The notes beneath the pieces are model-generated. The model was not told where the DNA came from and did not search any database. It worked only from the letters and a program-made list of their open reading frames with translations. A DNA stretch of 34,852 bases from Clostridiales bacterium (GTDB lineage: Bacteria > Bacillota > Clostridia > Caldicoprobacterales > UBA3941), in assembly GCA_012518395.1 (NCBI GenBank), contig JAAYSJ010000165.1, positions 1 to 34,852 of the forward strand, given 5' to 3'. Positions 1 to 34,852 of the stretch are shown here, one piece after another. A program made the translations under genes and the position numbers. Positions within the stretch are counted from its first letter, which is position 1, and the number at the start of each line of letters is the position of its first letter.

Positions 1-28
1 GGGGGTACTTGCCCCTCTTTTTTTGCAC
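1..28 (+). terminator. Rho-independent terminator of an upstream gene, cut by window edge
   Basis: The window opens with a G run that can pair with CCCC at 12-15, followed by a T-rich tract at 16-24. This is the shape of the 3' half of an intrinsic terminator whose 5' arm may extend beyond the window. It would end a transcript entering from the left, so dpaA has its own start. The stem cannot be fully judged because the upstream bases are missing. Confidence 0.5.
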
Positions 29-54
29 TCTATTGTCTTTCTATTCATACTATA
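27..54 (+). promoter_or_regulatory. Candidate mother-cell (sigma-K/sigma-E type) promoter of dpaA
   Basis: CATACTATA at 46-54 fits the sigma-K -10 consensus CATANNNTA and is close to the sigma-E -10. An AC dinucleotide at 27-28 lies 17 bases upstream, the spacing expected of the short sigma-K -35. Dipicolinate synthase is known to be made in the mother cell under sigma-K in Bacillus, so the match is in the right place. The motif is short, so this remains a prediction. Confidence 0.45.
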
Positions 55-131
55 GTAACAAATATCTAAATAAATCCCAGGGCGTGACTAAAAAGAACCG
101 AAGTCTGGGCTAATTTCTGGGGGAGATCTAA

Positions 132-1013
132 ATGAACGATCTGTTAACTTTTTCTGTCATTGGTGGGGATCAGCGCCAAGTTGAATTGATCCATATTTTA
201 TTGGATAAAGGACACAGGGTTAATATCTTGGGCTTTGACGAATTGATTGATTCCAAAGCCAAGGTATGGACTAAAGTCGAGCCTGCTCTATTCAACTGTA
301 ATTTGCTATTATTACCTATACCTTATAGGAATGAACAAGGTAATATCACCATACAGAAATCGGGAATTTCGGTGAGGCTATCAGATATAGCGGAAAGCCT
401 AGGGAACTATAGACCATTTATCATCTTGGGGAAAGCAGACAAGTCCTTTTCAGAATTGGCGCATAAAAAAGAACTGCACTATTTTGATATTGTAGAGGAC
501 GAAACTTTTGCTATTTTAAATGCCATACCAACTGCTGAGGGGGCTATTCAAAAGGCTATGGAGATGACAAACTTTACCCTCCACGGATCAAATATCCTAA
601 TCCTCGGTTATGGCAGGATAGGTAGATCCCTATCAAGAATGCTTAAGGGGATAGGCGCAAAAGTAACTGTGGAGGCCAGAAAGACGGAGGATCTGGCTTG
701 GATATCGGAGAATGGATATACAGCCCTCCATCTAGATGACTTAGACAGATGCCTTCCATTTCAGGATATTATTTTTAACACGGTTCCCCACCTGATATTG
801 GAAGAGACCTCCTTAGGCAGGTTAAATAAAAATACAATAATTATTGATATATCTTCCTATCCAGGGGGAGTAGATTTTGCAGCGGCTCAGGAATTAGGCA
901 TAGAGGCATGCCTTTCCCTTGGACTCCCGGGTAAAGTAGCCCCTAAAAGCGCAGCGGAAATAATATATAAGGTCATTATGGGAAATGTTAGGGAAGGTAA
1001 GGTAAAATTCTAA
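132..1013 (+). CDS. dpaA: Dipicolinate synthase subunit A
   Basis: The 293-residue product is recognised as DpaA (SpoVFA), which with DpaB converts the dihydrodipicolinate-pathway intermediate of lysine synthesis into dipicolinic acid, the major small molecule of the spore core. Its C-terminal half has an NAD(P)-binding Rossmann fold with the glycine-rich motif ILGYGRIGRS near residues 157-166. The N-terminal half is the dipicolinate-synthase-specific domain. Length is normal for the family. The ATG follows a GGGGGAG ribosome binding site at 119-125. dpaB starts 14 bases after the stop, which indicates a two-gene operon. A sigma-K-like promoter lies upstream, consistent with late mother-cell expression. 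I see no missing segment. Confidence 0.95.
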   Translation: MNDLLTFSVIGGDQRQVELIHILLDKGHRVNILGFDELIDSKAKVWTKVEPALFNCNLLLLPIPYRNEQGNITIQKSGISVRLSDIAESLGNYRPFIILGKADKSFSELAHKKELHYFDIVEDETFAILNAIPTAEGAIQKAMEMTNFTLHGSNILILGYGRIGRSLSRMLKGIGAKVTVEARKTEDLAWISENGYTALHLDDLDRCLPFQDIIFNTVPHLILEETSLGRLNKNTIIIDISSYPGGVDFAAAQELGIEACLSLGLPGKVAPKSAAEIIYKVIMGNVREGKVKF

Positions 1014-1027
1014 ACGGGGGTATTAGT

Positions 1028-1606
1028 ATGGATTTAGCAGGGTTAAAGGTGGGTTTTTGTATATGTGGATCTTTTTGTACTTTTGAAACAATAATACCTG
1101 AAATTAAAAAGTTGGTCATTAAAGGGGCAAATGTAGTGCCTGTTTTTTCGAAACCAGCTTATTCTTGGGATACACGTTTTTTTTCTGCCAGTGAATTTAG
1201 AACCATTATAGAGTCGATTACTGGTGAAAATATTGTACACAGTATTATAGATGCAGAGCGATTTGGCCCAGATAATAAAATGGATATAATGGTCGTAGCA
1301 CCTTGTACGGGTAATACTATGGCCAAACTTGCAAATGGGATTACAGATAGTGCTGTTACTATGGCCTGCAAAGCGCATTTGAGAAACAATAACCCAGTTG
1401 TTCTTGCAATAGCTACCAATGACGGTTTAGGTGCCAACGCAAGGAATATTGGGGCGCTCTTAAACAGAAAAAATTTCTATTTTGTCCCATTCGGTCAGGA
1501 TGAACCCTGTACAAAGAGTAATTCGCTGGTTGCAAAATTTGAAATGCTTTTATCGACTATGGCGGAAGCCGTTAATGGGAGACAAATACAGCCTTTATTG
1601 ATATAG
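1028..1606 (+). CDS. dpaB: Dipicolinate synthase subunit B (flavoprotein)
   Basis: The 192-residue product belongs to the flavoprotein/HFCD family and matches DpaB (SpoVFB), the partner of DpaA in dipicolinate synthesis in the mother cell. Visible family features are the N-terminal GFCICGSFCTF segment, which begins the flavin-binding Rossmann-like fold, and the central VVAPCTGNTMAKLANGI block near residues 89-105 that includes the conserved PCTGNT loop. It is preceded by GGGGG 5-10 bases before its ATG and is probably cotranscribed with dpaA. In Bacillus this pair is followed directly by asd and dapG. Here asd is absent and a 277-base spacer with a candidate vegetative promoter separates dpaB from dapG. 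Confidence 0.93.
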   Translation: MDLAGLKVGFCICGSFCTFETIIPEIKKLVIKGANVVPVFSKPAYSWDTRFFSASEFRTIIESITGENIVHSIIDAERFGPDNKMDIMVVAPCTGNTMAKLANGITDSAVTMACKAHLRNNNPVVLAIATNDGLGANARNIGALLNRKNFYFVPFGQDEPCTKSNSLVAKFEMLLSTMAEAVNGRQIQPLLI

Positions 1607-1756
1607 AATAATTTTCTTCAGTTTAATACAACAACATGTACAAAGGCTGTCATGAAAAAAAAGGTGTTTTATCGTAAAATGGATCTGTAAAAGAAAAATT
1701 TCATTGATTTATTATGGATTTGGCTATATTATTATCACGACTAACAATAATTTAGC

Positions 1757-1785
1757 TTGAAAATCGTTGATTAGTATTTTATATT
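1757..1785 (+). promoter_or_regulatory. Candidate sigma-A promoter of dapG
   Basis: TTGAAA at 1757-1762 and TATATT at 1780-1785 are separated by 17 bases, giving a near-consensus vegetative promoter about 100 bases upstream of dapG. It would uncouple aspartokinase expression from the sporulation genes dpaAB. The 1607-1883 spacer shows no clear terminator after dpaB and no recognisable lysine riboswitch. Confidence 0.5.
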
Positions 1786-1883
1786 ATTTTGATACTTTAG
1801 GCGATAATTGTTTATTAAATATATGGCAGAGATCTTATAAACTGTTAGAATGATCCCATTGCTTTATTGTAGGAGGAAAGGAC

Positions 1884-3110
1884 ATGAAAATAATTGTCCA
1901 AAAGTTCGGCGGTACTTCATTATCCACCCAAGAATTGCGTAACCAGGTAATAAACAAAATAATTAACGCAAAAAGGGGCGGATTTCAACCCGTAGTTGTT
2001 GTCTCGGCTATGGGAAGAAAAGGGGATCCCTATGCTACCGATACCTTATTAGAGATGAACTCATGGATTTGCAAAGATGTGCACCCACGGGAGATGGATC
2101 TACTTATTTCTTGCGGCGAAATTATTTCAACGGTGATTTTAGCCAATACATTAAAAGCCCGCGGCTATGAGGCTAGAGCCTTTACTGGCGGGCAAGCTGG
2201 GATTATAACAGATTCCAACTTTATGGAAGCTGATATATTAGATGTTAGGCCTGACAGAATACTGGATTCCCTTGCTAAAGGTAGGATTCCCATAGTTGCT
2301 GGATTTCAAGGAGTAACCGAAAATGGGGATTTTACAACCTTGGGACGGGGTGGAAGCGATGTAACAGCAGTAGCTCTGGCTGGAGCCCTGTCTGCTTTCG
2401 CAGTAGAAATCTACTCAGATGTGGATGGGATTATGACAGCAGATCCAAAAATAGTAACCAATGCCTGCGTCCTTTCCCATGTCAGTTATTCTGAAGTTCT
2501 GGAATTGGCTAGCAAAGGTGCCAAGGTTATTCATCCCCGGGCGGTTGAATATGCGATAAGGGATAATATACCGTTGTTTATCAAGAATACATCCAATGCT
2601 GCCCCAGGTACTATTATATCCTGTGAGTATGATGGGGCGCTAAGTTCAAAACAAATATTATCCAAACAGGTGGTAACAGGCATAGCACATATTGCGGATA
2701 GGATACAAGTTACAATTTTTCAGGACGATCCAACTAAAAATAATAAAGTTTTAACGAAACTGGCTGATAACCACATCAGTATAGATATTATAAACATATT
2801 ACCCGATAAAATGATATTCACCATTGAGGGTGCCAAACAAAAAGAGGCGCAGCATATACTAAAAGATAACAAATGCCGATATTCCATCTTAGAAAATTGC
2901 AGTAAGATTTCAGTTGTAGGCGGTAAAATGAGAGGGGTGCCTGGGGTCATGTCGGCTATCGTGACCGCCCTCAGCAAAAACAATATACAGATTTTACAGA
3001 CAGCGGATTCCCATACTACCATTTCTTGTTTGGTTAAGGGTGAAGATACTTCAAAAGCCGTTATTGCCCTACATGAAGAATTTGAACTGTATAAGAAGGA
3101 AATCCAGTGA
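1884..3110 (+). CDS. dapG: Aspartate kinase
   Basis: The 408-residue protein is an aspartokinase, which phosphorylates L-aspartate in the first step of the lysine, threonine, methionine and diaminopimelate pathway in the cytoplasm. The N-terminal kinase domain (about 1-240) shows KFGGTSL at residues 7-13 and the GRGGSDVTAVALA motif near 154-166. Two ACT domains follow, the last containing the SVVGGKMRGVPGV segment. Length and ACT architecture match the DapG class, which in Bacillus lies beside dpaAB and supplies the dipicolinate/diaminopimelate branch. An AGGAGG site precedes the ATG. A strong terminator follows at 3117-3145, so the transcript probably ends here. The exact isoenzyme and its feedback effector cannot be read from sequence. 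Confidence 0.9.
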   Translation: MKIIVQKFGGTSLSTQELRNQVINKIINAKRGGFQPVVVVSAMGRKGDPYATDTLLEMNSWICKDVHPREMDLLISCGEIISTVILANTLKARGYEARAFTGGQAGIITDSNFMEADILDVRPDRILDSLAKGRIPIVAGFQGVTENGDFTTLGRGGSDVTAVALAGALSAFAVEIYSDVDGIMTADPKIVTNACVLSHVSYSEVLELASKGAKVIHPRAVEYAIRDNIPLFIKNTSNAAPGTIISCEYDGALSSKQILSKQVVTGIAHIADRIQVTIFQDDPTKNNKVLTKLADNHISIDIINILPDKMIFTIEGAKQKEAQHILKDNKCRYSILENCSKISVVGGKMRGVPGVMSAIVTALSKNNIQILQTADSHTTISCLVKGEDTSKAVIALHEEFELYKKEIQ

Positions 3111-3116
3111 ATTTTT

Positions 3117-3145
3117 AATAAGTCCCGAAAGGACTTATTTTTTTT
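3117..3145 (+). terminator. Rho-independent terminator after dapG
   Basis: AATAAGTCC (3117-3125) and GGACTTATT (3131-3139) form a perfect 9-bp stem with a CGAAA loop, followed by a T run to 3145. It starts 7 bases after the dapG stop codon. Confidence 0.93.
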
Positions 3146-3199
3146 AATAAGGAAACAATAGAAGCGTGATTTATATTTTATATTAAATGGACGGTGCAA

Positions 3200-3952
3200 A
3201 TGATACCACAAGAAAACAATTCAAATGCAGAAAATAGGGATATTAAACAATCGGAGGAGTCTTCCAGACAAAATATAAAAGAGTACGGATCAGTGTCGCT
3301 TCCCCAATCCCAGCCTAATAACATACACTGCCTTACTATTATTGGCCAGGTTGAAGGTCATATGGTCTTACCACCCCAGAATAAAACAACAAAGTATGAG
3401 CACTTGATTCCTCAGCTTATAGCTATTGAGGAGAGCAAAGAAGTTGAAGGAATATTATTAATCCTTAATACAGTAGGGGGCGATGTTGAGGCGGGCTTGG
3501 CTATCGCAGAACTAATTAGCACCATGTCTAAGCCCTCGGTTTCCCTGGTTCTCGGGGGAGGTCATAGTATAGGGGTGCCGTTGTCCGTATGTACAAATTA
3601 TTCGTTTATCGCTTCCACAGCAACGATGACTATTCATCCTATAAGGATGACTGGGGTGATCATTGGAGTCCCACAAACTTATGAGTATTTCAATAAGATG
3701 CAGGAAAGGGTGGTTGACTTTATAATAAGGCATAGTGAAATATCCAGACCCAAATTTAGCGAGCTTATGTTCAGAACTGGCGAATTGGCTAACGATATTG
3801 GTACAGTTTTAATCGGGGAAGAAGCCGTTAAAGAAGGTCTTATTGATCAAGTAGGGGGGCTAAACAAAGCGATTGTAAAATTAAAAGAATTAATTGCTTC
3901 AAAAAAGAAGGAGGAGGATAGCGATTATAATTCATTCAATAGTTCCCATTGA
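3200..3952 (+). CDS. tepA: ClpP-family serine protease TepA (YmfB)
   Basis: The product (250 residues from the ATG at 3200; a GTG at 3194 is also possible) is a Clp-protease/crotonase-fold protein of the translocation-enhancing TepA family. After a polar N-terminus of about 50 residues, the conserved block [15 protein letters not shown] leads to GGGHSIG with the likely catalytic serine, then MTIHPIR with the likely catalytic histidine, and ends with EGLIDQVGG. In Bacillus TepA is reported to assist protein export and degrade spore small acid-soluble proteins. Here, as there, it is followed by ylzJ and lies upstream of the ftsK/spoIIIE gene, which supports the assignment. The ATG is favoured because GGACGG at 3189-3194 is suitably spaced from it. 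Confidence 0.88.
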
Positions 3953-4151
3953 ACAAATATATCCGACGGATCAGAAAGAAACAGTGGAACATCGGAAAAT
4001 AATAACGTTTAATAATATTCAAATGGAAGTCAGATTCATCGATGAAAGGTTCTTTGAGATACAACGTATATTTTCAACCGACTTAAGAGACTACCTGAAA
4101 CCTGAATTGCAGCCGGGTACCAGGATGGGTTTTGACATTAAAACAAATTAG
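3924..4151 (+). CDS. ylzJ: YlzJ-like small protein, probable ATT start
   Basis: This frame encodes a short protein of the YlzJ family of unknown function, which follows tepA in many spore formers. The family typically begins with a short hydrophobic stretch and then a Met/Val-Pro motif, and the sequence here reads [13 protein letters not shown]. The only upstream ATG (3894) would add RRRR-rich residues encoded by the ribosome binding site itself and looks false. A strong GGAGGAGG at 3910-3917 sits 6 bases before an ATT at 3924, which gives a 75-residue product starting exactly where the family starts. The gene overlaps the end of tepA by 29 bases. An ATT start is rare, so this is inference. 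The C-terminus ([10 protein letters not shown]) is soluble in character. Confidence 0.75.
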
Positions 4152-4203
4152 CTATTTAGAAATGGCGGTTCCTTTTTACAAGATATAATTCCCACCAAAA
4201 AAG

Positions 4204-4251
4204 TGGTAAGGCTGGGGTAAAGATGATATAATCAAATATGTTGATTATATC
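4204..4251 (+). promoter_or_regulatory. uppP promoter with overlapping palindromic operator
   Basis: A consensus extended -10 (TGATATAAT, 4224-4232) lies about 45 bases before the uppP start, with only a weak -35 (TGGTAA, 4204-4209) 17 bases upstream. The -10 falls in the left arm of a perfect 10-bp inverted repeat: GATATAATCA at 4225-4234 and TGATTATATC at 4242-4251, separated by 7 bases. The position over the -10 and transcription start is typical for a repressor operator. The regulator is unknown. Confidence 0.55.
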
Positions 4252-4275
4252 ACTTATGGGAAAGGGGACAAAATT

Positions 4276-5112
4276 TTGAAAATCATTTATGCTGCCTTGT
4301 TAGGCTTAATCCAGGGATTAACAGAATTCTTACCGATAAGCAGTTCTGGACATCTGGTGGCATTTCAACAAATTTTTAATCTGCAAGATATCGATATTCT
4401 TTTTGATGTTATACTTCATGTCGGCACATTGGTTGCAGTATTTGTATTCTATTGGCAGGACATTATACAGATGATCCGGGAATTCATTTATTGGTTAGGT
4501 GAGTTGTTAGGTTTAAGAAAGCCCAGCCCTAAAAATAATAGTAATGGTCATAGGACAATGATGTTTATGATAATTATTGCAACTATTCCTACTGCCATTA
4601 TTGGTTTTGCCTTTAATGACTTTTTCGAAAAAGCCTTTTCTTCTATCAAGGTAGTAGGCTTCACTCTACTTCTAACAGGCCTTCTCTTATGGCTATCGGG
4701 TAAGGTATCAATAGGCCGTAAAAGAGCAAAGGATATAAAAACGAGGGATGCACTGACAGTAGGGCTTTTTCAGGGTGCAGCCATTATACCCGGATTGTCC
4801 CGTTCAGGTACTACAATTTTTACAGGGTTGCTCAGGGGATTTGATCTAGAATTAGCTACAAAATTCTCCTTTCTCCTATCTATCCCGTCTATTATAGGTG
4901 CAGTTATCCTGGAAGGCAGAAAAGCATTTATATCAGGAAATAGCTTTACTGGTATTCAATATATGCTTATTGGACTTGTAGTGGCGGCCGTTTCAGGTTA
5001 TTTTTCCATTCGATATTTGGTAAGTCTCATTAAGAAAAATAAATTGTACTATTTTTCTTATTATTGTTGGGGGGTAGGTCTGCTTATTATTATCTATTCG
5101 CTGTTTAATTAG
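4276..5112 (+). CDS. uppP: Undecaprenyl-diphosphatase UppP (BacA family)
   Basis: The 278-residue integral membrane protein dephosphorylates undecaprenyl diphosphate to recycle the lipid carrier of peptidoglycan and other envelope glycans. Both signature blocks are present: GLTEFLPISSSGHL near residues 14-27, with the catalytic glutamate, and PGLSRSGTT near residues 173-181, with the conserved arginine. About seven to eight hydrophobic segments are spread along its length, as in the family. The start is TTG after AAAGGGG at 4261-4267. uppP is not part of the usual tepA-ylzJ-spoIIIE order, so it has been inserted here and has its own promoter with a palindromic operator-like site. It also confers bacitracin tolerance in other bacteria, which may explain separate control. 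Confidence 0.93.
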   Translation: MKIIYAALLGLIQGLTEFLPISSSGHLVAFQQIFNLQDIDILFDVILHVGTLVAVFVFYWQDIIQMIREFIYWLGELLGLRKPSPKNNSNGHRTMMFMIIIATIPTAIIGFAFNDFFEKAFSSIKVVGFTLLLTGLLLWLSGKVSIGRKRAKDIKTRDALTVGLFQGAAIIPGLSRSGTTIFTGLLRGFDLELATKFSFLLSIPSIIGAVILEGRKAFISGNSFTGIQYMLIGLVVAAVSGYFSIRYLVSLIKKNKLYYFSYYCWGVGLLIIIYSLFN

Positions 5113-5191
5113 ATCGATATAGTAATGGACATATTTTACACGGTTTAACCTTTAGATAGGGAAAGCAGACGATAAATAATAAGGTGATTCC

Positions 5192-7504
5192 ATGGGTAAT
5201 AAGACAAAAAGGGCTAAAAGAAATACAAAGACTCGAAATAAAAACACTAGAATCCATGAACTAATAGGAATTATTATTATTGGTCTAGGTTTATTCGCTA
5301 TCCTAAGCGTCTATTCAGAATCAGCTGGTGAAGTAGGTAAACATTTTGGTAATGCCTTGAGAGGGTTATTTGGCATTATAGCATATATAGTGCCTATTTT
5401 TATTATATTTACAGGTATCTTGGTTGTAGTAAGCTACAACAAGGCAATAAACAAGAGCAAACTATTTCTTGTTTTATTTTTCTTTGTTCTGTCCTTCCCA
5501 ATGATACATCTATTTTATATTAAAGAATTCAACAGCGGGGGGCTTTGGTCCTTTATCACCGATTCTTATTCAAAAGGCATTGAAGTTAGAGGAACTGGAG
5601 CTATATTCTCACCTTTAACCTATTATGTCTTCAAATGGTTCGGTTTATTGGGTAGCTACTTGTTTTTAGGCATTGTGATCATTTTAGATTTGCTTATCTT
5701 GACAAATCTATCTATTAAACAATTAGGTATAAATATTTATGATCGCCTAAATGAAAAAAAAATAGCGAATCAACGCAATCGTGAGGAGAAAATAAAGCCT
5801 AAAACTAGGGCTTTCACTGGAGAAATTATTGATCTAAATTCCCTTGAAGAAACAGGGGAAGATCAGGAATCGCTAAAGGAGGCTTTTGATAGAAGGCAGG
5901 CTGCCGCTGAATCAGAAAAATATATAGATGAAGGAATAAAAATTGTAGATTATGGTAAGGCCGTTCATGACCAAGCCAGCAAGGGTAATAAGGATGATAA
6001 CACCGCGCTATCGTCTGATGACCCATCTCAAGATTTAGATATTACCCCTTCTTATAATGCCCTGGATAAGTCTATTGAATATTCTATGCCTCCATTGGAA
6101 TTGCTCAAAGAACCAGATATAAAAAAAGAATCAAAGCATAGTAGTGCGAAGGTAAGAAACAGGGCTAAGCTTCTAGAAGATACGCTGATGAGTTTTGGTA
6201 TTTCAGCCAAGGTAGTTCAGGTAAGTAAAGGTCCTGCAATAACCCGATATGAGTTACAACCTGCTCCAGGTGTAAAAGTAAGCCGTATAGTAAGCCTTTC
6301 TGATGATATTGCCCTTAACCTGGCCGCTTCTGGTGTGAGAATAGAAGCTCCTATCCCTGGCAAAGCTGCTGTTGGAGTAGAAGTGCCAAATCAAGACATT
6401 TCTCCTGTGTTACTACGAGAAGTATTGGAATCTGAGGCTTTTACCTGCCACCCCTCCAAGGTCTGCTTTGGACTGGGAAAAGATATAGCTGGAAAACCCA
6501 TGGTCGTTGACATAGCCAGAATGCCACACCTTTTGATAGCCGGCGCTACCGGTTCGGGAAAAAGTGTGTGTATAAATAGCCTGCTTACCAGCATCCTGTA
6601 CAAGTCTTCACCTGAAGAGGTAAAATTGATACTTATTGATCCTAAGGTGGTAGAACTCAATCATTTCAATGGGATCCCCCATCTTTTGGTGCCTGTTGTT
6701 ACGGATCCTAAGAAGGCCGCTGGCGCACTAAATTGGGCAGTACAGGAAATGGTATCTCGGTATAAGTTATTCGCAGATAAAGGGGTTAAAGATATTCACG
6801 GATATAACAACGGAATTCAAGTTCCAGAAGAAAACAGATTACCCCAGACCATTATAGTAGTAGATGAACTTTCTGATCTTATGATGGTAGCGCCTAATGA
6901 AGTGGAGGATTCTATATGCAGATTGGCTCAGATGGCCAGGGCTGCAGGGATACACTTGGTTATTGCTACCCAGCGACCGTCCGTAGATGTTATTACAGGA
7001 TTAATTAAGGCTAATATACCATCTAGAATTGCTTTTGCGACCTCCTCTCATACTGACTCCAGAACGATTCTGGATATGGGTGGGGCAGAGAAATTATTAG
7101 GAAATGGAGATATGTTGTTCTATCCCATGGATGCCAGTAAGCCCATCAGGGTCAAAGGTTCTTTCATTTCAGAACAAGAAATCGCCGCTGTGGTAGACTA
7201 TATTAAAGCCTCCCATGAATCACCTGCCTATGATATAGATTTAACTGAAGAGATAGCAGTCAGCAAAGACGAACAGTCCAACGATTTAAGTGACGAGCTT
7301 TTGCCCCAGGCTGTTGAGATAGTTATCGATGCGGGACAAGCCTCCATTTCTATGCTACAAAGGCGGCTAAGGATAGGTTACGCGAGAGCAGCGCGTATGA
7401 TCGACGAAATGGAAGTAAGGGGTATTGTGAGTGGTTTTGATGGCAGTAAGCCAAGAAATGTTCTTATTACAAGGGAAGAATTTTATGAATTGTATGGAGA
7501 TTGA
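5192..7504 (+). CDS. ftsK: DNA translocase FtsK/SpoIIIE
   Basis: This 770-residue protein pumps double-stranded DNA across the closing septum, in division or into the forespore. Four hydrophobic segments occupy roughly residues 20-175. A charged linker runs to about 300, then the RecA-like motor carries Walker A GATGSGKS at 451-458 and Walker B with aspartate 558 and glutamate 559 (VVDELSDL). A gamma winged-helix domain (about 705-765), ending RIGYARAARMIDEMEVRGIV, should read the polar guide sequences on the chromosome. Length is close to SpoIIIE of Bacillus. It sits between uppP and pgsA, as spoIIIE lies upstream of pgsA in Bacillus. No second copy is visible here, so whether it serves sporulation, vegetative division or both cannot be told. 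Confidence 0.95.
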   Translation: MGNKTKRAKRNTKTRNKNTRIHELIGIIIIGLGLFAILSVYSESAGEVGKHFGNALRGLFGIIAYIVPIFIIFTGILVVVSYNKAINKSKLFLVLFFFVLSFPMIHLFYIKEFNSGGLWSFITDSYSKGIEVRGTGAIFSPLTYYVFKWFGLLGSYLFLGIVIILDLLILTNLSIKQLGINIYDRLNEKKIANQRNREEKIKPKTRAFTGEIIDLNSLEETGEDQESLKEAFDRRQAAAESEKYIDEGIKIVDYGKAVHDQASKGNKDDNTALSSDDPSQDLDITPSYNALDKSIEYSMPPLELLKEPDIKKESKHSSAKVRNRAKLLEDTLMSFGISAKVVQVSKGPAITRYELQPAPGVKVSRIVSLSDDIALNLAASGVRIEAPIPGKAAVGVEVPNQDISPVLLREVLESEAFTCHPSKVCFGLGKDIAGKPMVVDIARMPHLLIAGATGSGKSVCINSLLTSILYKSSPEEVKLILIDPKVVELNHFNGIPHLLVPVVTDPKKAAGALNWAVQEMVSRYKLFADKGVKDIHGYNNGIQVPEENRLPQTIIVVDELSDLMMVAPNEVEDSICRLAQMARAAGIHLVIATQRPSVDVITGLIKANIPSRIAFATSSHTDSRTILDMGGAEKLLGNGDMLFYPMDASKPIRVKGSFISEQEIAAVVDYIKASHESPAYDIDLTEEIAVSKDEQSNDLSDELLPQAVEIVIDAGQASISMLQRRLRIGYARAARMIDEMEVRGIVSGFDGSKPRNVLITREEFYELYGD

Positions 7505-7531
7505 GGAAAAGATAAGACTTGGGGGATTACT

Positions 7532-8074
7532 ATGAATTTGGCAAATAAAATTACCTTTACACGAATATTTATTATACCAATCTTTGTAATTGTTTTATTG
7601 TTAGATTTTCCATATCATCAATATGTTGCGGCTTTTATTTTTGTAATCGCAGCCAGTACAGATAGTATGGACGGACATATTGCCCGAAAAAGGAATGAAG
7701 TAACAAAACTGGGTCAATTTCTCGACCCTTTGGCAGACAAACTTTTGACTACCTCCGCCTTGGTAGTTTTAGTTGAAATGGGACGAATCTCATCAGTTAT
7801 TGCTATAATCATTATTGTACGCGAATTTATTGTAACGGGTTTTCGTGTTGTTGCTGCATCTGAGGGGGTCGTGATAGCCGCAAGCTGGTGGGGCAAGATT
7901 AAGACCTTAGTCCAGATTATATCAATCGTGGCTATACTTATTGATAACTTTCCTTTTAGAATTATTGGATTTCCCTTTGATAAAGTTTCACTATATATTG
8001 CAACGATAATAACGATAATATCGGGAATAGATTATGTATATAAAAACCATCAGGTACTAAAAAGTAGTATTTAA
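7532..8074 (+). CDS. pgsA: CDP-diacylglycerol-glycerol-3-phosphate 3-phosphatidyltransferase
   Basis: The 180-residue membrane enzyme makes phosphatidylglycerol phosphate from CDP-diacylglycerol and glycerol 3-phosphate. The CDP-alcohol phosphatidyltransferase signature is complete: DSMDGHIARKRN followed by LGQFLDPLADK, giving the two metal-binding aspartate pairs near residues 46-75. Several hydrophobic helices follow. The gene lies 27 bases after ftsK and 28 bases before cinA, in the same pgsA-cinA-recA order as Bacillus. The ATG follows GGGGGA at 7521-7526. Confidence 0.94.
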   Translation: MNLANKITFTRIFIIPIFVIVLLLDFPYHQYVAAFIFVIAASTDSMDGHIARKRNEVTKLGQFLDPLADKLLTTSALVVLVEMGRISSVIAIIIIVREFIVTGFRVVAASEGVVIAASWWGKIKTLVQIISIVAILIDNFPFRIIGFPFDKVSLYIATIITIISGIDYVYKNHQVLKSSI

Positions 8075-8102
8075 TTGCTTTAGGAATTCAGGAGGCCAGT
8101 TT

Positions 8103-9350
8103 ATGGACGCGGAAATTATAAATGTTGGTAGTGAGCTTCTACTAGGACAAATTGTAAACACTGATGCTCAATATATATCCCAACAATTATCTTTATTGGG
8201 GATAAATGTATTTTATCACACCGTAGTTGGTGATAATAGAATTAGGCTTAAAGAAGCGTTAACTATTGCCTGTAACAGGGCAGATTTGATAATTACTACT
8301 GGAGGCTTAGGCCCAACTATGGACGATCTGACCAAGGAAACTGTAGCTGAGTTTTTGGACATTCCACTAATGCCCCACCAATCCAGTATAGAAGCAATAG
8401 AGGAGTTTTTTGCCAAGAGAGACCTTATAGCAACAGATAATAATTACAAACAAGCCTATTTTCCACCTAATGCTATGGTTCTTCCGAACAACCATGGTAC
8501 TGCGCCTGGAACTATTATTCAAGATGACGGGAATACTTTTGTAATCCTCCCAGGACCCCCGGGGGAGATGATACCGATGTTCAAAGATTATGTCATGCCT
8601 TTCCTACAGAATAAGAGCAGGGATAGAATTACTTCTAAAGTCATAAAAATATATGGCATAGGGGAGGCTCTCCTGGAAGAAAAGGTAAAGGATTTAATAT
8701 CGGGTCAGACCAATCCGACCATAGCCCCTTTAGCAAGTTCCCATGGGCTAGCGCTGAGACTTACTACAAAAACCTCCAACGATGATGATCCTGCCCGATT
8801 GATAGAGCCCGTTGAATCGTTAATTAAAAAGAGATTAGGGGATATGATTTACGGTATTGATGACGATACATTGGAGGGCGTTGTTGTCGATTCCCTCACT
8901 AAAAAGAAATTATCCTTAGCAGTCGCCGAATCCTGTACGGGTGGACTGATTGCCCAAAAAATAACCGCAATTCCTGGGGCATCCAAGGTCTTTACAGAAG
9001 GTGTCATATCATACAGTAATGAATCGAAGATTAAACGTTTAGGTGTGTCAGAAGAAATCCTAAAAGAATATGGCGCTGTTAGCGAGGAAACAGCTAAGGA
9101 AATGGTTATGGGTCTTCTCAATACTACTACCTCTGATATTGGAGTTGCCATTACAGGTATAGCTGGACCTGGTGGTGGTTCAGTTGATAAACCGATAGGA
9201 TTAGTCTATATATCTATAGCAAACCGCGAAGGATATCTGAAGGTCTACCGTTTTGTTTTTGCTGGAAATAGGAAAAGAATACAGCAATCCGCGGCTTATA
9301 AAAGCCTTGATATTATCAGAAGATTAATACTTGATTTACCAGCAAAATAA
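8103..9350 (+). CDS. cinA: CinA-family protein (MoaB-like domain plus nicotinamide-nucleotide amidase)
   Basis: The 415-residue protein is a full-length CinA. The N-terminal molybdopterin-binding-like domain shows NVGSELLLGQIVNTDA near residues 6-21, GGLGPTMDD, and the LPGPPGEM loop. In characterised CinA this domain is an ADP-ribose or NMN-linked pyrophosphatase. The C-terminal PncC-type domain (about 255-410) has the AESCTGGLIA motif with the nucleophilic serine and the ITGIAGPGGG loop, and hydrolyses nicotinamide mononucleotide for pyridine nucleotide salvage. An AGGAGG site at 8090-8095 precedes the ATG. cinA lies directly upstream of recA, as in many Firmicutes, but recA has its own SOS-regulated promoter between them. 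Confidence 0.93.
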   Translation: MDAEIINVGSELLLGQIVNTDAQYISQQLSLLGINVFYHTVVGDNRIRLKEALTIACNRADLIITTGGLGPTMDDLTKETVAEFLDIPLMPHQSSIEAIEEFFAKRDLIATDNNYKQAYFPPNAMVLPNNHGTAPGTIIQDDGNTFVILPGPPGEMIPMFKDYVMPFLQNKSRDRITSKVIKIYGIGEALLEEKVKDLISGQTNPTIAPLASSHGLALRLTTKTSNDDDPARLIEPVESLIKKRLGDMIYGIDDDTLEGVVVDSLTKKKLSLAVAESCTGGLIAQKITAIPGASKVFTEGVISYSNESKIKRLGVSEEILKEYGAVSEETAKEMVMGLLNTTTSDIGVAITGIAGPGGGSVDKPIGLVYISIANREGYLKVYRFVFAGNRKRIQQSAAYKSLDIIRRLILDLPAK

Positions 9351-9364
9351 ACTTTCGGTAAATA

Positions 9365-9393
9365 TTGACTTAAGATTTTAATTATTATATAAT
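9365..9393 (+). promoter_or_regulatory. sigma-A promoter of recA
   Basis: TTGACT (9365-9370) and TATAAT (9388-9393) are separated by exactly 17 bases, one mismatch from full consensus. The predicted transcription start near 9400 is at the edge of the LexA box, leaving a leader of about 80 bases. Confidence 0.85.
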
Positions 9394-9400
9394 TACCTAA

Positions 9401-9412
9401 GAACAAGTGTTC
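9401..9412 (+). promoter_or_regulatory. LexA (SOS) box of recA
   Basis: GAACAAGTGTTC is a perfect GAAC-N4-GTTC palindrome, the Gram-positive LexA/DinR operator, followed by G to match the longer form at its 3' end. It starts 7 bases after the -10 hexamer, so bound LexA would block transcription initiation. It supports DNA-damage induction of recA. Confidence 0.85.
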
Positions 9413-9455
9413 GATCTCGAGTGACTTATCGCAATTATAGGAAAGGTAGGTGGAT

Positions 9456-9475
9456 CCCAGGCAAAGCCTGGGGGG
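9456..9475 (+). promoter_or_regulatory. Hairpin overlapping the recA ribosome binding site
   Basis: CCCAGGC (9456-9462) and GCCTGGG (9466-9472) form a perfect 7-bp GC-rich stem with an AAA loop. The 3' arm shares bases 9470-9472 with the GGGGGG ribosome binding site (9470-9475) that precedes the ATG at 9481. It could lower or regulate recA translation. Confidence 0.6.
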
Positions 9476-9480
9476 TTAAC

Positions 9481-10500
9481 ATGCAAAAGCAAAAGCAGAA
9501 CGCACTGGATATGGCCTTAACACAGATCGAAAAGCAGTTTGGTAAGGGATCTATTATGAGATTGGGAGAAGGTACCCACCTGAATGTAGAGGTAATATCT
9601 ACTGGGTGCCTGGATCTCGATATTGCCTTGGGTGTAGGAGGGTTACCTAGGGGCAGAGTTGTAGAAATATTCGGACCCGAATCCTCAGGCAAAACTACCG
9701 TAGCCCTTCATGTCATTGCTGAAGCACAAAAGATGGGTGGAACGGCTGCTTTTATTGACGCAGAACACGCCCTGGACCCAAGTTATTCTTCAAGACTTGG
9801 GGTTAACCTTGACAATTTACTAGTCTCCCAGCCCGATACAGGAGAGCAGGCCCTGGAAATTACTGAGGCTTTAGTCAGGAGCGGTGCTGTAGATGTTGTT
9901 GTTATTGATTCTGTTGCCGCTTTAGTTCCAAAAGCTGAAATTGAGGGTGAGATGGGGGATTCCCACGTCGGCTTACAAGCCAGGTTGATGTCCCAAGCCT
10001 TACGCAAGCTGTCTGGAATAATCAGTAAATCAAATACTGTTGCCGTTTTTATCAATCAGCTTAGGGAAAAGGTTGGCGTAATGTTTGGTAATCCAGAAGT
10101 AACCCCGGGTGGCAGGGCTTTAAAATTCTATTCTTCTGTACGTTTAGATGTCCGCAGGATTGAAACTTTAAAACAAGGTATAGAAATGGTTGGAAATCGC
10201 ACTAGGGTAAGGGTTGTAAAAAACAAAGTAGCTCCACCTTTCAAGCAAGCAGAATTTGATATAATTTATGGTGAGGGTATATCAAAAGAAGGTTCCATAC
10301 TAGACCTGGCCGCTTCCAAAGATATTGTAAACAAAAGCGGTGCTTGGTATTCTTACGGTGATATTCGATTAGGCCAAGGCAGAGAAAATGCAAGGCAGTA
10401 CTTGAAAGACAATGAAGAAATCAAAGAAGAAATCGAACTTAAAGTCCTTAATGAATTTGGTTTAGCAGACTCAATAAATCAAATTGATGAGGAAGAATAG
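9481..10500 (+). CDS. recA: Recombinase RecA
   Basis: The 339-residue product is RecA, which coats single-stranded DNA, drives strand exchange, and triggers LexA self-cleavage in the SOS response. It shows Walker A GPESSGKT near residues 69-76, the [10 protein letters not shown] block, Walker [11 protein letters not shown], and the [17 protein letters not shown] loop 2 region. The C-terminus is acidic (IDEEE), as usual. The start is the ATG at 9481, because an in-frame GTG at 9421 would put about 20 foreign residues, encoded by the leader hairpin, in front of the conserved N-terminus. A good promoter and LexA box lie upstream and a terminator follows, so it is probably a single-gene transcript with some readthrough from cinA. 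Confidence 0.98.
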
Positions 10501-10508
10501 ACCCAGTT

Positions 10509-10531
10509 AAAAATCCCTGACGGGGTTTTTT
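10509..10531 (+). terminator. Rho-independent terminator after recA
   Basis: AAAAATCCC and GGGGTTTTTT flank a TGAC loop, forming an A/T-extended short GC stem with a T tract ending at 10531. It begins 8 bases after the recA stop. No rny (RNase Y) gene follows recA here, unlike Bacillus. Confidence 0.75.
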
Positions 10532-10597
10532 GCTATGTAACTACGGTTTAAAAATTTAATCATTGTATACATAGATTTTTTATGTTTTTCAAATTGT

Positions 10598-10626
10598 TTG
10601 TAAAAGAATAATTGTTTTGTTATAAT
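10598..10626 (+). promoter_or_regulatory. sigma-A promoter of the Asp23-AmaP operon
   Basis: TTGTAA (10598-10603) and TATAAT (10621-10626) are spaced by 17 bases, and TG at 10618-10619 makes an extended -10. The start would be near 10633, about 50 bases before the first gene. It probably drives a long transcript through nusB, folD and beyond, since no terminator is visible before the OLE region. Confidence 0.75.
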
Positions 10627-10684
10627 ATACTAGACTTTAACATAGTTTTTCTTATCAGGTTCTAATATTGAGGAGGTGAATTTT

Positions 10685-11068
10685 TTGAAGGAGGATGCAT
10701 TGAATACGTCAATTGACGAGCACGGTAAGGTCACCTTTGCTGATGATGTAGTTGCTACAATTGCTGGGTTAGCAGCCTTAGAGGTCGATGGGGTGGCTTC
10801 AATGAGTGCCGGGATTGTAGAAAAGTTCGGCAAAAAGACCCCTACCAGGGGTGTGCGAGTTGAGGTAGGTGAAAAAGAAACTGCCATTGACCTTTATATG
10901 ATAGTTAATTATGGTGTCCAGATACCAGAGGTTGCTTGGAATGTACAAGAGAATGTTAAACGGTCTGTTGAAACCATGACAGGATTATCAGTTGTCGAAG
11001 TTAATATATACATACAGGGCATAGAATTTATCAAGGATACGAAAGAATCAGGGAACGTCAAACAATAG
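10685..11068 (+). CDS. Asp23/Gls24 family envelope stress protein
   Basis: The product (about 127 residues) is an Asp23/Gls24 (DUF322) protein, with the conserved GKVTFADDVVATIAGLAALEVDGV opening in part (ADDVVATIAGLAALEVDGV near 20-40) and the typical VNIYIQGI ending. Family members bind the membrane through AmaP, and the amaP homologue follows here. Two tandem starts are possible. AGGAGGTGA at 10671-10679 serves a TTG at 10685, and GAAGGAGG at 10687-10694 serves a TTG at 10700, five residues on. A GTG at 10676 lies inside the first ribosome binding site and is rejected. Together with the next two genes it forms the envelope-stress triad common upstream of nusB in Clostridia. Confidence 0.9.
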   Translation: MKEDALNTSIDEHGKVTFADDVVATIAGLAALEVDGVASMSAGIVEKFGKKTPTRGVRVEVGEKETAIDLYMIVNYGVQIPEVAWNVQENVKRSVETMTGLSVVEVNIYIQGIEFIKDTKESGNVKQ

Positions 11069-11137
11069 ACCCTTGACTCCAGTTACTTAGGGAGCATATT
11101 AGCAAAACTTTACTTTCCGAAAAGGGGGATCGTTTGT

Positions 11138-11704
11138 ATGAGAATAACAGTTTTTGATCGTTTGCTTTTTGTCCTGCAGACAATACTAATCCTGCTTATT
11201 GCTATTGCAATAGCTGGATCTACTATTGCAATAGGCTTTAATGTTGTTACCTTGGAACAAATTGGCGGTGTTATTGAATCCATTCAGCTGGACTGGAGAT
11301 TTTTTATTATAGCACCTTTAATATCCTTATTATTAATTATTTTGGGCATCAGGATGTTTTACGCTAATTCCCGCCCCAAGACTCCATCCGGTGCTTTGGT
11401 GAAACGTTCCGAATTTGGTATGATACATGTTTCGATAAATACTTTAGAAGCTATGACACAGAAGGCTGTCCATAGCTTTGATCAAATCAAAGACCTTAGA
11501 GTAAACGTCTTAACTGAAGAGGATGGGGTTAGAATAAAGCTCAGACTATCCATAATGCCTGATGTAATTTTGCCCGAACTAACAGTTGCAATTCAGCAAA
11601 AAGTGAAAGACTATATTGAAAGTTATTCAGGGATTCCAGTACAGAATGTTTATATATATATTGAAAGCCTTTCCACGATGCAACCAAGGCCAAAAGTGCA
11701 GTGA
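11138..11704 (+). CDS. amaP: Alkaline shock response membrane anchor protein AmaP
   Basis: The 188-residue protein has two hydrophobic segments (about residues 8-35 and 60-82), followed by a soluble C-terminal domain related to Asp23. This is the layout of AmaP, which anchors Asp23 at the cytoplasmic membrane. The C-terminus shows the Asp23-like alternation in the stretch ending VQNVYIYIESL. The ATG follows AAAGGGGGATCG at 11122-11133. It lies between an Asp23 gene and a DUF2273 gene, the conserved partner arrangement. Confidence 0.85.
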   Translation: MRITVFDRLLFVLQTILILLIAIAIAGSTIAIGFNVVTLEQIGGVIESIQLDWRFFIIAPLISLLLIILGIRMFYANSRPKTPSGALVKRSEFGMIHVSINTLEAMTQKAVHSFDQIKDLRVNVLTEEDGVRIKLRLSIMPDVILPELTVAIQQKVKDYIESYSGIPVQNVYIYIESLSTMQPRPKVQ

Positions 11705-11716
11705 GGAGGGGGTTAA

Positions 11717-11947
11717 ATGCTTAAAGGTTCTTTGAAGAATCTATTTATTGACCACAAGGGAAAAACAATTGGCGTATTAGTGGGTTTTTTGTTTGGTCTA
11801 ATTGTTATTCTAATTGGATTTTGGAAAACCTTATTTTTAACACTTTGTATATTGATAGGATACCTATTAGGGGGCATGACCGATAAAAAAGAAAGGTTTA
11901 TCTCCTTTTTGGATAAAATACTACCAAAAGGTACAAATAGCAGATAG
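11717..11947 (+). CDS. DUF2273 small membrane protein
   Basis: The 76-residue protein has two hydrophobic stretches, about residues 17-34 and 36-52, followed by a charged tail. Together with a charged N-terminus this fits the DUF2273 family, found next to amaP and asp23. Family members are thought to belong to the same membrane complex. Its function is not known. GAGGAGGGGG at 11703-11712 is an unusually strong ribosome binding site just before the ATG. The spacing of 12 bases after amaP suggests translational coupling. Confidence 0.8.
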   Translation: MLKGSLKNLFIDHKGKTIGVLVGFLFGLIVILIGFWKTLFLTLCILIGYLLGGMTDKKERFISFLDKILPKGTNSR

Positions 11948-12003
11948 CGTTTCGTACCAGATAATTATGACTTATTATACAAGAATCATCCGGAGGAAAA
12001 TGG

Positions 12004-12435
12004 ATGTCGAGAAAAATTGCACGGGAAGTCTTGATGAAGCTCCTCTATGAAAAGGATATAGCCGGGGAATACCACCAAGAATCCCTACAGAGTCTCATTG
12101 AAGAATTTAAACTCAATGAAAGGGATGAAAATTACATAAACCAAATCCTGTCTTCTATGGGTTCGCAGCAGCCCGCTATAGATATATTTATCGAAAAATA
12201 TGCTAAATCCTGGACGATGGAAAGGATGGCAAAGATTGACTTAGCCATACTTAGACTATCAATGTATGAATTGCTATATCGGAAGGACATACCCATTGGT
12301 GTATCCATTAATGAAGCGGTGGAATTGGCTAAAAAATTTGGTAATGAAAAATCCGGGGCTTTTATTAATGGTATTTTAGGCAACTTCACAAGGTCAGAAT
12401 CACTCATTGATAATGAAGATGGTCATTTTGAATAG
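12004..12435 (+). CDS. nusB: Transcription antitermination factor NusB
   Basis: The 143-residue all-alpha protein matches NusB, which with NusE (S10) binds boxA RNA to antiterminate ribosomal RNA transcription. The family landmarks are the N-terminal SRKIAREVLMKLLYEKD helix (residues 2-18), the LAILRLSMYELL segment, and GVSINEAVELAKKFGNEKS followed by FINGILGNF at the C-terminal end. GGAGGAAAA precedes the ATG. It lies upstream of folD, xseA, xseB and ispA, the standard order in Firmicutes. Confidence 0.95.
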   Translation: MSRKIAREVLMKLLYEKDIAGEYHQESLQSLIEEFKLNERDENYINQILSSMGSQQPAIDIFIEKYAKSWTMERMAKIDLAILRLSMYELLYRKDIPIGVSINEAVELAKKFGNEKSGAFINGILGNFTRSESLIDNEDGHFE

Positions 12436-12495
12436 TAGACAGCAAAACCGACAGAATCGATATTAAAATATCTACGTCTAAGGAGGTCATGATAA

Positions 12496-13344
12496 ATGGG
12501 GGCAAAGATTATTGACGGGAAAGAGATTGCAACAAGAATTAAAAGTTCACTAAAATCAGATATACAAAGACTGGCCCCTATTCGAGGCTTTATCCCAAAA
12601 TTGGCCGTCATCCTCGTAGGTGATGATCCTGCTTCTTCAATTTATGTTAAAAACAAAGAAAAAGCCTGTAAAGAAATAGGTATGGGATCCCAAGTTATTC
12701 GCCTGGATAGTAATGTGACCCAGGACTTACTCCTAAGTGAAATCCATAGACTGAATAATGACAAGGATACCCATGGTATATTAGTGCAATTACCCCTGCC
12801 GAAACATATTGATGAAAGCGTCGTCATAAACGCCATCGATCCCAAAAAGGATGTTGATGGGTTTCAGCCTATCAACATGGGCAAGCTTTTCGTTGGTGAA
12901 AAAGGATTTCAGCCCTGCACGCCTAAGGGTATTATAGCACTGATAAAAGAAACAGGCGAGGATATTATGGGGAAACATGCGGTAATTATGGGACGTAGTA
13001 ATATCGTGGGAAAACCCGTATCAATAATGCTTTTAAACGAAAATGCAACTGTAACCATATGCCATTCCAAAACTCAAAATTTAAAGGAACTGGCAAGGAG
13101 TGCCGATATCTTGATCATTGCCATGGGTCGCCCTGAAACAATAGACGAAGAATACATAAAGACAGGGGCTATCGTTATTGATGTTGGTACTACTAGAGTT
13201 GATGGAAAACTGAAAGGTGACGTTGTTTTTGAACGGGCTTGTCACAAGGCGGGTTGGATTACACCTGTTCCCGGCGGGGTTGGTCCAATGACTATTACTA
13301 TGCTTCTGAAAAATACTATGCAGGCGGCCTATCATAATGAATAA
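12496..13344 (+). CDS. folD: Bifunctional methylenetetrahydrofolate dehydrogenase/cyclohydrolase FolD
   Basis: The 282-residue cytoplasmic enzyme interconverts 5,10-methylene-, methenyl- and 10-formyl-tetrahydrofolate. Visible signatures are the substrate-site YVKNKEKACKEIG (lysine in the catalytic YxxxK motif), GILVQLPLPKH, the dehydrogenase block PKKDVDGF, the NADP-binding GRSNIVGKP, and the C-terminal PVPGGVGPMTITMLLKNT. Length is typical. AAGGAGG at 12480-12486 precedes the ATG. The gene overlaps the xseA start by 8 bases, indicating coupling. Confidence 0.96.
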   Translation: MGAKIIDGKEIATRIKSSLKSDIQRLAPIRGFIPKLAVILVGDDPASSIYVKNKEKACKEIGMGSQVIRLDSNVTQDLLLSEIHRLNNDKDTHGILVQLPLPKHIDESVVINAIDPKKDVDGFQPINMGKLFVGEKGFQPCTPKGIIALIKETGEDIMGKHAVIMGRSNIVGKPVSIMLLNENATVTICHSKTQNLKELARSADILIIAMGRPETIDEEYIKTGAIVIDVGTTRVDGKLKGDVVFERACHKAGWITPVPGGVGPMTITMLLKNTMQAAYHNE

Positions 13345-14566
13345 TCAAGTGCTGGCCGTGAGCCAGGTCAACGAGTACGTTAAAAACCTATTGGATAGGG
13401 ATCCTATCTTACGAAAAATTTGGATAAAGGGTGAAATATCCAATTTTAAATTCCATTCATCAGGTCATATGTATTTTACTCTTAAGGATAACACTGCTCG
13501 CCTAAGGTGTGTTTTTTTTAAGTTTAATAATCAAAGACTCCTTTTTGCCCCTGAGGATGGTATGGAGGTGATAGTAGAGGGCAATATCTCACTCTATTCT
13601 AGGGAAGGCCAATATCAACTTTATGTTGAAGATATGAAGGATAGCGGTGCTGGCAGGTTGCATTTGGCCTTTGAGGCTTTAAAAAAGAAATTAGATGAAG
13701 AGGGTCTTTTCAACCAGGAATTCAAAAAACCTATACCTGCCTATCCTAATAAGATCGCCCTCATTACCTCCCATACAGGCTCGACAGTTCACGATATGAT
13801 CAAGGTCATAACTCAAAGAAACCCCACTGTGGATATTTTAGTTATTCCTGTATCAGTGCAAGGTGAGTTTGCAAAAACTCAAATTAGTTCCGCACTCTAC
13901 TATGCAAATACTCGATGTGATATTGACCTTATCATCCTTGGACGAGGTGGCGGATCTATAGAGGAATTATGGGCATTCAATGAGGAACAGGTAGCCCGCG
14001 CCATATTTGATTCCGCAATCCCTGTTATATCAGCCGTAGGTCACGAGACGGACTTTACCATCGCAGATTTGGTTGCGGATATCAGAGCAGCGACACCTTC
14101 CGCTGCTGGGGAGATAGCAGTTTCTGAACTCTCAAGTATTCTTAAGTTGCAGAGGCATCTTATTCATAGATTATCTAATGCCGTTATTAATTATATTCAA
14201 GCCCTTGATCGCAGACTCTACTACCTTTCCAACAGCTATGGGTTGAAATATCCTGAACGCCTATTAGCTCCCTACAGCCAGAGATTGGATTACTGTGCTG
14301 AAGAAATAACGACCAGAATAAATAATAGTTTAAGGGTGATGACTGAAAAACTATTAGGTCATATTTCCTTTTTAGAGGCCCTGAATCCACTGTCTACAAT
14401 TAAAAGGGGATTTAGTATCGTCACGGATATTAAGAGTGAGCAAATTATATGCTCCATTAATCAAATATATATTGACATGCCGGTAAGCATCCGTTTATCA
14501 GATGGCAGAGCCTCCTGTATTATAACCGGAAAAAAATCAGAATTGGGGGATAGTCATGGGGAATGA
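13337..14566 (+). CDS. xseA: Exodeoxyribonuclease VII large subunit
   Basis: The 409-residue XseA is the catalytic large subunit of exonuclease VII, which degrades single-stranded DNA in both directions. An N-terminal OB-fold domain (about 1-100, with IWIKGEISNFKFHSSGHMYF) is followed by the catalytic core with GRGGGSIEELWAFNEE near residues 203-218 and the VGHETDFTIADLVADIRA block near 235-252. A coiled-coil-prone region and a C-terminal KRGFSIV motif complete the family layout. It begins inside the folD stop region and overlaps xseB by 11 bases, so folD, xseA and xseB are coupled. Confidence 0.96.
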   Translation: MNNQVLAVSQVNEYVKNLLDRDPILRKIWIKGEISNFKFHSSGHMYFTLKDNTARLRCVFFKFNNQRLLFAPEDGMEVIVEGNISLYSREGQYQLYVEDMKDSGAGRLHLAFEALKKKLDEEGLFNQEFKKPIPAYPNKIALITSHTGSTVHDMIKVITQRNPTVDILVIPVSVQGEFAKTQISSALYYANTRCDIDLIILGRGGGSIEELWAFNEEQVARAIFDSAIPVISAVGHETDFTIADLVADIRAATPSAAGEIAVSELSSILKLQRHLIHRLSNAVINYIQALDRRLYYLSNSYGLKYPERLLAPYSQRLDYCAEEITTRINNSLRVMTEKLLGHISFLEALNPLSTIKRGFSIVTDIKSEQIICSINQIYIDMPVSIRLSDGRASCIITGKKSELGDSHGE

Positions 14567-14819
14567 AGTTGGGATTTCCAAGCTTAAGTTTGAAGAGGCC
14601 ATTACAGAACTGGAAATGATAATAGAAAAGATAGAGGGTAGCGAGATCCCACTGACACTAGAAGAGTCTGTAGAACTCTATAAAAGAGGTGTCTTATTAT
14701 CTCAGCATTGTAAACAGATATTGGATCTTGCCCATAGGGAAATTAATATCTTAACAAAAAATCAGGATGAGGAATTGGAAGAGATCCCCTTCCAAGATGA
14801 AGACTATGGAGAAATTTAA
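14556..14819 (+). CDS. xseB: Exodeoxyribonuclease VII small subunit
   Basis: The 87-residue XseB is a small helical hairpin protein that binds the coiled coil of XseA in exonuclease VII. The core LKFEEAITELEMIIEKIEGSEIPLTLEESVELYKRG is recognised by its LEESVELYKRG segment near residues 39-49. The C-terminus is acidic (EELEEIPFQDEDYGEI) and extends the usual length slightly. Its end overlaps the ispA start by 23 bases. Confidence 0.95.
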   Translation: MGNEVGISKLKFEEAITELEMIIEKIEGSEIPLTLEESVELYKRGVLLSQHCKQILDLAHREINILTKNQDEELEEIPFQDEDYGEI

Positions 14820-15699
14820 CGCCCAGTATCATAAATTTGTGGCGGAAGTTGATAGCTTCCTTCATAATCATTTAAAGGGCATGAAAAGATACCCAAAAAC
14901 CATTTTTGATTCTATAGAATATAGCCTATTCGCCGGGGGGAAAAGATTGCGACCGGTTTTGCTCCTGGCCTCCCATATTCTGTTAGGCGGGAATACTGAA
15001 GAATCACTGCCCTTAGCAGGTGCGCTTGAAATGATACATACCTATTCCCTTATACATGATGATCTGCCATCTATGGATAATGATGATTTTAGAAGGGGAA
15101 AACCCACAAACCATAAAGTTTTTGGGCAGGGAATGGCTATACTCACCGGTGACGCGCTTCTAAATTTAGCTTATGAAACTATGCTGGATAATGCTTTAGT
15201 ATATCCGGAAAAATTTGAAGGCCATATAAAAGCTATAAATACCATAGCCAGAGCCGCCGGTATCAGAGGTATGATAGGTGGACAGGTAGTTGACTTGGAA
15301 AGTGAGGGCAAAGAAATAGGTCAGAGTACTTTAGAGTTTATCCATGATCATAAAACCGGATCCTTAATGCTGGCTCCCCTTGAGGCAAGCATAGCCCTGG
15401 AAAACCCACCCGCAGAGGTATCCAATACTCTTGTAGAATATGGACAATCATTAGGTTTGGCCTTTCAGGTTATAGATGATATTCTTGATGTCGTAGGTGA
15501 AGATAAAACGTTGGGGAAAAAGACCGGAAGTGATAAAGATAAGAATAAAGCAACCTACGTAGCAGAATATGGACTGGATAAATCGTGGAATATTGCGAAA
15601 AACCTATGTAATTATTCTATGGAACAAATGGCAACTCTGGGGGCTAAAGGTGAGTTTCTGAAAAATTTGGCACGGTTTATTATTAAACGCGATAATTAG
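14797..15699 (+). CDS. ispA: Polyprenyl (farnesyl/geranyl) diphosphate synthase
   Basis: The 300-residue protein is a short-chain trans-prenyl diphosphate synthase that condenses isopentenyl diphosphate with allylic diphosphates, normally to farnesyl diphosphate. The first aspartate-rich motif DDLPSMD is at about 88-94, preceded by GGKRLRP at about 47-53. The second, QVIDDILDVVG, is near 225-235, and KNKATYV is also present. The ATG at 14797 is preferred over one at 14767 because it begins near the usual family N-terminus; 14806 is an alternative. With dxs downstream and uppP upstream it supplies isoprenoid carriers. The product chain length cannot be proved from sequence. Confidence 0.93.
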   Translation: MKTMEKFNAQYHKFVAEVDSFLHNHLKGMKRYPKTIFDSIEYSLFAGGKRLRPVLLLASHILLGGNTEESLPLAGALEMIHTYSLIHDDLPSMDNDDFRRGKPTNHKVFGQGMAILTGDALLNLAYETMLDNALVYPEKFEGHIKAINTIARAAGIRGMIGGQVVDLESEGKEIGQSTLEFIHDHKTGSLMLAPLEASIALENPPAEVSNTLVEYGQSLGLAFQVIDDILDVVGEDKTLGKKTGSDKDKNKATYVAEYGLDKSWNIAKNLCNYSMEQMATLGAKGEFLKNLARFIIKRDN

Positions 15700-15709
15700 G
15701 AGGAATACT

Positions 15710-16159
15710 TTGAGTCCATACCAGCGATTACTCCACAATAATATAATTTGGATAAGCCTCTTGGCATGGTTTATCGCCCAGGTTTTAAAAGTAATTTTTT
15801 CGTTAATTGTTAATAAAAAACTTGATATAAGAAGATTTATTGGCGCTGGGGGAATGCCCAGCTCCCACTCTGCCTTAGTAGTTTCCCTTGCGACTTCAAT
15901 AGGTAGGATTGAGGGGTATGATTCTTCACTATTTGCCTTAGCAGCTACCTTCTCTTTGATTGTTATGTATGACGCTGCTGGTGTCAGAAGAGCAGCGGGA
16001 AAGCAAGCTGCAGTATTAAACGAAATTGTGCAGCAGATCCAAGACCATAAAGGAGTCTCAGAAGAAAAGCTTAAAGAGCTACTAGGCCATACTCCTATAG
16101 AGGTCATAGCCGGTGCATTATTAGGTTTTGTTATATCCCGCTTATTTTTTGGTTTGTAA
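15710..16159 (+). CDS. Divergent PAP2 family (DUF212) membrane protein
   Basis: The 149-residue protein matches the DUF212/YuiD family, distantly related to PAP2 phosphatases. It has hydrophobic segments near residues 10-30, 45-60, 70-90 and at the C-terminus, and the family's MPSSHSALVVSL motif (about residues 47-58), whose SxxH resembles part of a PAP2 active site. AGGAGG at 15698-15703 precedes a TTG start at 15710, 8 bases after ispA. A lipid phosphatase role, perhaps on prenyl phosphates, is only inferred from the fold and from ispA next to it. The OLE RNA promoter begins inside its last codons. Confidence 0.85.
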   Translation: MSPYQRLLHNNIIWISLLAWFIAQVLKVIFSLIVNKKLDIRRFIGAGGMPSSHSALVVSLATSIGRIEGYDSSLFALAATFSLIVMYDAAGVRRAAGKQAAVLNEIVQQIQDHKGVSEEKLKELLGHTPIEVIAGALLGFVISRLFFGL

Positions 16160-16182
16160 CCTCACACTGATTATGTTATAAT
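16154..16182 (+). promoter_or_regulatory. Promoter of the OLE RNA
   Basis: TTGTAA (16154-16159) and TATAAT (16177-16182) are separated by exactly 17 bases. The predicted start near 16189-16190 coincides with the first base of the OLE closing helix. The -35 lies across the stop codon of the upstream DUF212 gene. This would allow OLE RNA to be made separately from the long upstream operon. Confidence 0.8.
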
Positions 16183-16189
16183 AATGAAT

Positions 16190-16760
16190 CTGGTGGCGCA
16201 GTATCCTAGTCAGCGTTGCCAATTTCGAAGGCGGGGCTAAAAATCCGTTAAGGGCATATCGATGAAGTTTCTGGTGCTGGCATCTAACGCCCAGTTGGGG
16301 GCTGGTGCTGGAAGTTAAGAAAGAAGGGCGATCCGCAATGGCATGCGGGCGTTGACCCAGCTTTCGTGGAGACCCAAGATGGTGGTCTTTTGGTCACTAC
16401 TTGGGAAGAACCTGTATTGCGGTTAAGAGCTGTGTGCAGTGTAGCCTGCCTTGAGTGAAACGGGCGAATTATGGATCAGGTTTCAGTTCATAGGGCCCAT
16501 GAACTGGGACTATTGCTATATGAAATCCCTTTTGCAAAAGAGGCTAGAAATTGGTTAGCGTTGCAGAGGAAAGCTCCTAGGCTGCTCGAATGAGGTGAAT
16601 TGGAGATTGCAGTGTGGTTATTAAGGCGATCCAGTTTTGTTGTTGGTGACACAGCAAGATTTTGTTTAAAAGGAAACTGCTTTTTCGGCGACGAAAAGTA
16701 CAAGATCGGGAAAACCTACTGGACCAAAGCCGCAAAGTTTATCCAATACACTGCCACCAG
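16190..16760 (+). ncRNA. ole: OLE (Ornate Large Extremophilic) RNA
   Basis: This stretch of about 571 bases has no credible coding frame, yet it is richer in G and structure than its AT-rich surroundings. CTGGTGGC (16190-16197) pairs perfectly with GCCACCAG (16753-16760), closing the whole domain. Internal helices include CCGCA/TGCGG (16333-16337 with 16344-16348), CCCAAG/CTTGGG (16373-16378 with 16400-16405), CAGTTCAT/ATGAACTG (16484-16491 with 16499-16506), TTGTTG/CAGCAA (16640-16645 with 16652-16657), and a GCGA tetraloop stem at 16681-16698. OLE RNAs are known to be roughly 600 bases, lie between ispA-type genes and dxs, and sit immediately upstream of oapA, exactly as here. The known ribonucleoprotein localises to the membrane and is linked to Mg2+, alcohol and cold responses. 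The identity rests on context, size and structure; a covariance-model search was not possible. Confidence 0.93.
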
Positions 16761-16811
16761 CCAATTATTTTTATCTTATTTTTAAAAACTATATCCCGGG
16801 AGGAATATATC

Positions 16812-17399
16812 TTGCCAAGCCCGGAAAATTATAAAAACAAAACGAAAAAAGGTAGACGAAAACATGGAATCTGGGCACTATATATGTTTTTAATTACTTT
16901 GTTTATTTCTTTTGCCCAAAGTATATTATTTCAAAAGGCTTTCTCTACCACGAATAATATTTTATTACCCCTTATTATAATATTGATTATAATATTAATT
17001 GGGGTTATTTTTGATATAATAGGAATAGCGGTAGCCTCTGCTCCTAAGACTCCTTTTGTATCCATGTCCTCAAAAAAGATCAGGGGTTCCAGACAAGCTC
17101 TAAATCTTATAAAAAGTGCCGATTTAGTTTCTAACTTTTGTAACGATGTGGTAGGAGATATCTGCGGAATAATCAGCGGCGCGGCTGGGAGTATGTTAGT
17201 TTTCAAGATAGTTTATTTAAAATTAAACCCTGATTTTTCATCTATCGTGATAAGCAGTATAATAGCAGCTATAACGGTAGGCGGTAAATCTATAGGTAAA
17301 AGTTTGGCTATAAATAAAAGCAAGGAGATAATCTATAGCGTAGGTTATTTATTATCCTTCTTTGATGTAAAAAATAAGAAATCAAGATCTAATAGTTAA
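16812..17399 (+). CDS. oapA: OLE-associated membrane protein OapA
   Basis: The 195-residue product matches OapA, the membrane partner required for OLE RNA membrane localisation. It has a basic N-terminus (to residue 18) and four likely membrane segments near 19-39, 50-76, 112-135 and 142-158. Between the second and third lies a cytosolic block with VASAPKTPF and the highly conserved-looking SNFCNDVVGDICGIISGAAG (about 107-126). The basic ends suit RNA binding. OapA is reported to resemble CNNM/CorC-type magnesium transporters, and the second segment plus the following block fit that. The start is a TTG at 16812 with GGGAGG at 16798-16803; the longer frame from 16662 runs into the RNA and is rejected. 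dxs follows 25 bases after the stop. Confidence 0.92.
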   Translation: MPSPENYKNKTKKGRRKHGIWALYMFLITLFISFAQSILFQKAFSTTNNILLPLIIILIIILIGVIFDIIGIAVASAPKTPFVSMSSKKIRGSRQALNLIKSADLVSNFCNDVVGDICGIISGAAGSMLVFKIVYLKLNPDFSSIVISSIIAAITVGGKSIGKSLAINKSKEIIYSVGYLLSFFDVKNKKSRSNS

Positions 17400-17424
17400 A
17401 AGGCTGTAGAAAAGAGGCTTAATA

Positions 17425-19347
17425 ATGCACTATTCACTACTTGATAGTATCTCTTCACCCCATGACCTTAAAGGTTTATCAATAGACCAGTTAGAGGAAC
17501 TATCCCATGAGATAAGGGATTTTATATTAACTACTGTATCTAAAACAGGCGGTCATTTGGCATCCAATTTAGGTGTGGTTGAATTGACTTTAGCCCTCCA
17601 TTACGTATTTGAAAGTCCCAAGGATATATTCATATGGGATGTGGGTCACCAGTCATATATTCACAAAATTTTAACTGGGCGCAAGGACAAATTTGGTTCT
17701 TTAAGACAACTTGGGGGATTAAGTGGTTTCCCAAAATATCAGGAAAGCCAGCACGATAAATTCAATACCGGCCATAGCAGTACATCCATATCCGCTGCTT
17801 TAGGAATGGCCAGAGCCAGGGATCTAAAGGCGGAAGATGGTTCCCACGTCATCGCCATCATAGGGGATGGGGCTCTAACTGGGGGTATGGCCTTTGAGGC
17901 ACTAAATGATGCAGGCCATTCCGATACTAATTTAATTGTTCTTTTAAACGACAACGAAATGTCGATTTCCCACAATGTCGGTGCATTAGCTGGGCATTTA
18001 TCCAGGGTTAGATCCAGTTCTAAATATAACTGGTTTAAAAAAGGTGTTCAGAATTTGTTTAGTAAGATGCCATGGATAGGGAACTCGCTGTCTACATGTG
18101 CAGATCTTGTTAAAAAAGGATTTAAGTCCCTTTTAGTTCACGGAATGATTTTTGAAGAAATGGGCTTTAAATATCTTGGTCCAATTGATGGACATAACCT
18201 TAGTGCTATGATGGATGTCCTAAAGCAAGCAGCAAAAATGGAGGGTCCAGTACTTGTTCATGCTATTACCCATAAAGGCAAAGGGTATGAGTATGCAGAA
18301 AATAATCCTGAGTTTTTTCATGGGGTCCCACCTTTTATTATGAAAACAGGAAAGACCCAAGAAAACAACTTTTCAACGTTTTCGGATGCATTTGGCGACC
18401 AATTAGTTCAGTTAGCCCGTGAAGACAATAGTATAGTAGCGATAACAGCGGCTATGCTGGAATCAACTGGTCTTTTAAAATTCCAAGAACTATTTCCCCA
18501 GCGTTTTTTTGATGTAGGTATTGCTGAACAACACGCTGTCACTATGGCGGCAGGATTAGCTGCTGCTGGGCTAAAACCCTATGTCGCCATCTATTCTACC
18601 TTTCTACAAAGAGCCTTCGATCAGATTCTTCATGATGTCTGTATCCAAAATCTGCCCGTACGACTAATTATAGATCGCGCTGGCTTAGTTGGTGAGGATG
18701 GGGAAACCCACCACGGTATATTTGATGTGAGTTTTTTAAATCCTATACCAAATATTTCAATACTTGCTCCTAAAGACACTGAAGAGTTAAGGGCAATGTT
18801 AGATTATACCAAAGAATTCAATAGCCCGATTGCTATCCGATATCCAAGGGGTAGAACAAGCCTTAGGTCACCGCTCCACAAAGATAAAAAGGAAGCTTTT
18901 GATCCTTTTACTTGGGATATACTAGCTGAGGGTAATCAATTATGCATTTTAGCCTTCGGTAAAATGCTGGAAGTGGCCTTTGAAACAGCTGATATTTTGC
19001 TTAAGCGTGGTATAAAAATTGGTATAATCAATGCAAGATCTATAAAACCTTTAGACAAATCCATGCTTGAGTATTTATCCAAAAGGTATAAGTATTGGGT
19101 TTCCCTAGAGGATAATATATTGGCTGGTGGATTTGGAAGCTCAATAAACCAATACTTAATTAAAAACAATTTGGGAACCTATATCCTAAATTTGGGGATT
19201 CATAATAGATTTGTTGGTCATGGCCAAGTGGAAGAGTTAATAAAGTTGGTATCCTTGGATCCCTCCAATGTAGCCCAAGAAATTAATTGTTTTTTAAATA
19301 ATTATAAGGAGAGCGATTATGTCCAATGCTTCCAAACAAAGGCTTGA
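17425..19347 (+). CDS. dxs: 1-deoxy-D-xylulose-5-phosphate synthase
   Basis: The 640-residue thiamine-diphosphate enzyme condenses pyruvate and glyceraldehyde 3-phosphate in the first step of the MEP isoprenoid pathway. It shows HLASNLGVVELTLALHYVF near residues 43-61, the cofactor-binding GDGALTGGMAFEALN, the VGIAEQHAVTMAAGLA block with the catalytic glutamate, the DRAGLVGEDGETHHG loop, and a transketolase-like C-terminal domain. Length is normal. Its last 29 bases overlap tlyA. dxs following oapA is the usual OLE locus order, and with ispA it brackets the RNA. Confidence 0.97.
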   Translation: MHYSLLDSISSPHDLKGLSIDQLEELSHEIRDFILTTVSKTGGHLASNLGVVELTLALHYVFESPKDIFIWDVGHQSYIHKILTGRKDKFGSLRQLGGLSGFPKYQESQHDKFNTGHSSTSISAALGMARARDLKAEDGSHVIAIIGDGALTGGMAFEALNDAGHSDTNLIVLLNDNEMSISHNVGALAGHLSRVRSSSKYNWFKKGVQNLFSKMPWIGNSLSTCADLVKKGFKSLLVHGMIFEEMGFKYLGPIDGHNLSAMMDVLKQAAKMEGPVLVHAITHKGKGYEYAENNPEFFHGVPPFIMKTGKTQENNFSTFSDAFGDQLVQLAREDNSIVAITAAMLESTGLLKFQELFPQRFFDVGIAEQHAVTMAAGLAAAGLKPYVAIYSTFLQRAFDQILHDVCIQNLPVRLIIDRAGLVGEDGETHHGIFDVSFLNPIPNISILAPKDTEELRAMLDYTKEFNSPIAIRYPRGRTSLRSPLHKDKKEAFDPFTWDILAEGNQLCILAFGKMLEVAFETADILLKRGIKIGIINARSIKPLDKSMLEYLSKRYKYWVSLEDNILAGGFGSSINQYLIKNNLGTYILNLGIHNRFVGHGQVEELIKLVSLDPSNVAQEINCFLNNYKESDYVQCFQTKA

Positions 19348-20152
19348 TAAGATTTTGGTGGAAAGAGGACTAGCTGAATCCAGAGAAAAGGCTAAAGGGC
19401 TAATAATGTCAGGATTGGTCTTTGTAGCAGGACAAAAAGTAGATAAAGCGGGGGCTTTAGTTTTACTAACGGATGATATAGATATAAAAAGTGATCCTAA
19501 TCCTTTTGTCAGTCGAGGTGGCATAAAGCTTAAAAAAGCATTGGACTTGTTCCAGCCGCCTATTAAAGGTAAGATATATATGGATGTTGGTGCTTCTACA
19601 GGTGGGTTTACTGACTGTCTGCTTCAATATGGAGCGCAAAAGGTTTATTCTATTGATGTAGGTTATGGACAGTTGGCATGGAATTTAAGGCAAGATAAAA
19701 GAGTATCTGTAATGGAAAGAACCAATATACGAAATGTTACCCCAGATGATTTTAGTATATTACCCCAAGGTGCTGTTATCGATGTTGCTTTTATATCGCT
19801 TAAAATCGTGCTGCCGGTCATAAAGGGTCTTTTGTCCCCTGATAGCCATATTATAGCCCTTATAAAACCACAATTTGAGGCAGGGCGTTTTAAGGTAGGT
19901 AAAAAAGGGGTTGTGCGATCCCCGGAGATACATATAGAAGTTTTAGAAGGCCTGGTATCTGTTTGCCAAGAAATTAATCTTACCATAGAGGATTTTACCT
20001 ATTCGCCCATCAAAGGTCCAAAAGGCAATATCGAATATTTTATACACCTCTATTATGGGGAAAATATAGTCGATAATTATCATGATCATTGGGATTATAC
20101 TGAAAAAATACAAAGTACTGTAAGAGAAGCATATGAAAAATTGAATTTATAG
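19319..20152 (+). CDS. tlyA: TlyA family rRNA 2'-O-methyltransferase
   Basis: The 277-residue protein has an N-terminal S4 RNA-binding domain (about 1-62, with RLDKILVERGLAESREKAKGL in part at 7-26) and a SAM-dependent methyltransferase domain with the binding loop DVGASTGGFTDCLL near residues 88-101. The GNIEYFIHLY C-terminal segment is also typical. TlyA homologues (YqxC in Bacillus) methylate ribose in rRNA in other species; the target here is not known. AAGGAGAG at 19306-19313 lies inside dxs and precedes the ATG. The neighbours nadK and recN match the conserved order. Confidence 0.93.
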   Translation: MSNASKQRLDKILVERGLAESREKAKGLIMSGLVFVAGQKVDKAGALVLLTDDIDIKSDPNPFVSRGGIKLKKALDLFQPPIKGKIYMDVGASTGGFTDCLLQYGAQKVYSIDVGYGQLAWNLRQDKRVSVMERTNIRNVTPDDFSILPQGAVIDVAFISLKIVLPVIKGLLSPDSHIIALIKPQFEAGRFKVGKKGVVRSPEIHIEVLEGLVSVCQEINLTIEDFTYSPIKGPKGNIEYFIHLYYGENIVDNYHDHWDYTEKIQSTVREAYEKLNL

Positions 20153-20163
20153 AGGGGATATCA

Positions 20164-21009
20164 TTGAGACGTATAGGGTTTATTACCAATCTATCAAAAG
20201 ATATTGATGGGTCAAAAACCAGTAGTATTCTTCAAATAGCAAACAATTTAGGGATGGAAGCCTTGGTCTCTTTTGATGTTCATAGATTAACGGGGATGGG
20301 TAAACCGGCAAGAGATGAAGATTTGTTTGGCACATCTGATGTTATAATTACTCTAGGTGGGGATGGCACATTACTCCATGCAGCCGGTTTCGCAGTCTTA
20401 GCAGATAAACCTATAATGGGAATCAATATGGGCAATTTGGGATTCCTGACGGATACAGATTTTTCACAAGCGAAATACGCACTAAACGCTATTTGTCGGG
20501 GTCAATTTCATATCGACAAAAGAATGATGCTTAAATGTGAGATAATACAAGATAGAGGGGGATCCCAGCAATTTGTTGCCTTCAATGATATTGGTATAAT
20601 GAGGTCATTGGTTTCCAGAATAATTCACCTAAAAGTTAAAGTAAACCAGCAGGAATTAAGTAGTTATTCCGGTGATGGTCTATTAGTGTCTAGCCCGACG
20701 GGTTCAACAGCGTATTCTTTATCGGCCGGGGGTCCAATAGTAAACCCAAACGTTGAATGTTTGATCCTTACTCCCATATGCCCCCATTCCTTGAATTCTC
20801 GTTCTGTTATCACCAGTGTTAATGATATTATTAGAATTGAAGTGAAAAGTCAGGATCCGGATATAACCCTGACAGCGGACGGACAGAGCCAAGCCGTATT
20901 AAAGGCTGGTGATGAGGTCTTGATTAGTAAAGCGGCAGTTTATGCGAAGTTGATACGCACTAAAGATAGTAATTTCTTCAGAATATTTCATGAAAAGATA
21001 GTTTTATAG
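20164..21009 (+). CDS. nadK: NAD kinase
   Basis: The 281-residue enzyme phosphorylates NAD to NADP in the cytoplasm. The signature ITLGGDGTLLHAA is near residues 61-73, GINMGNLGFLTD follows near 87-98, and the second-domain SSPTGSTAYSLSAGGPIV block is near 178-195. The start is TTG after AGAGGGG. It is 11 bases downstream of tlyA. All catalytic blocks are intact. Confidence 0.95.
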   Translation: MRRIGFITNLSKDIDGSKTSSILQIANNLGMEALVSFDVHRLTGMGKPARDEDLFGTSDVIITLGGDGTLLHAAGFAVLADKPIMGINMGNLGFLTDTDFSQAKYALNAICRGQFHIDKRMMLKCEIIQDRGGSQQFVAFNDIGIMRSLVSRIIHLKVKVNQQELSSYSGDGLLVSSPTGSTAYSLSAGGPIVNPNVECLILTPICPHSLNSRSVITSVNDIIRIEVKSQDPDITLTADGQSQAVLKAGDEVLISKAAVYAKLIRTKDSNFFRIFHEKIVL

Positions 21010-21092
21010 TAATTTTTATCTGGAATCCAATTACGTTGGCTTCCCTAATGGATTATAAACCATTGAAAATAATAATGGAGGAATAACAGTAA

Positions 21093-21542
21093 ATGAAATA
21101 CAATCGGCAGGCGATGATACTAGAGATAATAAGAAGTAGGGATATTGAAACCCAAGAGCAGTTAGCAAAAGAATTATACAAAGAAGGTGTTGATGTCACC
21201 CAAGCTACTGTCTCAAGAGATATAAAAGAACTTCGGTTGGTAAAAACAATGACATCTTCTGGCATTTCTAAGTATGTTCAGATTGAAAACAGCGAACCCG
21301 ATATATCGCCAAAGCTGGTTAGAGTCTTTGCAGAATCATTAGTATCCATAGATTATTCAAACAATCTCATTGTTATTAGGACTTTGGCCGGCAGTGCACA
21401 AGCTGCTGCTTCAGCTATTGATGCTTTAAACTGGGAAGAAATCGTAGGTTCTATTGCAGGTGATGATACTATAATGGTAATTATAAGGGAAGGCGAATCA
21501 GTTGAAGGTATAATAAATCGATTCAAACAAATAGTTCGCTAA
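21093..21542 (+). CDS. argR: Arginine repressor
   Basis: The 149-residue protein is ArgR/AhrC, the hexameric arginine-dependent regulator of arginine biosynthesis and catabolism. The N-terminal winged helix (about 1-70) includes TQATVSRDIKELRLVK, and the C-terminal oligomerisation and arginine-binding domain ends with GSIAGDDTIMVIIRE, whose GDDT aspartates contact arginine. TGGAGGAAT precedes the ATG. Its place between nadK and recN is standard in Firmicutes and may allow it to control recN-containing transcripts, though I do not see a clear ARG box nearby. Confidence 0.96.
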   Translation: MKYNRQAMILEIIRSRDIETQEQLAKELYKEGVDVTQATVSRDIKELRLVKTMTSSGISKYVQIENSEPDISPKLVRVFAESLVSIDYSNNLIVIRTLAGSAQAAASAIDALNWEEIVGSIAGDDTIMVIIREGESVEGIINRFKQIVR

Positions 21543-21579
21543 TTTTATTTATAAAAAATAGAATGTGGGGGATCATCAT

Positions 21580-23313
21580 ATGCTCGTGCATTTATCAGTA
21601 AAAAATCTGGCATTGATAGACGAAATCGAACTGGTTTTTGATAAAGGTCTAAATATTTTAACTGGGGAAACCGGAGCTGGTAAATCAATTATAATAGATG
21701 CAGTTAATCTGGTTCTGGGGGAAAGGGCTGACAGAGACCTAATTCAAACCGGGAAAGAATATGCGTTAGTTGAGGCAGTTTTTGACCTAGGAGACCAACC
21801 AAACTTTAATGAGATTCTATCTGAATACGGTATTAAACAGGAGCAGGACAATTCACTCCTATTGATGCGTGAATTATCTGTAAGTGGAAGAAATATCTGT
21901 AGGATTAACGGCAGAATCGTAACCCTTTCTGTGCTCAAAAGCATTGGCAGTTACTTAGTTGATATACATGGCCAGCACCAGCATCAATCCCTTCTAATTG
22001 TTGATCAACACAGAGAATTGCTAGATAAGTTGGGCGGAAAAACAATTGCTTCTTTAAAAGAACTGGTTAATAAACACTATAATAAATGGAAAGCAATTCA
22101 GAAAAAAATCCAACAATTATCCGGTTCTGGGATGGATATTGAACGAAGAAAGGATATCCTTTCCTATCAAATAAACGAAATAGAAAGTGCTGCTTTAGAA
22201 CTAAACGAAGATGAGGATCTACGTAAAGAGAGAGGGCTTTTGATTCATGCAGAAAAAATAACAAACATAATTAATTCTGTCTATCAAGATATTTATTCAG
22301 GGTCTGATAACCATTCTCCTGCCAATGACCTTATTGGTCGCTGCGCCTCACAATTAGAGCAAATTGCAGAATTAGAGCCTGCTTTTGCTGCCTTAAGCAA
22401 TAAAATGAAGGACTTATTGTATCAAATAGAAGATATAGCCTTCGACGTGAGAGAATATAAAGATAAATTTGAATATAACCCCTATAGGTTGGATGAGGTG
22501 GAAAAACGCCTTGAGATTATTAGATCCTTAAAGAGGAAATATGGCAAAAACATTAAAGAAATCTATGATTATCTTGAAAGCGTTAAGACAGAACTTATCG
22601 ACTTGGAAAATAGTCAGGATCTATTGGAGGAATTATTAAAGGAAGAAAATCTATCCTTGCATAAATTATTAGATGCTTCATATGTACTGTCAACTGAACG
22701 TAAAAAAATTGCAGAGTATTTTCGGGAACAACTGCTTGGGCAGCTTGCAGATCTAGGTATGGATCAAGCATCATTTAATGTAGACATAGATCCAATTAAT
22801 CACAATGATATTGATTCGAAAAATATCGCAACAAGACTAAGTCCTTCAGGTTATGATATAGTCGAATTTTTGATATCTGCTAACCCTGGAGAACCAGTCA
22901 AGTCTTTGTCTAAGGTAGCCTCAGGGGGGGAACTGTCCCGTATAATGCTTGCCTTTAAGACTATATTAGCAAAGCTCGATGATATACCAACCTTGATTTT
23001 TGATGAGATAGATGTAGGTATAAGCGGTCAAATTGCCCATGTTATTGGGCAAAAAATGAGTAGAATTTCCCGCTCACGGCAAATTATATGTGTAACACAC
23101 TTACCACAAATTGCTGTTATGGCTGATTCCCACTATAAGATTTTAAAACAATATGATAAGAATCGCACAAGAACCACTGTTTTAAAGCTGAATAACGAGC
23201 AGCGCCATGAAGAGATAGCCAAGCTTACTGATGGAAAGGATATTTCTGATATTAGCCTGGAACATTCCCATGAACTTATCCGTAGAGCACACCAATATAA
23301 AACCAAATCTTAA
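21580..23313 (+). CDS. recN: DNA repair protein RecN
   Basis: The protein (577 residues from the ATG at 21580) is an SMC-like ATPase that acts early in double-strand break repair. It has the N-terminal Walker A GETGAGKSIIIDAVNLVLG near residues 29-47, a long central coiled coil (about 155-370), an ABC signature VASGGELSRIMLAFK, Walker B TLIFDEIDVGISG, and the H-loop CVTHLPQIA. GGGGGAT at 21566-21572 supports the ATG rather than the GTG at 21565, which lies within it. No LexA box was noticed directly upstream; it is 37 bases after argR and is probably cotranscribed. Confidence 0.96.
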   Translation: MLVHLSVKNLALIDEIELVFDKGLNILTGETGAGKSIIIDAVNLVLGERADRDLIQTGKEYALVEAVFDLGDQPNFNEILSEYGIKQEQDNSLLLMRELSVSGRNICRINGRIVTLSVLKSIGSYLVDIHGQHQHQSLLIVDQHRELLDKLGGKTIASLKELVNKHYNKWKAIQKKIQQLSGSGMDIERRKDILSYQINEIESAALELNEDEDLRKERGLLIHAEKITNIINSVYQDIYSGSDNHSPANDLIGRCASQLEQIAELEPAFAALSNKMKDLLYQIEDIAFDVREYKDKFEYNPYRLDEVEKRLEIIRSLKRKYGKNIKEIYDYLESVKTELIDLENSQDLLEELLKEENLSLHKLLDASYVLSTERKKIAEYFREQLLGQLADLGMDQASFNVDIDPINHNDIDSKNIATRLSPSGYDIVEFLISANPGEPVKSLSKVASGGELSRIMLAFKTILAKLDDIPTLIFDEIDVGISGQIAHVIGQKMSRISRSRQIICVTHLPQIAVMADSHYKILKQYDKNRTRTTVLKLNNEQRHEEIAKLTDGKDISDISLEHSHELIRRAHQYKTKS

Positions 23314-23523
23314 TCGATTGAAAATCCAATGCTGACATGGAATCCTTTATGCTTAGGATAGTGATAAAAGGGTAAATTTTTGACTATTTAGGAAATATAT
23401 TTTCCTTTTCTTTAATTTGCCTATTTTTACGCATTCTTAACTAGTATAAATCAATTTTATGGGGTTACCTTATGAATATAAAACCAAAAAATCAGCGTAG
23501 CTAAGACAGGAGACCACCATAAT

Positions 23524-24822
23524 ATGGGAAGATCGACTTTTCGGAAAGCATTTGGCGTAATTTTTGTTTTGTTTTTTTTACTATTCAATTATTCCCCTCT
23601 TGTCAGAGGAATTAAGGGTATACCAAATCAGATCCAAATTTTTGAGGGTGATATAAAAACTTTAAATTTTGGAATCCCCCTACCTTTGCGAATAGATGGG
23701 GATAATGTTGATGTACTAAAATTTAATGGGAATACCCTGAAAGATCAACATATTTATAAAGCTGGTCAACCATTGGATATCCAGCCAATGAATCGTGGGA
23801 ATGTATCCCTCAACTTTAAGCTATTGGGTCTGTTTACGATAAAGCAGATGAAAGTGATGGTTAATCCAGTTAAGTATATCCATCCTGGCGGGAGCTCCAT
23901 AGGAGTGTCCCTATATACCAAAGGGGCATTATTGGTGGGGGCTGCCGAAGTCTATGATAAGACGGGAATTGCCCATAACCCTGCCCTGGATGCAGGGCTA
24001 AGACCAGGTGATATCATTAATAAAGTAAACGGAACCCAAATAAAAAATGCACAGCATCTTTCTGATCTGGTAAATACTATAAAGTACCAAAACCTGGAGC
24101 TGGAAATCCTGAGGGGAAACTACATTTTTAGTACCAACATAATACCTGTTGAAGACTATCATGATGGGAAATATAGGTTAGGGATGTGGGTTAGGGATAG
24201 TACCGCTGGGGTCGGTACATTAACCTTTTACGATCACGAAAAAAACCACTTTGGTGCATTAGGTCATGCAATTACAGACGTAGATACGGGGACAACTTTA
24301 CTTATCAAAGACGGTAAAATAATGCAATCTAAGATCATTGATATAAAACAGGGAGAAAGGGGAAACCCGGGGGAACTTAAGGCTGCATTCTCAAACAAAC
24401 AAAAAGTCATCGGAAATATTGTTAAGAATACTAAATATGGAATATATGGTAAAATGAATAAAACTTTTAATCCTAGCGCTTTAGGCGAACCCTTACCTAT
24501 ATGTTATCAGCATGATGTTAAGATTGGACCTGCAAAAATTTTATCCACCATTGATGAAGAGGGGATCAAAGAATTCGATGTAGAGATAATTAAACTCAAT
24601 AATCAGGATATAGCCAGTTCCAAAGGCATGGTTATTGAAATAGTTGACCCTTTATTAATAAAGCGGACCGGAGGAATTGTGCAGGGTATGAGCGGCAGTC
24701 CAATAATTCAAAATGGAAAGATAGTAGGTGCCATAACCCATGTCTTTGTTAACGACCCTAAAAAAGGCTATGGAATTTTTATAGAATGGATGATAAATGA
24801 ATCAAATGCAATTATCAATTAA
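23524..24822 (+). CDS. spoIVB: SpoIVB serine peptidase
   Basis: The 432-residue protein matches SpoIVB, made in the forespore and secreted into the intermembrane space, where it triggers processing of pro-sigma-K by SpoIVFB. An uncleaved-type N-terminal membrane segment covers about residues 8-26. A PDZ domain lies near 125-205 (PALDAGLRPGDIINKVNG). The S55 peptidase domain has the catalytic histidine in GALGHAITD (H248) and the nucleophile in GMSGSP (S390), with D375 a candidate third residue. The gene lies between recN and spo0A as in Bacillus. The 210-base spacer upstream presumably holds a forespore promoter, but I could not identify one with confidence. Confidence 0.95.
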   Translation: MGRSTFRKAFGVIFVLFFLLFNYSPLVRGIKGIPNQIQIFEGDIKTLNFGIPLPLRIDGDNVDVLKFNGNTLKDQHIYKAGQPLDIQPMNRGNVSLNFKLLGLFTIKQMKVMVNPVKYIHPGGSSIGVSLYTKGALLVGAAEVYDKTGIAHNPALDAGLRPGDIINKVNGTQIKNAQHLSDLVNTIKYQNLELEILRGNYIFSTNIIPVEDYHDGKYRLGMWVRDSTAGVGTLTFYDHEKNHFGALGHAITDVDTGTTLLIKDGKIMQSKIIDIKQGERGNPGELKAAFSNKQKVIGNIVKNTKYGIYGKMNKTFNPSALGEPLPICYQHDVKIGPAKILSTIDEEGIKEFDVEIIKLNNQDIASSKGMVIEIVDPLLIKRTGGIVQGMSGSPIIQNGKIVGAITHVFVNDPKKGYGIFIEWMINESNAIIN

Positions 24823-24880
24823 TAATAACCATAGTTCCTGGCCTTTTCCCCCAGAAGTGTAGAACATTGTTCCATAACAG

Positions 24881-24909
24881 GCAGGAAAAGCCACATCACT
24901 GTCGAATAT
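24881..24909 (+). promoter_or_regulatory. sigma-H promoter of spo0A
   Basis: GCAGGAAAA (24881-24889) and GTCGAATAT (24901-24909) each fit the sigma-H consensus RNAGGAWWW and RNNGAATWW fully, with an 11-base spacer as expected. In Bacillus spo0A is known to be induced from a sigma-H promoter at the onset of sporulation. The -35 overlaps the right arm of an inverted repeat (24840-24849 with 24884-24892). Confidence 0.8.
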
Positions 24910-24936
24910 TACCATTATGGCTTAAGCCGTTATAAT
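24900..24936 (+). promoter_or_regulatory. 0A box and possible vegetative promoter of spo0A
   Basis: TGTCGAA at 24900-24906 matches the Spo0A binding core TGNCGAA and overlaps the sigma-H -10. A TATAAT at 24931-24936, with a weak -35 TTACCA at 24909-24914 (16 bases away), could be a vegetative start. The layout suggests Spo0A autoregulation. The 0A match is short and shares bases with the sigma-H -10, so it may be partly coincidental. Confidence 0.45.
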
Positions 24937-25049
24937 CATGTTACTCCATTACCCGGGTATAAAGCTTACTAATACTGCAATAATAGCGGGGTAAATAGAC
25001 ATATTTATGGATTAAAGTGATTAGAATTTTAAAAGGGGGAAGTTAACAA

Positions 25050-25874
25050 ATGTTAAAAAAGATTTCTGTACTAATTGCAGATGATAACAAGGATTTTTGT
25101 GATATCGTCAGCGAATTTCTCCATAAAAAAGGGAATTTTGAGGTGGTGGGAATAGCCAATGATGGTCTAGAGGCACTAGATATGATATTGGGGCTTATGC
25201 CTGATATTGTGATTTTGGATATCATTATGCCCCACCTTGATGGTTTAGGGGTTCTGGAAAGAATGAACTCCCAAAAACTTGATACCTATCCTAAGACCAT
25301 AATCTTATCAGCAGTAGGCCAGGACAAAGTTACCCAAAGAGCCATTGCTTTGGGAGCAGATTATTATATTGTAAAGCCTTTTAATCTGGAACTATTATCT
25401 AAACGAATTGAAGAACTTGTTTACGACACGGAAAACAAATCAGAACGCAGAACCACTAATATGGTAGTTAGCAATGCTGATATCGTCCATAAGCCCATCA
25501 CGACTATCAGTGCCAGTACCTCCTTAGAATCCGAAATAACCAATGTTATACATGAAATTGGCGTCCCTGCTCATATTAAGGGATATCAGTACCTAAGGGA
25601 AGCCATTATGATGGTAGTTAAGGATATAGAGTTACTAAGCGGTATAACTAAAGAATTATATCCGGGCATTGCAGGGAGGTTTAACACCACTCCCAGCCGG
25701 GTAGAGAGAGCAATACGGCATGCTATTGAGGTAGCTTGGAGCCGTGGCAGGATTGAGACGATCAATAAACTCTTTGGTTATACTATTCACGACGAAAAAG
25801 GAAAGCCAACTAACGGAGAATTCATAGCCATGGTTGCCGATAAATTAAGGATGCAACACATAGACGCTAGCTAA
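25050..25874 (+). CDS. spo0A: Stage 0 sporulation response regulator Spo0A
   Basis: The 274-residue protein is the master regulator of entry into sporulation. The receiver domain (about 1-125) has acidic-pocket aspartates D11 and D12, the phosphorylation site D57 in [12 protein letters not shown], and the lysine in YYIVKPFN. A variable linker (about 126-165) leads to the Spo0A-specific DNA-binding domain, with the recognition region [20 protein letters not shown] in part, then AWSRGRIE. Length is normal. It has its own sigma-H promoter and is followed by a terminator. A GGGGGA site lies before the ATG. Confidence 0.98.
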
Positions 25875-25887
25875 TATGTACAAACAG

Positions 25888-25913
25888 AGCCCCGACCATG
25901 GGGGCTTTTTTTT
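25888..25913 (+). terminator. Rho-independent terminator after spo0A
   Basis: AGCCCC (25888-25893) and GGGGCT (25901-25906) form a GC-rich stem with a short loop, followed directly by eight T residues to 25913. Confidence 0.93.
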
Positions 25914-26017
25914 GAATAATTAACAATAATATGCAAACCATAGATAATAGAAATAATCGTTTTGATTATGTCCAGATGGCTCTATATCTGATAAGTTGAT
26001 AGGAGAAGATAAATAAG

Positions 26018-27139
26018 ATGGAAATCAGGGGGATAGCTAAAAAAAACCACAGAACAAAAGCCCTCATTTCCCAATTATCATATAATGATATTGCTGTAAT
26101 TGATCACATGGATATTGATGGTGTAGCTGCTATGCAATTGGTTGAAAAGAAGGTTCAGGCCGTAATAAATGCAGCGCCTTCAGTCAGCGGTAAGTATCCT
26201 AATAGGGGGCCTGGTGTCTTATACAGTGCTGGTGTTCCTATTATTGACAACATAGGACAAGATGCTTTTAATAAGATAACTAATAACGATTATTTAGAAG
26301 TCGACGAAGACAGATTGATGGTAAACGGCTCATGCCTATGTAACATTAAATATCTAACCCAAAACGATATAGATATCAAGATGAAAGAAGCCTCGGCAAA
26401 CTTTTGGAATGTCCTGGACAAATTTATTGAAAACACATTGAATTACGCAAAAAGGGAAAAAGAATTGATTATTCAGCCAGCCAGCCTGCCCAACATTCGC
26501 TTACAAATGGGGGGAAGGCATGTTTTGGTAGTTATTAGGGGTAATAACCATCTTGAAGATTTGAAGGCTATACGGGTTTATATAGAAGAGATGAACCCCG
26601 TTATGGTGGGAGTTGATGGTGGGGCTGACGCAATTTTAGACTGTGGTTATCGACCCGATATCATTATAGGGGATATGGACAGTGTCAGTGACCGTTGTCT
26701 GCGCGCCTGTAAGGAAATAATTGTCCATGCTTATCCTGATGGAAGATGCCCAGGAATGAAACGTATAGAAAACTTAGGCTTAAAGGCAACGAATTTCCCT
26801 TTTATCGGGACTAGTGAAGATGCGGCATTAGTTCTTGCTTATGAACAAAAGGCTGAATTAATAGTTACGGTTGGCAGTCATACCAATATGATAGATTTTC
26901 TAGAAAAAGGTAGACAAGGTATGGCTAGCACGATCTTGGTTCAAATGAAGGTGGGTCATAAAATCGTAGACGCAAAGGGAGTTAACGAATTATATAAAAA
27001 CAGACTAAAACCAGGATATATGTTAGCCCTCTTTATCGCTGCTCTGTTCCCCCTGGCAATAGTTGCAAAAACATCACCATTACTGAAAGAAATATACCAG
27101 CTAATTTCATTAAGAATGAGGTTGCTTTTAGGATTATAG
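26018..27139 (+). CDS. steA: SteA-like cytokinetic ring protein (thiamine pyrophosphokinase-like fold)
   Basis: The 373-residue protein matches the SteA family, known from Corynebacterium as a cytokinetic-ring protein acting with SteB in cell separation. Its middle (about 170-300) resembles the catalytic domain of thiamine pyrophosphokinase, with VGVDGGADAILDCGYRPD near 198-215 and IIGDMDSVSD, but the family is not thought to make thiamine diphosphate. A single membrane segment lies near 336-352 (MLALFIAALFPLAIVA), followed by a short basic tail. Genomic pairing with the next gene, a SteB/MctB homologue, supports the call. Function in spore formers is not established. AGGAGA precedes the ATG. 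Confidence 0.85.
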   Translation: MEIRGIAKKNHRTKALISQLSYNDIAVIDHMDIDGVAAMQLVEKKVQAVINAAPSVSGKYPNRGPGVLYSAGVPIIDNIGQDAFNKITNNDYLEVDEDRLMVNGSCLCNIKYLTQNDIDIKMKEASANFWNVLDKFIENTLNYAKREKELIIQPASLPNIRLQMGGRHVLVVIRGNNHLEDLKAIRVYIEEMNPVMVGVDGGADAILDCGYRPDIIIGDMDSVSDRCLRACKEIIVHAYPDGRCPGMKRIENLGLKATNFPFIGTSEDAALVLAYEQKAELIVTVGSHTNMIDFLEKGRQGMASTILVQMKVGHKIVDAKGVNELYKNRLKPGYMLALFIAALFPLAIVAKTSPLLKEIYQLISLRMRLLLGL

Positions 27140-27167
27140 GCCTCCGGCCGATATAGGGGTGGACCTG

Positions 27168-28151
27168 ATGATCAATACAAAATATTATATAATTTTATTG
27201 ATAAGCGTTTTTCTAACTCTAGGAATCGGAATTATAGTCGGAATATCTTTACAAAGTAAAGATGTATTAGAAAAACAACATAATATTATTGCCCATCATT
27301 TAGAAAACGAATTTAATGGGATCCGCATTGAAAACCGTAAACTTCGGGAAGCTCTAACACTATTGGAAGATAGCGAAATTAAAAATAAGACTCTTTATGA
27401 ATCCATGTTCAACTCTACAATTAAGAATAAACTCCAAGGCCTGAAAGTGGCGTTAATAGAGATTGGCGATGATCAAGATTCATCAGGTTTAATCGACTTA
27501 TTAAAAATCTCGGGGGCTTCTATTGAATCAAATATTACTTTTAATCCAAAACTCTTCAGTGAAGACTATGAGCCGGATGACTCTATAAATGTTTTATCTC
27601 AAGAGGGATGGAATAAAGATATCATATGGGACAACCTGCCAACAAACCTTATAGAAAGTCTTGCAGAAGGCGAATATACCGTGCTAACAAAAGAATTAAA
27701 CGCACTTGATCTAATCTACAGCCCAATAGACTTAAAAGACAGTTGCGATTCAATTATTATATCCTACGGAAACCCTTGGGATAATACTAAAAAGATGCTT
27801 TCGAAATTTAATGATAACCTTGTTAAATTATCGTTAGAGAGAAACATCCCTGTGATTCTAGCCGAAAATCAAGATACTAATTTAATAGATTTTGAACAAT
27901 ACAAGCAGCTGGGCATTCCCACTGTCCACCACATAGATGCTTTGCATGGAAAATTAGCCCTGATTTCCTTGCTCTATGGAAGCGAAGGGAATTATGGCTA
28001 TGCAGAAAAATATGATGGAGTATTACCAGAGGAGCTTTTCCCCAGCAAGCCTGTTTACGATCCGGATGAAGAATATTATGAAAAAGCAGAGGAGAACATG
28101 GAACAAAATGAGCAAGATAGCGCAGTGCAGGGGGCAGAATCCTATAAATAA
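27168..28151 (+). CDS. steB: SteB/MctB-like (copper transporter family) membrane protein
   Basis: The 327-residue product belongs to the DUF3186 family, called MctB (copper transport) in mycobacteria and SteB in corynebacteria. It has one N-terminal membrane segment (about residues 4-23), a coiled-coil-prone stretch near 30-65, and a long extracytoplasmic domain with an acidic C-terminus. The SteB role as membrane partner of SteA fits the adjacent steA. The ATG at 27168 is chosen over a GTG at 27159 because AGGGGTGG at 27155-27162 covers the latter. I see no copper-binding motif, so the copper label should not be taken as function. Confidence 0.8.
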   Translation: MINTKYYIILLISVFLTLGIGIIVGISLQSKDVLEKQHNIIAHHLENEFNGIRIENRKLREALTLLEDSEIKNKTLYESMFNSTIKNKLQGLKVALIEIGDDQDSSGLIDLLKISGASIESNITFNPKLFSEDYEPDDSINVLSQEGWNKDIIWDNLPTNLIESLAEGEYTVLTKELNALDLIYSPIDLKDSCDSIIISYGNPWDNTKKMLSKFNDNLVKLSLERNIPVILAENQDTNLIDFEQYKQLGIPTVHHIDALHGKLALISLLYGSEGNYGYAEKYDGVLPEELFPSKPVYDPDEEYYEKAEENMEQNEQDSAVQGAESYK

Positions 28152-28839
28152 AAACATTGGCATTATTATTCCAGCTTATAATGAGGAAGGGTTTTTAGGG
28201 AACACATTAGAGGCTTTAAAGACTCTGCCAGAGATTGAAAATGTGTTGGTGGTCGATGATGGCTCCCAGGATGATACTGCAAATGTTGCAAAAAGGATGG
28301 GAGCCCAAGTACTATCTCTTGATAGAAATTATGGGAAAGGGCATGCTCTGAAGCAAGGGATAGGCTGCCTTGACAATACTATAATAGTATTTCTGGATGC
28401 CGATACAGGCAATACAGCAAAGGAAGTAGTAAAATTAATAGATCCAATACTGAAAGGTAGTGCGGATGTTACTATAGGGAAGATTCCTTTTTCGAAAGGA
28501 AAGGGTGGTCTGGGTTTTGTCAAGGCCTTATCACAGTTTGGATTTAAGATCCTTACGGGCACAAAATGTACCAGTGTCTTGTCCGGTCAAAGGGCCTTTC
28601 GGAGGGAAGTCTTAGATGAAAGATTTTTAAGTTATAAAGGTTATGGTGTAGAATTTGGCATGACAGTGGATTTAGTAAAAGAGAATCTGAGGATACAGGA
28701 AATACCGTTGGAAATAAAGCATAGGGTCACTTCAAAAAGCCTCGAAGGATTTTTACACCGAGGCAGGCAATTCCTTAATATATTTATGGTTATTGTCGTA
28801 AAAGGTGCAAGATCTTTCAACTTATGGGGAACAGAATGA
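28108..28839 (+). CDS. Family 2 glycosyltransferase
   Basis: The protein (about 243 residues) is a GT-A fold glycosyltransferase of family 2. The nucleotide-sugar site IGIIIPAYNEEGFLG is near residues 17-31, VVDDGSQDDT follows near 48-57, and the metal-binding FLDADTG is near 92-98. It lacks membrane segments except possibly a weak C-terminal stretch (FLNIFMVIVVKGA). The start is uncertain: ATG 28108 overlaps steB by 44 bases, with GAGGAG 14 bases upstream, while 28078 is an in-frame alternative. It is coupled to the MraY-like gene through an ATGA overlap, suggesting the two act on one lipid-linked glycan. The sugar and acceptor are unknown. Confidence 0.85.
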   Translation: MSKIAQCRGQNPINKNIGIIIPAYNEEGFLGNTLEALKTLPEIENVLVVDDGSQDDTANVAKRMGAQVLSLDRNYGKGHALKQGIGCLDNTIIVFLDADTGNTAKEVVKLIDPILKGSADVTIGKIPFSKGKGGLGFVKALSQFGFKILTGTKCTSVLSGQRAFRREVLDERFLSYKGYGVEFGMTVDLVKENLRIQEIPLEIKHRVTSKSLEGFLHRGRQFLNIFMVIVVKGARSFNLWGTE

Positions 28840-29666
28840 CGGGGTATTTATCCTATGCCTGTTCAATACTAATAAGCCTGACCCTAACCCTGTATCTAAA
28901 GTCACTCCTTCAGAATGCATTGCTTTCAATGGGTGTAACTATGGAAAACTATGATGGTAAAAAAACAATTACCGGAATGGGTCTGCTATTTTTCATTCCA
29001 TGCATAGTTTCTATATTTCCTTTACTGGCTATTCTGAGTTCAGTTGATATCCTAATTTATATTACCGTCTTATTTGCGCTGACCCTAGCCGGTTATATTG
29101 ATGACTCTTTAGGTGACAAGGGAAGAAAAGGTTTTAAAGGGCATATATCAGGTATTGTAAAAGGCAACCTGTCTACAGGAATTATAAAGGCTATCATCGC
29201 TTTAATAATGGGAGCTACCATATCCTCAATTTATTTCTCCGGGATAATTAACATAATATTAAATACCTTGCTCTTTTGTTTATGCGTGAATATTATGAAT
29301 CTGATGGACTTAAGACCTGGACGTGCAGCCAAGAGTTTTTTGTTCTTTTGCCTAATTGTCGCTATACCCGCTAGTCTAAACAGCATTTGGATTTTATTGC
29401 CCATAACGACAAGCCTTCTATTGTACATAAAAGGTGAGCTCCAAGAAAAATATATGATGGGGGATGCCGGTTCTAATCTGCTTGGGGGCTTATTCGGGCT
29501 TTATACCCTGAGAGTTGCATCTGGTGAAACTAAATTATTCCTGATATTTTTTCTTGTTACCTTGCATATTGCTTCGGAATTTAAGTCCTTTTCCAAGATT
29601 ATCAATTCCACCCCAATACTAAGATATTTGGATAGTCTGGGCCAAAAAAGAGAAAGGCAGCCTTGA
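28836..29666 (+). CDS. MraY/WecA-like phosphoglycosyltransferase (GT4 family)
   Basis: The polytopic membrane protein (about 276 residues, eight to nine hydrophobic segments) belongs to the polyprenyl-phosphate sugar-1-phosphate transferase family. The family aspartates are present: LAGYIDDSLGDKG near residues 87-99, IMNLMDLRPGRAAK near 153-166, and MMGDAGSNLLGG near 207-218. The usual MraY HHH motif is absent, so it is not a standard MraY. Such enzymes load a sugar phosphate onto undecaprenyl phosphate. The start ATG at 28836 overlaps the stop of the preceding glycosyltransferase (ATGA). It may initiate an envelope or spore glycan, with UppP and the upstream glycosyltransferase as pathway partners, but the product is unknown. 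Confidence 0.82.
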   Translation: MTGYLSYACSILISLTLTLYLKSLLQNALLSMGVTMENYDGKKTITGMGLLFFIPCIVSIFPLLAILSSVDILIYITVLFALTLAGYIDDSLGDKGRKGFKGHISGIVKGNLSTGIIKAIIALIMGATISSIYFSGIINIILNTLLFCLCVNIMNLMDLRPGRAAKSFLFFCLIVAIPASLNSIWILLPITTSLLLYIKGELQEKYMMGDAGSNLLGGLFGLYTLRVASGETKLFLIFFLVTLHIASEFKSFSKIINSTPILRYLDSLGQKRERQP

Positions 29667-29673
29667 AAGAAAA

Positions 29674-30747
29674 ATGATTGAATACAAACGATCTATAGTA
29701 AAAAAGATAATAGAATCTAACGAAAACCTTCAGGAAATCCTACTGGATATAGAGCATCCGTGCAAAAAAGCTATAAATTATGTGGGACTGACGGGATATT
29801 TAAATATAAACGATGAAATCCTGGTCAATACAACAGCCTGCACTCTCAATCTTGGTACGGGGGGCTATCATTATGTGATGGGAAATTTAAACAGCAGGGG
29901 GAATAAACTAATTGGGGACGGGCATGGAATGAAGCTGAAATATACCCCCAGTCAACTAAAAGTCCTTTTCTCAGAAGAACAAGCCAGCCCCTTTAGCCGT
30001 CATTTCCATAGGAACCTGGATCTTAACGGAAAATTGATTTTTACTGCGGAACTCCACAGTATGCTTATGCCCATGTGTGCTTATTTGAAATATGTGGGTC
30101 CTAAGGATATTAAAATTGCATGTATTATCACAGATCACGGCGCCTTGCCTGTAAGATTCAGTAAAAGCATAGCATTACTAAAATCTAGGGGACTATTGGA
30201 TAGGATAATCTCTACCGGAAATGCCTTTGGAGGGGATCATGAATGTGTAAATATATATACAGCTTTACAAATGGCAGCGAATATATTAGATATGGATGTC
30301 ATAATAATTACCATGGGTCCAGGTATAATGGGGACGGGAACACCTTTTGGTTTTTCAGGTCTTGAATTTGGTTTATATTTAGAGTTTTGCTATATAAAAA
30401 AAAGCATCCCGATATATGTGCCGCGAATTTCTTTTTGTGACCCCAGAAAACGGCATTATGGAATAAGCCATCATTTTATTAATGTCTTTTGTGAGATCAT
30501 TCAAAGCCCGCTTCCAATTATTTTACCCCATACGGATCTATCTAGAATGGGTCATATGATAAACCAACTAAGGATTACATCATTGCTAAAAAAGCATCCT
30601 ATTATAATCAGAAAAGGCAAAGGAATTATTAAATCCCTTAGGGAATATGGATTAGACCCCATTACAATGGGCAGAGGATTCAATGATAACCCTGAATTCT
30701 TTCATGCACTAGGAGCCAGCGTTGAATATGGCCTTGAATTATTATAA
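29674..30747 (+). CDS. DUF3866 family protein
   Basis: The 357-residue soluble protein matches DUF3866, a family of unknown function that occurs near steAB, spoIIM and xerD in many Firmicutes and Actinobacteria. Recognisable features are LGTGGYHYVM near residues 68-77, an ITDHGALPVRFSKS block near 160-173, GGDHECVNIYTAL near 189-201, and MGPGIMGTGTPFGFSG near 218-233. These glycine-rich, histidine-containing blocks suggest an enzyme, but no reaction is known. It starts 7 bases after the MraY-like gene and should be in the same transcript. Confidence 0.85.
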   Translation: MIEYKRSIVKKIIESNENLQEILLDIEHPCKKAINYVGLTGYLNINDEILVNTTACTLNLGTGGYHYVMGNLNSRGNKLIGDGHGMKLKYTPSQLKVLFSEEQASPFSRHFHRNLDLNGKLIFTAELHSMLMPMCAYLKYVGPKDIKIACIITDHGALPVRFSKSIALLKSRGLLDRIISTGNAFGGDHECVNIYTALQMAANILDMDVIIITMGPGIMGTGTPFGFSGLEFGLYLEFCYIKKSIPIYVPRISFCDPRKRHYGISHHFINVFCEIIQSPLPIILPHTDLSRMGHMINQLRITSLLKKHPIIIRKGKGIIKSLREYGLDPITMGRGFNDNPEFFHALGASVEYGLELL

Positions 30748-30787
30748 TGTTCTAGTTAAAAGTCAAGGGCATAAATTTACTGTCTCG

Positions 30788-30818
30788 GCATATTAATCAT
30801 TATGGACATCCATAATAC
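30788..30818 (+). promoter_or_regulatory. Possible sigma-E promoter of spoIIM
   Basis: GCATATT at 30788-30794 fits the sigma-E -35 KMATATT fully. CATAATAC at 30811-30818 matches only the first half of the -10 CATACANT, with 18 bases between ATA and CATA, at the long end of the allowed range. spoIIM is under sigma-E in Bacillus, so the location is right, but the -10 is weak. Confidence 0.33.
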
Positions 30819-30848
30819 TAGAACTAAAAATTTAGGGGGGCTTTTCAA

Positions 30849-31484
30849 TTGCTTGCTACTTTGAAAAGACAGTGGGTTGTACATATAAAAGCTCATACCA
30901 CCATATATCTCATAATCCTCTTTGTATTTATTTCCGGGATAATGGCGGGGGCTTTTACTGTACTATCACTACCCCCGCAACAGAGGCTAAATACCGGCAA
31001 CTTTCTGCAGGAATTTTTTAAAAGCGGTCAAAACCTTTCAATAAACAGATGGATTATTTTTAAAAGTGCATTATGGCAGCATCTTATAACAATATTATTA
31101 GTCTGGTTTTTTAGCCTTTTTATATGGGGATCACCCTTCATACTAGTTATCATCGGCATCAAAGGCTTTTCTTTTGGTTTTACTGTGGGTTTTATGGTGG
31201 AGTATTATGGGTTTGGGGGATTTCTATTTTCATTATTATGTATTCTTCCCCAATCCCTTATATATGTTCCCTGTTATTTAGGGATAGGAATCCTCTCGCT
31301 TTTGTTTTCAACCTTATCCTTAGGGGGGAAAAACGCTTATTATTCAAAGCATCAAAGACAGAATATGATTGGATCACATACAGGGAAATTTTTAATTGCA
31401 TTTCTATCCCTTTTGGTAGGTATAATGATTGAGACCTTCATTTCGCCACTCTTTTTTCCCCTTTTCTTATGGATATTCGGCTAA
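30849..31484 (+). CDS. spoIIM: Stage II sporulation protein M
   Basis: The 211-residue integral membrane protein matches SpoIIM, which with SpoIID and SpoIIP forms the complex that thins septal peptidoglycan and drives engulfment. It has about five membrane segments (roughly 18-37, 70-90, 93-115, 118-142 and 178-205), with the family's FKSALWQHL and IGIKGFSFGFTVGFMVEYYG blocks. The start is TTG after GGGGGG at 30835-30840. It lies between a DUF3866 gene and a recombinase gene, as in other Clostridia. A weak sigma-E-like promoter lies just upstream. Confidence 0.93.
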   Translation: MLATLKRQWVVHIKAHTTIYLIILFVFISGIMAGAFTVLSLPPQQRLNTGNFLQEFFKSGQNLSINRWIIFKSALWQHLITILLVWFFSLFIWGSPFILVIIGIKGFSFGFTVGFMVEYYGFGGFLFSLLCILPQSLIYVPCYLGIGILSLLFSTLSLGGKNAYYSKHQRQNMIGSHTGKFLIAFLSLLVGIMIETFISPLFFPLFLWIFG

Positions 31485-31591
31485 TATTCGGTAAATATAA
31501 AATGAGTTCCCTAAAAAGGAGGAATTTATAAGTTTCTGTTGAATAACTTATTAAAGCTGTTTATTTGAATACAAACGGGGAGTTTTTGTCT

Positions 31592-32443
31592 ATGGGCGAC
31601 GGTCTGTTCCGGTATGAATCCTATCTAAATCAAGAAAAATCTTTATCCTCTAATACTTTAGAATGTTACCTTAGAGACATAAGACAGTTCATGGCGTATA
31701 TAAAAACTACTGATGTAAATAACATAAACAAAGCCGATGATTCCCTTATTAAGGAGTATATGCAATTACTAGAGGTAAAAGGGATATCAGCCTCTACAAT
31801 ATTGAGAAAATTATCGTCTATAAGAAGTTATTACAGATTTTTACTCCAGAAAAACGAGATTTTTCATGATCCCACTGTCAACTTAGAAGGACCTAAAAAT
31901 AAGAGAAAACCCCCCAGTGTTTTGACTGTCCAGGAAATCGATAGGCTGATGAATCAACCCTCAGGTTCTGATCCAAAATCCATCAGAGATAGGGCAATGC
32001 TCGAATTTTTATATGGTACAGGTATCAGGGTTTCAGAGCTTATAAACCTTGACCTTGACGATATAGATGTAGAGAATGGTATCTTAAGATGCCGAAGATC
32101 AAACAAGGAACGAAATATAAACATTAACAAAAGGGCATTATCTTATCTCAAGCAATATTTATATGATAGCCGCAAACAACTTATCCGTAACAAAGAGGAG
32201 AAATCCCTTTTTGTAAATTTTCATGGTAGAAGAATGACTAGGCAAGGTTTTTGGAAAATCGTTAAATTTTATACAAAGAAGGCAAAGATCAAGAAAGACA
32301 TTACCCCCCATACCTTAAGGCACTCATTTGCTATACATCTTCTCAACGATGGGGTAGATATCCATGATCTTCAGGAGATCTTGGGGCATTCAGACCTATC
32401 CACGACTCAGATGTACACCCAGTTGATTGATTCAACCAATTAG
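31592..32443 (+). CDS. xerD: XerC/XerD-type tyrosine recombinase, divergent
   Basis: The protein (283 residues from the ATG at 31592; TTG 31565 is less likely) has a SAM-like N-terminal core-binding domain (about 1-95) and a phage-integrase catalytic domain. R146 (GTGIRVSEL), H240 and R243 (HTLRHSF), H266 (LGHSD) and the nucleophile Y275 (QMYTQL) are present. The usual catalytic lysine in a GKGNKER hairpin is not: the segment reads RRSNKER, with arginine at the lysine position. Only 8 residues follow the tyrosine, against about 19 in E. coli XerD. Its place after spoIIM matches XerD in other genomes, so chromosome dimer resolution is the default guess, but activity is open. Confidence 0.85.
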   Translation: MGDGLFRYESYLNQEKSLSSNTLECYLRDIRQFMAYIKTTDVNNINKADDSLIKEYMQLLEVKGISASTILRKLSSIRSYYRFLLQKNEIFHDPTVNLEGPKNKRKPPSVLTVQEIDRLMNQPSGSDPKSIRDRAMLEFLYGTGIRVSELINLDLDDIDVENGILRCRRSNKERNININKRALSYLKQYLYDSRKQLIRNKEEKSLFVNFHGRRMTRQGFWKIVKFYTKKAKIKKDITPHTLRHSFAIHLLNDGVDIHDLQEILGHSDLSTTQMYTQLIDSTN

Positions 32444-32556
32444 CGGGGTTCTATGTTTCCATCAATTTTATATTAACTGCATAACATCCCCCTTAAATGG
32501 AAAATCTATTGTTACATAAAATGATTTCATATAGTTATTCTTTAGGAGGGATGAGA

Positions 32557-33741
32557 TTGATTAGGAAAATAATAGGTGTATCCGCATTTTTGATATGCCT
32601 TTCTATTTTAACCCTTAGCTATGTTAATACTTATGCCCAGGAAACACCCTTTGAATTAGAATCCCCGTCTGCTTTACTAACTGATTTTGACACAGGAACA
32701 ATTCTATTTGAAAAGAACCCGAACGAAAAACTACCTCTAGCCAGTATAACAAAGGTCATGACTACGCTATTAGCCCTAGAAGCTATAGACAACGGCAGAA
32801 TAAAGCTGGAGGATGAAGTCCACGTAAGCGAATATGCGGCAAGTATGGGGGGCTCACAAGTATTTTTGGAGGCTGGCGAAATACTTCCCGTTTCAGCCAT
32901 TCTAAAAGCAATAATCGTATCATCAGGTAACGACGCTAGTGTGGCAATCGCAGAGAAAATAGCAGGGACAGTTGAAACCTTTGTAGTCCAGATGAACGAT
33001 AGGGCCGCAGAGCTTGGGATGAAGAATACTGCCTTTGCCGATTGTACAGGGCTATCTGATGAAGGCAATTATTCAACTGCTTATGATATTTCAATTATGT
33101 CAAGAGAGCTATTAAAACACCCCTTATTCTTTAAGTGGAGTACTATATGGCTGGATAACTTAAAGGAGGCAAAAAATAATACAGAACTGACAAATACAAA
33201 CCGATTGGTACGCTTTTACGAGGGTTGTGATGGAATAAAAACAGGGTCGACCCAAAAAGCTAAGTATTGCTTAACCGCCAGTTCTAAAAGGGGTGATTTA
33301 CGTTTGATATCCGTAGTTTTGGCCTCACCATCTTCGCAGATCAGGTTCCAAGAAACAGCAAAACTAATGGATTTTGGATACGCAAACTACGAAGCCGTAC
33401 CCCTAATCAACAAAGATGATCTGGTCGAAAGACAAGTAAAAGTAATGGGGGGCAAGGATAGAATTATATCGGGCTTAGCAGGCAAAAATTACACGGCTCT
33501 TTCAAGAAAAGGGCGAGATGAACAATACGATACAGAAAATATCATAGATCAGCCTATAAAAGCACCCATTAAAAAAGGGGATAAGATAGGTCATATTCTT
33601 GTTAAAAAGGATGGCGTAGAAATAGGCACTGTCGCTATCCTGGCAGATAGGGATATTGATACAGCAAGCATATTTGATTATATTAAAAAGGTCATCAGGG
33701 AGTGGACTTCAAGTACGGAAAAAGAAGAGGTCTTAAACTGA
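32557..33741 (+). CDS. dacF: D-alanyl-D-alanine carboxypeptidase (DacF-like penicillin-binding protein)
   Basis: The secreted enzyme (394 residues from TTG 32557) removes the terminal D-alanine of peptidoglycan peptides. A signal peptide covers about 1-27 (basic start, hydrophobic core, cleavage near TYA-QE). The S11 peptidase triad is intact: SITK at 63-66 with the nucleophile, SGN, and KTGS. A C-terminal beta-rich PBP5-like domain follows, and there may be a C-terminal amphipathic anchor (YIKKVIREWTSS). The usual pick, ATG 32551, touches the AGGAGGG ribosome binding site (32544-32550) with no spacing, whereas TTG 32557 has 6 bases. In Bacillus dacF is a forespore gene; its place after spoIIM and xerD suggests a sporulation role. 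Confidence 0.93.
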   Translation: MIRKIIGVSAFLICLSILTLSYVNTYAQETPFELESPSALLTDFDTGTILFEKNPNEKLPLASITKVMTTLLALEAIDNGRIKLEDEVHVSEYAASMGGSQVFLEAGEILPVSAILKAIIVSSGNDASVAIAEKIAGTVETFVVQMNDRAAELGMKNTAFADCTGLSDEGNYSTAYDISIMSRELLKHPLFFKWSTIWLDNLKEAKNNTELTNTNRLVRFYEGCDGIKTGSTQKAKYCLTASSKRGDLRLISVVLASPSSQIRFQETAKLMDFGYANYEAVPLINKDDLVERQVKVMGGKDRIISGLAGKNYTALSRKGRDEQYDTENIIDQPIKAPIKKGDKIGHILVKKDGVEIGTVAILADRDIDTASIFDYIKKVIREWTSSTEKEEVLN

Positions 33742-33811
33742 TATCTATCGTTTACTTTCCCTATAAAATTATAGTTCAGTCATATGACCAAACTCTGAAT
33801 TCACTTTAACT

Positions 33812-33870
33812 GGGTCCCCTTTTATCTATGTTTTCGGGAGAAAAAGGCAGGGGACCCTTTAATTTTTGTT
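33812..33870 (+). terminator. Rho-independent terminator after dacF
   Basis: GGGTCCCC (33812-33819) pairs perfectly with GGGGACCC (33850-33857), extended inside by CTTTT with AAAAAGG. The T-rich tract follows to 33870. It should end the steA-to-dacF transcript. Confidence 0.8.
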
Positions 33871-34093
33871 ATTATATATGTTGCGGAAAAGAATTATCAT
33901 TTCAAACTCAGCAGAATCATCTGATTTTGAGCAAAAGTAATGTGTTTTTTCGCAATATATGAATCAAGTAAAATGTTTTGCATTAAAGTATCTGAATGTA
34001 TAATGTTAAATGCAAAACATATAAAATAGTTCTAAAGGCTCGCAATATTTAAGACACTGGGGAAAATTCTTAAAAAATCTCATGGTAACTATA
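33871..34093. other. AT-rich intergenic spacer with inverted repeats, no gene seen
   Basis: Between the dacF terminator and the tRNA promoter I find no coding frame with a ribosome binding site. The stretch contains a hairpin at 33907-33931 (CTCA...TGAG around AATCA/TGATT), an imperfect outer repeat in which TTGCGGAAAA near 33881 faces TTTTTTCGCAA near 33945, and the strong inverted repeat listed separately. Confidence 0.6.
33973..34020. repeat. 12-bp perfect inverted repeat
   Basis: ATGTTTTGCATT (33973-33984) is the exact reverse complement of AATGCAAAACAT (34009-34020), with a 24-base AT-rich spacer. There is no T tract after it, so it is not a classical terminator. Its role is unknown. 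Confidence 0.8.
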
Positions 34094-34122
34094 TTGACAG
34101 CTTGATCCTTCTATGGTAAACT
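34094..34122 (+). promoter_or_regulatory. Promoter of the tRNA cluster
   Basis: A full-consensus -35 TTGACA (34094-34099) is followed after 17 bases by TAAACT (34117-34122) with an upstream TG (34114-34115), an extended -10. The start near 34130 leaves a short leader before the first tRNA at 34142. Confidence 0.7.
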
Positions 34123-34141
34123 TCTTAATTGTCAGCGTTAT

Positions 34142-34215
<74 letters not shown>

Positions 34216-34225
34216 AAAGCACCAT

Positions 34226-34302
<77 letters not shown>

Positions 34303-34321
34303 TTAGTAATTTTGTTAGTTT

Positions 34322-34399
34322 GGTGGGTATAGCTCAGTTGGTTAGAGCGCCAGATTGTGGCTCTGGAAGTCGTGGGTTCAAATCCCGTTACCCACCCCA
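34322..34399 (+). tRNA. tRNA-His (GTG)
   Basis: The anticodon loop TTGTGGC between CCAGA and TCTGG gives GTG. The histidine-specific extra G at 34322 can pair with C at 34396, outside acceptor GTGGGTA/TACCCAC. CCA is encoded at 34397-34399. Confidence 0.96.
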
Positions 34400-34405
34400 T
34401 AGGAT

Positions 34406-34480
34406 TGGGGCGTAGCCAAGCGGTAAGGCACGGGACTTTGACTCCCGCAGTCGTAGGTTCGAATCCTGCCGCCCCAGCCA
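34406..34480 (+). tRNA. tRNA-Gln (TTG)
   Basis: Acceptor TGGGGCG (34406-34412) pairs with CGCCCCA (34470-34476). The loop CTTTGAC between CGGGA and TCCCG gives TTG. CCA is encoded at 34478-34480. Confidence 0.96.
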
Positions 34481-34576
34481 TATTAAAATGCTGTTGATCA
34501 ATATTTGTAATTCCTAGTATTAGGTTATGAAACTTGACCAGGATAGCTGATGATTATTGGGAAACAAATATTTTAC

Positions 34577-34661
34577 GCGGGCGTGGCGGAACTGGCAGAC
34601 GCGCTAGACTTAGGATCTAGTGCCTAATGGCATGGGGGTTCAAATCCCTTCGCCCGCACCA
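34577..34661 (+). tRNA. tRNA-Leu (TAG)
   Basis: Acceptor GCGGGCG (34577-34583) pairs with CGCCCGC (34651-34657). The loop CTTAGGA between CTAGA and TCTAG gives TAG. The long variable arm (TGCCTAATGGCA) is typical of class II tRNA-Leu. CCA is encoded. Confidence 0.96.
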
Positions 34662-34712
34662 TATACCTTAGTATTGATTTTTTTGAATTTTTATTTTTGG
34701 AATATCCTTTTT

Positions 34713-34787
34713 GCGGGAGTGGCTCAGTGGTAGAGCGTCGCCTTGCCAAGGCGAATGTCGCGGGTTCGAATCCCGTCTTCCGCTCCA
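34713..34787 (+). tRNA. tRNA-Gly (GCC)
   Basis: Acceptor GCGGGAG (34713-34719) pairs, with G-T wobble, with CTTCCGC (34777-34783). The loop TTGCCAA between TCGCC and GGCGA gives GCC. CCA is encoded at 34785-34787. Confidence 0.96.
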
Positions 34788-34791
34788 TATT

Positions 34792-34852
34792 GGCGCCCAT
34801 AGCTCAGCTGGATAGAGTTACAGACTTCGAATCTGGAGGTCGCAGGTTCGAA
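34792..34852 (+). tRNA. tRNA-Arg (TCG), truncated by window end
   Basis: Acceptor 5' strand GGCGCCC starts at 34792. The D arm, the anticodon stem ACAGA/TCTGG (four pairs) with loop CTTCGAA (anticodon TCG), and the start of the T arm GGTTCGAA are present. The 3' acceptor strand lies beyond the window. Confidence 0.9.

Follow-up and report, generated by a model that had tools for sequence, protein, structure and literature searches.

A complete OLE RNA is encoded at 16190-16760 on the forward strand of the window, which is the whole 34,852 nt stretch of DNA that was analyzed, and it almost certainly serves as scaffold for a ribonucleoprotein complex at the membrane. OLE is a large membrane-associated bacterial RNA already found in thousands of species; to our knowledge it ranks with the largest structured RNAs in bacteria for which no biochemical role is known. 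The window copy is a genuine, complete OLE RNA and an ordinary member of this well-known family, and it is probably functional. Its identity, the covariation of helices P1 and P3.1, the intact contact loops and the genes for four partner proteins are directly supported here; membrane localization, protein binding and a role in stress would extend to this organism by analogy with work in H. halodurans and clostridia.

The earlier note had named this stretch as OLE RNA, and a search with the Rfam OLE covariance model (RF01071) bore this out. A full-length match (model positions 1-616) was returned at 16177-16773 on the forward strand with a score of 497.4 bits (E = 3.5e-143), about ten times the gathering score of 50 bits, and RF01071 hit the 2.16 Mb draft genome nowhere else. 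The boundaries given in the earlier note, 16190 and 16760, coincide exactly with the outermost bases of the terminal helix CUGGUGGC/GCCACCAG. An alignment of 88 OLE RNAs was assembled from whole genomes and from named genomes found via OapA. In the other 87 RNAs, 155 columns reach a conservation of at least 95%, and the window RNA has the consensus letter at 153 of them. The internal hairpins described as strong were upheld, with 144 of the 153 Rfam consensus pairs in the window being standard pairs, and the GCGA tetraloop said to cap one hairpin was located at 16688-16691. The whole RNA folded at -204.4 kcal/mol (z = -3.99, 0 of 100 shuffles equally stable) and the opposite strand at z = -1.97. 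Coordinates of all features are given in Table 1.

Table 1. Features of the OLE locus in the window.
Feature	Position	Strand	Evidence or remarks
DUF212 / divergent PAP2 gene	15710..16159	+	PF02681, E = 3.3e-53
Predicted sigma-70-type promoter of ole	16154..16182	+	TTGTAA, 17 nt, TATAAT; TG before -10
OLE RNA, P1 to P1	16190..16760	+	571 nt; RF01071, 497.4 bits
P1 5' strand (CUGGUGGC)	16190..16197	+	pairs with 16753-16760; 7/8 pairs change on both sides (88 RNAs)
P3.1 5' strand	16219..16226	+	pairs with 16547-16554; 7/8 pairs change on both sides
P4 hairpin	16230..16249	+	A-rich loop GCUAAAAA at 16236-16243; matches consensus pairs
P4a/P5 hairpin	16268..16314	+	dimer-contact loop GCCCA 16289-16293
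P6 hairpin	16319..16365	+	dimer-contact loop AUGGCA 16338-16343
P7 hairpin	16373..16405	+	shortened relative to consensus
P8 hairpin	16412..16439	+	RF01071 match, consensus pairing
P9 long arm	16448..16544	+	tip with self-complementary GGGCCC 16493-16498, symmetric kissing loop
P3.1 3' strand	16547..16554	+	covariation
Domain 2	16594..16752	+	nested stems 16594-16604/16742-16752, 16613-16617/16730-16734, 16630-16635/16718-16723
Decayed internal loop UUAUUAA	16618..16624	+	replaces near-universal ACUAAGU of CUAAGUGG element; opposite strand 16726-16729
GUGA hairpin in domain 2	16637-16657	+	GUGA loop 16646-16649
GCGA hairpin in domain 2	16679-16699	+	tetraloop 16688-16691; on stem 16658-16665/16700-16707
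P1 3' strand (GCCACCAG)	16753..16760	+	covariation
oapA	16812..17399	+	195 aa, TTG start; homology
dxs	17425..19347	+	PF13292, E = 1.1e-122

The two ends of the RNA had been claimed to pair perfectly, and 8 perfect pairs were found there. The Rfam consensus line shows no pairing for the columns of this helix, P1, or of a second helix named P3.1 by its position. When both helices were scored together across the 88 RNAs, 84.6% of cells paired (67.3% in shuffles), 14 of the 16 pairs had two-sided changes, and 329 cells were two-sided compared to 129 in shuffles; sliding the partner strand by one to three columns lowered pairing from 85% to 36-55%. Since P1 and P3.1 are already named in a published model (PMC12265935), this covariation confirms them and is not a new discovery. 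That model places P1 in domain 2, which the end-to-end helix observed here fits, and P3.1 belongs to a stem that has been proposed to span the membrane (PMC12265935). Pairing of P3 beyond P3.1 (16213-16217/16557-16561) is not claimed, as the first pair alone is well supported.

The 571 nt length had been described as a little short and as a possible guide to dispensable parts. Lengths across the 88 aligned RNAs ranged from 544 to 657 nt (median 585.5), so that the window RNA is slightly short as claimed and unremarkable, with 12 of the 88 shorter still. The suggested use as a guide was discarded: the spread lies mostly in P7, where the region at 16371-16407 is 37 nt in the window and 18-118 nt (median 51) in relatives, and P7 is already known to be dispensable from OLE variants 1 and 2 (PMC11332333). 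What the window copy adds on dispensability is a decayed CUAAGUGG loop in domain 2, not its length.

Cryo-EM has shown that OLE dimers are held by the A-rich L4 loop, where the A-A contact lies in the P4 hairpin, by L5/L6 contacts and by a symmetric P9 kissing loop (PMC12286853). In the window each dimer-contact loop (GCUAAAAA, GCCCA, AUGGCA and GGGCCC) is intact, and the window RNA may dimerize as described in H. halodurans and clostridial work. The P5 loop GCCCA occurs in 84 of 88 OLE RNAs and the P6 loop as AUGGCA in 62 and as ANGGCA in all 88. At the P9 tip the 88 RNAs carry GGCC (75), AGCU (6), GUAC (3) or GAUC (2), with 2 unassigned. Palindromes GGCC, GAUC and AGCU were published previously (PMC12286853); GUAC is a fourth, found in L135, L140 and L141, diverged sequences in which the tip assignment rests on alignment. 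A loop that pairs with itself would be expected to exchange one self-complementary sequence for another, as GUAC would do, and GUAC supports the published P9 kissing loop. The P6 region of H. halodurans OLE is bound by bS21 and contains a perfect anti-Shine-Dalgarno mimic, CCUCC, whereas no perfect mimic was found in P6 of the window RNA. As a family-wide feature of P6 the mimic was ruled out, being present in 4 of 88 OLE RNAs.

The four published protein partners of OLE (OapA, OapB, OapC and bS21) are all encoded in the same draft genome. OapA of the window matched no family in Pfam or NCBIfam and was identified by homology; it is 64% identical to OapA of the nearest relative, with 18 invariant columns in alignment A1, and has the conserved stretch CNDVVGDICG, whose D112 and D116 correspond in spacing to D100 and D104 of H. 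halodurans OapA. The OapB gene adjoins infA, and the best PDB match of its product was "OLE-associated protein B" (E = 7.3e-9). OapC is a match to YbxF (E about 1e-13) encoded between rpoC and rpsL. The GCGA hairpin of domain 2 is likely the OapB site, as predicted by its position relative to published work (PMC9723947).

The gene context reported earlier (nusB-folD-xseA-xseB-ispA ... oapA-dxs) was confirmed by Pfam for the flanking genes, with nusB, folD, xseA, xseB, ispA and DUF212 upstream and dxs downstream, and by homology for oapA. The -35 box of the predicted ole promoter overlaps the DUF212 stop codon. The first positions of the RF01071 match fall inside its -10 box, and the RNA itself is therefore expected to start near 16188-16190. 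Promoter-like pairs scoring at least 9 of 12 were found in the 50 nt before P1 at 67 of 88 loci, compared to 18 of 509 control windows. At the far end of the window, a seven-tRNA gene cluster was observed at 34142-34852, its last tRNA cut by the contig end.

Among named genomes, 76 of 80 OapA loci had OLE sequence upstream by nhmmer, and at a 77th, L079 at a contig edge, OLE was recovered by Rfam. Two further OapA-bearing named genomes have OLE elsewhere in the genome; orphan oapA genes were ruled out for the genomes behind L119 and L144 on this ground. OLE was present in 28 and OapA in 29 of 61 sampled genomes, and all 28 with OLE have OapA. The additional OapA genome, G033 (L068, L069; 0.9 Mb), yielded no OLE by RF01071 at E ≤ 1 or by a conserved 17 nt pattern with one mismatch; a diverged OLE variant there is possible. 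A sub-threshold L20-leader match was noted after oapA in G033. Three OLE-oapA contigs (L072, L084 and L142) are filed under Actinomycetota and Methanosphaera MAGs and are probably mis-binned Bacillota contigs. Neither OLE nor oapA was found in three members of the window's own family (G001, G003 and G005) or in G014 (L159, L160, L161, L162), where the gene order ispA-DUF212-dxs-tlyA-nadK is preserved up to the contig limits and the DUF212-dxs gap is roughly 100-245 bp. These clean junctions without either gene indicate that ole-oapA is gained or lost as one unit, and the paired absence in close relatives shows the two behaving as a single module.

The CNNM family includes the MpfA Mg2+ transporters, which have no RNA part, unlike the OLE complex. 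Strong CNNM matches were found in 15 of 28 OLE-bearing genomes and in 30 of 33 others (Fisher p = 0.0013, an optimistic value given the relatedness of the 61 genomes and the incompleteness of some), and the window genome has none. Many OapA proteins of relatives weakly match Pfam CNNM (E about 1e-4 to 1e-7). The lower frequency of strong CNNM matches alongside OLE agrees in direction with a previous report in which MpfA/CNNM was proposed as a functional substitute for the OLE complex (PMC11332333).

The only two departures of the window RNA from the 155 conserved columns sit in the internal loop at 16618-16624 of domain 2, where the CUAAGUGG element is replaced. Of the 88 OLE RNAs in the alignment, 81 have this element, either as CUNAGUGG or in a close (single-base) variant, and seven have lost it (the window, L016, L010, L014, L017, L018 and L140). 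It is missing from all seven sampled OLE-bearing members of f1, the family containing the window, and f3, a related family; six of these were aligned and the seventh is a fragmentary OLE copy in G004. Members of f2 and f4 that could be aligned retain it, and a separate loss was seen in one Christensenella. The f1/f3 replacement loops are A/U-rich, 6-7 nt long and unlike each other in both sequence and length, a pattern suggestive of relaxed constraint rather than of a new motif. A column scan for a coupled partner did not reveal another site with a clear loss in this set of RNAs. That the decay arose once is plausible but weakly supported, the f1+f3 grouping being present in the OLE tree with a support of only 0.39. 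A full-text literature search for the CUAAGUGG motif with OLE RNA found no mention of loop loss. The chances are evenly balanced that the f1/f3 OLE RNAs are an unreported variant with a decayed CUAAGUGG loop, in which, as seen in the window, domain 1, the dimer contacts and the partner genes are kept.

Compared to OLE of H. halodurans, C. acetobutylicum and C. botulinum (RF01071), the window RNA shares P1, P3.1, P4-P9, the domain-2 stems and the contact loops, and with known OLE loci it shares the adjacent downstream oapA, the isoprenoid/DNA-repair gene neighborhood and the OapB, OapC and bS21 genes; it differs in its shortened P7, in UUAUUAA replacing CUAAGUGG and in a P6 without the perfect anti-SD mimic. 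OLE variants 1 (TANB77 clade) and 2 (RF39 clade) likewise depart from the full-length consensus, with P7-P9 reduced in length or P7 and P8 missing, and the P13 OapB site often lost (PMC11332333). The window RNA was not assigned to either variant: it has retained P8, P9, the GCGA hairpin and a shortened P7, and its change lies in a domain-2 loop.

Three other explanations of the stretch were weighed. The most probable of them, though still improbable, is that the window holds a degenerating copy in a family that is losing ole-oapA, and that this copy is losing its domain-2 function. The three same-family genomes with neither gene and a clean DUF212-dxs junction would fit such a history, as would the decayed CUAAGUGG loop of the window itself; against this, oapA is intact, the most conserved columns and consensus pairs hold (153/155 and 144/153), and scores of 505-529 bits are reached by the other OLE RNAs that have lost this loop.

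It is more doubtful still that the RNA serves mainly as a cis-acting leader controlling oapA and dxs expression and not as a free noncoding RNA. The oapA start lies 51 nt after P1 with no terminator found in between, so that the RNA and oapA are probably co-transcribed. However, both OLE RNA and oapA are present in G061 and G062 (L151, L152) and are not adjacent, so OLE need not be the leader of oapA, and in H. halodurans OLE exists as an abundant RNA of its own and functions together with OapA in a ribonucleoprotein (PMC9723947). Finally, that the stretch encodes a short protein, with its structure incidental, has a negligible probability and is refuted by covariation. The earlier claim that no credible coding frame is present was sustained, in that frames inside the stretch reach at most about 75 codons from stop to stop; ORFs of 71 aa (- strand) and 61 aa (+ strand) do exist, but they overlap conserved stems, and the 497-bit family match, the strong base-pair covariation and a z of -4 on the forward strand all point to RNA.

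The window RNA is thus best read as the scaffold of a membrane-bound stress-response ribonucleoprotein, as OLE has been described (PMC9723947, PMC12265935, PMC12054373). Its transcription would begin at a dedicated promoter where the DUF212 gene ends, with operon read-through probably also contributing. P1 would close the RNA, and the A-rich loop of P4, the loops of P5 and P6 and the GGGCCC loop of P9 would pair domain 1 with another OLE RNA. OapA would keep the dimer at the membrane, while OapC would bind the kink turn, bS21 would bind P6 and OapB would bind the domain-2 hairpin. The assembled complex may then aid adaptation to Mg2+, cold, alcohol and poor carbon sources.

We know of no high-resolution structure of OLE domain 2. 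With its CUAAGUGG element missing, domain 2 here may not perform everything that it does in H. halodurans; most likely, the CUAAGUGG contact has been lost or has become unnecessary in this clade and the remainder has been kept. If the f1/f3 RNAs are indeed such a variant, the CUAAGUGG element would be a contact with something that has been lost or replaced in these bacteria, and this contact would be separable from dimerization and OapA binding. A clade that keeps all but one near-invariant domain-2 loop is a natural experiment on that loop.
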